Assembly (NCBI GenBank): GCA_016937715.1
Contig: JAFGWA010000035.1
Location: 1-48,613 of the forward strand
Reading direction: 5' to 3'
Source of the DNA: Candidatus Goldiibacteriota bacterium
GTDB lineage: Bacteria; Oederibacteriota; PGYV01
DNA: 48,613 bases
Below are positions 1 through 48,613 of the stretch, piece by piece. The position numbers were made by a program, and so were the translations under genes. The number at the start of each line of letters is the position of its first letter. Position 1 is the stretch's first letter. The notes beneath the pieces are model-generated. The model was not told where the DNA came from and made no database searches. It saw only the letters and a program-made list of their open reading frames with translations.

Positions 1-36
1 AAAAGCCCGGACCGGATGTTCCGGACCGGGCTGGTT
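1..36 (-). terminator. Rho-independent terminator
   Basis: On the minus strand a GC-rich hairpin (arms of 12 nt at 4-15 and 21-32, one A-A mismatch, 5-nt loop) is followed by TTTT at the window edge. It lies just downstream of the small DUF2934 gene read in the same direction, so it probably ends that transcript. The T tract is cut by the window end. Confidence 0.7.
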
Positions 37-53
37 GAATATTTTTAGGCTTA

Positions 54-227
54 TCAGTTATATTTTCTTCTAATTTCAATTTCCGCTTTAAGCCAGTCGC
101 CAAGTTCGTCGCCTGCTTTTCCTGCGGCTGTCCTTTTTCTGTATATTTCATCCGCCATTGCATGGATCTCTTTCTGAATAGCTTCTTCTGAAGGTTTCTG
201 GCGCGGTTTCTTTTCGTCTTTTGACAT
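54..227 (-). CDS. DUF2934 family small protein
   Basis: A 57-residue protein starting at ATG with a clear AAGGAGGG ribosome site 5-6 nt upstream. It is charged and helical; the core (about residues 21-54) reads IHAMADEIYRKR...GDELGDWLKAE, which fits the short DUF2934 family, where an AxxLYxxRG-like helix is followed by a DWLxAE helix. Family function is unknown; members are usually stand-alone small cytosolic proteins. It is a single-gene unit here, with a terminator directly downstream and a repeat-rich gap of about 400 bp upstream. The gene is easy to miss because of its length. The family call comes from motif recall, not a search. Confidence 0.75.
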   Translation of the reverse strand: MSKDEKKPRQKPSEEAIQKEIHAMADEIYRKRTAAGKAGDELGDWLKAEIEIRRKYN

Positions 228-303
228 TTATTCCCTCCTTCATTTATGTAGTTCTTATAATTATTATAGCCCATAGAAAATATTAAGCAAGAGAATAAAA
301 CCC

Positions 304-455
304 GAGGGACCGAGGGACGGATGCACGGAGGGACAGATGCAAAAACAGAAGACCTAAGGGACAGAGGGACAGATGCACGAAGAAACGGATGCAAAAACAG
401 AAGACCTAAGGGACAGAGGGACAGATGCACGAAGAAACGGATGCAAAAACAGAAT
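304..455. repeat. Octamer-periodic tandem repeat, GAGGGACN/GATGCACG type
   Basis: Reading from 304 the sequence falls into 8-bp words: GAGGGACC, GAGGGACG, GATGCACG, GAGGGACA, GATGCAAA, AACAGAAG. A 52-bp block (6.5 words) is then perfectly duplicated at 336-387 and 388-439, with a third partial copy at 440-454. 52 is not a multiple of three and there is no ribosome site, so this is not coding. Confidence 0.9.
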
Positions 456-458
456 GTC

Positions 459-482
459 AGATGCTTGGATGATTAGAGGCTT
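459..482 (-). repeat. Octamer repeat, AAGCCTCT/AAGCATCT type
   Basis: On the minus strand three 8-bp words follow each other: AAGCCTCT (482-475), AATCATCC (474-467), AAGCATCT (466-459). The same words recur at 2401-2432 and 7282-7297. Confidence 0.8.
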
Positions 483-517
483 GGTAAAAACAACTAAATC
501 TTAAAGTTATCATTTAT

Positions 518-562
518 CGCTTATGCTTATCTGCTTATAGCTAAAAACGCTTTCTTTTAAAA
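518..562 (+). repeat. Dispersed 45-bp repeat, copy 1
   Basis: A 45-bp sequence starting CGCTTATGCTTATCTGC and ending in AAAA, matching 1864-1908 at 43 of 45 positions. It has an internal 8-bp rhythm (TATGCTTA, TCTGCTTA, TAGCTAAA). Confidence 0.9.
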
Positions 563-590
563 GGGTGCGGATACCTGACCTAAAACTTCC

Positions 591-622
591 GTCCCTCTGT
601 CCCTCCGTGCATCTGTCCCTCG
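591..622 (-). repeat. Octamer repeat, inverted copy of the 304 array
   Basis: Four perfect 8-bp words on the plus strand, GTCCCTCT, GTCCCTCC, GTGCATCT, GTCCCTCG, are the reverse complements of the words at 304-335. The two arrays face each other across about 250 bp. Confidence 0.85.
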
Positions 623-632
623 TGTTTTCCGC

Positions 633-1727
633 TTACTCCAGCCTTGATTCCCTTTTCAGTTCCTTATAATCATCAAACCAGTAAGCTTTGGGATTGCGTT
701 TTGCTATTATAAATTTGGAACTGTCTATTTCTTTCTTTGCCCTGTGATATTTAAAAAATATCCTGTTATCCGTCAACCCCACTATTTCTATCTTACCTGT
801 GGCGTGCGACATTACAAACTTTGCCCTTTTTGCAAGCCCCGAACAATATGACTTTGCCTTTTCAAATATCCTGTACCCTTCTTCCACCGGTACTGCAAAA
901 TCCTTATTTGCAAGCGTTGGCCTGCACTGAAAAACATAATATGGCGGAACCCCCATAAAAGAAAGTTTGCGTAAAAGCTGCGCCATTATCTGAACATTAT
1001 CATTAATCCCCCTTAAAAGCGGAGTCTGATTTGCCATTATAGCGCCGGCTCTGATAAGTACATTTACCGCCTTTATCGCTTTGGGCGTAAGTTCGCGCGG
1101 ATGGTTAAAATGCACCATAAAATATATCTTTCTTTCATCTTCGGAGTATTTTCTGACCATTGCCGCAAAAGAAGGGTCTTTTAAAATTCTGTCAGGATTA
1201 TACGCCGGCATCTTTGTGCCTATCCTGATAATATGCGCGGTTTTAACTTTTCTTAACTTGCCTATTATTTCGCTTAATTTTTTTGTCGGCAACATTAACG
1301 GATCGCCGCCGGTCAGCAGCACATTGGTTATTTCTTTATGCTTTTTTATATAGGCCGCTGCTTTATCAATATCCACACAGCCGGCTTCGCCTTTTTTTAT
1401 GAATATGCGTTTTCTGAAACAGAACCTGCATATACTGCCGCATGTCCCGCTTACCAAAAGCAGGGCTGTTGACCTGTATTTATGCTGCATCCCGGGCATT
1501 ACAAGGTTTGACTTTTCTTTTGAAGGGTCATAACTTCCCCACTTGTCCATTTCAAGAGTCTCAGGAATAACTATTCTGCGAATAGGGTCTTTCTTATTTT
1601 TCCAGTCTATCAGCGATAAGTAATAGTCATTAACTTTGAACTCGTACCTATCCGTTACTTTTTTCAGATTTGTTTTTTCTTTTTCCGAAAGCCCTTTGAT
1701 TTTACCGATATCTGTGATGTATTTCAT
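633..1727 (-). CDS. KamA-family radical SAM aminomutase-like protein
   Basis: A 364-residue radical SAM enzyme related to lysine 2,3-aminomutase and EpmB. The cluster motif CxxxCxxC is at Cys96, Cys100, Cys103 and GGDPL at 140-144. The PLP lysine is probably Lys312 in SHATGK, which replaces the usual PGGGGK loop. Known lysine mutases bind the substrate amino group with two aspartates (in QCDL and VVDAPGG); by my alignment these are Arg269 (QCRP) and Ser307 here. Free lysine is therefore a doubtful substrate. The C-terminal zinc-binding tail of full-length KamA (about 416 residues) is absent. The start is ATG behind AAAGGAGGTG. It appears monocistronic, with its own promoter, and no efp or epmA lies nearby. 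Confidence 0.85.
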   Translation of the reverse strand: MKYITDIGKIKGLSEKEKTNLKKVTDRYEFKVNDYYLSLIDWKNKKDPIRRIVIPETLEMDKWGSYDPSKEKSNLVMPGMQHKYRSTALLLVSGTCGSICRFCFRKRIFIKKGEAGCVDIDKAAAYIKKHKEITNVLLTGGDPLMLPTKKLSEIIGKLRKVKTAHIIRIGTKMPAYNPDRILKDPSFAAMVRKYSEDERKIYFMVHFNHPRELTPKAIKAVNVLIRAGAIMANQTPLLRGINDNVQIMAQLLRKLSFMGVPPYYVFQCRPTLANKDFAVPVEEGYRIFEKAKSYCSGLAKRAKFVMSHATGKIEIVGLTDNRIFFKYHRAKKEIDSSKFIIAKRNPKAYWFDDYKELKRESRLE

Positions 1728-1755
1728 AAAGCACCTCCTTTATTATTGCATAACC

Positions 1756-1784
1756 ACTATAAAAGATACGAGGGATGATGTAAA
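1756..1784 (-). promoter_or_regulatory. Sigma70-type promoter of the kamA-like gene
   Basis: TTTACA (1784-1779), a 17-nt spacer and TATAGT (1761-1756) lie about 30 nt upstream of the start codon. Five of six -35 bases and five of six -10 bases match consensus. Confidence 0.65.
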
Positions 1785-1811
1785 GGATTAAAATCTATAA
1801 AATCTGAGGGA

Positions 1812-1859
1812 CGGCGGCTCGGCGGCTCGGCGGCTCGGAAGGTCGGAAGGTCGGCGCGA
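1812..1859 (+). repeat. Octamer repeat, CGGCGGCT/CGGAAGGT type
   Basis: Six consecutive 8-bp words: CGGCGGCT three times, CGGAAGGT twice, then CGGCGCGA. A related three-word array in the opposite orientation is at 21316-21339. Confidence 0.9.
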
Positions 1860-1863
1860 TCTC

Positions 1864-1908
1864 CGCTTATGCTTATCTGCTTATAGCTTAAAACGCTTTC
1901 TTTCAAAA
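1864..1908 (+). repeat. Dispersed 45-bp repeat, copy 2
   Basis: Differs from 518-562 at two positions only (T for A and C for T). Flanks of the two copies are unrelated, which points to a movable or copied module rather than a segmental duplication. Confidence 0.9.
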
Positions 1909-1915
1909 CGCACTT

Positions 1916-1940
1916 CCGCGGGCTGAAGACCCGCGTCTAC
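1916..1940. repeat. GC hairpin repeat (CGCGGG-loop-CCCGCG), copy 1
   Basis: CGCGGG and CCCGCG arms flank a 7-nt loop and are followed by TCTACC-like sequence. The near-identical copy is at 7246-7271; a diverged relative (CGCGCC-loop-GGCGCG-like, then CCTACC) is at about 2365-2390. Confidence 0.75.
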
Positions 1941-1962
1941 CACTTCTTAAATCTAAAACAAA

Positions 1963-2168
1963 ACAGGGGTTGGGTGTATTTTTTCAGTGCGTGCCGCGTA
2001 AGCATACTGCATATACGGCAAAGGCTGTTTAATGCAGCGCCGGCAGATTTGTATGTGCCGCAAATTCCCGGCTGCAAACGACGTTAACCTTACTGTTGAT
2101 TTCAGATATGTTTGAATACAAACATACCAATTTGCGGCGCGTGCTGAAAAAATATACCCAATCCCTGT
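1963..2168. mobile_element. 206-bp fold-back (MITE-like) element
   Basis: The 35-bp ends 1963-1997 and 2134-2168 are inverted copies matching at 30 of 35 positions. Each of the five differences gives a G-U pair in plus-strand RNA and an A-C mismatch in minus-strand RNA, so the plus transcript can fold into an unbroken 35-bp helix over a loop of about 136 nt. No open frame with a ribosome site lies inside. I see no clear target-site duplication (flanks AAAACAAA and AAAGAACA). Either a miniature transposable element or a structured RNA would fit. Confidence 0.6.
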
Positions 2169-2177
2169 AAAGAACAC

Positions 2178-2228
2178 GAGGGACGGAGGGATATCGAGAT
2201 TCGAAATTCGAGATTTGAAAATTTGAAG
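2178..2228 (+). repeat. Octamer repeat passing into heptamer repeat
   Basis: Two 8-bp words (GAGGGACG, GAGGGATA; 2178-2193) are followed by 7-bp words TCGAGAT, TCGAAAT, TCGAGAT (2194-2214) and then TTGAAAAT, TTGAAG. The word length changes inside one array. Confidence 0.8.
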
Positions 2229-2262
2229 AACACCTAAGCAGAAGCGGAAGGGCGATAATACC

Positions 2263-2296
2263 GAGGGACTGAAGTAAAGGCAAAAACAAATCAACT
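2263..2296 (+). repeat. Dispersed repeat shared with 7211-7244
   Basis: GAGGGAC, then GAAGTAAA-like and CAAAAACAAAT segments, are repeated with a few substitutions at 7211-7244. In both places a GC hairpin repeat lies close by. Confidence 0.65.
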
Positions 2297-2400
2297 GTCC
2301 CGCCTGCTTCAGCTCACAAGCTCGCTTCATTGCCGGGATTTCCGCTTCGCAGGCTCGCTCCAACCGCGCCCTGAAAGGACGCGCCTACCGGATCTAAACC

Positions 2401-2432
2401 AAGCCTCTAAGCATCCAAACTTCCATGCATCT
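2401..2432 (+). repeat. Octamer repeat at the 3' end of the PorV-like gene
   Basis: Four 8-bp words AAGCCTCT, AAGCATCC, AAACTTCC, ATGCATCT end 3 bp before the stop codon of the minus-strand gene at 2436. Confidence 0.8.
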
Positions 2433-2435
2433 GCC

Positions 2436-3887
2436 TTACTTAGACATATCAATCAAATCCCTTATCTTCCCAAGCATCTCCGCGGCTTTGGCGTTTGAAG
2501 GGTCAATTGCCAGTACTTTTTCGTACCACTGGCGCGCGTCCATGTACCGCCTTTCCTCAATTTCTTTGGAACCATTAGCCATATATTCCTTTATTTTGGC
2601 ATCCTTAATTCCGGGATAAACTTTTTCCGCGTTTTTAATCATTTCAATTCCTTTCTTTGTCTCACCCTTCGCCAAAAGAGCGGCAGCTTCGTCAAATTTT
2701 ACTCCTGCAGCTTTTCTGTTCAGCATTAGCGTAATGTCCGACGAAAGTTTTTCAGCGCTTTCATCCCCTGTCTTCATTGAAAGAAGCGCCTTTACTTCTG
2801 CCTGCGCTTTCTCATAATTGCCTGTATTATAGTGGTTAAGCGCTGACAGATACAGCTGCCCGTATGTCACATTCATAAAATTTTCCGACATCTTTTCTTT
2901 ATCTTTTATAAGCCCGCTTTTTTCCTGAATAAGTTTCTTTTCCCGCTCTGTCGGCACTTCGCCAAACCGTGCCGTCACTCCAAAATTATGCACCACGCCG
3001 ATTACCGCAAAAGTTGCGGCATAATCCAGCGTAAAGTTTTCTGTTGTAACCCCGCCGCCCACGGCAGGGCCTGCCTGGTTTATTCCGCCCCTTATTGCCG
3101 CAAAATCAAACGGCCTGTATTCAAGCCCGCCGGAATAACGGATGAAAACCTTGCCGTCATTACCCATAAAATCCCTGCCGTCAGACAGTATATTAATAAA
3201 CAGCGCGTCACCTAATAAAACAAGTTTGGTATCAAACAGGTAAAGCGCTCCGCCCGCCCTCATATTCATGGGATAATCTTCAATTATACTGCCGATTTTC
3301 AAAACCGGCCTTGTAATGTTTAACAGTGAAACAGATACCGTAAAAACATCTCCAAAATTATACGTTGTGCCTGCGTCAATTCCAAAACCGTTGGAATTGT
3401 ATGTATCAAAAGACCTTGTTACAAGTTTAAGTGTAAGGCCGGCTGAAAACGATTCCGTAAACGGATACGCGTATGTCAGCATATAGCAGTCGCTTCTGTC
3501 GGAAAAATCCCCTGTTTTTATCCCTTCATCCGTTATCCTTTCCACGCCGTCAGCTTCCAGTTCCACTCTGGAAAACGCAAGTATCCCATATTCCCTGACC
3601 GGAAGCGCGAAACTTATAACGTTATACGCAATACCTTCTGACGGTGTCATGTAATAAAATGACAGTTCTGTGTATTTGACAGAAGTGACAAGAGCGGGAT
3701 TAAAATACGCCCCTGACGCGTCGCTGCTGTCAGCAGAGCTTGAATTAGCAAGCCCGGCTGACCGCGCGCCTGAACCGCCCGCGTATAAAAAGCCGCCTGC
3801 AGCTCCGCCGTCATCCGACGCCTGTAACAAAACAGGTGAAATAAACATAAAAACAAACAGCAGTAATTTTATCATTAAGTTTTTCAT
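2436..3887 (-). CDS. PorV/PorQ-like outer-membrane barrel with C-terminal TPR
   Basis: Predicted outer-membrane protein of 483 residues. A signal peptide covers about residues 1-21 (MKNLMIKLLLFVFMF..., likely cut after LQA). Residues 30-60 carry the glycine-rich GARSAGLANSS...SGAYFNPA pattern typical of the PorV/PorQ barrel family, followed by alternating amphipathic strands to about 315. Residues about 335-480 are helical TPR-like repeats (LYLSALNHYNTGNYEKA; YMDARQWYEKVLAIDPSNAKA). I start at ATG 3887, placed well behind AAGGGGGGC; an ATG 15 nt earlier overlaps the upstream stop but has no ribosome site. It is the last gene of a three-gene unit whose middle gene carries a FlgD-Ig-like tail, which fits a surface or secretion role; that link is inference. 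Confidence 0.75.
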   Translation of the reverse strand: MKNLMIKLLLFVFMFISPVLLQASDDGGAAGGFLYAGGSGARSAGLANSSSADSSDASGAYFNPALVTSVKYTELSFYYMTPSEGIAYNVISFALPVREYGILAFSRVELEADGVERITDEGIKTGDFSDRSDCYMLTYAYPFTESFSAGLTLKLVTRSFDTYNSNGFGIDAGTTYNFGDVFTVSVSLLNITRPVLKIGSIIEDYPMNMRAGGALYLFDTKLVLLGDALFINILSDGRDFMGNDGKVFIRYSGGLEYRPFDFAAIRGGINQAGPAVGGGVTTENFTLDYAATFAVIGVVHNFGVTARFGEVPTEREKKLIQEKSGLIKDKEKMSENFMNVTYGQLYLSALNHYNTGNYEKAQAEVKALLSMKTGDESAEKLSSDITLMLNRKAAGVKFDEAAALLAKGETKKGIEMIKNAEKVYPGIKDAKIKEYMANGSKEIEERRYMDARQWYEKVLAIDPSNAKAAEMLGKIRDLIDMSK

Positions 3888-3898
3888 AACGCCCCCCT

Positions 3899-5827
3899 TC
3901 ATCTTAGCACCGCGATTTTTCTTTTAAAAACTTTATCGCCGGCTTTAACCTTGACAATGCAGATATAAATTCCGGATTCAACCGTCATCCCTTCGTTATT
4001 CTTTCCGTCCCATTCCACTTTATTTTCATATCCGTCAGATACGCCTTTGCCGCCTTCTTTACCCGGCTGAAAGGTGTATTTTTTTACAATTTCAGAAAAC
4101 GGCGTCATGATTGTAATTGTGACTTCTGTATCTTTATAAAGCGTATATCTGATACCCGTATTTTCAGCGCCCGGCCTGAAAGGGTTCGGATAATTTGTAA
4201 GGCTTATCTCGTTTGTTGAATCCGGGCGCGCGTTGTATTCAATTTCCACCTGATCAACGGACGGAGATACGGTAACGTCCTCTGTATTTAAAAGCATTTT
4301 ATATCTTATATATCTTTTATTGCCAAATTCACCGGGCAGAATTGTGCCGGCCGGGTCGGTAAACCAAGTACCTGCGGTTCCGTCAGGGCCTATAAAATTC
4401 CATGTCTGATTGTCATTATTCGCGGCAATCTGTATTCTTACGGCATCAATACCTGCAAGCACAGGCTGGGTTAAAGGCAGCCACGATAACTTTGTGAATG
4501 TTGATGCGGCTTTCGTGTCAAATGACGGAGATAAATATTCCCCGGCCGCGGCGTATAATGTGGAATAGGAATCCGCCATGTAAAGCATAAGGTCTTTTGT
4601 CCTGTTGTAATCAGACCAGGCTCCGCCGGTTGTATACACAAGATAAGAATCCCTTCCCCCAAAAGAAGCGGATGCCAAAGCATCTTCGCTGAAAACGGAA
4701 TTCTGCGAAGGATTCTGGTATATCTCATTGCCTTTAAGCACATAATACTGAGATGAACCGGAGCCGGCGGAACTGAAAGATATTCTGTATTTATGCCCCG
4801 CCTGAAGGCTGAGCGGATTAATTAAAGTATGGCTAACCCATGAAAATACATCCAGGATTTCTGACTTTAAAATAAACACCTCGTTATCCACAAGCATTAA
4901 TTCGTTAAGCGGGTCTGTTACATCCTGAATTATTATATACAGATGCGCTGCAGGCGCTGACCCGCCCGTATATTTGGCGTAAATACGCACTTTGGAAATT
5001 ATAGTATCTGTCTTTATATCAAATATCTGCCCTGCAAGATTGGTACCGTAAACGCTGTTATCTTTATGCAGATTGTACGGGTTTCCTATATAGCTGACAG
5101 GGCGTCCCAAAGAATCAAGATAAAGCCCTGCCTGATCAAGGTATTCAAGGACAAATACAGGCTGAGAATCTATGTTAGGTGTCCAGTTTGTACCCGAATC
5201 AACGGTATTTAAAACCATCTGATAAGTATCAGCTTCCCCTGATGTTGCATAAAACAGGTTATTTGGCGTTGTAGCCCTTGTCCTTAAATAGTTGGACCCG
5301 TCCTGGCCGGCTGCCCCTTCAACGTAAATATGATAAGGAGTGGAACTGTTAAGGTACGCGTCCGCGGCGAATGTCACCCTTGTATAATACGCATTGCCGG
5401 ATGCAAGCGTATTGTGAATTTCATTATAATTACCGGGTGCAAGCCACTGTGAAAAAGCAGGTGAAGTGCCGCCGGCTGAATCACTTACTATACCGCAGAA
5501 ATATGAACTTTGTGTCCCCATCCAGTACCCAAGTATTACAGCCGCAGTGACTGTCAGATATTCAGGCACGGAAAAAGCCATTGCCGCCCTGTTATCCGCG
5601 GTGTTTAAATAATATTCATTTGATCCATTTATAATAAAACCGTTGCCCGGCAGTGCGTAAAGGCCGGACGTAAGGCTTAAAGAACCATCCGCCCCTGTAT
5701 TAATGACGCTTACGGCGTTTAAGGAGCCGCCGTAAAAATCAGAATCAGTGGTCTGCCTTATGGTATCTGCCGTGGATATTACGGGCAGAATTACAGCCAG
5801 AATTAAAATAAATAATATTTGTCTCAT
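3899..5827 (-). CDS. Secreted beta-rich protein with FlgD-Ig/T9SS-like C-terminal domain
   Basis: A 642-residue exported protein. A signal peptide spans about 1-20 (MRQILFILILAVILPVISTA). The long middle is beta-rich, full of Tyr, Ser, Thr, Asn and Gly, with no catalytic motif I recognise. The last 100 residues hold a classic FlgD-Ig-like or type IX sorting-like module: NYPNPFRPG near 545, then a strand with EVTITI, WDGKN, GIYICIVKV and a basic end KRKIAVLR. Such tails mark cell-surface or secreted proteins in Bacteroidetes, Fibrobacteres, Cloacimonetes and related candidate phyla. It sits between a TPR/HEAT membrane protein (11-nt gap) and a PorV-like barrel whose upstream ATG overlaps its TGA. 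True type IX secretion is not shown by this window. Confidence 0.7.
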   Translation of the reverse strand: MRQILFILILAVILPVISTADTIRQTTDSDFYGGSLNAVSVINTGADGSLSLTSGLYALPGNGFIINGSNEYYLNTADNRAAMAFSVPEYLTVTAAVILGYWMGTQSSYFCGIVSDSAGGTSPAFSQWLAPGNYNEIHNTLASGNAYYTRVTFAADAYLNSSTPYHIYVEGAAGQDGSNYLRTRATTPNNLFYATSGEADTYQMVLNTVDSGTNWTPNIDSQPVFVLEYLDQAGLYLDSLGRPVSYIGNPYNLHKDNSVYGTNLAGQIFDIKTDTIISKVRIYAKYTGGSAPAAHLYIIIQDVTDPLNELMLVDNEVFILKSEILDVFSWVSHTLINPLSLQAGHKYRISFSSAGSGSSQYYVLKGNEIYQNPSQNSVFSEDALASASFGGRDSYLVYTTGGAWSDYNRTKDLMLYMADSYSTLYAAAGEYLSPSFDTKAASTFTKLSWLPLTQPVLAGIDAVRIQIAANNDNQTWNFIGPDGTAGTWFTDPAGTILPGEFGNKRYIRYKMLLNTEDVTVSPSVDQVEIEYNARPDSTNEISLTNYPNPFRPGAENTGIRYTLYKDTEVTITIMTPFSEIVKKYTFQPGKEGGKGVSDGYENKVEWDGKNNEGMTVESGIYICIVKVKAGDKVFKRKIAVLR

Positions 5828-5838
5828 ATATTCCCCCT

Positions 5839-7017
5839 TTATTTTTTTATTACAACAAGAGATAAAATATTTTCCGCCTTTGCGGCAGTTTTAGAGGATA
5901 CCCCGGAATACCTTGCGTTTTTAATCCGTGTTAAACTTTTTAACGCAGCAGCGGCTATTTTTCCGTCGGAATCAGAAACCGCTTTTAAAAGAATGTTCAC
6001 GGCTTTTTCCGAAGGCAGCCAGCCAAGCACATACATTGCGGCAACCCTGTGCTGCCTGTCGCCTGAAGCCATTTTTTCCAGCACTGCTATTCCCTTATTG
6101 AAATTAAACCTGCATAATGCCCTTGCGGCATTCGCTGATACAAGCGCGTCTTTATCCGATATTAACGGGTCCAGAAGCCTTATTGCCGCTTTTTTCTGCC
6201 CGTCATTACCGAACATTTCCGCTTCCAGAATTATCAGCCCTTTTGCGCGTACCGCGGAATAAGGATTTTTTAACAGCCTTTCCATCTCTTCCGGGGCTTT
6301 GGAAAGCCCTGCAGATATAAGAGATGCCGCATAAGCGGGATCTTTGGCAGTCTCCGGCATTTTATTTTTTCCCTCCGATAATGCCCATTTAACGCGCTCT
6401 AATTCAACGCGCTGGGAATATATATCACGTTCTCTTGCTTCCGCAAGTTTATCAAACCCCCGCAAAACAGCAAAAAACAACAGCAGTATTCCAACTCCAA
6501 AAGCAGTTATTAACCCCGTTATTTCCGCCCTTGAAAGGCCGGCTTTTGCGCCTGTATCCACGGGGGATTTGTTTTCAAGATAAGCGCCAGCCATAAATTG
6601 AACAAGTTCTTTCTGCTCTGCCGCTCCCTGTAATTTTGAGTCCGGCCTGTATCTCTCTTCAAACGCGGCCTTTACAAACAGATACAGCCTGTCCACCTGT
6701 TTGTCATCAGGCAGAAGTTTTTTCGCGTTCTTTATATCAATAAAACTCTTTTCTATTTCCCCGGTATAAAAATAATCAGACGAACGCTGAACAAGCAGCC
6801 TTGCCAGGATTTTTTTTGCATTATCATTATCCGGCAGATATTTCAGGGATTTTTCCATTGAAATGATTGCTTCATCCCTGCTTCCCCCAAGATATTCGCT
6901 TACCGCTTTATCATAGAATATCTGCCCAAGGTTTCTGTCATCCCCAAAGGTATAAGAAGATAAACCAAGACACACGCCGCCAAATAACACCAGAATAAGA
7001 ATATACCTGTGCTTCAT
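5839..7017 (-). CDS. TPR - transmembrane - HEAT-repeat envelope protein
   Basis: A 392-residue protein with a signal peptide (1-25), TPR-like helices at about 30-120 (YDKAVSEYLGGSRDEAIISMEKSLKYLPDN), a membrane span near 168-190 (LITAFGVGILLLFFAVL) and cytoplasmic HEAT-like repeats at about 245-375 (AVRAKGLIILEAEM; ALVSANAARALCRF; HRVAAMYVLGWLPSEKAVNILLKAVSD). TPR outside and HEAT inside suggest a scaffold bridging the inner membrane. It is the first gene of the unit with the secreted NPF-tail protein and the PorV-like barrel. The start is ATG behind AAGGGGGGC. No enzyme motif is seen. Confidence 0.65.
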   Translation of the reverse strand: MKHRYILILVLFGGVCLGLSSYTFGDDRNLGQIFYDKAVSEYLGGSRDEAIISMEKSLKYLPDNDNAKKILARLLVQRSSDYFYTGEIEKSFIDIKNAKKLLPDDKQVDRLYLFVKAAFEERYRPDSKLQGAAEQKELVQFMAGAYLENKSPVDTGAKAGLSRAEITGLITAFGVGILLLFFAVLRGFDKLAEARERDIYSQRVELERVKWALSEGKNKMPETAKDPAYAASLISAGLSKAPEEMERLLKNPYSAVRAKGLIILEAEMFGNDGQKKAAIRLLDPLISDKDALVSANAARALCRFNFNKGIAVLEKMASGDRQHRVAAMYVLGWLPSEKAVNILLKAVSDSDGKIAAAALKSLTRIKNARYSGVSSKTAAKAENILSLVVIKK

Positions 7018-7186
7018 CCTGCCCCCCCTTATATCAAAGCCTGTATTTAAACCGCAGCCGTTTTTAATTTCTTACACCAGCAGGATTCATGTCGGTTTTT
7101 TAGAAGGATGTTCCGTGTATAATTGCATACCAAATATACCATACGATTCGCCATTATCAAAATTCGGGAGAGAAGAAAACAACTAC

Positions 7187-7244
7187 GAGGGACGGAGGGA
7201 CAGATGCACTGAGGGACGAAAGTAAAAACAAAAACAAATAAACT
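7187..7244 (+). repeat. Octamer repeat plus dispersed tail
   Basis: Words GAGGGACG, GAGGGACA, GATGCACT, GAGGGACG run from 7187 to 7218, then an A-rich tail shared with 2270-2296. This is the only notable content of the 278-bp gap 7018-7295 besides the next two repeats. Confidence 0.8.
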
Positions 7245-7245
7245 A

Positions 7246-7271
7246 CCGCGGGCTTAAGACCCGCGTCTACC
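7246..7271. repeat. GC hairpin repeat, copy 2
   Basis: CCGCGGGCTTAAGACCCGCG followed by TCTACC, one base different in the loop from 1916-1940. The hairpin arms are identical. Confidence 0.8.
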
Positions 7272-7281
7272 AAATTAAACC

Positions 7282-7297
7282 AAGCATCCAAGCCTCT
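7282..7297 (+). repeat. Octamer repeat supplying a stop codon
   Basis: AAGCATCC and AAGCCTCT end at 7297; the TAG stop of the minus-strand PilZ gene occupies 7298-7296, so two of its three bases belong to the last repeat word. Confidence 0.75.
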
Positions 7298-7673
7298 AAA
7301 TAAATGTCTTCCTGTGCTCTATTATAAAAGTTTCAATCATTTCCCTGTCATTCTCTTTTAATATCATAAAATCAAGTCCGGTTATGTATCCTTTTAGGGG
7401 TTCAACCCATCTTACATTTGCAACTTCACAGAATAATACTGTTTTTGTATTTTCCTGATTTTCCATCATTATTTCCACTTCAATAACATCTCCGGGTTCG
7501 GGTTTTTCGGGAAGAATAACACTTATCCCCTTTAATGATATGTCATGAATTTTAGCATCTTTCTTTTCCGTTGAATTCTCACTTACATAATCATTTATCA
7601 GATTATATAGAATCTTATTTTCCATTTTAACCCTGCTGTGTGACCTTCTTTCATCTATCTTATGTATAGTCAT
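7296..7673 (-). CDS. PilZ domain protein (c-di-GMP effector)
   Basis: A single PilZ domain of about 125 residues. It has the c-di-GMP signature: an RxxxR-type box in RRSHSR near the N terminus and DISLKG (D/NxSxxG) in the middle, followed by beta strands. No partner domain is attached, so it probably acts as a c-di-GMP-responsive adaptor. I chose ATG 7673 (MTIHKIDERR) because GAGGTG lies 6 nt before it; the open frame extends further upstream through a GTG but without a ribosome site. It is separate from the flagellar cluster, yet the genome clearly makes flagella. Downstream the repeat cluster touches its stop codon. Confidence 0.8.
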   Translation of the reverse strand: MTIHKIDERRSHSRVKMENKILYNLINDYVSENSTEKKDAKIHDISLKGISVILPEKPEPGDVIEVEIMMENQENTKTVLFCEVANVRWVEPLKGYITGLDFMILKENDREMIETFIIEHRKTFI

Positions 7674-7753
7674 TGCCATCACCTCAACTGACAGTATGCA
7701 TATAGCATGCCCGAATTTCTTCAGTTGAAACGATTGAATTTGCCTTACGAAAA

Positions 7754-7813
7754 CGCTGTACGTGCCATACGGCACACCCTGAATTCAAAGTGTCCCATAC
7801 GGTACATACAGCG
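7754..7813 (-). terminator. Inverted repeat after uvrA, possible terminator
   Basis: 24-nt arms (7754-7777 and 7790-7813) match at 19 of 24 positions around a 12-nt loop. On the minus strand the hairpin starts 4 nt past the uvrA stop and is followed by a short TTTT. The arms are longer and less GC-rich than a usual terminator, so a repeat element is the alternative. Confidence 0.5.
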
Positions 7814-7817
7814 AAAA

Positions 7818-10694
7818 TTAATTTTTGGAGGTTTTTTTCTTTTTTATAGGTTTAGCCGCATCATCAGATGCCTTGTGCGTTACATTTACATGCTTTTTTA
7901 AATACTGCCCTGTGTATGATTTGGCGCACTGCATTACTTCTTCCGGCGTGCCTTCAACCACTATATTGCCGCCTTTATCCCCGCCTTCAGGGCCAAGGTC
8001 AATTACATAGTCGGCATTTTTTATTACATCAAGGTTGTGTTCAATTACAATAACGGTATTGCCGCGCTCTACAAGTTCATTTAAAACATGAAGCAGTTTT
8101 TCAATATCAGCAAAGTGTAATCCCGTCGTCGGTTCATCAAGAATATAAAGTGTCTGCCCTGTGGACCTTTTGCACAATTCTGTTGCCAGTTTTATCCTCT
8201 GCGCTTCGCCTCCGGACAGCGTGGTGGCTGACTGGCCAAGTTTAATATAGCCAAGCCCCACTTCATCCATGGTCTTTAACACCCTGTAGGCATTGGGAAT
8301 ATTCTGAAAAAACACCATTGCGTCTTCCACCCGCATATCAAGTATTTCGTGGATATTTTTGTTTTTATACAATATCTCAAGCGTTTCCCTGTTGTACCTT
8401 TTTCCGCCGCACTCTTCACAAGGCACATACACATCCGGCAAAAAGTGCATTTCTATTTTGATTATACCGTCGCCGGCGCATGCTTCGCAGCGGCCGCCTT
8501 TTACGTTAAAACTGAACCTGCCGGATTCATACCCGCGCATCTTTGACTCTTTTGTTTCGGAGAAAAGGTCCCTGATTTCGCTGAATACACCGGTATATGT
8601 GGCCGCATTAGACCTTGGCGTCCTGCCTATCGGGCTTTGATCTATCTCTATGACTTTATCAATATGATGCCAGTTATTCAGTTCCTTATACCCATCGGGT
8701 TTGTAATTTGTATGGTAAACCTTATGCAGAAGCGCGGGATAAAAAGTTTCCCCTATAAGCGATGACTTACCCGAACCGGAAACCCCGGTCACGGCGACAA
8801 ACGAACCAAGCGGAAATTTAACTGAAACGTTTTTCAGATTATTGGTGGTAACCCCTGAAATTTCCACAAATTTTTCGGCCGGCCTTCTCTGTTTATTAAC
8901 CTGTATTTTATCCCTGTTCATCAGGTAGCCCGCGGTAAGCGAATTTTTGCATTTCATTATTTCTTTAAGCGTTCCCTGGCATACCACTTCGCCGCCGTGA
9001 ACACCCGGCCCCGGACCCATATCCACTATGTAATCGCAGTGAAGCATCGTTTCTTCATCATGTTCCACGACAATAACCGTATTTCCAAGGTCGCGCAGGT
9101 TCTGAAGCGCCTGTATAAGTTTCATATTATCGCGCTGATGAAGCCCTATGCTGGGCTCGTCCAGAATATACAGCACACCCATAAGCCCCACGCCTATCTG
9201 ATTGGCAAGGTGTATCCTCTGGAATTCCCCGCCGGACAGCGTGCCCGCCTTACGTTCAAGCGTAAGGTAAGAAAGGCCCACGTTTAATAAAAATTCCAGC
9301 CTGCCCTTAATTTCTTTAAGTATAAGTTTGGCGACAGCCGCATCCCTTTCATTAAGTTTAAGCGTGGTGAAAAATTCATACGCCTTTTCAATGGAAAATT
9401 CCGTCGCTTTAATAATGGATTTTCCGTTTATTAAAACCGATAAACTTTCAGGTTTTAATCTTTTGCCTCCGCAGACATGGCATGGTTTTTCGCTCATATA
9501 TCTGCCCAAAATATCTTCTCTTATTTTTTCCGTGGAAGTTTCACGATACCTTCTTTCCAGAAAAGGGACAAGGCCTTCAAATCCGCCGGTGTATTTATAT
9601 TCTCCGTCGTGCGACTTATATTTATAATCAAATTTAATATCCTCTTCAAGCCCGTACAGAATGGCTTTTTTTGCTTTTTCCGGCAGTTTTTCAAAGGGCA
9701 CGTCAAAACTGAATTTCAAATGCCTGCCCAGAGACGCCAGCATCTGCCAGTAGTATCCGTCCTGATTGCGCCACGGCTTTAACGCGCCTTCCTTAAGCGA
9801 CAGTTTTGGCTCCAGAATTAATTTTTCATCCACCTGAATCTTTGTCCCAAGCCCCGTGCATTCGGAACAGGCTCCAAAAGGATTGTTAAAAGAGAACATT
9901 CTTGGCTGCAGTTTGGCCATTGAAAAACCGCACTTTGGACAGGACAGTTTTTCCGAAAAAAGCGTGTCTTTTTTTGTATTAAAATCCGTTATAATCACAG
10001 CGCCTTCAGCAAGCTTTATTGCAAGTTCCACAGACTGTGTTAGCCTGCCTTTGATATCAGGTTTAACTTCAAGCCTGTCCACCACTATCTCTATGCTGTG
10101 TTTTTTATTTTTTTCAAGTTTTATGTCCGTATCAAGTTCTTTAAGTTCGCCGTTGACCCTTACCCTTAAAAAACCCTCTTTTTTTATTTTATCAAACAGC
10201 TGATGGTATTCGCCCTTTCTTCCGCTGACTACGGGGGCAAGTATCATTATTTTAGCGTCACGCATATCTGTCAGTATCTTATCCACTATCATCTGAACAG
10301 TCTGCGACTTAATAGGAGTACCGTCATTCGGGCAGTGCGGAACGCCTATGCGGGCGTATAATAATCTTAAATAATCATAAATTTCGGTTATTGTACCGAC
10401 CGTAGAACGCGGATTATTCCCCGCGCTTTTCTGTTCAATGGCAATAGCCGGAGAAAGCCCTTCAATTACATCAACATCAGGCTTCTGCATCTGCCCCAAA
10501 AACATCCTTGAATACGCGGACAGCGATTCCATGTAACGCCTTTGGCCTTCGGCATATATGGTATCAAACGCCAGCGATGACTTGCCCGAACCTGATACGC
10601 CGGTTAGAACAATGAACTTATCCCTTGGGAGTGTTATGTCAATATTCTTTAAATTGTGTTCACGCGCGCCTTTAATTACTATATCTTTTGCCAT
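7818..10694 (-). CDS. uvrA: Excinuclease ABC subunit A
   Basis: UvrA, the damage-recognition ATPase of nucleotide excision repair, which loads UvrB on DNA. The 958-residue length is normal. Both ABC modules are present: Walker A GVSGSGKSSL near residues 32 and 650, two LSGGE signatures, and Walker B ILDEPSIGLH and ILDEPTTGLH. Zinc fingers are seen as CPKC...CSEC and CEAC...CEEC, the second close to the DNA-binding insertion. The C terminus is a lysine-rich tail (KKKKTSKN). The start is ATG behind AGGAGC. It is transcribed alone from its own promoter. Confidence 0.98.
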   Translation of the reverse strand: MAKDIVIKGAREHNLKNIDITLPRDKFIVLTGVSGSGKSSLAFDTIYAEGQRRYMESLSAYSRMFLGQMQKPDVDVIEGLSPAIAIEQKSAGNNPRSTVGTITEIYDYLRLLYARIGVPHCPNDGTPIKSQTVQMIVDKILTDMRDAKIMILAPVVSGRKGEYHQLFDKIKKEGFLRVRVNGELKELDTDIKLEKNKKHSIEIVVDRLEVKPDIKGRLTQSVELAIKLAEGAVIITDFNTKKDTLFSEKLSCPKCGFSMAKLQPRMFSFNNPFGACSECTGLGTKIQVDEKLILEPKLSLKEGALKPWRNQDGYYWQMLASLGRHLKFSFDVPFEKLPEKAKKAILYGLEEDIKFDYKYKSHDGEYKYTGGFEGLVPFLERRYRETSTEKIREDILGRYMSEKPCHVCGGKRLKPESLSVLINGKSIIKATEFSIEKAYEFFTTLKLNERDAAVAKLILKEIKGRLEFLLNVGLSYLTLERKAGTLSGGEFQRIHLANQIGVGLMGVLYILDEPSIGLHQRDNMKLIQALQNLRDLGNTVIVVEHDEETMLHCDYIVDMGPGPGVHGGEVVCQGTLKEIMKCKNSLTAGYLMNRDKIQVNKQRRPAEKFVEISGVTTNNLKNVSVKFPLGSFVAVTGVSGSGKSSLIGETFYPALLHKVYHTNYKPDGYKELNNWHHIDKVIEIDQSPIGRTPRSNAATYTGVFSEIRDLFSETKESKMRGYESGRFSFNVKGGRCEACAGDGIIKIEMHFLPDVYVPCEECGGKRYNRETLEILYKNKNIHEILDMRVEDAMVFFQNIPNAYRVLKTMDEVGLGYIKLGQSATTLSGGEAQRIKLATELCKRSTGQTLYILDEPTTGLHFADIEKLLHVLNELVERGNTVIVIEHNLDVIKNADYVIDLGPEGGDKGGNIVVEGTPEEVMQCAKSYTGQYLKKHVNVTHKASDDAAKPIKKKKTSKN

Positions 10695-10733
10695 ATTTAA
10701 GCTCCTGTAAAATCAAAATAGTTACGAACATTT

Positions 10734-10762
10734 ATTATATCAGAAAAAAACAGGATTGATAA
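10734..10762 (-). promoter_or_regulatory. Extended -10 promoter of uvrA
   Basis: TATAAT at 10739-10734 preceded by TGA gives an extended -10; a weak -35 TTATCA is at 10762-10757 with a 17-nt spacer. The predicted start of transcription is about 30 nt before the uvrA ATG. No LexA-like palindrome is seen. Confidence 0.6.
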
Positions 10763-10795
10763 CAAACTTAAACTTGACGCGGGGAAATGGCAGGT

Positions 10796-11500
10796 TTAAT
10801 TCTCGAGTATTTTAATTACCGCGGACGGATCTGTAAGGCGCCCCTCTTTAATAATGGCTTCAACCCTATCATACGCAAACTGCCTTGTCTTTTTGTCTTT
10901 TGATTTTACGTAAATACCCGCCCAGTATTCCGCTGCAAACTGCGGGGTTTTTATCTGCTCGTAAATATTGCCAAGAATGCGTTCCACCACAGCAGGATGG
11001 TCTTCAAACCTTAACGCGTCTTCAAGAAGTTTTATGTATTCCCCCTCTTTATTGTCCTGCTTAAACAAAATCGCGCCAAGATAAAGCCTAAGCTGCCACA
11101 TCTTAGGGTTAAAATCCAGCCCTTTTCTTATTATCCTTAAAGCCTCATCCACCCTGTCCAGGTTAAAAGCAAGTATGGAAGAACCATAAGTATAGGCAAA
11201 AGAAAAATACGGATCCACATCAGTGATATCATCAATATAAACCGCCAGTTTTTCATGCCTGTTAACATTCTGGCTTCTGTCGCCGTAATACTGAAGAAAA
11301 TTTATATATTCAATATCCCCCGCAAGCGACCGCAGCCCGAAGCCCGCGGCGCCAAGATGAAGAAATTTCTTGTAAGAATCAGGGTTTATAAAATACCATG
11401 AAGGCTGATTGCCAAAAACTTTATCCGCGGCTTTTTCATTTAAAACAGAGGCGCCCGCCAGCAGGCATAAAAAAAGCGCGGGCAAAATAAACTTTTTCAT
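10796..11500 (-). CDS. TPR protein partner of the ABC-2 exporter
   Basis: A 234-residue protein with an N-terminal hydrophobic segment (MKKFILPALFLCLLAGASVL), so membrane-anchored or periplasmic. The rest is helical with TPR-like pairs (DVDPYFSFAYTYGSSILAFNLDRVDEALRIIRKGLDFNP split at residues of about 80-125; WQLRLYLGAILFKQDNKEGEYIKLLEDAL). It follows an ABC permease whose TGA lies 4 nt before this ATG. I start at ATG 11500, behind AGGAG; a TTG eight codons earlier would overlap the permease. TPR partners of this kind often accompany ABC-2 exporters, but the substrate is unknown. Confidence 0.6.
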   Translation of the reverse strand: MKKFILPALFLCLLAGASVLNEKAADKVFGNQPSWYFINPDSYKKFLHLGAAGFGLRSLAGDIEYINFLQYYGDRSQNVNRHEKLAVYIDDITDVDPYFSFAYTYGSSILAFNLDRVDEALRIIRKGLDFNPKMWQLRLYLGAILFKQDNKEGEYIKLLEDALRFEDHPAVVERILGNIYEQIKTPQFAAEYWAGIYVKSKDKKTRQFAYDRVEAIIKEGRLTDPSAVIKILEN

Positions 11501-11504
11501 ACTG

Positions 11505-12278
11505 TCAGTACTCCTTTTTTTCAAAGAAGTAAGCGGCAGCCATAAGAGTGGCGGCCGAATACAAAGCCGCGTAAAGCAGCGTCAGCCCAAGATATTGCGC
11601 GGAAAAAAGGCCGGACGGGCTGAAAATTTTATCTTTAAGGTTAAAAAGTTCCAGGTTTGGAATCAGATAATAAAAAATGTTTATCACAATATTTACCGCG
11701 GTATTATTTATATTCTCCGAAAGGTATTTAAGGTGTATCGTAAGGTGCCCTAATATATAAACAAAAAATAAAAAAATAACCGCGCCCGGCACAGAAGTGG
11801 ATATTATACTTAACAGCAGCGCTGTTGAAGCAAGCACCGCAAGGCTTATAAAAATAAGCCCCGCCGCCGTTAACAATTTAAGGCTCCACGGGTCGCCGCC
11901 TTTTATCTGTATTATTGCCATAAGCGCCGCAAGCATAAGCAGCACATTCATAAGTATGGTCAATACAATGCCCGCGTATTTGCCGGTTAAATATTCAAGC
12001 CTTGACACCGGCTTTACAAGAATCATTGACAGTGTTTTTAATTCCGTCTCTTCAAACATCTGCACGGTAATTGACAGCGCAAGCGTAAGAAAACCAAAAA
12101 GCCCGATGGCAAAAAGGCCAAAATCCGTGACCATCTTCACTTCCACTTCCTGCGCAAGTTCGCTGATAACAAGTGCAAAACCTATGCCAAATACCGCGAA
12201 CATAATAAGGACGTTTAATATTTTATTCCTGAAACTCTGCTTAAATATATATTCAGCCACCGCCGCTATGCGCCTCAT
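11505..12278 (-). CDS. ABC-2 type transporter permease
   Basis: A 257-residue integral membrane protein with about six spans: an N-terminal helix (LNVLIMFAVFGIGFALVI), helices around 50-70, 100-125, 135-165 and 165-185, and a C-terminal helix (LLYAALYSAATLMAAAYFF). It fits the ABC-2 permease family and has the usual conserved stretch LKTLSMILVKPVSRLEYLTGKY after the second helix. It overlaps the ATPase gene by ATGA, has a GGAGGT ribosome site, and is followed by the TPR protein. The three genes should form one exporter of unknown substrate. Confidence 0.85.
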   Translation of the reverse strand: MRRIAAVAEYIFKQSFRNKILNVLIMFAVFGIGFALVISELAQEVEVKMVTDFGLFAIGLFGFLTLALSITVQMFEETELKTLSMILVKPVSRLEYLTGKYAGIVLTILMNVLLMLAALMAIIQIKGGDPWSLKLLTAAGLIFISLAVLASTALLLSIISTSVPGAVIFLFFVYILGHLTIHLKYLSENINNTAVNIVINIFYYLIPNLELFNLKDKIFSPSGLFSAQYLGLTLLYAALYSAATLMAAAYFFEKKEY

Positions 12279-13018
12279 TTCAGTTTACCTCCGACCGTTT
12301 TCACAAAATACTTTTCCACTTCGCCGTATTTTCTCTTAATTTCCTTAACTGTTTTTATTTCATTTATTTTTCCGCCGTGAAGAATTGCCACTTTATCGCA
12401 TATTTTTTCCACTTCACTTAAGATATGTGAATTAAAAAAGATGGTCTTGCCCTGTTTCTTAAGGTTAAGAATAATATCCCTTGTCTCTTTATATCCAAGC
12501 GGGTCAAGCCCTGACATTGGTTCGTCAAGCAATAACAGCTCCGGGTCATTTAAAAGCGCCTGGGCAAGCCCAAGCCTGCCCTGCATGCCTTTTGAAAACC
12601 CTTTAATCCTTACGTCATTTTTTGTTTTAAGCCCTGTAATTTCAAGCACTTCTTCTATTTTCTTTTTTTTATTTTTTTCATCAATACCGAATATATCCGA
12701 GAAATACGATAACACCTCACGCGCTTTTAAATACTTCGGGAAATAAGGCAGTTCAGAAAGATACCCCACCCTTGCACGGACAGAGCGTTGCTCAATTGAC
12801 CCTCCAAGTATTGACACTGTCCCGTTTGTGGGTTTCAAAAGCCCCAGAAGCACTTTCATAAGGGTGGTCTTGCCGGCGCCGTTTAAACCCAGAAGCCCGA
12901 AAACTTCGCCTTTTGCCACTTTAAAAGAAATATCCTGAACCGCGGTTACACGGTCATTTTTCCAGAAATCCTGAGCCTTATAGATTTTTGTAAGCCCGCT
13001 TACTTCAATTGCATTCAT
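12275..13018 (-). CDS. ABC transporter ATP-binding protein
   Basis: A 247-residue ATPase for the ABC-2 permease that follows it. Walker A is [10 protein letters not shown] at about 43-52, the signature is [13 protein letters not shown] near 140 (a variant of LSGGQ), and Walker B is [13 protein letters not shown] near 160, followed by the H-loop in FFNSHIL. This DrrA/CcmA-like class drives export. The start is ATG behind GGAGG, 17 nt after the sensor kinase gene. Confidence 0.93.
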
Positions 13019-13035
13019 TTAAGGCCTCCGCCGCT

Positions 13036-15864
13036 TCATTTTTCTCTTAATTCAGATGAGATAGTGAAATAAAATACCGTGCCCTTTCCCTCTTCCGATT
13101 CAACGCGTATTGTACCGCCGTGATGTTCAACCACTTTCTTGCATACAGAAAGCCCGATACCCGTTCCGGGATATTTGTCTTTTGTATGCAGCTGCTGAAA
13201 GATTACAAAAACCTTTTCAAAATAGGCCTTATCAATTCCTATTCCGTTGTCCTTAATGTAAAATTCATAAAAACCGTCCTTTTTTTCACAGCCTATTTTT
13301 ACTTCGGGTTTTCTTTCAGATATAAACTTAAGCGAATTTGCTATAAGGTTCTGAAAAAGCTGCACCATCTGAGTCCTGTCCGCGTAAATAACAGGCAGTT
13401 TTGTTTCCACTATTACATCAGCATGAATATCTTCAATTATCAGTTCAAGGCTTTTAATTACCTCTTTTACAAGTTCATCCGTGTTGACATTCATGTATTC
13501 AACATTAGACCTGCCAAGGCGCGAATACATAAGCAGGTCGCTTATAAGGCGCTGCATACGCTTGGCTCCATCAGCCGCATAACCTATATAATCCCTGGCG
13601 TCATCATCAAGTTTATCCGCGTATTTCTTTTCCAGCAGCTTCACGTAGCTTGAAACCATCCTTAACGGTTCTTTCAAATCATGAGAAGCCACATAGGCAA
13701 ATTCTTCCAGGTCTTTATTGGACCTTTTTAACTCTTCCATAGCCATTATAATCTTCTGTTCCGCTTTCTTTTTTTCGGTGATATCCCTTGAAACACCCCT
13801 GAACATAAGTGTTTTTTCGCCGGCTGTTTCAAAAGGTATAACTTTTGTATCCGCAGCTACCCGCGTCCCGTTCTTATGTATTATTTCGGTTTCCATGCTG
13901 ATAACTTCTTTATTTTCTGATTTTTTGAATAATTCTATGAATTCATTCCATTTATCTTCAGGTACAAGTTTGCCCCTGATATCAATTCCAACAATCTCCT
14001 CCGGTGAATATCCTGTAAGTTTAAAAACCTGCGGATTACTGTACCGTATTATCCCGGACTCGTCCATTTCCCAGATCCAATCCGCCGTATTCTCCGCCAT
14101 ATCCCTGAATTTTTTTTCGCTTGCTTTTAGGGCATCTTCAGTTTTTTTACGTTCTTCAATATTACGCACAACAGCAATCATCCTGTCCTCTCCCGCTATA
14201 ACTGCTTTTTTCAGGCTTACTTCAGCCCAAAAAGGCTCATTATCCCATGTACTGGCATGCCATTCAAATACCTGCGGCATCCCTGCCGCGGCTTTCATTG
14301 AAAATTCTATTTTTCTTTCTTCGGAATCAAAATGTTTACCGTATAACCCCGGTGATAACGCCTGTTCTTTTGTACAACGGTACATCTCCAGCATTTTTTT
14401 ATTTACATCTACCAGGTGAAAATCTTTAAGGTCGTGGATGAATATGGCGTCATTTACAGAATCAAATATCTCCCTGTAATTATGTTCGGACTGACGAAGT
14501 GCCCGCTCTATTCTGAATATATCTTCCATATTTGAAATCATCGCAAACGCGCCGTTGAATTCACCGGCATCCGAAAAAAGCGGGGTACCTTTTATAATAA
14601 CAGGCGCCTTTGACCCGTCTTTTTTAACAAACTCCATTTTAAAAAGCTCCGTTTTTTGGGACAACTGCGCTTTTAACAGATACTCTTTAATAATCTCGAC
14701 ACTAACCCCTTTAACAAAAATTGAAACCGGCTCGCCTATCAGTTCCTCTTTTGTATATCCCAGAATCCGGCACATTGCCGGATTTATATCAATTGTATTC
14801 CCGTTCCTGTCAATCTGCCAGAAACCTTCCTGCGTACTGTTAAGTATCCTTCTAAGATGCCTTTCGCTTTCCACCACGTGCCTTTCCGCAATCTTTCTTT
14901 TAGTGACGCTTTTTAACGACAAAAACATAAAAATAAAAATAAGCATTAATCCGGCGCAGCTTATGACGATAATAGTCATAAAAACCGGCCAAAGTTTCGT
15001 GTTAATTAATTTTTTTTCCGCGGTCAGGACCGTCCATCCGTTATATCCGGCGGGAATCGCATAATACAGATATTCTTCTTTATCATCTACAAACACTTCA
15101 TTTTTAAATATCCATTTTACACCGGATAAACTTAAACCTTCAAAACGCCTTACGTCTTCCGGCCATTGACTTTTTTCCAATCCGTTAATATCCACGGTTT
15201 TAAAAAGCAGTTCTTTCTTATTTGAAGCAAAGACAATACCTTCGGGAGTTATAAGCATGGCCATACCGCTCAACGCATTCATTATCTTTTCTATCTCTTC
15301 CATACCCATTTTAACGGCAATAACTATCCGCTTGTTATTAACATTCATGGCTCTGGAACAGTATATTCCCCTTTTTCCGGTTATCACCCCAAGAGCGGAA
15401 TAAATATAATTACTGTCTGTTCCCGCGTTTTTAAAATACGGCCTGAATGAAAAGTTTTCCCCCACAAGCGATATGCCTTCAGAAACAGCCGACGCGAATA
15501 CTGTCCCTCTGCCGTCCATAATATAAATAAGATCCACATTTGTTGAAGCCGCCAGCACATTAAGCATTGACTGCATTTCACGGTTTGAAACATTGCCGTT
15601 GATTTCAAGCAGATTAATAAAATCTTCGCTCAATCTGAGCGAATCAACAATAGCATTCAGTTTTACAAATATTTTGCCTTCAATAAGGCCAGAAAGCCTT
15701 TCCGCTTCTCTTCTGATAACTCGTTTTTGGCTCTCTGTCTCCATCTTAAAATAAATAACCGAAATAAAGACAATTCCAATAAAAACAGATAAAATAAAAA
15801 ATATGGCGGGAATTCCAAAAAACTCCCTGTTTTTAAACAAATTCAACTTAATTTTACCGGCCAT
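13036..15864 (-). CDS. Membrane PAS sensor histidine kinase, orphan
   Basis: A 942-residue kinase. Order: membrane span 17-39, periplasmic sensor about 40-290 (Cache-like, IYIMDGRGTVFAS), span 295-317, three PAS domains (about 333-455, 460-572, 585-700), a HisKA dimerisation helix with His728 in ASHDLKEP, then HATPase with the N box around Asn843, DNGIGI at 872-877 and GTGIGL near 901. All catalytic boxes look intact. The long coiled linker before His728 (KKKAEQKI...) resembles phytochrome-type kinases. No response regulator gene is adjacent, so its partner is elsewhere. It lies between nadX and the ABC exporter with gaps of 22 and 17 nt and may be co-transcribed with either. Ribosome site GGGGGG precedes the ATG. 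Confidence 0.92.
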   Translation of the reverse strand: MAGKIKLNLFKNREFFGIPAIFFILSVFIGIVFISVIYFKMETESQKRVIRREAERLSGLIEGKIFVKLNAIVDSLRLSEDFINLLEINGNVSNREMQSMLNVLAASTNVDLIYIMDGRGTVFASAVSEGISLVGENFSFRPYFKNAGTDSNYIYSALGVITGKRGIYCSRAMNVNNKRIVIAVKMGMEEIEKIMNALSGMAMLITPEGIVFASNKKELLFKTVDINGLEKSQWPEDVRRFEGLSLSGVKWIFKNEVFVDDKEEYLYYAIPAGYNGWTVLTAEKKLINTKLWPVFMTIIVISCAGLMLIFIFMFLSLKSVTKRKIAERHVVESERHLRRILNSTQEGFWQIDRNGNTIDINPAMCRILGYTKEELIGEPVSIFVKGVSVEIIKEYLLKAQLSQKTELFKMEFVKKDGSKAPVIIKGTPLFSDAGEFNGAFAMISNMEDIFRIERALRQSEHNYREIFDSVNDAIFIHDLKDFHLVDVNKKMLEMYRCTKEQALSPGLYGKHFDSEERKIEFSMKAAAGMPQVFEWHASTWDNEPFWAEVSLKKAVIAGEDRMIAVVRNIEERKKTEDALKASEKKFRDMAENTADWIWEMDESGIIRYSNPQVFKLTGYSPEEIVGIDIRGKLVPEDKWNEFIELFKKSENKEVISMETEIIHKNGTRVAADTKVIPFETAGEKTLMFRGVSRDITEKKKAEQKIIMAMEELKRSNKDLEEFAYVASHDLKEPLRMVSSYVKLLEKKYADKLDDDARDYIGYAADGAKRMQRLISDLLMYSRLGRSNVEYMNVNTDELVKEVIKSLELIIEDIHADVIVETKLPVIYADRTQMVQLFQNLIANSLKFISERKPEVKIGCEKKDGFYEFYIKDNGIGIDKAYFEKVFVIFQQLHTKDKYPGTGIGLSVCKKVVEHHGGTIRVESEEGKGTVFYFTISSELREK

Positions 15865-15886
15865 AAAACCCCCCTGTTTTTTGGGT

Positions 15887-16708
15887 CTATGTCCCTATAT
15901 GCAGCGGTTCCACTATTTTCTTTATCAGCACTATTGCCGATAAAGATGTCAGATAACTTGTCTTTGGATTATTAGGCGAAGGGAAATTTTCCGTTATCGC
16001 CCTGAACCTTCCAAAATCGCCTTCCACAATAAGTTCATGCTTATTGGTGCTTACAAAAGGATCCGCTATTATTTTTACCCTTGTTGCATCCGGGCCTATT
16101 CCGGCTATGCTTAAAGTGGCCGCCACATTTATGTTGGCGGGAAAACCTATTACAGCTTCCCTTGCCGTTCCGTCAAAAATTACAGTTTCAGTTACAATAT
16201 CATCAGGATTAATCCCTTTATCTTCAAGATATTTAACCCCTTTAAACGCTTTTGGCGGTTTTCTTGTTATAAGCGTGACCTGTTTTAAACCCCGGTATTT
16301 GGCGGCATCCAGCCCGTCTATGCCGACCACAGCGCCCGAGGGTACATATACATTAATCAGCTTGCTTCTTGCCTGCTCCACCAGATCCATATTTTCCAGC
16401 ACGCCTCCGGCGCTTAAAAATACTATATCCCTGTTATATTTAATTGCCAGTTTAAAAATATCAGTTACCGCCGCTTTCTGCGCGCATTCCACGACAAGAT
16501 CGCACTTTTTAATCAGTTTTTCCATGTCAAGTGAAGCCGGTTTTACCTTTTTAAGTTTTGAAACAAGCAGATGATACTTGGACTTATCCGTATCACAGCA
16601 CGCTTCAAGAATTACATTAATATCGCCGTTATCAACCGCGCAGGCTATCTCTGTGCCTATTGCGCCGCACCCTATTATCCCAAGTTTTTTTTGTTTTCTA
16701 AACAGCAT
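15887..16708 (-). CDS. nadX: L-aspartate dehydrogenase
   Basis: NadX oxidises L-aspartate with NAD(P) to iminoaspartate, the substrate of NadA for quinolinate and NAD synthesis, replacing the oxidase NadB. The 273-residue length fits. The Rossmann motif GCGAIG is at 13-18, SGAVVGIDGLDAA lies mid-protein, and the C-terminal half has GPDATRVKIIADP and NKHELIVEGDFG, as in the family. Its ATG overlaps the panD stop (TAATG), so the two are coupled. Both enzymes consume aspartate. nadA and nadC are not in the window. Confidence 0.88.
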   Translation of the reverse strand: MLFRKQKKLGIIGCGAIGTEIACAVDNGDINVILEACCDTDKSKYHLLVSKLKKVKPASLDMEKLIKKCDLVVECAQKAAVTDIFKLAIKYNRDIVFLSAGGVLENMDLVEQARSKLINVYVPSGAVVGIDGLDAAKYRGLKQVTLITRKPPKAFKGVKYLEDKGINPDDIVTETVIFDGTAREAVIGFPANINVAATLSIAGIGPDATRVKIIADPFVSTNKHELIVEGDFGRFRAITENFPSPNNPKTSYLTSLSAIVLIKKIVEPLHIGT

Positions 16709-17073
16709 TATTTTTTCACCCTTTTCTTCTGTATTTTATTATTTTCATCAACTTTGACAATTTTTGCCTCTTTAGTTAATACCTCTTCTTCATTCACAAA
16801 TCCATAAGCAACAATAATCACTTTATCGCCTTTTTCCACCAGCCTGGCCGCGGCGCCGTTAACACAGATTTCTCCTGAATTTTTTTTACCGGCAATCACA
16901 TAAGTTTCAAAGCGCTTTCCGTTATTAAGGTCAAGCACATGCACTTTTTCATTCACATATATGCCTGCAGCTTCCGCAAGCACAGTATCTATAGTAATAC
17001 TTCCTTCATATTCCAGGTGTTTATCAGTTACTGTGGCGCGGTGAATCTTTGATTTAAGCAGTTCTATCATCAT
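16708..17073 (-). CDS. panD: Aspartate 1-decarboxylase proenzyme
   Basis: PanD decarboxylates aspartate to beta-alanine for pantothenate. It is a 121-residue proenzyme that cleaves itself to form a pyruvoyl cofactor; the cleavage pair Gly24-Ser25 is seen in EGSITID. Lys9 and the IHRATVT start fit the family. Two adjacent ATG codons follow GGAGGAGAAAAAGG, and either could be used; with the first, Ser25 falls exactly in the standard position. The C-terminal tail (DENNKIQKKRVKK) is unusually basic. It lies between panC and nadX. Confidence 0.96.
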   Translation of the reverse strand: MMIELLKSKIHRATVTDKHLEYEGSITIDTVLAEAAGIYVNEKVHVLDLNNGKRFETYVIAGKKNSGEICVNGAAARLVEKGDKVIIVAYGFVNEEEVLTKEAKIVKVDENNKIQKKRVKK

Positions 17074-17103
17074 CCTTTTTCTCCTCCGTTCATCCGGGAC
17101 AGA

Positions 17104-17970
17104 TTAATCATTTGTCCTGATAATTGTATTGTCTATCAGCCTTGTTTTACCCACAAATATCGCGGCAGCAATCAGCGCTTCCCCCGATATTTTATCCGTT
17201 TTTTCAAGCGTGTACGGGTTTACCACTTCAACGTAGTCTATTTCAACTTTTTCTTCCTTTAATTTTCTTTTTATTTCCCTTACAATTACAGCAGCGTCGC
17301 GCTCGCCAAGTTCTGCCATGCTTTCCGCCATCTGAAGAGATTTATAAAGAACCGGAGCCGTGTTGCGTTCTTCAGGCGAAAGGTATGAATTTCTGGAACT
17401 TAAAGCAAGGCCGTCTTTTTCCCTTGCCGTGGGGCATATTACAACACCTGTGTCGTAATTCATGTCCCTTAACATTTTGGTTATTATGACCGCCTGCTGC
17501 ATATCCTTGTGCCCCAGATACATTTTATCCGGTTTAACAGCGTTTATCAGTTTCGCGACAACAGTGGTTACGCCTTTAAAATGCCCCGGCCTTGAAAGCC
17601 CGCACAGCACTTTTGCCATTTCGTTTTCCACGCTTAAATATGTGGCATACCCTTCCGGATACATTTCATCCGCCAAAGGTATAAACACACAGTCCACGCC
17701 CTTAATTTCTTCAAGCAGCGAAAGGTCGCGCTCTTCATCACGCGGATATTTCGCAAAATCTTCATTGGGCCCAAACTGCGCCGGGTTTACAAAGATACTT
17801 ACCACAACCTTTGTGCATTCCTTTACCGCGGCCTTCACAAGCGACAGGTGGCCTTCATGCAGATAGCCCATTGTAGGTACAAAGCCTATGACATGAGGCG
17901 TTTTTCTTGCCGCCCTTTTTATGGCATCTGAATATTTCTGCATTTCGCTGATGTTCCTTATTATCTTCAA
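17104..17970 (-). CDS. panC: Pantothenate synthetase
   Basis: PanC joins pantoate and beta-alanine using ATP. The 288 residues carry the HIGH-type motif His38-Glu-Gly-His41 (LHEGHLSL), the PTMGYLH nucleotide site, FVNPAQFGPNEDF, and SSRNSYLS, the KMSKS-like loop. The start codon is TTG, placed 5-6 nt after GGAGG, 10 nt after panB. Together panB, panC and panD cover all of pantothenate synthesis except ketopantoate reduction, which must be done by panE or ilvC elsewhere. Confidence 0.97.
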   Translation of the reverse strand: MKIIRNISEMQKYSDAIKRAARKTPHVIGFVPTMGYLHEGHLSLVKAAVKECTKVVVSIFVNPAQFGPNEDFAKYPRDEERDLSLLEEIKGVDCVFIPLADEMYPEGYATYLSVENEMAKVLCGLSRPGHFKGVTTVVAKLINAVKPDKMYLGHKDMQQAVIITKMLRDMNYDTGVVICPTAREKDGLALSSRNSYLSPEERNTAPVLYKSLQMAESMAELGERDAAVIVREIKRKLKEEKVEIDYVEVVNPYTLEKTDKISGEALIAAAIFVGKTRLIDNTIIRTND

Positions 17971-17980
17971 AAAACCTCCG

Positions 17981-18769
17981 CTAAAAACTGTGTTTTTTTC
18001 CGGGAAACTTTCCCGTCCTTACTTCACCGGAAAATTTTGTTATATCAGCTAAAACTCTTTTACCAATATTATCATATCGTTTAACAAATTTCGGGGTAAA
18101 ATCCGGAAAAAATCCAAGCATATCATGGGTAACCAGCACCTGCCCGTCACACTTTACCCCGCTTCCTATCCCTATAACCGGCACACCGACAGCTTTTGTT
18201 ATCGCGGCGGCGGCGGATGCTTTAACTTTTTCCACTGTAATTGCAAAAACACCCGTTTTTTCAAGCGCAGCCGCGCTTTGAATAAGTTCTTTTTCTTCCT
18301 TATCTGTTTTTCCAAGAACCGGATATCCGCCGTATTTTTTTACCGACTGCGGCTGAAGCCCAATGTGCCCCATGACAGGTATTCCAATTTCTATAATGGC
18401 TTTTACCTGCGGAATTATTTCAATCCCGCCTTCTATCTTTAAAGCATGCGCGCCGGATTCTTTTATTATTCTGCCGGCGTTTTTCTTAGCCTCGCTTACG
18501 GACGCCTGATATGACATAAACGGCATATCGGTGACAATAAAAGTATCCGGAGCCCCTCGCTTAACCGCTTTTGTATGGTAAATCATGTCATCCACGGTAA
18601 CGGGAATTGTCTCTTTTTTGCCCTGAAAAACCATTCCCAGCGAATCGCCTACAAGTATTATATCAACCCCCGCTTTTTCAAGCAGAAAAGCGGTGATATA
18701 TTCATACGCCGTCAGCATGACTATTTTTTTACTGTTTTTTAATGCGGTTATGGAGTTTACGTTAAGCAT
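17981..18769 (-). CDS. panB: Ketopantoate hydroxymethyltransferase
   Basis: PanB transfers a hydroxymethyl group from methylene-tetrahydrofolate to ketoisovalerate. The protein has 262 residues. Family motifs are ILVGDSLGMV (metal site), DMPFMSYQ, ALKIEGG, PVMGHIGLQPQS, and VIGIGSG, followed by DGQVLVTHDMLG. Its ATG comes one nucleotide after the TAA of the kinase gene and has only a weak ribosome site, so translation is likely coupled. The nearby folK supplies the folate branch that PanB uses as cofactor. Confidence 0.96.
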   Translation of the reverse strand: MLNVNSITALKNSKKIVMLTAYEYITAFLLEKAGVDIILVGDSLGMVFQGKKETIPVTVDDMIYHTKAVKRGAPDTFIVTDMPFMSYQASVSEAKKNAGRIIKESGAHALKIEGGIEIIPQVKAIIEIGIPVMGHIGLQPQSVKKYGGYPVLGKTDKEEKELIQSAAALEKTGVFAITVEKVKASAAAAITKAVGVPVIGIGSGVKCDGQVLVTHDMLGFFPDFTPKFVKRYDNIGKRVLADITKFSGEVRTGKFPGKKHSF

Positions 18770-18770
18770 A

Positions 18771-19418
18771 TTATTTCATTCTTGGCGTATAGTAGTTTAT
18801 CCCGCCCTTAATATTAAGAACGTAATCCCTGATAATTTCGTAAGCTTTCCTGTCGTTAACAAAATCAACTTCATCCGTGTTTACAATAACAAGCGGTATA
18901 CTTTTTGAAAAATGCGAAAAGAAATAATTATACGCCTCTGACAATTCGCTTATATAATCCTTGCTTATTGACTTTTCATATTTTCTGCCGCGTTTTTTTA
19001 TGCGCTCCATAAGTGTATCAACGCTGGCCTGCAGATAAATAACGAGGTCCGGTTTTAAAAGCGATCCTTCATCAACCACCGCTTTGTGTATTTTTTCATA
19101 TAAGGATAGTTCATTTTCTTCAAGCGTCACATAGGCAAAAAGACGGTCTTTATCAAGGATGTAATCCGCCACAACTCCAGAATCAAAAAGATCCATCTGT
19201 TTTAAAGGTTCCTGCTGTTTTATCCTGTTAATAAGGAAAAAAAGCTGCGTCTGAAAAGCATAACTGCCCATGTCTTTATAGAATTTTTCAAGAAAAGGGT
19301 TGTTATCCACCTGTTCTAAAACAGGTTTCGCCTTTAAATCTTCGGCAAGCATACGGGCAAAAGTGGTTTTGCCGGCCCCAAGCACGCCTTCCACAGCTAT
19401 GTAATGAAAATTATTCAT
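18771..19418 (-). CDS. Deoxynucleoside kinase (dGK/dCK type)
   Basis: A 215-residue kinase of the deoxynucleoside kinase family, which phosphorylates purine or pyrimidine deoxynucleosides for salvage. The P-loop GVLGAGKTT is at 11-19, the substrate loop EQVDNNPFLEKFYKDM follows, and a lid-like RIKKRGRKYEKSIS lies near 140. Which base it prefers cannot be read from the sequence. It overlaps folK by 8 nt, and the folK-dNK pairing is common in bacteria. Confidence 0.88.
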   Translation of the reverse strand: MNNFHYIAVEGVLGAGKTTFARMLAEDLKAKPVLEQVDNNPFLEKFYKDMGSYAFQTQLFFLINRIKQQEPLKQMDLFDSGVVADYILDKDRLFAYVTLEENELSLYEKIHKAVVDEGSLLKPDLVIYLQASVDTLMERIKKRGRKYEKSISKDYISELSEAYNYFFSHFSKSIPLVIVNTDEVDFVNDRKAYEIIRDYVLNIKGGINYYTPRMK

Positions 19419-19908
19419 TAACCGCTCCGATTCTTAATATTTTTTCTTCTTTTTTGCAGTTTTCAAGCAGTTCTTTTACGCTTGTTTTAAAAGCCCTATG
19501 CCTGAATCCGCCGGCTATTTCATTCAGCGGAACAAGCACAAACAGCCTTTCAGCAAGCCCGATGTGAGGTATAGTAAGCCTGGCGCTATTAACCATTATA
19601 TTACCATAAAAAATGATGTCAATATCAATTATGCGGGGGCCCCATCTGCGCCCGGAATCGGCATTCCTGCCCATTTCCCTTTCTATGCGTTTGATTATGT
19701 CAAGAAGTTCAAAGGGCGGCAGCCGTGTCTTTGCCTGAACTGCGACATTTAAAAAATCGGGCTGCTTTTTATAACCAAATGGCTCTGTTAAATAAAGAGA
19801 TGATATTTTTTTAACTTTAATATTATTTTCGCCAAGTTTTTTTAACGCCTTTTTAATGCTGCTTTTTTTACCGCCTTTGTTGGCTCCCAGCGAAAGAAAT
19901 ACCTTCAT
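19411..19908 (-). CDS. folK: HPPK, folate pyrophosphokinase
   Basis: FolK transfers pyrophosphate to 6-hydroxymethyl-dihydropterin in folate synthesis. The protein has 165 residues with LSLGANKGGK at the N terminus, SSLYLTEPFGYKKQPDFLN and the signature RRWGPRIIDIDIIFYG near 87-102, followed by IPHIGLAERLFVLVPL. No FolB or FolP domain is fused. The ATG is behind AGAGGCG, 13 nt after dapL. Confidence 0.97.
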   Translation of the reverse strand: MKVFLSLGANKGGKKSSIKKALKKLGENNIKVKKISSLYLTEPFGYKKQPDFLNVAVQAKTRLPPFELLDIIKRIEREMGRNADSGRRWGPRIIDIDIIFYGNIMVNSARLTIPHIGLAERLFVLVPLNEIAGGFRHRAFKTSVKELLENCKKEEKILRIGAVNE

Positions 19909-19921
19909 TTAACGCCTCTTT

Positions 19922-21082
19922 TTAAAACTTCAGGTTCTTAAGCCTTTCCAGCGCCTGATGAATTACCGGTTCTTCAACAGTCAGCGCTATTCTTACATAT
20001 TTATCGGCGGACGGCCCAAAACCTATTCCGGGAGTCAGCACAAGCCCCGCTTCTTCAAGCAGTTTTGACGCAAACTCCATGGATGTGTATTTTCCCGGTA
20101 TTTTTATCCATAAATATAACGTCCCTTTTGATTCAATAACTTCATATCCAAGAGCGCGCAGCCCGTTTGTAAATACTTCAGCGCGCTTTTTATAAAGCTG
20201 CCTTATTTCCTCTTCTTCTTTTTCGCATTCCAAAAGAGCCCTTGCGGAAGCTTCCTGCAGCGCGGAAACGGTTCCGGAATCCATGTTTTCTTTTACAAGC
20301 GCCAAACCGGCGATAATTTTTTCGCCTCCTGCCGCGAACCCGACTCTCCATCCCGTCATATTATAAGTTTTGGACATGGAATAAAATTCTATAACATGCT
20401 CTTTCGCTCCCGGTATCTGAAGCATTGAAACAGGTTTATCTTTTGGGTCAAAATACACTTCCGAATATGGCGCATCCTGCGAAATTATAAACCCGTACTT
20501 TTTCGCCTTTGCGACTGCCTTTTCATAAAAATCAAGGCCGGCCATTGCGGAAGTGGGATTATTCGGATAATTCAGGTGCATTATCTTTGTTTTCTTATAA
20601 ACATCTTCGGGTATTGCTTCCAAATCAGGCAGAAAACCTGTTTCTTCCTTCAAAGGCATAAAATACGGGGTTCCTCCGGATAAAATTGTACCTGAAGTAT
20701 AACCGGGATATCCCGGATCAGGAATTAAAACGATATCGCCCGGGTTGACAAAAGCCAAAGGAAGGTGCGTTATCCCGTCCTTCGCGCCGATTAGCGCCAT
20801 TACTTCGCTTTTATTTACAGCGACTCCAAACCTTTTTAACATCCACTTTACAACCGCTTCCTTAAACAGCCCGCTTCCGCTTCCGATGGGATACGGATGG
20901 TTCTCTTTTTTGTCGGCAGCTTCTTTTATAAATTCAAGAATCTTTTTCGGAGTCGGCCTGTCAGGGTCGCCTATCCCGATGTTTATAATACTTTTCCCCG
21001 CTTCAATAGCGGCCTTTTTCTTTCTGTCAATTTCCGCGAATATGTAAGGCGGAAGTTTTTTTAACCTGTCTGCAAGTTCCAT
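19922..21082 (-). CDS. dapL: LL-diaminopimelate aminotransferase
   Basis: A class I/II PLP aminotransferase of 386 residues. DapL makes LL-diaminopimelate directly from tetrahydrodipicolinate with glutamate, bypassing dapC, dapD and dapE, none of which are present here. PLP Lys238 lies in SMSKTYNMTGWRVGF; NYPNNPTSA and PDPGYPGY fit the fold. The N-terminal RLKKLPPYIFAEID and INIGIGDPDRPTP resemble the DapL family. Sequence alone could also fit another aspartate-type aminotransferase, but neighbours dapA, dapB, dapF and lysA make DapL likely. Ribosome site AGGAGG. A 264-bp repeat-bearing gap separates it from the FAH gene, so it may have its own promoter. Confidence 0.88.
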   Translation of the reverse strand: MELADRLKKLPPYIFAEIDRKKKAAIEAGKSIINIGIGDPDRPTPKKILEFIKEAADKKENHPYPIGSGSGLFKEAVVKWMLKRFGVAVNKSEVMALIGAKDGITHLPLAFVNPGDIVLIPDPGYPGYTSGTILSGGTPYFMPLKEETGFLPDLEAIPEDVYKKTKIMHLNYPNNPTSAMAGLDFYEKAVAKAKKYGFIISQDAPYSEVYFDPKDKPVSMLQIPGAKEHVIEFYSMSKTYNMTGWRVGFAAGGEKIIAGLALVKENMDSGTVSALQEASARALLECEKEEEEIRQLYKKRAEVFTNGLRALGYEVIESKGTLYLWIKIPGKYTSMEFASKLLEEAGLVLTPGIGFGPSADKYVRIALTVEEPVIHQALERLKNLKF

Positions 21083-21179
21083 TTTTTCCTCCTGAATTTA
21101 AATAATTAGCAGCTTAACGAATTAAGCAATTGATATTAAGATTCTTACCTTCTAATAAAAAACCAATAAATCCTTTATT

Positions 21180-21240
21180 GTAGAGACGCACCATGGCGCG
21201 TCTGCCTTTAAAAACAAGACGCAATGTATTGCGTCTCTAC
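21180..21240. repeat. GTAGAGACGC inverted repeat element
   Basis: GTAGAGACGCA (21180-21190) is inverted as TGCGTCTCTAC (21230-21240). Inside are two further hairpins, GACGC/GCGTC and AGACGCAAT/ATTGCGTCT. Repeats with GTAGAGACGC ends are common in intergenic regions of cyanobacteria and some uncultured bacteria. It sits in the gap before dapL. Confidence 0.8.
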
Positions 21241-21315
21241 ATTAGAAAACAAACATCAAAATCCGCAGGCAAAAGACCCGTATCAAACAAAACAGTTTAT
21301 CCTGCCAAACTTCAG

Positions 21316-21339
21316 AGCTGCCGAGCCGCCGAGCTGCTT
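21316..21339 (-). repeat. Octamer repeat, GAGCTGCC/GAGCCGCC type
   Basis: Words GAGCTGCC, GAGCCGCC, GAGCTGCT lie 7 bp past the stop codon of the minus-strand FAH gene. They are the reverse-strand relatives of CGGCGGCT at 1812. The array is on the 3' side of the gene, as at several other sites. Confidence 0.75.
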
Positions 21340-21346
21340 TCTTCCG

Positions 21347-22108
21347 CTACTCCACAAAGTTCGTAAGCTTTCCTATCCCTTCTATTTCCACTTCCACCAC
21401 ATCGCCTTTTTTAAGCGCGCTAATTCCCGCAGGAGTTCCTGTAGAAATTATATCCCCGCGGTACAGCGTCATAACAGAAGATATAAAGCTTACAATTTTT
21501 TTCGTCTTAAAAATAAACTTTGAAGTATTAGAGTTCTGTTTAACCTCGCCGTTTAAAAGCAGCCGTATGTCCAGATTATCCGGGTCTATGTTTTTTCTTA
21601 CAAAAGGCCCGACAGGCCCGAAAGTATTAAAGGACTTGGCCCTTGTCCACTGCCCGTCTTTTTTCTGCAAATCGCGCGCGGTAACATCATTAAAACAGGT
21701 AAAGCCAAGAATATTATCCATTACCTCATCTTCGTCTATGTCATTTATCTCATTCTTTATAACTATCGCAAGTTCGGCTTCAAATTCCACCTGACTGCTC
21801 TGCTGCGGAATCACTATTTTCCCGCCGTGCCCTATAATTGTGGTAGCCGGTTTTATAAAAATAACCGGTTCTTCCGGTATTGCAAAGCCCATCTCTGCCG
21901 CATGATCGCTGTAATTTAACCCCATACACACTATCTTAGTGGGTTCCGAAGGCGGAAGTATCTGTACGTTATCCGCTTCAACTATTTTATCTGTTATATT
22001 ATACTGCGTGAACATGTCGCCTTCAATTTCCAGAAAATTCCCGTCATTGCCGACAAGCCCCCACTTGATTTCATTTTCCGCGTTTTTATACCTTACATAT
22101 TTTGACAT
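21347..22108 (-). CDS. Fumarylacetoacetate hydrolase family protein
   Basis: A 253-residue FAH-fold protein. Metal ligands are visible as Glu110 and Glu112 (EFEAELAIV) and Asp141 (CFNDVTARDLQ). KSFNTFGPVGPF, STGTPAGI and VEVEIEGIGKL are family marks. FAH members include acylpyruvases, oxaloacetate decarboxylases or tautomerases and hydratases; the substrate cannot be assigned. It sits 38 nt after dapB in the lysine operon. An action on oxaloacetate or pyruvate, close to aspartate-family metabolism, is possible but is inference. Confidence 0.85.
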   Translation of the reverse strand: MSKYVRYKNAENEIKWGLVGNDGNFLEIEGDMFTQYNITDKIVEADNVQILPPSEPTKIVCMGLNYSDHAAEMGFAIPEEPVIFIKPATTIIGHGGKIVIPQQSSQVEFEAELAIVIKNEINDIDEDEVMDNILGFTCFNDVTARDLQKKDGQWTRAKSFNTFGPVGPFVRKNIDPDNLDIRLLLNGEVKQNSNTSKFIFKTKKIVSFISSVMTLYRGDIISTGTPAGISALKKGDVVEVEIEGIGKLTNFVE

Positions 22109-22146
22109 TAATACCTCTTATTTAATTTAATTAAACCGCGTATTCC

Positions 22147-22923
22147 TTATAAACCAAGCACATCTTTCATCGAATACAATCCTGCTTTTTTTCCATTAAT
22201 AAACTTTGCCGCTTTTACAGCGCCTGCCGCCAGGGCATCTCTTGAAAAAATAGTGTGCTTTATTTCAAGCTTATCTTCATCGCTCATGTACATTACAGTA
22301 TGCTCGCCTATTACTCCGCCGCCGCGCACCGCAAATACACCAAGCTGATTTCTTGGCCTCTCATTGTCGCGGCCATCCCTGCCGTATATGACGTTTTCAT
22401 CGTAATCAAGGCCTTTAGCGTCCATTATTACCTGCGCGCAGGTAACCGCAGTTCCCGAGGGCGCGTCTTTTTTATGGCGGTGATGCGATTCCACTATATC
22501 AATGTCATAATCATCTTTCATTATTCTGGTAACCTGATCCAGAACTTTCCACATAACATTTACGCCCACGCTGTAATTGCTTGCAAAAACCACGGGAATC
22601 TTTTTTGCCGCTTCATCAATTTTTAAAAGTTCTTCTTTTGTGAATCCGGTTGTGGCAAGTACATGCGCCTTTCCCGCGGATGACAATATTTCCAGCGCTT
22701 CAAGCGATGCCTGCGGCACGGAAAAATCTATGTAAACATCAATATCATTAACAACAGATTCTAAATCATCTGTTACTTTAACACCCTCAACTTCTTTGCC
22801 GACAAGTTCATGCCCTTTTCTTTCAACAAGTGCGGCTATCTTAAAATCTTTACCCCTGGATATTACCGCTGCAACTGACTTTCCCATTCTGCCCGCGGCT
22901 CCTGAAATTCCTATACGTATCAT
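22147..22923 (-). CDS. dapB: 4-Hydroxy-tetrahydrodipicolinate reductase
   Basis: DapB reduces the DapA product to tetrahydrodipicolinate with NAD(P)H. The 258-residue protein has the nucleotide motif GAAGRMGK (9-16), ATTGFTKEE, the catalytic stretch ESHHRHKKDAPSGTA and GEHTVMYMSDEDKLEI. It is a normal bacterial DapB. The ATG is behind GGAGGTAAATT, 16 nt after dapA. Confidence 0.97.
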   Translation of the reverse strand: MIRIGISGAAGRMGKSVAAVISRGKDFKIAALVERKGHELVGKEVEGVKVTDDLESVVNDIDVYIDFSVPQASLEALEILSSAGKAHVLATTGFTKEELLKIDEAAKKIPVVFASNYSVGVNVMWKVLDQVTRIMKDDYDIDIVESHHRHKKDAPSGTAVTCAQVIMDAKGLDYDENVIYGRDGRDNERPRNQLGVFAVRGGGVIGEHTVMYMSDEDKLEIKHTIFSRDALAAGAVKAAKFINGKKAGLYSMKDVLGL

Positions 22924-22939
22924 AATTTACCTCCGCTTT

Positions 22940-23815
22940 TTAAAACTTTATTCCGTAATCTTTCATTGCTTTCTTTAATTTGACTGCGGCTTCCGCCGGC
23001 AGTTTTGTCATAGGCAGCCTTATTTCATCATCAATAAGCCCCATGATTGCCATAGCCGCTTTTACAGGTATCGGGTTTGTTTCAATAAACATGGCCTTAA
23101 CAAGCGGGAACATTTTGTGGTGCATTGCCCGCGCTTTTTTAATATCGCCGCTGTTAAAAGCGGTAATCATGGCTTTTACATCTTTAGGAATAATATTTGC
23201 CACAACAGAAATAACGCCGTGCCCGCCCACTGATAAAAGCGGAAGCGTAAGCGCGTCATCGCCGGACAACACATCAAAATCCGGGCCGCACGCCTTTATT
23301 ACCTCGCTCATCTGCGAAAGGTCGCCGCTGGCTTCTTTAACGCCTGTAATGTTCTTACTTTTTGCAAGCTCTGCCATTACCGGGGTTGATACATTTACCC
23401 CTGTCCTGCCGATTATGTTATATACCACTATCGGAATTTTAACCGAGGCAGCTACAGCCTTAAAGTGTTCCAGAAGCCCGGCCTGTGTGGGTTTGTTGTA
23501 ATAAGGGTTAACAATAAGACATCCGTCCGCGCCTGCTTTTTGGGCGGCCTGTGAATACTCTATGGCTTCTGCGGTTGAATTGGAACCCGTGCCTGCCATA
23601 ACTTTCATCCTTTTATTCACAAGTTTCACGGTAAGCGCAATCAGCCCTTCGTGCTCTTCAACTGTAAGCGTGGGTGATTCCCCTGTGGTACCGCATGGTA
23701 CTATACCGTCTGTTCCCGCTTTAGCGTGCATCTCTATAAGTTTGGCAAATGCCTTTTCGTCTATTTTCCCGTTTTTAAACGGCGTTACTATTGCAACGTA
23801 TGATCCCCTGAACAT
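22940..23815 (-). CDS. dapA: 4-Hydroxy-tetrahydrodipicolinate synthase
   Basis: DapA condenses pyruvate with aspartate semialdehyde. The 291-residue protein has Schiff-base Lys160 in ITGVKEASGD, Tyr132 in VVYNIIGRTG, GTTGESPTL at 42-50 and NPYYNKPT at 103-110. Genes for aspartokinase and semialdehyde dehydrogenase, needed upstream, are not in the window. The ATG lies behind AGGAGG. Confidence 0.97.
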   Translation of the reverse strand: MFRGSYVAIVTPFKNGKIDEKAFAKLIEMHAKAGTDGIVPCGTTGESPTLTVEEHEGLIALTVKLVNKRMKVMAGTGSNSTAEAIEYSQAAQKAGADGCLIVNPYYNKPTQAGLLEHFKAVAASVKIPIVVYNIIGRTGVNVSTPVMAELAKSKNITGVKEASGDLSQMSEVIKACGPDFDVLSGDDALTLPLLSVGGHGVISVVANIIPKDVKAMITAFNSGDIKKARAMHHKMFPLVKAMFIETNPIPVKAAMAIMGLIDDEIRLPMTKLPAEAAVKLKKAMKDYGIKF

Positions 23816-23839
23816 GTTATGCCTCCTGATAATGATTTA

Positions 23840-24673
23840 TTATTTATATACACTCTCTGAAATTATTCCTTCGGCTACAACGGATGCCGGCCCTTCAAGA
23901 AAAACATCCGTGTATTTTCCGTCTTTATACTTAAAAGATATTTTCAGCGTGCCGCCCGGCGCTTCAAAGGTAACCGGGCTTGCCGCTTTGCCGTAAGCAT
24001 TCATAATAATGCCCGCGGCCGTGGCTCCCGTACCGCACGCAAGCGTTTCATCTTCCACTCCGCGTTCATAGGAACGAATTTTGAATTTATTGATACCTGC
24101 CTTTTCTATGAACATAGCGTTAGTGCCTTTGGGCGCGAACTGTTTGTGAAAACGGATCTGCTTTCCAAACTTTACCACATCAAATTTATCAAGTTCCTTT
24201 ACTTCCGCGACAAAATGCGGGACGCCTGTATTTACAAAACCGCCCTTAAATTCCCCGCCTGTTACCTTAATTTTGATATTAAGCAAAAGCGTATGGGGAT
24301 TTATCATCTGCAGTTTTACATCGCCGTTTTTCTTTATCTCCGCGTAATGCGCGCCGTCTTTAGCTATGAAATTGGTTTTATCCTTAACATACCCTTTCTC
24401 GTAGGCAAAACGCGCGATGCATCTGGCGGCGTTGCCGCACATATCGGCTTCAGAGCCGTCATTATTGTAAAACCTCATGTAAAAATCAGCGCCTTTGATA
24501 CGTTCAAGCAGCAGCAGGCCGTCCGCGTCAATACCGAATTTCCTGCGGCATATCTTTACCACCTGTTCTGTGGTCAGCTTTATTTTTCCGGAAAAATTAT
24601 CAATAAAAATGAAATCATTTCCGGCGCCTGACATCTTTGTAAATGGTATCCCTTTAACCTTAATTTTTTTCAT
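23840..24673 (-). CDS. dapF: Diaminopimelate epimerase
   Basis: DapF converts LL- to meso-diaminopimelate, the form used in peptidoglycan and by LysA. The 277-residue protein has the two catalytic cysteines Cys79 (ADMCGNAARC) and Cys213 (LACGTGATAAG), plus MSGAGNDFI at 14-22 and ERGVEDETLACG. The ribosome site AGGTGA is formed by the end of lysA and its stop codon, so the genes are closely coupled (6-nt gap). Confidence 0.97.
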   Translation of the reverse strand: MKKIKVKGIPFTKMSGAGNDFIFIDNFSGKIKLTTEQVVKICRRKFGIDADGLLLLERIKGADFYMRFYNNDGSEADMCGNAARCIARFAYEKGYVKDKTNFIAKDGAHYAEIKKNGDVKLQMINPHTLLLNIKIKVTGGEFKGGFVNTGVPHFVAEVKELDKFDVVKFGKQIRFHKQFAPKGTNAMFIEKAGINKFKIRSYERGVEDETLACGTGATAAGIIMNAYGKAASPVTFEAPGGTLKISFKYKDGKYTDVFLEGPASVVAEGIISESVYK

Positions 24674-24679
24674 TTTATT

Positions 24680-25933
24680 TCACCTGATATCAGCAATTTT
24701 GTCCCTGGCTATAATATCTTCCAGAGTTTCTCTTTCCCTGACAAGGTAGTCCTTATTGCCTTTAACCATAACTTCCGCGGCCCTGCGCCGGGAGTTATAG
24801 TTGCTTGACATAACCATTCCATAAGCGCCGGCCGTGCGGACAGCCAGCAGGTCGCCTTCCTTTACTTCAGGCAGATGCCTGTCCTTTGCCAGAAAATCGC
24901 CGCTTTCGCAAATGGGCCCAACTATATCATAAAGCTTAAGTTTTGCCTTGTTCACGTTTACAGGAAGCACCTTATGGTATGCCTGATAAAGACTTGGCCT
25001 TATAAGGTCGTTCATGCCTGTATCAGTAATAAGAAAGTTCTTTGTTCCGCCTTTCTTATTATAAATAACCTTTGCTACAAGAATTCCCGAATTGCCCGAA
25101 ATAAACCTTCCCGGTTCAAGTATAAGTTTAACATTCATCCCCTTAAACATGGGCTTTATCTCGCTTGCGAAAATATCCGCGGTTGAAGGCTTTTCTTCGT
25201 TATATATTACGCCAAGCCCGCCGCCAATGTCAAAATATTCTATCTTAGCGCCGGTTTCATTTAAACCTTCTATTATTCTCTTCACCTTGCTGATTGCTTT
25301 TACATACGGCTCTATCGTGGTAATCTGCGAACCTATATGCATGTCCACAGCCTTAATATTCACGTGTTTGTATTTTCGTGCCTCTGTAAACAGCGTCGTT
25401 GCAAGTTCAATATCAATGCCAAACTTGTTTTCCTTTTTTCCGGTTGTAATGTAATGGTGCGTGGCGGCTTCCACGTCGGGATTTATACGCAGCCCTACAT
25501 TCACAACTTTTTTCATCTTCTTTGCCACGGCATTTATCTGTTTTAATTCGTTTATGCTTTCCACGTTAAAAAGCAGAATTCCGCTTTTAATACCATATAC
25601 TATCTCTTCTTCTGTCTTGCCCACTCCCGCGTAAACAACCTTTTTGGGGTCGCCGCCGGCTTTAATTACCCTGTAAAGTTCGCCCCCTGAAACAATATCA
25701 AAACCGGAGCCTTCCTTTGCAAGAATGTTTAAAAAGGTCAGGTTTGAATTCGCCTTGACCGAATAGCATATAAGCGTCGGAATATCAGAAAATGCCGACT
25801 TTATCTTTCTGAAATGCTCTGTAATTGTCCTGTGGCTGTAAACATAAAGCGGAGTGCCGTACTTCTTTGCAAGCGCGTTTATATCCGTATTTTCTGCAAA
25901 AAGTACGTTATTTTTATAGCCAAAATAGTCCAT
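24680..25933 (-). CDS. lysA: Diaminopimelate decarboxylase
   Basis: LysA decarboxylates meso-diaminopimelate to lysine, a fold-type III PLP enzyme. The 417 residues have PLP Lys60 (CYSVKANSN), HIGSQI, the phosphate-binding GGGLGV, EPGRFI and CESGDFLAKDR, which gives the active-site Cys of the partner subunit. I start at ATG 25933 behind GGAGGATGAA; a TTG four codons upstream overlaps that ribosome site. It is the first gene of the biosynthetic array, about 24 nt after a predicted transcription start. The leader is too short for a lysine riboswitch. Confidence 0.97.
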   Translation of the reverse strand: MDYFGYKNNVLFAENTDINALAKKYGTPLYVYSHRTITEHFRKIKSAFSDIPTLICYSVKANSNLTFLNILAKEGSGFDIVSGGELYRVIKAGGDPKKVVYAGVGKTEEEIVYGIKSGILLFNVESINELKQINAVAKKMKKVVNVGLRINPDVEAATHHYITTGKKENKFGIDIELATTLFTEARKYKHVNIKAVDMHIGSQITTIEPYVKAISKVKRIIEGLNETGAKIEYFDIGGGLGVIYNEEKPSTADIFASEIKPMFKGMNVKLILEPGRFISGNSGILVAKVIYNKKGGTKNFLITDTGMNDLIRPSLYQAYHKVLPVNVNKAKLKLYDIVGPICESGDFLAKDRHLPEVKEGDLLAVRTAGAYGMVMSSNYNSRRRAAEVMVKGNKDYLVRERETLEDIIARDKIADIR

Positions 25934-25945
25934 TTCATCCTCCAA

Positions 25946-26369
25946 TTGGTAAATAATTGCACAATCATAACATAAACATTAATTGTATTCAAGCAGGATT
26001 AAGGAAATTTAAAGAATTGTGAGAATTTAAGGTTTTCGGAACCAAAAAAACGCGTCAGAAAATTTAACTTCCGCTAAAATCAAAACAGCTATCAAGAAGT
26101 AAAACTATATCTGATGATTGCATGTACGTTCAATTTAAAGCATATTTAAAGTGATATTTCAAACAGGTAAAACAGATAAACCGGACAGGTTTTTTAGCTT
26201 CACTTATAATTTTGTATTTGAATCGTCAGTTTAGGATGATATTACTTCCGGTTAACTTTTTAAAACTTAACCATAAAACAATACCATTTATCAACAAATA
26301 TACATATTTTATTAGCGATTTCTTTATTAAAGTCTTGAGTCAAGGCACGGTGTCGGGTAAATTTTAAAA
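25946..26369. other. AT-rich intergenic region without a gene
   Basis: Apart from the lysA promoter at its left end, this 424-bp gap shows no open frame with a ribosome site, no RNA gene and none of the octamer repeats found elsewhere. Short palindromes (CTTGACTCAAG near 26333) lie just past the stop of the M48 gene but lack a T tract. Confidence 0.5.
25964..25992 (-). promoter_or_regulatory. Promoter of the lysA-dap array
   Basis: TTGAAT (25992-25987), a 17-nt spacer and TATGAT (25969-25964). Transcription should start near 25957, leaving a leader of about 24 nt. Confidence 0.7.
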
Positions 26370-27149
26370 TCAGCGTTCCCCTGCCTGTTTTAAATGCTTC
26401 TCAATTGCCTCTATTCTCTTACCGGAATGCGGATGAGTGGAGAGAAAATACATAAACTCACTGCCATTTTCCCGTGTTTTAAAGAGTGATAAAACTTTTT
26501 TAGCGCCTGCAGCGCTGCCGTACTTTTTCATAAGCAAATCCGCGGCAAACAGGTCCGCCTTAATTTCCTGATGCCTTGAAAACCCGGTTTCCGCGCTTCC
26601 AAGCCCCATATTAACCAGCCCCGAAATATCATTTGACGAACTGTTAAAACCGGCCATAAGCAGGATAAATATTAAAGACCTCCCAAGCCTTCTTAAATGG
26701 TCGCGGTTATTAAAATGTCCCATTTCATGCGCGAGCACAAAGACAATTTCATTTTCATCGTTCAGTTTGTCATAAAGGCCTTTATAAAAAAAAATAATAC
26801 CGCCCGGCAGCGCCGCCGCGTTTTCCGTTTTATCATTAATAAACCTTACGGTAAAAGCGCCGGCCGGAAAACCCGTCAACTTACCCAAATCATCAGTCAG
26901 CTTCTGAAGCCTTAATTCTTCGGCGGGCCTTTTGGCAGACGGCGCGTATTTAACCGCAAAGGCAGAAGATATCTTTCTTTCCGTTTCCGCGCTTATATGA
27001 GGGACAATTAAATCTACGGCGGCGCCAAGAATAAAATAAACAGCGCCAATCACCGCAAGCAGCCCTATTGACAGATACAGGAATTCCAATACAGGCGAAC
27101 TTTTAGGCGCGTTAACGCTGCCATCAGCGTGTTTTGGAACAAATTTCAT
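26370..27149 (-). CDS. M48 family zinc metalloprotease, membrane-anchored
   Basis: A 259-residue M48 (Ste24/HtpX/BepA-like) protease. One membrane span is at about 22-48 (FLYLSIGLLAVIGAVYFILGA); the catalytic zinc site is His141-Glu-Met-Gly-His145, with a third ligand likely Glu195 in EIKADLFAADLL. The C-terminal STHPHSGKRIEAIEKHL is typical. Family members degrade misfolded membrane or envelope proteins. Its ATG overlaps the TGA of the YbjQ-like gene, so all three genes here form one unit. Confidence 0.9.
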   Translation of the reverse strand: MKFVPKHADGSVNAPKSSPVLEFLYLSIGLLAVIGAVYFILGAAVDLIVPHISAETERKISSAFAVKYAPSAKRPAEELRLQKLTDDLGKLTGFPAGAFTVRFINDKTENAAALPGGIIFFYKGLYDKLNDENEIVFVLAHEMGHFNNRDHLRRLGRSLIFILLMAGFNSSSNDISGLVNMGLGSAETGFSRHQEIKADLFAADLLMKKYGSAAGAKKVLSLFKTRENGSEFMYFLSTHPHSGKRIEAIEKHLKQAGER

Positions 27150-27601
27150 TTTTTATACCTTACAGCCGTCCCGTAAGAGTACACTTCCACACAGCCTATG
27201 GCATTATTGCCCGTCATATTTCCGATGGAAGAGGTTTCTATTCTTAGATTAAAGATTTCATCGCAATTGTTTTTAACCGCGGCTTCTTTCAGCCTTAAAA
27301 CGGCTTCCCTTCTGCCCCTGTCAACAAGGGTTTCATAGGAAGTTATCCTGCCGCCAAAAATAGTTTTAAGTGACGCAAGGATAAATTTAAAATAGTCATG
27401 CGAAATAACGCACGAACCCGATACAAAATACACTTTATCAATTTCTTTATCCGGGTCAATTCCTGATTTTGTATTTACTATCGGAATCATAACCAGGTTT
27501 GATTCTCTTTTATTCAGGCTTCTGTAATGGTTTTTCTCCGCAATTGTTCCCGCGGAAAAACCCACTGCAAGCAGGATAACAAAGAAAATAAGGTCGCCCA
27601 T
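27146..27601 (-). CDS. YbjQ/UPF0145-like protein with N-terminal membrane anchor
   Basis: A 151-residue protein: a membrane helix at 1-20 (MGDLIFFVILLAVGFSAGTI), then a domain resembling UPF0145/YbjQ, with YFKFILASLKTIFGGRITSYETLV, RRREAVLRLKEAA-like helix and NNCDEIFNLRIETSSIGN. It looks like a diverged, membrane-bound copy of the YbjQ protein encoded one nucleotide upstream. YbjQ function is unknown; pentameric assembly has been reported for the fold. It lies between the plain YbjQ gene and the M48 protease. Confidence 0.7.
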   Translation of the reverse strand: MGDLIFFVILLAVGFSAGTIAEKNHYRSLNKRESNLVMIPIVNTKSGIDPDKEIDKVYFVSGSCVISHDYFKFILASLKTIFGGRITSYETLVDRGRREAVLRLKEAAVKNNCDEIFNLRIETSSIGNMTGNNAIGCVEVYSYGTAVRYKK

Positions 27602-27602
27602 A

Positions 27603-27917
27603 CTATTCCACCATTACCGCTGTCCCATAAACATACAATTCCGCGGCGCCCTGTGTAATTGAAGATGTGGAAAACCTTACGTTAATTACGGCGTTTGCTC
27701 CCATTTTTTCCGCCTGTGTCATCATGCGTTTCATCGCTTCATTGCGCGATTCTTTAAGAAGTTCCGTGTATCCTTTTAATTCCCCGCCCACGATATTTTT
27801 TAAACCCGCCATTATGTCCCTTCCAATGTGCTTTGCCCTTACAGTACTTCCTGACACAAGCCCGTAATGCTCCTTAATTTTCATCCCCGGTACAGTTTCT
27901 AAATTTGTAATTAACAT
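27603..27917 (-). CDS. YbjQ family protein (UPF0145)
   Basis: A 104-residue soluble protein with the YbjQ pattern: a beta start, YGLVSGSTVRAKHIGRD, the helix LKNIVGGELKGYTELLKESR, NEAMKRMMTQAEKMGANAVINVRF and a final strand AAELYVYGTAVMVE. Function is unknown. It is the first gene of the YbjQ - anchored YbjQ - M48 unit, with ribosome site AAAGGAGGG, and is divergent from the DUF2178 operon across about 170 bp. Confidence 0.87.
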   Translation of the reverse strand: MLITNLETVPGMKIKEHYGLVSGSTVRAKHIGRDIMAGLKNIVGGELKGYTELLKESRNEAMKRMMTQAEKMGANAVINVRFSTSSITQGAAELYVYGTAVMVE

Positions 27918-28013
27918 AAAACCCTCCTTTAAATTTGATAAAAAGATTATCCCATATTATTTAAAAAATATAAACTTTTTTCAAAAAAACAAAACAACGG
28001 CATAAAATTTCAA

Positions 28014-28052
28014 TGTAAAGTTTACTTGACATTATGTAAAGTATGCTTTACA
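28014..28052 (+). promoter_or_regulatory. Candidate operator for the XRE regulator (TGTAAAG half-sites)
   Basis: TGTAAAG occurs at 28014-28020 and 28035-28041 and inverted as CTTTACA at 28046-28052. The last two form a perfect 7-bp inverted repeat with a 4-nt centre, and GTAAAGTTTAC at 28015-28025 is a second palindrome. They flank and overlap the -35 and -10 boxes, the usual place for a repressor site. The bound factor is presumed to be the regulator encoded two genes downstream. Confidence 0.55.
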
Positions 28053-28054
28053 CT
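28026..28054 (+). promoter_or_regulatory. Promoter of the DUF2178-XRE-lepB operon
   Basis: Perfect TTGACA (28026-28031), a 17-nt spacer and TACACT (28049-28054), 30 bp before the first start codon. Confidence 0.75.
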
Positions 28055-28084
28055 TAACACAAAGACAAATAGGAGGTAATAAAT

Positions 28085-28474
28085 ATGAACAGTAAAAAAT
28101 ACAGATTCGCAATGGCAATAGTTACCACACTTACAGCGGCAGGAGTGGGTGCAGGAGTTATTCTTCACAACTACCTTATTCCCCTTTTTACTCTGGCTAT
28201 AGGCGTACTTCTTGTAATTGTGCTTAAAAGGCATATCAAAGAACTGGTAATGGAAGACGAAAGGATTAAGCAGATAAGCGCTTTTTCAGCGCGTGCGGCA
28301 GTTACCGTGTTCAGCAATCTGGCCGCATTAACAGGAATAGTCCTTCTTGCCTTTTTTGGCAAAGGTAATAATATAATAAGCGCCGTTGGGTATACCCTTT
28401 GTTTCTCCACCTGCTTTATCCTTCTGGTTGACCTTGCGGTGTATTTTTATCTTGATAAAAAACAGGTGAGTTAA
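28085..28474 (+). CDS. DUF2178-like membrane protein
   Basis: A 129-residue protein with four predicted membrane helices in two hairpins (about 8-28, 30-47, 74-93, 97-121). Between helices 2 and 3 lies a charged cytoplasmic loop, RHIKELVMEDERIKQISAFS, whose DERI..IS..A pattern suits DUF2178. Such proteins are usually encoded directly before a short XRE regulator of the YgzD type, as here. Function unknown; it may sense or relay a membrane signal to the regulator (inference). Ribosome site AGGAGGT. Confidence 0.7.
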   Translation: MNSKKYRFAMAIVTTLTAAGVGAGVILHNYLIPLFTLAIGVLLVIVLKRHIKELVMEDERIKQISAFSARAAVTVFSNLAALTGIVLLAFFGKGNNIISAVGYTLCFSTCFILLVDLAVYFYLDKKQVS

Positions 28475-28475
28475 A

Positions 28476-28679
28476 ATGGAAAACAAAGTACGGCTTATGC
28501 GCGCGGAAAAAAATATCACTCAGGAAGAGCTTGCGGTACAGCTTAAAGTGACACGGCAGACAATAATCGCCATTGAAAACGGAAGATATGACCCTTCTCT
28601 TGAACTGGCCTTTAAAATGTCAGGTTTTTTTAAACGCCCTATTCATGATATCTTCACATATACAGGAGCAAAAAAATGA
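28476..28679 (+). CDS. Small XRE family transcriptional regulator
   Basis: A 67-residue protein consisting of little more than one helix-turn-helix (KVRLMRAEKNITQEELAVQL KVTRQTIIAIE split at the turn), then LAFKMSGFFKRPIHDIFTY. This length and ending mark the YgzD-like class, paired with small membrane proteins. It starts one nucleotide after the DUF2178 stop behind AGGTGAG and overlaps lepB by ATGA. TGTAAAG palindromes at the operon promoter are its likely target. Confidence 0.9.
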   Translation: MENKVRLMRAEKNITQEELAVQLKVTRQTIIAIENGRYDPSLELAFKMSGFFKRPIHDIFTYTGAKK

Positions 28680-29344
28680 CAAAAGGATTCTCTGAATCAA
28701 CATACTGGATAATCTTTGCCGCTGTTATGGCATTCTACGCGCTTGTGGTAATGGTCTTTAAACTGAAAAAAGAACACCCTGTGCGCGACTGGGCGCAGGC
28801 GGGTTTTGAAGCTATACTTATAGCCACTTTCCTTAGAATAACGGTTGTTCAGACATTCGCCATCCCCACCCCGTCAATGGAAAACACCATGCTGGTCGGC
28901 GACCATCCCGTTGCAATGAAATTCTATTATGGATATTACAACCCGTTTACAGACAAACTGATATTTGATATCAACAAACCTAAGCGCGGCGAAGTTGTAA
29001 TAATGCGCGACCCCACGGACAGAACAAACGAAATGTGGATAAAGCGGTGCGTGGCCGTAGCGGGTGATACCGTTGAAATAAAAGATAAAACGCTTTATGT
29101 GAATAGTATCCGTCAGGAAGAACCTTACGCCGTGCACGCAAGCCCGCTTTCTATTTCAGGATTCTTCTCGCCAAGGGACAACTTCCCTTTAACAACAATC
29201 CCCGAAGGCCATATATTTGTAATGGGAGATAACAGGGATAACTCTTATGACAGCAGGTTCTGGGGGCCGCTGCCGTTAAAAAAAGTACGCGGCAAGGCGG
29301 TTTTTGTTTACTGGCCGCCAAACAGGATAAAAGTTATAAAATAA
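28676..29344 (+). CDS. lepB: Signal peptidase I
   Basis: Leader peptidase for exported proteins, 222 residues. Two N-terminal hydrophobic segments (about 10-28 and 42-62) precede the catalytic Ser67 (PTPSMENTM); Lys123 in MWIKRCVAVAGD is the general base, and GDNRDNS at 184-190 is box E. All are intact. The gene overlaps the regulator by ATGA with AGGAGC upstream, so it is in the regulated operon; this is an unusual place for a housekeeping peptidase. A second lepB elsewhere is possible. Its 3' end overlaps the convergent DUF3795 gene by 11 nt. Confidence 0.95.
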   Translation: MTKGFSESTYWIIFAAVMAFYALVVMVFKLKKEHPVRDWAQAGFEAILIATFLRITVVQTFAIPTPSMENTMLVGDHPVAMKFYYGYYNPFTDKLIFDINKPKRGEVVIMRDPTDRTNEMWIKRCVAVAGDTVEIKDKTLYVNSIRQEEPYAVHASPLSISGFFSPRDNFPLTTIPEGHIFVMGDNRDNSYDSRFWGPLPLKKVRGKAVFVYWPPNRIKVIK

Positions 29345-29780
29345 ACACCGCGCCGCAGGCGATGCATTTTTTGGTATGGCAGCCGATTACGCCGCCGCAT
29401 TGTGGGCACTTCCACTTTTTCTTCTGCGCCCTTTCAAAAGCCGCTATGCCTTTCTCTTTTATCTGCATAAGGTTCTCTATGAAACTTATCTGATATCGTT
29501 TGGTATATCTTTTTTCAAGATGCTTTATCCGCGCGCAGGGGAAATCCGGACAGCTGTAACAGAAACCTGTGCTTTTACTTTTTAATTTTTTGCAGTTATA
29601 AATCAGGCATTTGGCACAATGCCCTATTTTACCATCATCAATCCCCCTGCATCCGACGCAATGGTTCTTTTCCCTAAGATACCCCATGCAGACAGCGCAG
29701 TTCATCCCGCAAGGCGCCGCCATGATAATTTTTTTAACTACCTTCTTCTTAACCGAATTTTCGTTTTTTATTTTTTTCAC
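29334..29780 (-). CDS. DUF3795-like cysteine-rich protein
   Basis: A 148-residue protein with about 18 cysteines. After a basic N-terminal stretch comes APCGMNCAVCMGYL, then CVGCRG, CAKCLIYNC, CYSCPDFPC, matching the DUF3795 pattern of paired cysteines that likely bind zinc or an Fe-S cluster. The tail adds a separate zinc-ribbon-like unit CPQCGG...CIACGA. The start is GTG behind AAGGGGGGTG; an internal ATG (MAAPCG) would also leave the domain whole. Function unknown. It is convergent with lepB. Confidence 0.75.
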   Translation of the reverse strand: MKKIKNENSVKKKVVKKIIMAAPCGMNCAVCMGYLREKNHCVGCRGIDDGKIGHCAKCLIYNCKKLKSKSTGFCYSCPDFPCARIKHLEKRYTKRYQISFIENLMQIKEKGIAAFERAQKKKWKCPQCGGVIGCHTKKCIACGAVFIL

Positions 29781-30033
29781 TTACACCCCCCTTGAAACAT
29801 AAGCCCACAATAAGTTTCTGTTCATTGAGCTTAGCGCGCACGGCACACTTGCACTTATTGCCCATGGCAAACGTGCTCTTGTTTATTATCACAGACACCC
29901 GTTATCCGCGCTATATCACCGGCTTCCTGCCATATGAATTCCGCATGCATCGGAAATATTGTCGCGGATCCGACAACACACTTTAGCACATCTTTTCTCC
30001 TGACATTTTAAATGTTATTCAACTGCAAAAAAA

Positions 30034-30756
30034 CTAATGAAAATCGGGCCTTGGGCCTTCCCCGTTTTCGCCGGCAAAACCTTTAAGGGTTATTAAATCA
30101 GCAATCTCATCAAACTGTTTTTTATAGAATCTTTTATACTCCGGCTCGTAAAACAAATACGCCCTTGCCATAATATCATCGCTTACAAGGTGGTTTTTCA
30201 TGGGTACAAAGAACGCCTCTTCCGCGGAATCCGGCTTTTCTTCCATATGCAGAAAATCAACCACAAGGCTGGCTTCACGGAATTCGTCATCATCCACAAG
30301 CCTGAAACCTATCGAAAGAGTCAACGGGACTCCGGTAAGCTTAAGGCAATAATTATAAACAAGGTCTATATTATATATTATCTTTTCAAATATATACTTA
30401 AGCTCTCCGGGAGTATACTTATGATAGTTTTCATCATCAATTTCCTCAAATTCGGCATCAACTTCTTCCATCATATTTTCAAGGCCGCTCTCTTTTGATA
30501 TTATAATACCTTCCCCGCCCTCAGCCTCTTCCTTCTCCTCATCCTCTGATTCTTCCTGCATGCTGTCTTCAACGATGCTTAAAAAGTCTTTTATTTCCTT
30601 TAATTCCGGCTCTGACGCGTCTATAAGGGCGTCCCTTACATCTTCAAGTTCAAGGCAGGTAAATATGGCTTTATCCACTTGTTCCGCCGATAAAAACTGG
30701 TATATAAAATCCGGCAGCAGCGTGGCAAAAGGCAGTTCAACTTTTATTTTGTCCAT
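30034..30756 (-). CDS. Unknown acidic protein, coupled to prfB
   Basis: I do not recognise this 240-residue protein. No signal peptide or membrane span is seen. It has a helical N-terminal part (1-62), a very acidic low-complexity linker (about 65-110, EESEDEEKEE), and a C-terminal mixed domain (about 115-230) with IGFRLVDDDEF and LVVDFLHMEEKPD. The ATG follows GGAGAGGAATATAA and overlaps the last 20 nt of prfB, so it is in the same operon and probably coupled in translation. It is cytosolic. The 250-bp gap after it (29781-30033) shows nothing of note. Confidence 0.6.
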   Translation of the reverse strand: MDKIKVELPFATLLPDFIYQFLSAEQVDKAIFTCLELEDVRDALIDASEPELKEIKDFLSIVEDSMQEESEDEEKEEAEGGEGIIISKESGLENMMEEVDAEFEEIDDENYHKYTPGELKYIFEKIIYNIDLVYNYCLKLTGVPLTLSIGFRLVDDDEFREASLVVDFLHMEEKPDSAEEAFFVPMKNHLVSDDIMARAYLFYEPEYKRFYKKQFDEIADLITLKGFAGENGEGPRPDFH

Positions 30757-31865
30757 TTATATTCCTCTCCGCTTCAAATTTTAAAAACGCTTCTATAAAT
30801 TCATCAAGGTCGCCGTCTAAAACATTATCCACGTCGCCCCTTTCATACCCTGTGCGTAAATCTTTTATCATCTTATACGGGTGCAGCACGTAAGAGCGTA
30901 TCTGGCTGCCCCAGCTTATGCTGCGTTTTTCCCCCGCTATTTCTTCCATTTCAAGTTTCTTCTTTTCCTCTTCAAAGATAAAAAGCCTTGCCTTTAACTC
31001 TTTCATAGCCATCTCTTTATTCTTGCCCTGCGACCTGTCATTCTGGCATTGCACCACGATATTAGTGGGAATATGGGTTATCCTTATTGCGGATTCTGTC
31101 CTGTTAACGTGCTGTCCGCCCGCGCCGGACGCCCTGAAAGTGTCTATCCTTAAATCTTCTTCCTTTATATCCACAACCACTTCATCGTCCAGCTCGGGTA
31201 TCACTTCCAGCGACGCAAAAGTGGTGTGCCTTCTTTTATTGGAATCAAACGGAGAGATTCTTACAAGCCTGTGAATTCCCTTTTCCGGCCGGAAATTGCC
31301 ATAAGCGTATTCTCCCGCAACTTCAAAAGTAATGTCCTTAAATCCGGTTTCATCGCCGTGCATAATATCAGTGACTTCAATCTTAAACCCTTTATTCTCG
31401 CACCACATCCTGTACATGCGGTAAAGCATGGAAACCCAGTCGCACGACTCTGTTCCGCCGGCGCCCGCGTGTATTTTAACAATGGCATTATTTCTGTCGT
31501 AAGGGCCGGAAAATAAAAGCGTGACTTCGGTGCGTTCCAGAAGTTTCTTAAAAGAATCAAATTTAAACTGCAGTTCCGCTTCCAGCTGCGCGTCTTTTTC
31601 TGAATCAAGAAGTTCCAGTACCGTTTCTATCTCTTCAAACGCCGCTTTTAATTCCGCGTGGCGCTGTATATCATCGGTAATTCCTTTTATTTCCGTCTGA
31701 ACTTTTTTAGCTTCCCTTGTGTCCTTCCAGAAATTAGGCTCCTGTGACTTTCTTTCAAGTTCTCCCCTTCTTAAAATTCTCCTTGGCAGGTCAAAGATAC
31801 ACCTCTACCTTGGAGACTCTTTCGCGGATTTCCGATATCCGGTCTTTTATCTCTTTTATTTCCAT
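30737..31865 (-). CDS. prfB: Peptide chain release factor 2 with programmed +1 frameshift
   Basis: RF2 ends translation at UGA and UAA. The gene opens at ATG 31865 behind GGAGG, runs 24 codons in frame, meets an in-frame TGA (31793-31791), and continues in the +1 frame from GAC at 31792-31790. The joined product has 375 residues. SPF at 204-206 is the stop-codon tripeptide and GGQ at 249-251 the catalytic motif, within one residue of E. coli RF2 positions. The GGAG-type sequence, TAT, CTT TGA C arrangement matches the classical autoregulatory slip site, so an open frame starting at residue 146 would be only a fragment. Conceptual join: 31865-31794 and 31792-30737. It is divergent from pheT. 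Confidence 0.97.
31790..31807 (-). promoter_or_regulatory. RF2 programmed frameshift site
   Basis: On the minus strand TAGAGGTG TAT CTT TGA C reads as an internal Shine-Dalgarno-like stretch, the slippery CTT codon and the in-frame UGA. High RF2 stops translation here and low RF2 permits the +1 slip, as established for E. coli prfB. Confidence 0.95.
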
Positions 31866-32221
31866 TACATCCTCCATAAATTAAAAAAAATCACTTAATA
31901 CGTTAATCATAAAACCATTTTACGAATATTACTATGATTTAAAGTTTATGGCAAGAAATATGTTTTAAATTTGCGATATGCGCCTATAAAAATCCGCATT
32001 TTATTAAAATTAAGTGATTATGCGCATTCTTATACCTTTAGAGCAAAAAACCTAAAACCTCTATATTTTAAATGGCTTTTCATGATTTTAGTGCTATTCC
32101 GTTTTTCTTAAACGAATACATTAAAATTGACATATTTTGCCATTATTGTATAATCTAAACAGTTCTATGAAGGATTAAGAATACTATTTTGTTTCATATT
32201 ATACAGGAGGATTAATTTATA
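31866..32221. other. Divergent prfB-pheT intergenic region
   Basis: 356 bp, AT-rich, no gene. Contains the pheT promoter and an 11-bp perfect inverted repeat (31889-31899 and 32009-32019). I could not choose a convincing prfB promoter, and no leader peptide with phenylalanine codons is apparent. Confidence 0.5.
32127..32154 (+). promoter_or_regulatory. Consensus promoter of pheT
   Basis: TTGACA (32127-32132) and TATAAT (32149-32154) are both perfect, with a 16-nt spacer. The leader to the pheT ATG is about 60 nt. Confidence 0.8.
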
Positions 32222-34633
32222 ATGCTTGCAAGTTACAATTGGATTAAAGAATATATAGATGTTAACACCCCTTCAGAAGAATTCGCTTCAAAATTATATA
32301 TGTCCGGGCTTGCCTGCGAAGAAATTATAGAGAAAAAATCTGAAATTTCCAATGTAGTCTCCGCAAAGATACTTAAAATAGATAAACACCCTAACGCTGA
32401 TAAACTGGCCTATTGTGACGTGACAGACGGCACGCAGACGTATAAAGTGGTATGCGGCGCTCCTAATATTAAAGAAGGCCAGATAGTGCCCCTTGCAAGG
32501 CTTGGCGCTACCCTGCCGGGCGGCGTTGCTATTAAACGAAGCAAAATCCGCGGGATTGAATCCGAAGGCATGATGTGTTCCGGCCGCGAACTTGGTTTTG
32601 GCGATGACCATTCAGGCATAATGCTTCTTGATGAAGCTAAATACCCGCTTGGCTCCGAATTTTCACCGGTTAAACCCGATACTGTTTTTAACTTTGAAAT
32701 AACCCCCAACAGGCCTGACCTGCTGTGCATAACAGGAATTGCAAGGCTTGCGTCTGCCGTATATAAAAAACCCGTTAAGATGCCGTCCTGGTCCCTGCAG
32801 GATACATACATTGACCCAAAGCTTGATATCAATTCAATGCTTCAGGTTGAAAATCAGTCGCCTGAACGATGCCCGCGTTACGCCGCCAGAATAATAAAGG
32901 ACGTAACCGTGAAAGATTCCCCTGACTGGCTTAAAGAAAAACTTATTTCATCCGGCATACGCCCCATTAACAACATTGTGGACGTCACCAATTTTGTCCT
33001 GCTGGAATTAAACCAGCCGCTTCACGCTTTTGACCACGCAAAACTTAAGGGCAATAAGATAATAATACGTACGGCAAAAAAGGGCGAAAAAATAACGGCG
33101 CTTGACGGCAAAACATACGAACCCAAAGAAACAGATTTAATGATTGCCGATTCCGCGGAACCGGCGGCCATAGCCGGCGTAATGGGCGGCGAGCATTTTT
33201 CCGTTACAGATTCAACAACAACAATTGTACTTGAATCGGCTTTCTTTAAACCAGGTTCTGTCAGAAAGACCTCGCGAAGCCTTGCCATTAAGTCAGATTC
33301 TTCTTACCGTTTTGAACGCGGCATTGATATTGACAACACCATAAACGCCATGAACCGCGCGGTTAACCTTATTATAGAAACAGCAGGCGGAAAAGCGTCT
33401 TTTGAAATAATAGATATCTACCCCGTTAAAACCGCGCCCAAAGAAATAAAGGTGCGTTTTGAAACACTTGGCAAAATAACAGGCATCCCCTTCACTCCGG
33501 ACACCGCGGAGGCTGTAATTAAAGACCTTAATTTTACCGTCACCGCCAAAGACAGCGTTACAATGACAGTTTGCGTCCCGGGTTACAGGGTTGATATAGA
33601 AAAAGAAATTGACTTAATAGAAGATATCGCCCAGATATACGGCTATGATAACATTCCCATGACCATGCCTTTAACGCGCGTGACGCTGGGCACAAGCCCC
33701 GAATTGCAGCAGTTTATAAGCAAAGCCCGCAATACAATGGCTTCATTTGGTTTTTCTCAGGCGGTTAATTACAGTTTCATGAATAAAAAACTTTTAAAGG
33801 AACTTAAAGCAGAGGCCTATGCGCACCCTTCCCCTGCGGCAATTGCCAACCCTTTTAACGAAGAAGAATCGCATATGAAAACCACCATGATACCGGACAT
33901 GATAAAAAACCTTATTTTTAATTACAATAAAGAAAACGAAAATGTTCACCTTTTTGAAATTGCAAACACTTTTTCGCGCCCCCTTGAAGGCAATTACACC
34001 CAGACCCCTCATTTAAGCGCCGTTTCATACGGCAATATAATGGAGCCGTCATTCAGCGGCAAGCTGCTGAAAACCGACCTTTATTATCTTAAAGCGGCTG
34101 TTTCAGGGCTGCATGCCCTTCTTAATACGGACGAAATGCCAATATACACGCCGGATTCATACTATCCGGAGTTTCTGGAATACTCTTCCGGCATCTTCAT
34201 TTCCGGCAGGCGCGTGGGTACAATCGGCGGATTAAAAGAAGAAATAGCTTATGACAACAAACTTAAAGAGAAAGCCTATCTGCTGGAAATAAATCTTGAA
34301 GAATTGTATTCACTTTATAAACCCGTAAAGCGACTGACAAAGCTTTCGGTTTATCCTTCGGTTAAAAGGGATCTTGCCCTTTTATTAAAAAACGAAGTGC
34401 CGCACTCTGCCGTGGAAGATATTATTAAAGACGGCCGGCAGTCGCTTATAAAATCCATAAGCCTTTTTGACATATATAAAGGCAAACAGGTGCCCGACGG
34501 TTTTAAAAGCCTTGCTTACAATATAGTTTTTCAGTCAAACAAAAGGACTTTATCCGAAACCGAAATTAACAAAATCATGGATACCATAATTAACAGGCTT
34601 AAGAAAGAAATAAACGCGGAGCTGAGGTCATAA
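32222..34633 (+). CDS. pheT: Phenylalanyl-tRNA synthetase beta subunit
   Basis: PheT, 803 residues, full length. Domains: tRNA-binding OB fold near 40-150 (AKILKIDKHPNADKLAYCDV; GIESEGMMCSGRELG), B3/B4 editing domain about 205-380 (RPINNIVDVTNFVLLELNQPLHAFD, split over two conserved blocks), B5 about 405-475 (EIDLIEDIAQIYGYDNIP), core and a C-terminal FDX-ACB anticodon domain about 706-803. It works only with PheS, but pheS is not upstream; instead pheT has its own strong promoter. The ATG follows AGGAGG at a rather long 11 nt. Confidence 0.97.
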   Translation: MLASYNWIKEYIDVNTPSEEFASKLYMSGLACEEIIEKKSEISNVVSAKILKIDKHPNADKLAYCDVTDGTQTYKVVCGAPNIKEGQIVPLARLGATLPGGVAIKRSKIRGIESEGMMCSGRELGFGDDHSGIMLLDEAKYPLGSEFSPVKPDTVFNFEITPNRPDLLCITGIARLASAVYKKPVKMPSWSLQDTYIDPKLDINSMLQVENQSPERCPRYAARIIKDVTVKDSPDWLKEKLISSGIRPINNIVDVTNFVLLELNQPLHAFDHAKLKGNKIIIRTAKKGEKITALDGKTYEPKETDLMIADSAEPAAIAGVMGGEHFSVTDSTTTIVLESAFFKPGSVRKTSRSLAIKSDSSYRFERGIDIDNTINAMNRAVNLIIETAGGKASFEIIDIYPVKTAPKEIKVRFETLGKITGIPFTPDTAEAVIKDLNFTVTAKDSVTMTVCVPGYRVDIEKEIDLIEDIAQIYGYDNIPMTMPLTRVTLGTSPELQQFISKARNTMASFGFSQAVNYSFMNKKLLKELKAEAYAHPSPAAIANPFNEEESHMKTTMIPDMIKNLIFNYNKENENVHLFEIANTFSRPLEGNYTQTPHLSAVSYGNIMEPSFSGKLLKTDLYYLKAAVSGLHALLNTDEMPIYTPDSYYPEFLEYSSGIFISGRRVGTIGGLKEEIAYDNKLKEKAYLLEINLEELYSLYKPVKRLTKLSVYPSVKRDLALLLKNEVPHSAVEDIIKDGRQSLIKSISLFDIYKGKQVPDGFKSLAYNIVFQSNKRTLSETEINKIMDTIINRLKKEINAELRS

Positions 34634-34918
34634 ATGCCTCTTATCGCCATTGAGATTCTTGAAGAAAAGGTAAAAGAGCTGCTGCTTGCCGTTAATCACC
34701 TTCACGCCGAAAACACAAGGCTGAAGGACGAAATTAAAAACCTTTCTTCGGGGGCTGATGCCATATCGCCCGAAATTCTATACGAACTTGAAACGCTTAA
34801 AAAGACTGTTGATAAATACAGGCAGGAAAGAAACGTTTTAACGGTTAAAATCACAAGGATGCTTGACCAGTTGAAAAAAGTATCCGGCACAGGCCAAGAG
34901 GATGACAGCAATGGATAA
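34634..34918 (+). CDS. ZapB-like coiled-coil protein
   Basis: A 94-residue protein, almost entirely coiled coil (EILEEKVKELLLAVNHLHAENTRLKDEI, then LETLKKTVDKYRQERNVLTVKI, interrupted near 40-50). It begins right after the pheT TAA and overlaps zapA by 8 nt. Size, coil and position next to zapA suggest a ZapB-like cell-division partner; ZapB sequences are too plain for a firm call. Confidence 0.6.
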   Translation: MPLIAIEILEEKVKELLLAVNHLHAENTRLKDEIKNLSSGADAISPEILYELETLKKTVDKYRQERNVLTVKITRMLDQLKKVSGTGQEDDSNG

Positions 34919-35309
34919 ATCCGTAATTACAGTGAATATTTTCGGCAACGAATATACAATAAAAGGCGTAGCCGAACCGGAATATATCACTTCCCTTGCA
35001 GCGTATATCAACAATAAAATGACGGAAGTTCAGTACGCCACAGGGCTTAAAGATACCAAAAAAATAGCAATACTTGCAGCCATTAACCTTGCGGACGAAC
35101 TGTTTGAAGCAAAAAAGAACTTAAAAGAAAAATACATTCCAAAAGAACAATTTCAGGCTGTCCGCAACAGAGTTGAAAACCTTATATCCATGATAGATAA
35201 AGAACTTCCTTCAGGTATAATACCGGAAAAAGAATCCGAATCAGGCTTAACAGACAATACTGAATATAATAAAAAACCTGAAAATGATAACGAAGAACCT
35301 GAAGAATAG
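34911..35309 (+). CDS. zapA: Cell division protein ZapA
   Basis: ZapA cross-links FtsZ filaments at midcell. The 132-residue protein begins VITVNIFGNEYTIKGVAEPEYI, followed by AAYINNKMTEV and KIAILAAINLADELFEAK, the ZapA pattern, and ends in an acidic disordered tail (about 105-132). I start at ATG 34911 (MDKSV), 9 nt after AGAGG; ATG 34902 would sit on the ribosome site. pheT followed by zapA is a known gene order in Firmicutes and others. Confidence 0.88.
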   Translation: MDKSVITVNIFGNEYTIKGVAEPEYITSLAAYINNKMTEVQYATGLKDTKKIAILAAINLADELFEAKKNLKEKYIPKEQFQAVRNRVENLISMIDKELPSGIIPEKESESGLTDNTEYNKKPENDNEEPEE

Positions 35310-35346
35310 TAACTTTTAAACCTTTTTATGACCTATACCAAAATCC

Positions 35347-36519
35347 TTATTTAAGAATTCCTTTGTTATCAATTTTCGCGGCAAAAGCATCATATTCGCC
35401 TTTTCCATAAGTGCCTGTCCAGCCGGCCGTAACATAACCTCCGTCCGGCGCTTTTACCGTACCTGCGGCGTATTCATCTTTTCTTCCGCCAAAAGTTGAA
35501 GTCCACAGCGAATTTCCGGAAGCGTCAACTTTCATTACAAAAATATCAGAAGAACCATTGCCGTACGAATCAGTTGTACCAGTTATTACATAATTTTTAC
35601 CGTCTTCAATTATCGTTTTTCCCGTATCAATCAGCTTGCCGCCGTAAGTCTTTTCCCATACAGCGTTTAACCGCCCGTCAAGTTTTAAAAGATAAACCTG
35701 CGCGGAATTGCCGTCTTTTGCCGTATCTGAGGTTTCACCGACAACAGCATATCCTCCGTCCGAAGTTTTTATGATATCTTCAAAGCCGTCGTATCCTTTA
35801 TCACCGAACGTTTTAAAAGCAAGGCTGTTTCCTTTTGCGTCCAGTTTCATAACAAAACCGTCATATCCGCCTTTTGACCACGAAGAGGACCTGCCTGCCA
35901 TTACAAAACCGTCATCAGCTGATATTATCGCGGTGCCAAAATCAAATTTACCGCCGCCATAAGTCCTGGTTAATAACTTATTCCCGTTTTTGTCAGCTAA
36001 TACAAAATATATTTCTATGGCATTTGACCCGCTGAAAGAAGATGAGTTGCCGGCCATGGCGATATTCCCGTTTAGACTTTCGCACATTCCTGCCGCTTCA
36101 TCATTTCCCGGCCCGCCAAAATATGACTGAAATATTTCTTTACCGTCAAAACCGGTTTTTACCAGATACGCATCCCGTAAACCCGCGCCCTTGGAATCGC
36201 TATAACCGCACATTAACAAGCCGTCTTTTGTGGTTATAACTTTAAATAACCGGTCATCCCCTTTTTCTCCAAAATTGCGGCTGAATTTTTCCCTGCCTTT
36301 TTCATCAATTTTAACAAGATAACCGTCAATCGTACCGCCCGGAAAGGAATTGGTCATACCGGCAAGAAAATAACCGCCTTTTGGGTTATTACATATTGAC
36401 CTGACACTGTCATAAGTTTTACCGCCATAGTTCTTATACCCTTTAAAACTTTTGATGCCGTTGAAATCACATCCGGATATAAATAAGCATAAGCCGGCAC
36501 AAATTAATGTCTTTCTCAT
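35347..36519 (-). CDS. Beta-propeller lipoprotein
   Basis: A 390-residue lipoprotein: signal peptide with lipobox LFISGC, Cys16 being the likely lipid anchor. The mature part has about seven repeats of roughly 50 residues, each with a DGGY(V)VAG block, SDAFVMKLDAKGN-like strand and ending TFGGK/D, a bacterial beta-propeller repeat. No enzyme residues are recognised; such proteins bind surfaces or partners. It lies 21 nt behind the flagellar operon in the same direction and may be its last gene or read-through cargo. Ribosome site CCGGAGG. It is convergent with zapA, leaving 37 bp. Confidence 0.78.
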   Translation of the reverse strand: MRKTLICAGLCLFISGCDFNGIKSFKGYKNYGGKTYDSVRSICNNPKGGYFLAGMTNSFPGGTIDGYLVKIDEKGREKFSRNFGEKGDDRLFKVITTKDGLLMCGYSDSKGAGLRDAYLVKTGFDGKEIFQSYFGGPGNDEAAGMCESLNGNIAMAGNSSSFSGSNAIEIYFVLADKNGNKLLTRTYGGGKFDFGTAIISADDGFVMAGRSSSWSKGGYDGFVMKLDAKGNSLAFKTFGDKGYDGFEDIIKTSDGGYAVVGETSDTAKDGNSAQVYLLKLDGRLNAVWEKTYGGKLIDTGKTIIEDGKNYVITGTTDSYGNGSSDIFVMKVDASGNSLWTSTFGGRKDEYAAGTVKAPDGGYVTAGWTGTYGKGEYDAFAAKIDNKGILK

Positions 36520-36540
36520 TTTTCCTCCGGTTTCCTGAAG

Positions 36541-36819
36541 TTATAAAAGAATATTGCCCGATTTGCCGTTTGCCTTATAAACATAAACAAGGACTTCCGC
36601 TATAAGTTTATAAAGTTCAGACGGTATTTCCTGACCAAGGTCAAGTTTTGACAGAACTTCAATTAAATCAGGATCTTCGTACAGCGGAATATCATTTTTT
36701 TTGGCAAGTTCTATTATCTTTTCGGCAATATTACCTTTGCCTTTTGCCGCAATTCTGGGGGCTCCGTCTTTATCTTTGTCATATTTAACCGCAATTGCGT
36801 TTAACTTTTTTTCCGGCAT
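36541..36819 (-). CDS. FlhB C-terminal-domain paralogue (YlqH/FlhX-like)
   Basis: A 92-residue protein equal to the cytoplasmic domain of FlhB after its autocleavage point. Its start (KLNAIAVKYDKD) aligns with the NPTHVAVALKYD region of FlhB, but NPTH itself is missing. It continues AEKIIELAKKNDIPLYEDPDLIEVLSKLDLGQEIPSELYKLIAEVLVYVY, closely like the flhB end encoded at 47860-48200. Similar stand-alone proteins are known as FlhX in epsilonproteobacteria and YlqH in Bacillus. It follows the FliK-like gene by 13 nt, the same pair as ylqG-ylqH. Confidence 0.88.
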   Translation of the reverse strand: MPEKKLNAIAVKYDKDKDGAPRIAAKGKGNIAEKIIELAKKNDIPLYEDPDLIEVLSKLDLGQEIPSELYKLIAEVLVYVYKANGKSGNILL

Positions 36820-36832
36820 AACGTTTCCCCTT

Positions 36833-39373
36833 TTAGGCCTTTAAGTTAATATTTCCAAGATTGATATAACCGTCAGATTCAGGGGAAGATACCTGTTCTC
36901 CGGCTTCTTCTGTCTTTATCATAAAGTTTCTCATGCTGTAATTTATTGTTTCTATACCCTTTAAAAAATCATTTTTCATCTTTGTAAGCTGTTGTTTGGC
37001 CTTTTCGTTATCCGCAATAACAGTGCATTCAACGTCATTTTTATAAACCGTCATCCTGACCTTAACGTTTCCAAGTTTGGAAGTGTTAAGGACAAACATA
37101 ATATTTACCGGCTCTTTCGCTTCAAGGTTTTCTTTTAACGAGCCCTTTCTGTACCACACCTGAAGCTCTCCGTTAAACAGTTTGTTATCCATAAGAAGCG
37201 GTATCTGCGTGTAAATGATTTCATACGCTGCCGGTTTCTGATTTATAAACTGCATGGCATTAAGGTTATTAAGCGTGTCTTTGACGCTTTCTCTTGCGCC
37301 GTTAACAGTATCTTTTATCACAGACAACGTGTCATTGTCCGCATTTTTCATCGCCGCGGATGTATTACGTTCAAAAACCGATAATTCCGCTTCAAGGCCG
37401 ACAAGCAGCGACTTCATATTCTGCCTTGCGCCGCTAATCAACGCTTCTTTTGACTGACCATCAGAAAAACCGTGCGCTTTCCCCGAAAAAATATCCTTAA
37501 CCTGCGCTTCAAGTGTTATTCCGCTTTTTTCTATAAAATTTTTAATCTGCCCGTCCATTACCGCCCGGTCAGACGGCTTAATTGATATCTGTGCTATTGC
37601 TTCTTTTATGCCGGCTGCAAGCTGCATGCTTTTTGATTCATTATATCCCGCGGCACGCATAGATTCTCCCGCGGCTAAAAAACGCGAAAGTGATGCGTTT
37701 AAAGCTTCCAGATTCTGATTTAATTTGATATCCCCGGAGAAATACTTATTCATGATATCCGTAAACTTTGTATTATCAAGGGGCATTTCCCTTGATTTTA
37801 AAAATATCAGGGATTCAATTGCCGATTCCACGTCAAATTTAGTAACCGGCAGATTTACTGCGGTACTGTTAATTTCAGGTTTAACAAAAAAGTCTTTTAA
37901 TATGCTGCTGTTAATGTTATTTTCCACAAATTCAGCCGCATTTTTAGTAAATTTAGCGGCTTCTGCCGCCGTCGCATTTCCAAATATAACTTTTGAATTT
38001 GCTTTTATGAATTCATTAAGTTTTTCCGAAACACGTAATATTTCACCTGACAGTTGAGAATTGCCGTTTTTAACCGCGGATGCCGCCTGCGCCAGATTCT
38101 TTGTAAAATCAGTTATCGCTGACGCCATATCTCTTGCGCTTTTTACCTGCGGCGCCATATCTTCCCTTCCTGCGTTTGCCTGTAATCCCCGCTGTTCCGT
38201 ATTATTTCCTATTGCCATTATCCTTGCGAATATATCTTTATTTAAATTTAATCCGGCTCCGGCCAAAACTTTCTGTCCCAAAGGCATTTCTGCAGGCTTA
38301 AAAGTTTCCGGTTTAATTGAAGGTTCAAAAAATCTTCCCGCAAGGCTTTTTGCGGCAGCAGCGGCAAGCTCCGGGTTTCCAGAAGGCACAACAGTGTTTA
38401 ACGCGGCATTCATACCCGGAAAACTGATGTTCAGTTCAAGTTTAACCGGATTATATGAAATTTCCGCGCCTGACGCAAACTTTGCGGTAACCGGCTGTTT
38501 ATCAGATGACATCGCCGCGTTCAGAAAATTATTCACCTCGGCAGGCTTTGCGAGATTTTCTCCCGCGGCTTTATTCATAAAAAGCGATAAAAGTTCTTTG
38601 CCGGTATTATTAACATTCAGCGTAACACTGCCGTCTTTTACATTAACCGACACATCATCAGCCGACTTTGCCGCTGAATTAACCGTGTTGATACTATTAA
38701 TCATGGCAGCGGAAACTTCCTGCTTTAACGCGTTAATTACCTGAGGGTCTTTTATACCCGCCATGGTTTTAACAGCCTGATTAAGCTTTAAATTAAGCGA
38801 CATCATTGCGATTATGGAATCCTGCCTGAAAGAAGCGGTCTGGGCGGCCGCTTTGTCAAAAACAGAATTTAAAGATGACGCGTCTACGCCTTTCTGTGAC
38901 ATGTAATTATTAAGCGCGGTGTGTATCTGATTCATATTTTCTTTTGTTACCGCTATCTGATAATCCGCAAGTTTCATGGCGGTATAGATATTTTGTTCAT
39001 TAACCGGTACTTTTATGGCGGATAGAAGAGCTGCCACCTGTTCTGCCGCCGGCTGAACAGACACCGCCGAAGGCATAAGTTTGCCTGCCGCGGCAAGGCC
39101 GTCAGGTATCAGTTTCATAAATATTTTTTCACCCATCTGCGAAACCTGAACCGTTATCGCATCGCCTTTGGACAACGGCGCGTTATTTGGCAGTTGGGAT
39201 ATAACATTATAACCTTTAAAGTTGATTATCGCCTTATTGTCGGAAGGAATGACTTCAATTACCCTGCCTTTTAAAGTATCACCGGCCTTTAAAAGGGCAA
39301 ACAGGTCTGAAACTTTTTTATCCTGTGAACTTAAAAGTTCAAATAAATTACCTGATAAACCCGAAACAGCCAT
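36833..39373 (-). CDS. FliK/YlqG-like flagellar hook-length control protein
   Basis: An 846-residue, alanine- and asparagine-rich protein. Residues about 36-80 form a beta domain (LKGRVIEVIPSDNKAIINF), the long middle is repetitive and likely extended, and about 735-830 is the Flg_hook domain typical of FliK, with ELQVWYRKGSL, IMFVLNTSKLGNVKVRMTVY and CTVIADNEKAKQQL. FliK family members measure hook length and switch the FlhB export gate. The length is about twice that of E. coli FliK. Start ATG 39373 behind GGCGGTGAAT. The adjacent FlhB C-domain protein suggests the two act together. Confidence 0.82.
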   Translation of the reverse strand: MAVSGLSGNLFELLSSQDKKVSDLFALLKAGDTLKGRVIEVIPSDNKAIINFKGYNVISQLPNNAPLSKGDAITVQVSQMGEKIFMKLIPDGLAAAGKLMPSAVSVQPAAEQVAALLSAIKVPVNEQNIYTAMKLADYQIAVTKENMNQIHTALNNYMSQKGVDASSLNSVFDKAAAQTASFRQDSIIAMMSLNLKLNQAVKTMAGIKDPQVINALKQEVSAAMINSINTVNSAAKSADDVSVNVKDGSVTLNVNNTGKELLSLFMNKAAGENLAKPAEVNNFLNAAMSSDKQPVTAKFASGAEISYNPVKLELNISFPGMNAALNTVVPSGNPELAAAAAKSLAGRFFEPSIKPETFKPAEMPLGQKVLAGAGLNLNKDIFARIMAIGNNTEQRGLQANAGREDMAPQVKSARDMASAITDFTKNLAQAASAVKNGNSQLSGEILRVSEKLNEFIKANSKVIFGNATAAEAAKFTKNAAEFVENNINSSILKDFFVKPEINSTAVNLPVTKFDVESAIESLIFLKSREMPLDNTKFTDIMNKYFSGDIKLNQNLEALNASLSRFLAAGESMRAAGYNESKSMQLAAGIKEAIAQISIKPSDRAVMDGQIKNFIEKSGITLEAQVKDIFSGKAHGFSDGQSKEALISGARQNMKSLLVGLEAELSVFERNTSAAMKNADNDTLSVIKDTVNGARESVKDTLNNLNAMQFINQKPAAYEIIYTQIPLLMDNKLFNGELQVWYRKGSLKENLEAKEPVNIMFVLNTSKLGNVKVRMTVYKNDVECTVIADNEKAKQQLTKMKNDFLKGIETINYSMRNFMIKTEEAGEQVSSPESDGYINLGNINLKA

Positions 39374-39444
39374 ATTCACCGCCTTAAATTAAATAAAGCA
39401 ACTGTGCCTTTATAAATAATATATCGGAAAATAAAAGGTTTTCT

Positions 39445-40026
39445 TTACTGTTTTTTTAGGTTTTTAATAAGTTCAATTTCCCCAAATGACATCCCGGTCA
39501 CCGAAGCAATTTCCTGAACAGCCATGCCGTTATCCAGCAGTTTACCCACCCTGTCATATTTATCTTTAACGGATGGCTTTACAGCCTGCTTTGGATTTTT
39601 GGGTTCTTCTTTAATTTCAAATACGGCAGGCTGCCTTGTAATTATTGCCGGTTCTGCCTGGGGTTTTGCTTCCTGCACAACAGGCACAGCTGCTGCAGGT
39701 TCCTGAACCGAAGATATCTCCGTTTTATATTCAGCAGTTCTCTGCAGCCTGTTTCTTTCAAGCAGGTATTTAAGTTCTTTTATAACTGTTTCAGTCTCTT
39801 TCAATTTTTTATCCAGCTCTGTTTTGGCGCTGTTTATTGACGACACGCCTAAAGAGGCTGATTTTTCCATTTCTTCCACAAGCTGGCGCATATTATGCTG
39901 AAACTCTATAAGTTCAATGTCTTCAAGCTCTGATAAAACACCGCTTTTTTCTTTTGGTTTTTTTAAAAACAAAAATATAACCGCCGCCAAAAGAAGTATA
40001 TTTAGAATTATAAGTGCCGTTGTCAT
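39445..40026 (-). CDS. DUF2802 / SwrB-like flagellar protein
   Basis: A 193-residue protein with an N-terminal membrane helix (ALIILNILLLAAVIFLFL), a coiled coil (about 35-95), a proline/alanine-rich linker (about 105-145) and a C-terminal short helix-turn-helix-like unit (YDRVGKLLDNGMAVQEIASV TGMSFGEIELI). The last element marks DUF2802-type proteins found in flagellar operons. Position after fliA and topology match Bacillus SwrB, which promotes hook-basal body completion. That role is inference. Confidence 0.68.
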   Translation of the reverse strand: MTTALIILNILLLAAVIFLFLKKPKEKSGVLSELEDIELIEFQHNMRQLVEEMEKSASLGVSSINSAKTELDKKLKETETVIKELKYLLERNRLQRTAEYKTEISSVQEPAAAVPVVQEAKPQAEPAIITRQPAVFEIKEEPKNPKQAVKPSVKDKYDRVGKLLDNGMAVQEIASVTGMSFGEIELIKNLKKQ

Positions 40027-40029
40027 GGT

Positions 40030-40356
40030 TTACGCCTTAATATCAATTATATGATTTTTTAAATCGGGCTTGACGTTATCATCCGCCTGCGGTGTTAATC
40101 CGGCTTCATCCCTGCCGCTTTTCTGATCAAACGAACTTTTTTTCCATTGTCTTGTATTTTCTTTTTTTTCGGCTATAGCGGATGCTTCCGATTTATTTTC
40201 CGGATCAACCACCTGGTCTTTACGGTGTTCCGCGTCCTGTTGAAGTTTAAGCATTTCTTTTGATTGCGCGGTCTGAACCCCTGAAAGCAGCGCGTCATTA
40301 TATTTTGACGCTAAAACGGACGCGGTGATCATAACCTGCATATCGTATAATCTCAC
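40030..40356 (-). CDS. Small unknown protein of the flagellar operon
   Basis: A 108-residue protein I cannot name. It starts with a short conserved-looking helix (MQVMITASVLASKYNDALL) and then becomes charged, with many Lys, Asp, Glu and Gln (QWKKSSFDQKSGRDE), probably disordered. No signal peptide or membrane span. GTG start behind GGCGGTGACGCGCA; an ATG six codons in is possible. It stands 4 nt from the SwrB-like gene and 32 nt after fapA, so co-expression is certain to be close. Confidence 0.6.
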   Translation of the reverse strand: MRLYDMQVMITASVLASKYNDALLSGVQTAQSKEMLKLQQDAEHRKDQVVDPENKSEASAIAEKKENTRQWKKSSFDQKSGRDEAGLTPQADDNVKPDLKNHIIDIKA

Positions 40357-40387
40357 TGCGCGTCACCGCCTTTTTGTGTGAATCCGT

Positions 40388-42040
40388 TTATCCGGAGAAC
40401 GGAAGAACCTGAATTTCGCCGTTCTTCTCTACAAATGTACAATACTTAAGCTCGTCATTTACTGTTCGCTGGGCTTTGTTTATTATGACTTTTACTCCGG
40501 TGTAAACCATACCCATACAGTTTACTTTGCCTCTTTTTGTGGTCTGCATTTCTTTTGCTTTTGCATCCAGTTTAGACTTTGTTTCTTCCCACTTTTTCTG
40601 GTCAGTCATAAGTTTAAACTGAGTCCTTGTAAGTTTTGCCATTAAGTCCCTTTTATCGGGCGGAAGCTGTCCTCCGGATTTCTGCTGAAGGTCTTTTAAG
40701 AATAAAATACCTTTTTTAGTCTTATCAAGCTGTTCGTTGATTCCGCTTAATTCTGATGTGGCTTTTGCCATTTCTTCCCTCATCTTGGGGGTTTCACCTA
40801 TTGTTATTTCCGTCGGCGTCGCCATCTTTGCCCCTATTTCCTTTGCTGTTACTTCATGGCCTGCCGCTATTGTTCCGCCTACCAGCAGCCCTTTGGCTCC
40901 CATTATGCCTATCTTATCCCCTGCCACAAGCGTGGAATGCATGGCAGCTTCATTTACTATGATACTTTTTTCTGTTTCCACGTAAGCGTTACGGATGTAT
41001 TTTGTGTTTACTTCATCCTGCGCCACAACTTTTGCTTTTTTTCCTACAATACCGCCTTTCACAGTAACTTTTCCGCCGGCATAAATTTCAGTTCCGTCAG
41101 CGACATCGTCAATTACGACATCCTGCCCGGCCTTAATAACATATTCCCCCACACTTCCGTGTATTATTACCGTTCCCACAAAATCAATATTGCCTATGGC
41201 AAGGCCAAGGTCTCCCTGAACTTCAAATATTTCAAGTACTTCAAGTTTATTGTTTTTATAAACCACCTGTCCGTCATTGGAAGCCACATAAAGTTCGGCG
41301 TTGCCCATTGCCTGTTCCACGCCTTTACCCATAAGAAACTTTACTTCGTTTCCTTTAGCGGCTGTTAATTCTTTTCCCGTAACCGTCATACCGTTAACAC
41401 CGTTTGTCGGCGGGACTTTTTTTGCAAGAGCCTGTCCTTTTTTCACGTTCTGCAGGCTCTGCACATTTTTATAATCAACCGCGCCTTCAGCGCCTTCCGA
41501 TGCGGATGCTTCTGTCTTAAGAGCGTTATCAAATAAAAGTTCCAGCTTTGCGTCTTCACCGTTAATAACGCCCTGGCCTTCCGCAACCACATCTTCAATG
41601 GCTTCAAGCAGGACAGTAGGGTCATTTTTTGCTTCTTTAGCCTTGGATACAAGCGCCTTTATGACATCATGTTTAATTCCAAATGATACCGCTTCTGTTT
41701 TTAACGCGTTAATAACATCTTCTTCTTCTATCTCTTTGCCGCCGCCCTGCGGGGGGACAATTGTAATCATGGCGCTCATTTCTTCCGGGTCAACTTTCAC
41801 AAATATCTGTCCGTCTTTAACATCAATGCGTTCCTGCACAATTAAAACAGGCTGGCCGGTGGCTTCCCTTACGGCACGCTCAACAGCTTTAAAATCCAGA
41901 TCCTTTATCTGATGTTTTGCAAGTTCCTGCTGAATAGAGGCAAGTTCAACTTTAAGCCCTTTGCCTTTGGGTGCAAATACCGTAAGATAAACCCCGTCAT
42001 CTTCCGTAGTAACTGTTGAATAACCGTCCATATCCACCAT
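40388..42040 (-). CDS. fapA: FapA / DUF342 flagellar assembly protein A
   Basis: A 550-residue DUF342 protein. The N-terminal part (about 1-170) is mixed, followed by a long beta-helix region (about 170-400) with repeated turns such as FVGTVIIHGSVGEYVIKAG, GTEIYAGGKVTVKGGI and GDKIGIMGAKGLLVGGT. A coiled coil follows at about 410-480 and a short beta tail. DUF342 genes are typical of flagellar operons in Firmicutes, Spirochaetes and relatives; the Vibrio member affects polar flagella. The ATG 42040 has AGAGGTGAATTT; an ATG 15 nt earlier overlaps the fliA stop and lacks one. Confidence 0.85.
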   Translation of the reverse strand: MVDMDGYSTVTTEDDGVYLTVFAPKGKGLKVELASIQQELAKHQIKDLDFKAVERAVREATGQPVLIVQERIDVKDGQIFVKVDPEEMSAMITIVPPQGGGKEIEEEDVINALKTEAVSFGIKHDVIKALVSKAKEAKNDPTVLLEAIEDVVAEGQGVINGEDAKLELLFDNALKTEASASEGAEGAVDYKNVQSLQNVKKGQALAKKVPPTNGVNGMTVTGKELTAAKGNEVKFLMGKGVEQAMGNAELYVASNDGQVVYKNNKLEVLEIFEVQGDLGLAIGNIDFVGTVIIHGSVGEYVIKAGQDVVIDDVADGTEIYAGGKVTVKGGIVGKKAKVVAQDEVNTKYIRNAYVETEKSIIVNEAAMHSTLVAGDKIGIMGAKGLLVGGTIAAGHEVTAKEIGAKMATPTEITIGETPKMREEMAKATSELSGINEQLDKTKKGILFLKDLQQKSGGQLPPDKRDLMAKLTRTQFKLMTDQKKWEETKSKLDAKAKEMQTTKRGKVNCMGMVYTGVKVIINKAQRTVNDELKYCTFVEKNGEIQVLPFSG

Positions 42041-42054
42041 AAATTCACCTCTCA

Positions 42055-42810
42055 TTATGCGGTTTTCTTAAAACCGCTTCTTAATCTTAATACCGTTTTT
42101 GTGTGTATCTGGCACACTCTTGATTCAGAAACATCAAGCACTTTGCCTATTTCCTTGAAATTCATTTCATGCCAGTAATAACATTCAAGGACTGTTCTTT
42201 CATCTTTATCAAGAGCGTCTATGAAGCCCGCCAGCATGGCTCTAACTTCATCTTTTTCAAATTCAATAAGGACTGCCGGTTCATCACCCAAAATATCTTC
42301 AAAACTGAATTTTTCCCCGTTCCTGCTTAATATATCCCCGTCAAGCGAAAGCAGGGTAATTCCTTTAATTTTATCCAATATATCATAAAAAGCTTCCGTT
42401 GTCATCCCTAATTCTTCTGCCATTTCTTCATCCGTAGCCGGCCTGCCAAGCCTGCTTTCCGTTGCTATATAAGCATTTTCCACCTTTTTTGCCGTTTCCC
42501 TGACATTTTTAGGCAGTAAATCTTCTTTTCTTAACGAATCTATTATTGCCCCTCTTACCCTTTTGGATGCAAAGGTTTCAAATTTGATATTTCTGGCGAT
42601 ATCAAATTTTTCCACAGCTTCTATCAGGCCTATAACACCCTCTATGTACAGGTCTTCCCTGTCATTTTTTCTTACTTCTGCCGGCAGCTGATATGATATC
42701 CTGTCGGTAAAATATTTTACAAGCGGAAGATACGCTTTAATAATCTGTTCCCTTGTTTTATCGTCCCTGTTTTTAGCGTAGCTTTTCCACAAATCCCCGT
42801 TTGTTTCCAA
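42055..42810 (-). CDS. fliA: Flagellar sigma factor sigma-28
   Basis: FliA/SigD, 251 residues, directs late flagellar and chemotaxis genes. Region 2 is seen as YLPLVKYFTDRISYQLP, DLYIEGVIGLIEAVEKFD and FETFASKRVRGAIIDSLR; region 3 as LGRPATDEEMAEELG; region 4 as MNFKEIGKVLDVSESRVCQIHTKTVLRLR. Region 1.1 is absent, as usual. The start is TTG behind AAGGGGAG. It is placed mid-operon, after flhG-PilZ-TM, as sigD is in Bacillus. FlgM is not in the window. Confidence 0.95.
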   Translation of the reverse strand: METNGDLWKSYAKNRDDKTREQIIKAYLPLVKYFTDRISYQLPAEVRKNDREDLYIEGVIGLIEAVEKFDIARNIKFETFASKRVRGAIIDSLRKEDLLPKNVRETAKKVENAYIATESRLGRPATDEEMAEELGMTTEAFYDILDKIKGITLLSLDGDILSRNGEKFSFEDILGDEPAVLIEFEKDEVRAMLAGFIDALDKDERTVLECYYWHEMNFKEIGKVLDVSESRVCQIHTKTVLRLRSGFKKTA

Positions 42811-42820
42811 TTAACTCCCC

Positions 42821-43141
42821 TTACCTGAACAGGTCTTCTATGTTATTATTTCCAGCAGTTAAATCTATCTTTTTGCCCTTTACAGGTTCTTTTACCGGCG
42901 CAGCAGGGTGTTTAATTTCCGTATTATATCCGGTTTTTTTTATTTTTTTCGAAAGCGCTTCCATCTCTTCATGAAATATAAGGTGAATTCCAAAAAATGC
43001 CATAAAAAAAGATGTTACCCCGATAAGCACAGCGGAAAGCAGTATCTCGTTTATTTCTTTATTTATACTTACCAGGCCTCCTATAAAGAACCCCGCGCTG
43101 CCTATAAGCAGCGAAATTTCCGCAGCAAGCCGCCTGTTCAT
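42821..43141 (-). CDS. Two-helix membrane protein of the flagellar operon
   Basis: A 106-residue protein with two membrane helices (about 8-27 and 33-55), and a basic cytoplasmic tail ending in NNIEDLFR. I do not recognise a family. The ATG overlaps the PilZ gene stop (ATGA) and the stop is 10 nt before fliA, so it is tightly bound to flagellar expression. A role in placing the neighbouring PilZ protein at the membrane is possible but unsupported. Confidence 0.6.
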   Translation of the reverse strand: MNRRLAAEISLLIGSAGFFIGGLVSINKEINEILLSAVLIGVTSFFMAFFGIHLIFHEEMEALSKKIKKTGYNTEIKHPAAPVKEPVKGKKIDLTAGNNNIEDLFR

Positions 43142-43530
43142 TTTGTTTTCTTTGATGTTTTCTTTGCGGCATTCTTTACTTTTAAATCTTCCCTGATAAT
43201 ATAACTTGCAAGCCTGTCCCTGTCCGCTTCATCAATCTCCGTTATTTTTAACTTAAGTTCAAACTGCCCTTTTTCAATTTCTTCCGAACCCAAAACTTCT
43301 CCCGCTGCCGTTATGGGGGAATCCGTACCATCCTTGACAAAAATATCAATTTCGTATTTCGTCCCCTTTTTTATGTCTTTGCCCGAAAGTATGGTAAGGC
43401 CGTTTCCGCTTATGGATGTGGTGTATGATATGTTCGGCGGAACGGATGCATTCGCGTACCTTTCAACAATCTGCCTGAATTCAACCTTGATTTTTTTAGA
43501 GAGCCTAACAAAATTCCTTCTTTGTGCCAT
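43138..43530 (-). CDS. PilZ-like protein of the flagellar operon
   Basis: A 130-residue PilZ-fold protein. The RxxxR box is present as RRNFVR at 4-9 and the second motif appears as SISGNG; the usual Asp or Asn before xSxxG is Ser, so c-di-GMP binding may be weaker. A basic tail (KKTSKKTK) ends the protein. It is encoded between flhG and fliA and so is likely to act on flagellar function, like YcgR, but without its N-terminal domain. Ribosome site GGAGG. Confidence 0.75.
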   Translation of the reverse strand: MAQRRNFVRLSKKIKVEFRQIVERYANASVPPNISYTTSISGNGLTILSGKDIKKGTKYEIDIFVKDGTDSPITAAGEVLGSEEIEKGQFELKLKITEIDEADRDRLASYIIREDLKVKNAAKKTSKKTK

Positions 43531-43558
43531 TTTTACCCTCCGTAAAATTCAGTTTATA

Positions 43559-44503
43559 TTACCTGAAAATATCAAATACTTTTTTAAACGCTTCTGTAAT
43601 ATTGTTAGGCTTTTTTTCACCGCCGCGTTCTTTTACAAACCTGTCAGATATTCTTTCCGCTATTTCTTTTACGCAGTTTGCCGCCCTGGAATCCGGATGC
43701 AGAACCGAAAACGGCTTCTGGGACATAACGCTGTTTAATACCGCTTTATCCCTGTAAATAAAACCGTAAGATTCCACAAACGTATTTAAAAAACGCCTTG
43801 ATAAAAGGATTACCCTTGAAGCTATTTCTTTTGCCTCTTCTTTTGAATTTGCCATGTTGACAATAAGCTTCAACGGCACCGCTTCTTTGCTTAAAGACAC
43901 CACTTTAATAAGCCCGTAGGCATCCATAAGGGCTGTCGGCTCCGGCGTTGTTATTACTATTCCATAGTCGGAAGCATAGATGAAACTAAGCGTGTTCTTG
44001 CTTATTCCGGCTCCCGTATCAATAAGAAGTATGTCCACCATGTCTTCAACTTCCGCAAGCTGGGTTATAAACTTTTCCCTCTGCACATTGCTTAAATTAG
44101 CAAGCTCTTTTACCCCCGACCCGCTGGCAATAAGTTTCACACCGTATTCAGTCTCTGTAATAATATCTTTTATACTTCTTTCTTCCCTTATAACATGGGT
44201 AAGATTATAACGCGGATTTATTCCGAAAATTATATCAACGTTTGCCAGCCCAAGGTCCGCGTCAAATATCATAACCCTGTTGCCAAGCTTTGAAAGTTCA
44301 ATCGCAAGGTTAACGGTAAAATTGCTTTTACCCACCCCGCCTTTACCGCTTGAAACGGCTATTACCTTCGTGGAGCTTTTGGAATGATGAATTTTATTCT
44401 CATTACCCTTTGGGTCCTGATTTTCATCGCCGTTATTGGCGGCATCCGGTTCGCTCTGCCTTTTAGCGGTTACTAACTCTCTAAGTTTCTCTGCTTGATC
44501 CAA
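43559..44503 (-). CDS. flhG: Flagellar number regulator FlhG (MinD-like ATPase)
   Basis: A 314-residue ParA/MinD ATPase that limits flagellar number and activates the FlhF GTPase. The N terminus MDQAEKLREL is the known FlhF-activating helix with DQAxxLR. The deviant Walker A GKGGVGKS is at 53-60, then DADLGLANVD and LLIDTGAGIS. The C-terminal helices after 260 are basic. The TTG start lies within the last 31 nt of flhF, 10 nt after GGAG, so it depends on flhF translation. Confidence 0.93.
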   Translation of the reverse strand: MDQAEKLRELVTAKRQSEPDAANNGDENQDPKGNENKIHHSKSSTKVIAVSSGKGGVGKSNFTVNLAIELSKLGNRVMIFDADLGLANVDIIFGINPRYNLTHVIREERSIKDIITETEYGVKLIASGSGVKELANLSNVQREKFITQLAEVEDMVDILLIDTGAGISKNTLSFIYASDYGIVITTPEPTALMDAYGLIKVVSLSKEAVPLKLIVNMANSKEEAKEIASRVILLSRRFLNTFVESYGFIYRDKAVLNSVMSQKPFSVLHPDSRAANCVKEIAERISDRFVKERGGEKKPNNITEAFKKVFDIFR

Positions 44504-45762
44504 GCTTCAAAGTCTCCTTTTAATATTAGTCTTGCCATAACGCCGGAATCCGCCACTTCAATGTCATCTGGCACGGTCTGGCCAACGGTAAGATATGAAA
44601 CAGGAATTCCTCCCGAACCCACGCTTAAGTTAAGAAGCATCCCGTAATTCTTTGTTTCGTCAAGTTTGGTAAACAGAATCCTGTGAATTGGCACCATGCC
44701 AAAATTATTGATTATACTTAAAGCGTCATAATACTTTGTAACAGCGCTTACCACCAGGTGCGTTTCCATGGGCGAATAAACTTCCATAAATTCCTTCAGT
44801 TCCATAAGCTGTTTTTTATTCCGCGGGCTTCTTCCGGCTGTGTCAAAAAATATAATATCCTTATCCATATGTTTGTTAATTACCTTTTTGAAATCCGCGG
44901 GCGTAAGCACTATTTCCACCGGAATCCCCATTATTTCCCCGTACTTTTTCAACTGGGCTTCCGCGGCTATTCTGTAAGTATCCGCGCTTACAAGCACAAC
45001 TTTTTTATTTTCCACCAGCGCGTATTTTGCGGCTAACTTGGCAAGCGTAGTGGTCTTGCCCACGCCGGTAGGCCCGATAAATGAAATAATTTTAGGAGTG
45101 CCCGCAGCCGTCTTAAAAGGGCCGGAAACTTTTATCATCCCGGAAAGATAGTCCAGAAGATAGTTGTCTATGTACTGCTTATTATTTATCTGCGCGTCTG
45201 ACAGCTGGGAATTAATTGTCTGAAGCGTCCTGAAAACAAGATTCTCTTCCACCCCGTTATCAAGCAGCAGTTTCTGTATCCTGCCTATGCCGTCCTTTAA
45301 GTTCACTCCGGCAGCTGAAGGTTCTTTCATCCCCCTGATATTTCCGCCAAGGGATATTTTACCTTCATTTAATTCTCTGGCAAAAGATTCATTCTTAAGC
45401 GATATATCTTCCACTCGCCTGTAATTGGCTATCATATCCATATTTACCTGGGAAGTCTGCTGCTGTATAGGCGCTGCCTGCCTTTGCACAGGCTGAGGAA
45501 TATACTGCTGATTTACCTGCTGTGTTCTGCCATAAGAAGATACAGGCTGCTGGGCAGCAGGCATAAATTGAGGGGCCCTTGGTTTTTCTATATTGATGTC
45601 TATTCCGGCTGTGACTTCCGTGCGTTCGCTTCCAAACAGACCGAATATTCCGCCTTTTTTGTATTTCTTTGTGTGAAGAATGACAGCTTCGGGGCCAAAA
45701 TCTTTTTTTACCTTGGCAAGCGCCCCCTGTAATGTTTCAGCGTCAAACTTCTTTATTCTCAT
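44473..45762 (-). CDS. flhF: Flagellar SRP-like GTPase FlhF
   Basis: FlhF, 429 residues, places flagella at the pole. The N-terminal B domain (1-55, MRIKKFDAETLQGALAKVKKDFG) is followed by a Gln/Pro-rich linker (about 60-110), an N domain (about 135-215), and the G domain: GPTGVGKTTT at 230-239, DTYRIAAEAQL, DTAGR at 307-311 and TKLDE at 365-369. Its ATG overlaps the flhA stop (ATGA). Confidence 0.96.
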   Translation of the reverse strand: MRIKKFDAETLQGALAKVKKDFGPEAVILHTKKYKKGGIFGLFGSERTEVTAGIDINIEKPRAPQFMPAAQQPVSSYGRTQQVNQQYIPQPVQRQAAPIQQQTSQVNMDMIANYRRVEDISLKNESFARELNEGKISLGGNIRGMKEPSAAGVNLKDGIGRIQKLLLDNGVEENLVFRTLQTINSQLSDAQINNKQYIDNYLLDYLSGMIKVSGPFKTAAGTPKIISFIGPTGVGKTTTLAKLAAKYALVENKKVVLVSADTYRIAAEAQLKKYGEIMGIPVEIVLTPADFKKVINKHMDKDIIFFDTAGRSPRNKKQLMELKEFMEVYSPMETHLVVSAVTKYYDALSIINNFGMVPIHRILFTKLDETKNYGMLLNLSVGSGGIPVSYLTVGQTVPDDIEVADSGVMARLILKGDFEAWIKQRNLES

Positions 45763-47855
45763 AGGGGAACTTTTACCATACCCACAGACCGCACTTCAAC
45801 CTTTGGCACAACTTCATTGTATGAAAGGACGGCCAGATTGGGAAGTATTTTTTCCACTATTTTCCTGAAATAACCCCTTATAAGCGGCGAACAAAGCACT
45901 ACAGGATCATATTCTTTTCCTGCATTTCTCTTGAATTCATTAATAACGCTGTTATATATACCCTGTATCACATGGGGGTCAAGGCCGGCACTTGAATATT
46001 TATCCGCCTGCCTTAAAGATTCAAGTATGTGCTGTTCAAGTTCCGAATCAATTGTTATCGCGAAAATTATGCCGTCTTTGGAATACTTGTGCGTAAAATA
46101 CCTTGCCATTGCCTGCCTTACAAATTCCGTCAGCACTTCTGTGTCTTTTGTAGACTTGGCGTGGTCGGCAAGCGTTTCAAAAACTGTAACCAGATCCCTG
46201 ATTGAAACTTTTTCCCTTATAAGGTTCTGCAATACCTTCTGAAGTTCCCCTACTGACAGCGCGCCGGGTATAAGTTCATCCACAACCGCGGCATTTGTTT
46301 TTCTTACCATGTCAATAAGCTGCTGTACTTCCTGCCTTGTAAGCAGTTCGTCAGCGTGGGCTTTGATAATTTCAGATAAATGGGTGGATATAACCGAAGG
46401 CACATCCACAACCGTGTACCCTTTTAATTCCGCGTTTCTCTTTTCGCTTTCTTTTATCCATTTCGCGGGCAGGTTAAACGCCGGATCTTTAGCGGGAATA
46501 CCTTCAATATCCATAGCCTGCGATCCCGGTTTCATGGCAAGATAATAGCCTATTTCCACTTTACCCCTGGAAACTTCAACACCCTTTATTTTCGCCACAT
46601 ATTCATTGGAAGAAAGCTGCATATTATCGCGTATTCTGATTGGGGGAACCACAAGCCCCAGTTCTAACGCAGTCTGTTTTCTAAGTATCGTTACCCTGTC
46701 AAGCAGATCGCCGCCCTGTGACGGATCCACCAGCGGTATAAGCGCGAAACCAATTTCAAGTTCCATTGTATCAACCTGAATTAACGGCATTACATTTTCC
46801 GGTTCGCGTTTTGTCTGTTCTTCTTTTTCTTTGGTGACCGCGGTCTGCTGAGCAATCTTTTTATCAGCCACGCCTATGATGTAAGAAACGGTCCACGCAA
46901 TTACCGCCATCATGAAGAAAGGTATTTTTACAAGCCACGAAGGGAAAACAAAACCCATAAAGAACAGCACCACACCCACCAGGGCAATTGCCCTTGGCTG
47001 CGCGAATAACTCTCCCGCGAAATCCTGCCCAAGGTTGGCGTCTGACGCCGCCCTTGTGACTATAATACCCGTGCCTACAGATAATAAAAGCGCGGGAATC
47101 TGTGTGACAAGGCCTTCGCCTATCGTTAATACCGTGTATCTCATCGCGGCGTCCGCAAGAGTCATACCGTGGAAAATTATGCCTATGAAAAATCCGGCAA
47201 TGATATTTATAAGGACAATTACTATTGCGGCAATGGCATCACCCCTTACAAACTTGCTGGCACCGTCCATTGAACCATAGAAATCCGCTTCCCTTTCTAT
47301 TGACCTTCTTCTTCCCCTTGCTTCTTCATCAGTGATAAGCCCGGCGTTTAAATCAGCGTCAATTGCCATCTGTTTTCCCGGCATAGCGTCAAGGGTAAAC
47401 CTTGCCGCAACTTCAGCCACACGCTGGGCGCCGGAAGTGATTACCACAAACTGTACAAGTATGATTATGGTGAAAATAACAAGCCCGATTATAAGTCCGC
47501 TCATGTCCTGCGCGCCCACAACAAAATTTCCGAATGTCGGGATTACTTCACCCACATCCAGCGGCTGGCTTAAGATAAGCCTGGTGGCGGAAATATTCAG
47601 CGCAAGCCTGAAAACCGTTACAATTAAAAGCAAAGTAGGAAAAGTGGAAAACTGCAGCGGTTCTTTAGCATACATGGTAACAATCAGCACAACAAGCGCC
47701 AGCGCCAGGTTTAATACAAGAAGTAAATCCAACAGAAACGGCGGTAAAGGAACAACGATCATTAAAACAACCGCGACAATCGCGAATACTACTATAAAAT
47801 CTGTGGATCTTCTTAATGAAGCAGAAAATCCGGTATCAGGGCTGGCAGCCGGCAT
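45759..47855 (-). CDS. flhA: Flagellar export gate protein FlhA
   Basis: FlhA, 698 residues, the inner-membrane export gate of the flagellar type III system. Eight membrane helices occupy about 18-330. The FHIPEP-type loop appears around 140-205, including DAMPGKQMAIDADLNAGLI and RREADFYGSMDGASKFVRGDA-like sequence. The cytoplasmic domain from about 350 contains IRIRDN and GIPAKDPAFNLPAKWI. Ribosome site GGAGG lies over the flhB end. Confidence 0.98.
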   Translation of the reverse strand: MPAASPDTGFSASLRRSTDFIVVFAIVAVVLMIVVPLPPFLLDLLLVLNLALALVVLIVTMYAKEPLQFSTFPTLLLIVTVFRLALNISATRLILSQPLDVGEVIPTFGNFVVGAQDMSGLIIGLVIFTIIILVQFVVITSGAQRVAEVAARFTLDAMPGKQMAIDADLNAGLITDEEARGRRRSIEREADFYGSMDGASKFVRGDAIAAIVIVLINIIAGFFIGIIFHGMTLADAAMRYTVLTIGEGLVTQIPALLLSVGTGIIVTRAASDANLGQDFAGELFAQPRAIALVGVVLFFMGFVFPSWLVKIPFFMMAVIAWTVSYIIGVADKKIAQQTAVTKEKEEQTKREPENVMPLIQVDTMELEIGFALIPLVDPSQGGDLLDRVTILRKQTALELGLVVPPIRIRDNMQLSSNEYVAKIKGVEVSRGKVEIGYYLAMKPGSQAMDIEGIPAKDPAFNLPAKWIKESEKRNAELKGYTVVDVPSVISTHLSEIIKAHADELLTRQEVQQLIDMVRKTNAAVVDELIPGALSVGELQKVLQNLIREKVSIRDLVTVFETLADHAKSTKDTEVLTEFVRQAMARYFTHKYSKDGIIFAITIDSELEQHILESLRQADKYSSAGLDPHVIQGIYNSVINEFKRNAGKEYDPVVLCSPLIRGYFRKIVEKILPNLAVLSYNEVVPKVEVRSVGMVKVPL

Positions 47856-47857
47856 TA

Positions 47858-48613
47858 TTAACTACCTCCAATATACGGTATAATATCATCTCTTAAAGGC
47901 TTATTATCCACTTTTTTTTCATTTTCATCAAGTCTTATTTTGCCCTTTGTTTGATAGACAAAAGCCAGGATTTCAGCCACTGCCTGAAACATATCCGGCG
48001 GTATTTCCCATCCAAGTTCAAGCTTTACAAGTGTCCTTGCCAAAGGGGGATTTTCCACAATTACCACCCTGTTTTTCCTGGCAATTTCCTTTATTTTTTC
48101 AGCCATAAAATTCATTCCTTTTGCCACTATAAACGGCGCTTTTTCGCCGGTTTCATCATATTTAAGGGCTACCGCAACATGAGTGGGATTGGTAATTACA
48201 ACGTCTGCCTGCGGTATTTCGCTTATCATCCTTTTTCTTGCCATTTCCCTTTGAATACTTCTTATCCTGGACTTTATCATCGGATCGCCTTCCAGCTGTT
48301 TGTATTCATCTTTAACTTCCTGTTTTGACATCTTTAAATTGTCATTATACTGCCATTTCTGATAAAGAAAATCCACAAGGGAAAAAACAATAAAAGCGCC
48401 CACAATCTTGGCGGCAAGCTTTAAAGCCGTCCCTGCAGCAAAAGAAAAATATGTTTCCATATCCATAAGCGGAGTCATAAAAATATCATTCATTACTTTT
48501 CTTACAGTGGACCAGAAAATATAGCCGATTATGGCTATTTTTATAATGGATTTTATAAGTTCCACAAGCGAGCGAAGCGAAAACATCCTTTTCATTCCCT
48601 GAACCGGATTAAT
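47858..48613 (-). CDS. flhB: Flagellar export switch protein FlhB, 5' end cut off
   Basis: The last 251 codons of FlhB; the frame stays open to the window edge, and upstream residues INPVQG before MKRMFS fit the family (NPVKGxKRxFS). Only membrane helices 3 and 4 and the cytoplasmic domain are present. The autocleavage motif NPTH is in VITNPTHVAVALKYD, after which FlhB splits between Asn and Pro to change export from hook to filament. A paralogue of the C domain is encoded at 36541. The true start is beyond the window. Confidence 0.96.
   Translation of the reverse strand: MNPVQGMKRMFSLRSLVELIKSIIKIAIIGYIFWSTVRKVMNDIFMTPLMDMETYFSFAAGTALKLAAKIVGAFIVFSLVDFLYQKWQYNDNLKMSKQEVKDEYKQLEGDPMIKSRIRSIQREMARKRMISEIPQADVVITNPTHVAVALKYDETGEKAPFIVAKGMNFMAEKIKEIARKNRVVIVENPPLARTLVKLELGWEIPPDMFQAVAEILAFVYQTKGKIRLDENEKKVDNKPLRDDIIPYIGGS

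Follow-up and report, generated by a model that had tools for sequence, protein, structure and literature searches.

An Arg/Ser-type branch of the KamA family of radical SAM enzymes with a possible role in osmoadaptive β-glutamate synthesis

The 48,613-nucleotide stretch of Candidatus Goldiibacteriota DNA that we analyzed (contig JAFGWA010000035.1, referred to here as the window) contains a gene whose product is, judging from its sequence, an intact radical SAM/PLP protein of the KamA family. Sequence comparisons indicate that this protein is a member of a widespread, uncharacterized branch of the lysine-aminomutase family, the Arg/Ser type, which is separate from lysine 2,3-aminomutase (LAM), EpmB, and glutamate 2,3-aminomutase (Eam). 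We propose, with a probability of about 0.5, that its product is a 2,3-aminomutase, dependent on PLP and SAM, that makes β-glutamate from L-glutamate and functions in osmoadaptation. That the product is an osmolyte β-amino acid of one kind or another is a broader claim, and we consider it quite probable. We infer the catalysis, the substrate, and the product, and it is the relatives of the gene that suggest an osmotic role in the window organism: because these relatives lie downstream of riboswitches for osmotic stress or next to genes for osmolytes, the enzyme probably makes a protective β-amino acid.

Table 1. Features of the KamA-like gene and its product in the window
Feature	Position	Strand	Remarks
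KamA-family radical SAM/PLP enzyme gene, Arg/Ser type, 364 aa	633..1727	minus	ATG start; stop included
Shine-Dalgarno sequence AAGGAGG	1734..1740	minus	6 nt ahead of ATG; read from sequence
CxxxCxxC radical-SAM cluster motif (Cys96, Cys100, Cys103)	1419..1442	minus	invariant
Arg105, equivalent of LAM Arg134	1413..1415	minus	LAM alignment; invariant
Arg269, replacing LAM Asp293/Eam Lys332	921..923	minus	alignment; invariant
Met306-Ser307, replacing LAM Asp330/Eam Asn369	807..812	minus	register +/-1; Ser307 invariant
Lys312, PLP-binding lysine (LAM Lys337)	792..794	minus	invariant
Glu314, carboxylate close to PLP lysine	786..788	minus	nearly invariant; caveat

The window protein (Table 1) matches the Radical_SAM domain of Pfam and scores 215.2 bits against the NCBIfam model of the KamA family (TIGR00238), for which the cutoff is 199.2. 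It remains below the cutoff of every specific model, with 215.5 bits against TIGR03820 (lysine 2,3-aminomutase AblA; cutoff, 525.4), 228.4 bits against TIGR04368 (Eam; cutoff, 650), 178 bits against TIGR03821 (EpmB; cutoff, 369.3), and 223.5 bits against TIGR04468 (arginine 2,3-aminomutase, likewise of the KamA family; cutoff, 600), and it is far below the cutoff of the NCBIfam model AblA_like_2. Proteins of this type are therefore easily misnamed lysine 2,3-aminomutase. The KamA motif residues Cys96, Cys100, Cys103, and Lys312 are invariant in an alignment of 50 sequences. The closest solved relative by sequence (phmmer) is LAM (2a5h), which is also the top PDB match (TM score, 0.79) of an AlphaFold (AF2) model made with the 50-sequence alignment as input (mean pLDDT, 93.5). 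The dN/dS values of the gene relative to two sister species (congeners) are 0.035 and 0.059, which indicates strong purifying selection. We did not find a second KamA-type gene in the window organism's genome.

The gene is flanked by repeat-rich intergenic DNA. GAGGGACaGA/GGATGCACG units are present in tandem and inverted arrangement in the intergenic regions on both sides of the gene (window positions 287-454, 588-622, and 1806-1825), including three copies with 52-nt spacing in 287-454 and an inverted copy at 596-622. The gene is also bracketed by the two copies (518-562 and 1864-1908) of a 45-nt direct repeat, which are 96% identical, and the upstream intergenic region has a 35-nt inverted repeat (86% complementary) at 1963-1997 and 2134-2168.

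In LAM, Asp293 and Asp330 grip the ε-ammonium group of lysine, and Arg134 binds the substrate carboxylate. An earlier note on this DNA had claimed that Arg269 and Ser307 occupy the places of the two aspartates and that the glycine loop is shorter than in LAM. For Arg269, this is borne out by the phmmer alignment with 2a5h, in which QCR(269)P and QCD(293)L are paired and no gap occurs nearby (Asp293 was numbered by counting along the printed alignment). A script locates QCRP at position 267 and VMSHATGK at position 305. When the alignment is anchored on the common SGLA, it is Met306 that falls on LAM Asp330, while a profile-profile alignment with Eam places Ser307 on Eam Asn369, i.e., on LAM Asp330. 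Neither residue is a carboxylate, and so the loss of the second aspartate stands, with a register (Met306 or Ser307) that is uncertain by one. The loop up to the PLP lysine is indeed 1 to 2 residues shorter than that of LAM. Thus, the window protein has neither the Asp293-Asp330 pair of lysine 2,3-aminomutase nor the Lys and Asn of Eam at these two sites, but Arg269 and Met306/Ser307. In the 50-sequence alignment, Arg269, Pro270, Ser307, Gly311, and Lys312 are all invariant, which, together with the dN/dS values, indicates that replacement of the aspartates is not a matter of chance or decay. Glu314, two residues past the PLP lysine, is nearly invariant in the same alignment (it is His in L004) and may reach the substrate site.

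Compared with LAM (AblA/KamA), the window protein has the same radical SAM core, CxxxCxxC motif, Arg134 equivalent, PLP lysine, and fold, but it lacks both aspartates, has the shorter loop, and is on a separate branch of the tree. AblA-type loci read QCD (QAD in one case) and mostly DAPGGGGK. The likeness to Eam lies in the replacement of both aspartates, in the cation at the 293 position (Lys in Eam), and in an association with osmotic riboswitches, which for Eam is taken from the literature. The two differ in that the window protein has Arg and Met-Ser where Eam has Lys and Asn, a change that was independent. That Eam exchanges both aspartates was stated in the earlier note and proved correct: among 199 genomes searched, 73 have a match above the curated TIGR04368 cutoff, and all 20 of the loci that were read for motifs contain FHAK and NAPxGxGK.

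A scan of named genomes yielded 80 loci with homologues in methanogens and in many bacterial phyla, among them Planctomycetota, Nitrospinota, Nitrospirota, Calditrichota, Zixiibacteria, Thermodesulfobacteriota, Aquificota, Acidobacteria, Bacteroidota, Bacillota, and Proteobacteria. The gene is present in 86 of 120 Methanomicrobiales genomes and in 45 of the 121 genomes sampled from the Paenibacillus family. Since the Arg and Ser residues do not vary among the 50 homologues, which come from numerous bacterial phyla and from methanogens, they mark a clade and not an oddity. In a tree of 69 rows (IQ-TREE), a branch (94/82) sets off all 40 Arg/Ser sequences, along with L018 and L019, and AblA, Eam, and EpmB are placed opposite them (97/89). 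Eam, which has full support as a group of its own, is on the AblA side of the tree, apart from the Arg/Ser clade, and both aspartates were therefore lost independently in each. The places of L018, L019, EpmB, and L024 in the tree are unsure because their rows are poorly filled or long. Our search of the open-access literature did not find an earlier description of the Arg/Ser clade.

Several individual homologues have unusual features. L018 and L019 are larger KamA relatives with Arg in the first motif (VMRNTG and VARDTG) and with MSxxPGK, and the tree alignment covers them poorly. L024 (1501-2487; G002:C103), in a sister species, is a very divergent second KamA homologue on a long branch, with CLGYCNYC, HYAP, and FHVDGK. 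A KamA homologue in a Desulfonatronovibrio MAG (L050, 1432-3003, minus strand) has IFNCSYR and ATAGGK and adjoins a 464-aa gene, and the orthologue L007 (G034:C335) has one in-frame TGA close to its C-terminal end.

Tandem Na+ and c-di-AMP riboswitches are known to precede ablA, and Na+ riboswitches are associated with eam, in both cases as part of osmoprotectant control (PMC9337991). We found a c-di-AMP riboswitch (RF00379) upstream of the Arg-type gene, on the same strand, in 5 of 11 Bacilli loci (L081, L084, L091, L093, and L095) and directly upstream of it in 19 of the 20 Paenibacillus family loci scanned; one genome is common to both sets (L081 in the first, L165 in the second). All three of the riboswitch loci examined have the same layout of promoter-like site, aptamer, terminator-like site, and RBS. 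The eight genomes in which these riboswitches were counted have 3 to 9 c-di-AMP riboswitches each, and their placement upstream of the Arg-type gene is therefore not due to chance. At the gathering threshold, no c-di-AMP riboswitch was found in the remaining 6 of the 11 first-scanned Bacilli loci, no riboswitches were found in 17 other loci from mixed phyla, no riboswitch was found in the window, and no osmotic element was found at the window gene itself.

In the Methanomicrobiales, the Arg-type gene adjoins ablA and/or ablB, the genes for the osmolyte N-ε-acetyl-β-lysine, in 9 of 30 loci. There are two gene orders, with the Arg-type gene either ahead of ablA or after ablA-ablB, and in Methanospirillum stamsii the neighboring AblA and AblB both exceed their equivalog cutoffs. 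Among 26 enzyme-bearing genomes, matches above the cutoffs for AblA as well as AblB are present in 5 (G005, G059, G387, G415, and G498), and neither protein was detected above the cutoffs in the other 21, which include the window genome. Based on this distribution, we rejected the idea that the Arg-type enzyme replaces AblA, and we conclude that it does not supply AblB either. Together with the invariant Arg and the lack of Asp at the 330 position, this gene content supports an acidic or otherwise non-lysine substrate, as the earlier note had suggested; its further option, a substrate that is not a free amino acid, gained no support.

At most of the 80 named loci there is no osmotic neighbor, and the window gene stands alone. 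A conserved operon across all lineages was considered and rejected, since most copies are solitary. In one Methanomicrobiales locus (L227), the gene is followed by genes for an MscS channel and a Na+/H+-exchanger-family protein, and in one Calditrichia locus (L041), it overlaps a gene for a PF00375 Na+:dicarboxylate symporter; each is a single case. DJ-1/PfpI (cluster 1) was rejected as a general partner because a true DJ-1 was confirmed only in Nitrospinaceae (L044); in other phyla, the proteins of this cluster are longer, and their kinship is doubtful. The class-III aminotransferase neighbors in haloalkaliphilic Bacilli and in an Acidobacterium belong to two different subfamilies. In three loci from haloalkaliphilic Bacilli (L098, L100, and L104), a divergently oriented glutamate-1-semialdehyde-aminomutase-like gene and an RpiR-like regulator (by eye) are upstream of the orthologue. 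Besides the osmotic links, no other recurrent neighbor was confirmed across phyla.

By analogy with LAM, the [4Fe-4S] cluster would cleave SAM, and the 5'-deoxyadenosyl radical would abstract the hydrogen at C3 of an amino acid held in a PLP aldimine. The substrate would be joined to PLP via Lys312 and anchored at Arg105 through its α-carboxylate, and its amino group would shift from C2 to C3. Arg269 would pair with a distal side-chain carboxylate, as Lys does in Eam, and with such a partner the most likely reaction is conversion of L-glutamate to β-glutamate, a poorly metabolized compatible solute that accumulates in osmotic stress. Glutamate is the substrate that fits best; aspartate would yield no new constitutional isomer. 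The choice of substrate depends on one position, at which the Arg might just as well bind an amide or be folded out of the way. β-Glutamate is an osmolyte of methanogens, but according to a review, a glutamate aminomutase was excluded as its source by early NMR studies of the methanogens concerned, and the review favors a CoA-ester route (PMC1224877). The NMR report lowers our confidence in β-glutamate as the product. We are slightly more tentative about the clade as a whole, which may be another radical glutamate 2,3-aminomutase that evolved independently of Eam, i.e., an osmoadaptive β-glutamate synthase that is distributed over many bacterial phyla and the Methanomicrobiales and, in the Paenibacillus family, is under the control of c-di-AMP.

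An enzyme with the same osmoadaptive role might act on a neutral or other substrate, with Arg269 bonding an amide or another group. Such an enzyme might convert glutamine to β-glutamine, alanine to β-alanine, or N-ε-acetyl-lysine to its β form, or it might use 2-aminoadipate. The genomic evidence for an osmolyte names no substrate, and both β-glutamine and N-ε-acetyl-β-lysine are known methanogen solutes (PMC1224877). However, an invariant Arg fits a carboxylate most simply, as with the Lys of Eam, and an acetyl-lysine route would be redundant beside AblA-AblB, so we regard this explanation as rather unlikely. It is more doubtful still that the role of the protein, as an aminomutase or a related radical enzyme with PLP, is nonosmotic, e.g., in secondary metabolism, cofactor metabolism, or catabolism, and that the riboswitch and abl links are lineage specific. 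The scarcity of osmotic neighbors among the 80 named loci is consistent with such a role, as are the DJ-1/PfpI, aminotransferase, and isochorismatase neighbors at some loci, but two unrelated lineages, the Paenibacillus family and the Methanomicrobiales, tie the gene to osmotic control in different ways, and no competing neighbor was confirmed to recur across phyla.

Membership in the KamA family would also be expected of a lysine 2,3-aminomutase with a different lysine-binding mode, for which Glu314 could provide the carboxylate. This is very improbable, since an Arg at the 293 position would repel the ammonium group, and since the genomes without AblA are also without AblB, while those with AblB retain a true AblA. 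We give even less credence to an EpmB-like protein-modifying enzyme (EpmB functions in EF-P β-lysylation) or a noncatalytic relative. The window protein is close to EpmB in length, has the same family fold and motifs, and scores 178 bits against TIGR03821, but this is far below the EpmB cutoff of 369.3, the substrate-loop sequence differs, and E. coli EpmB retains Asp at the 293 position. In addition, the Arg-type enzyme occurs in archaea, which to our knowledge lack EF-P, and all of its catalytic residues are invariant.

The Arg-type family is common in the Methanomicrobiales and in the Paenibacillus family. If its members make β-glutamate, they would add an enzyme to the synthesis of this osmolyte, for which the review gave no complete route in methanogens (PMC1224877), many β-lysine annotations would be corrected, and the gene would be a new target of c-di-AMP riboswitches.
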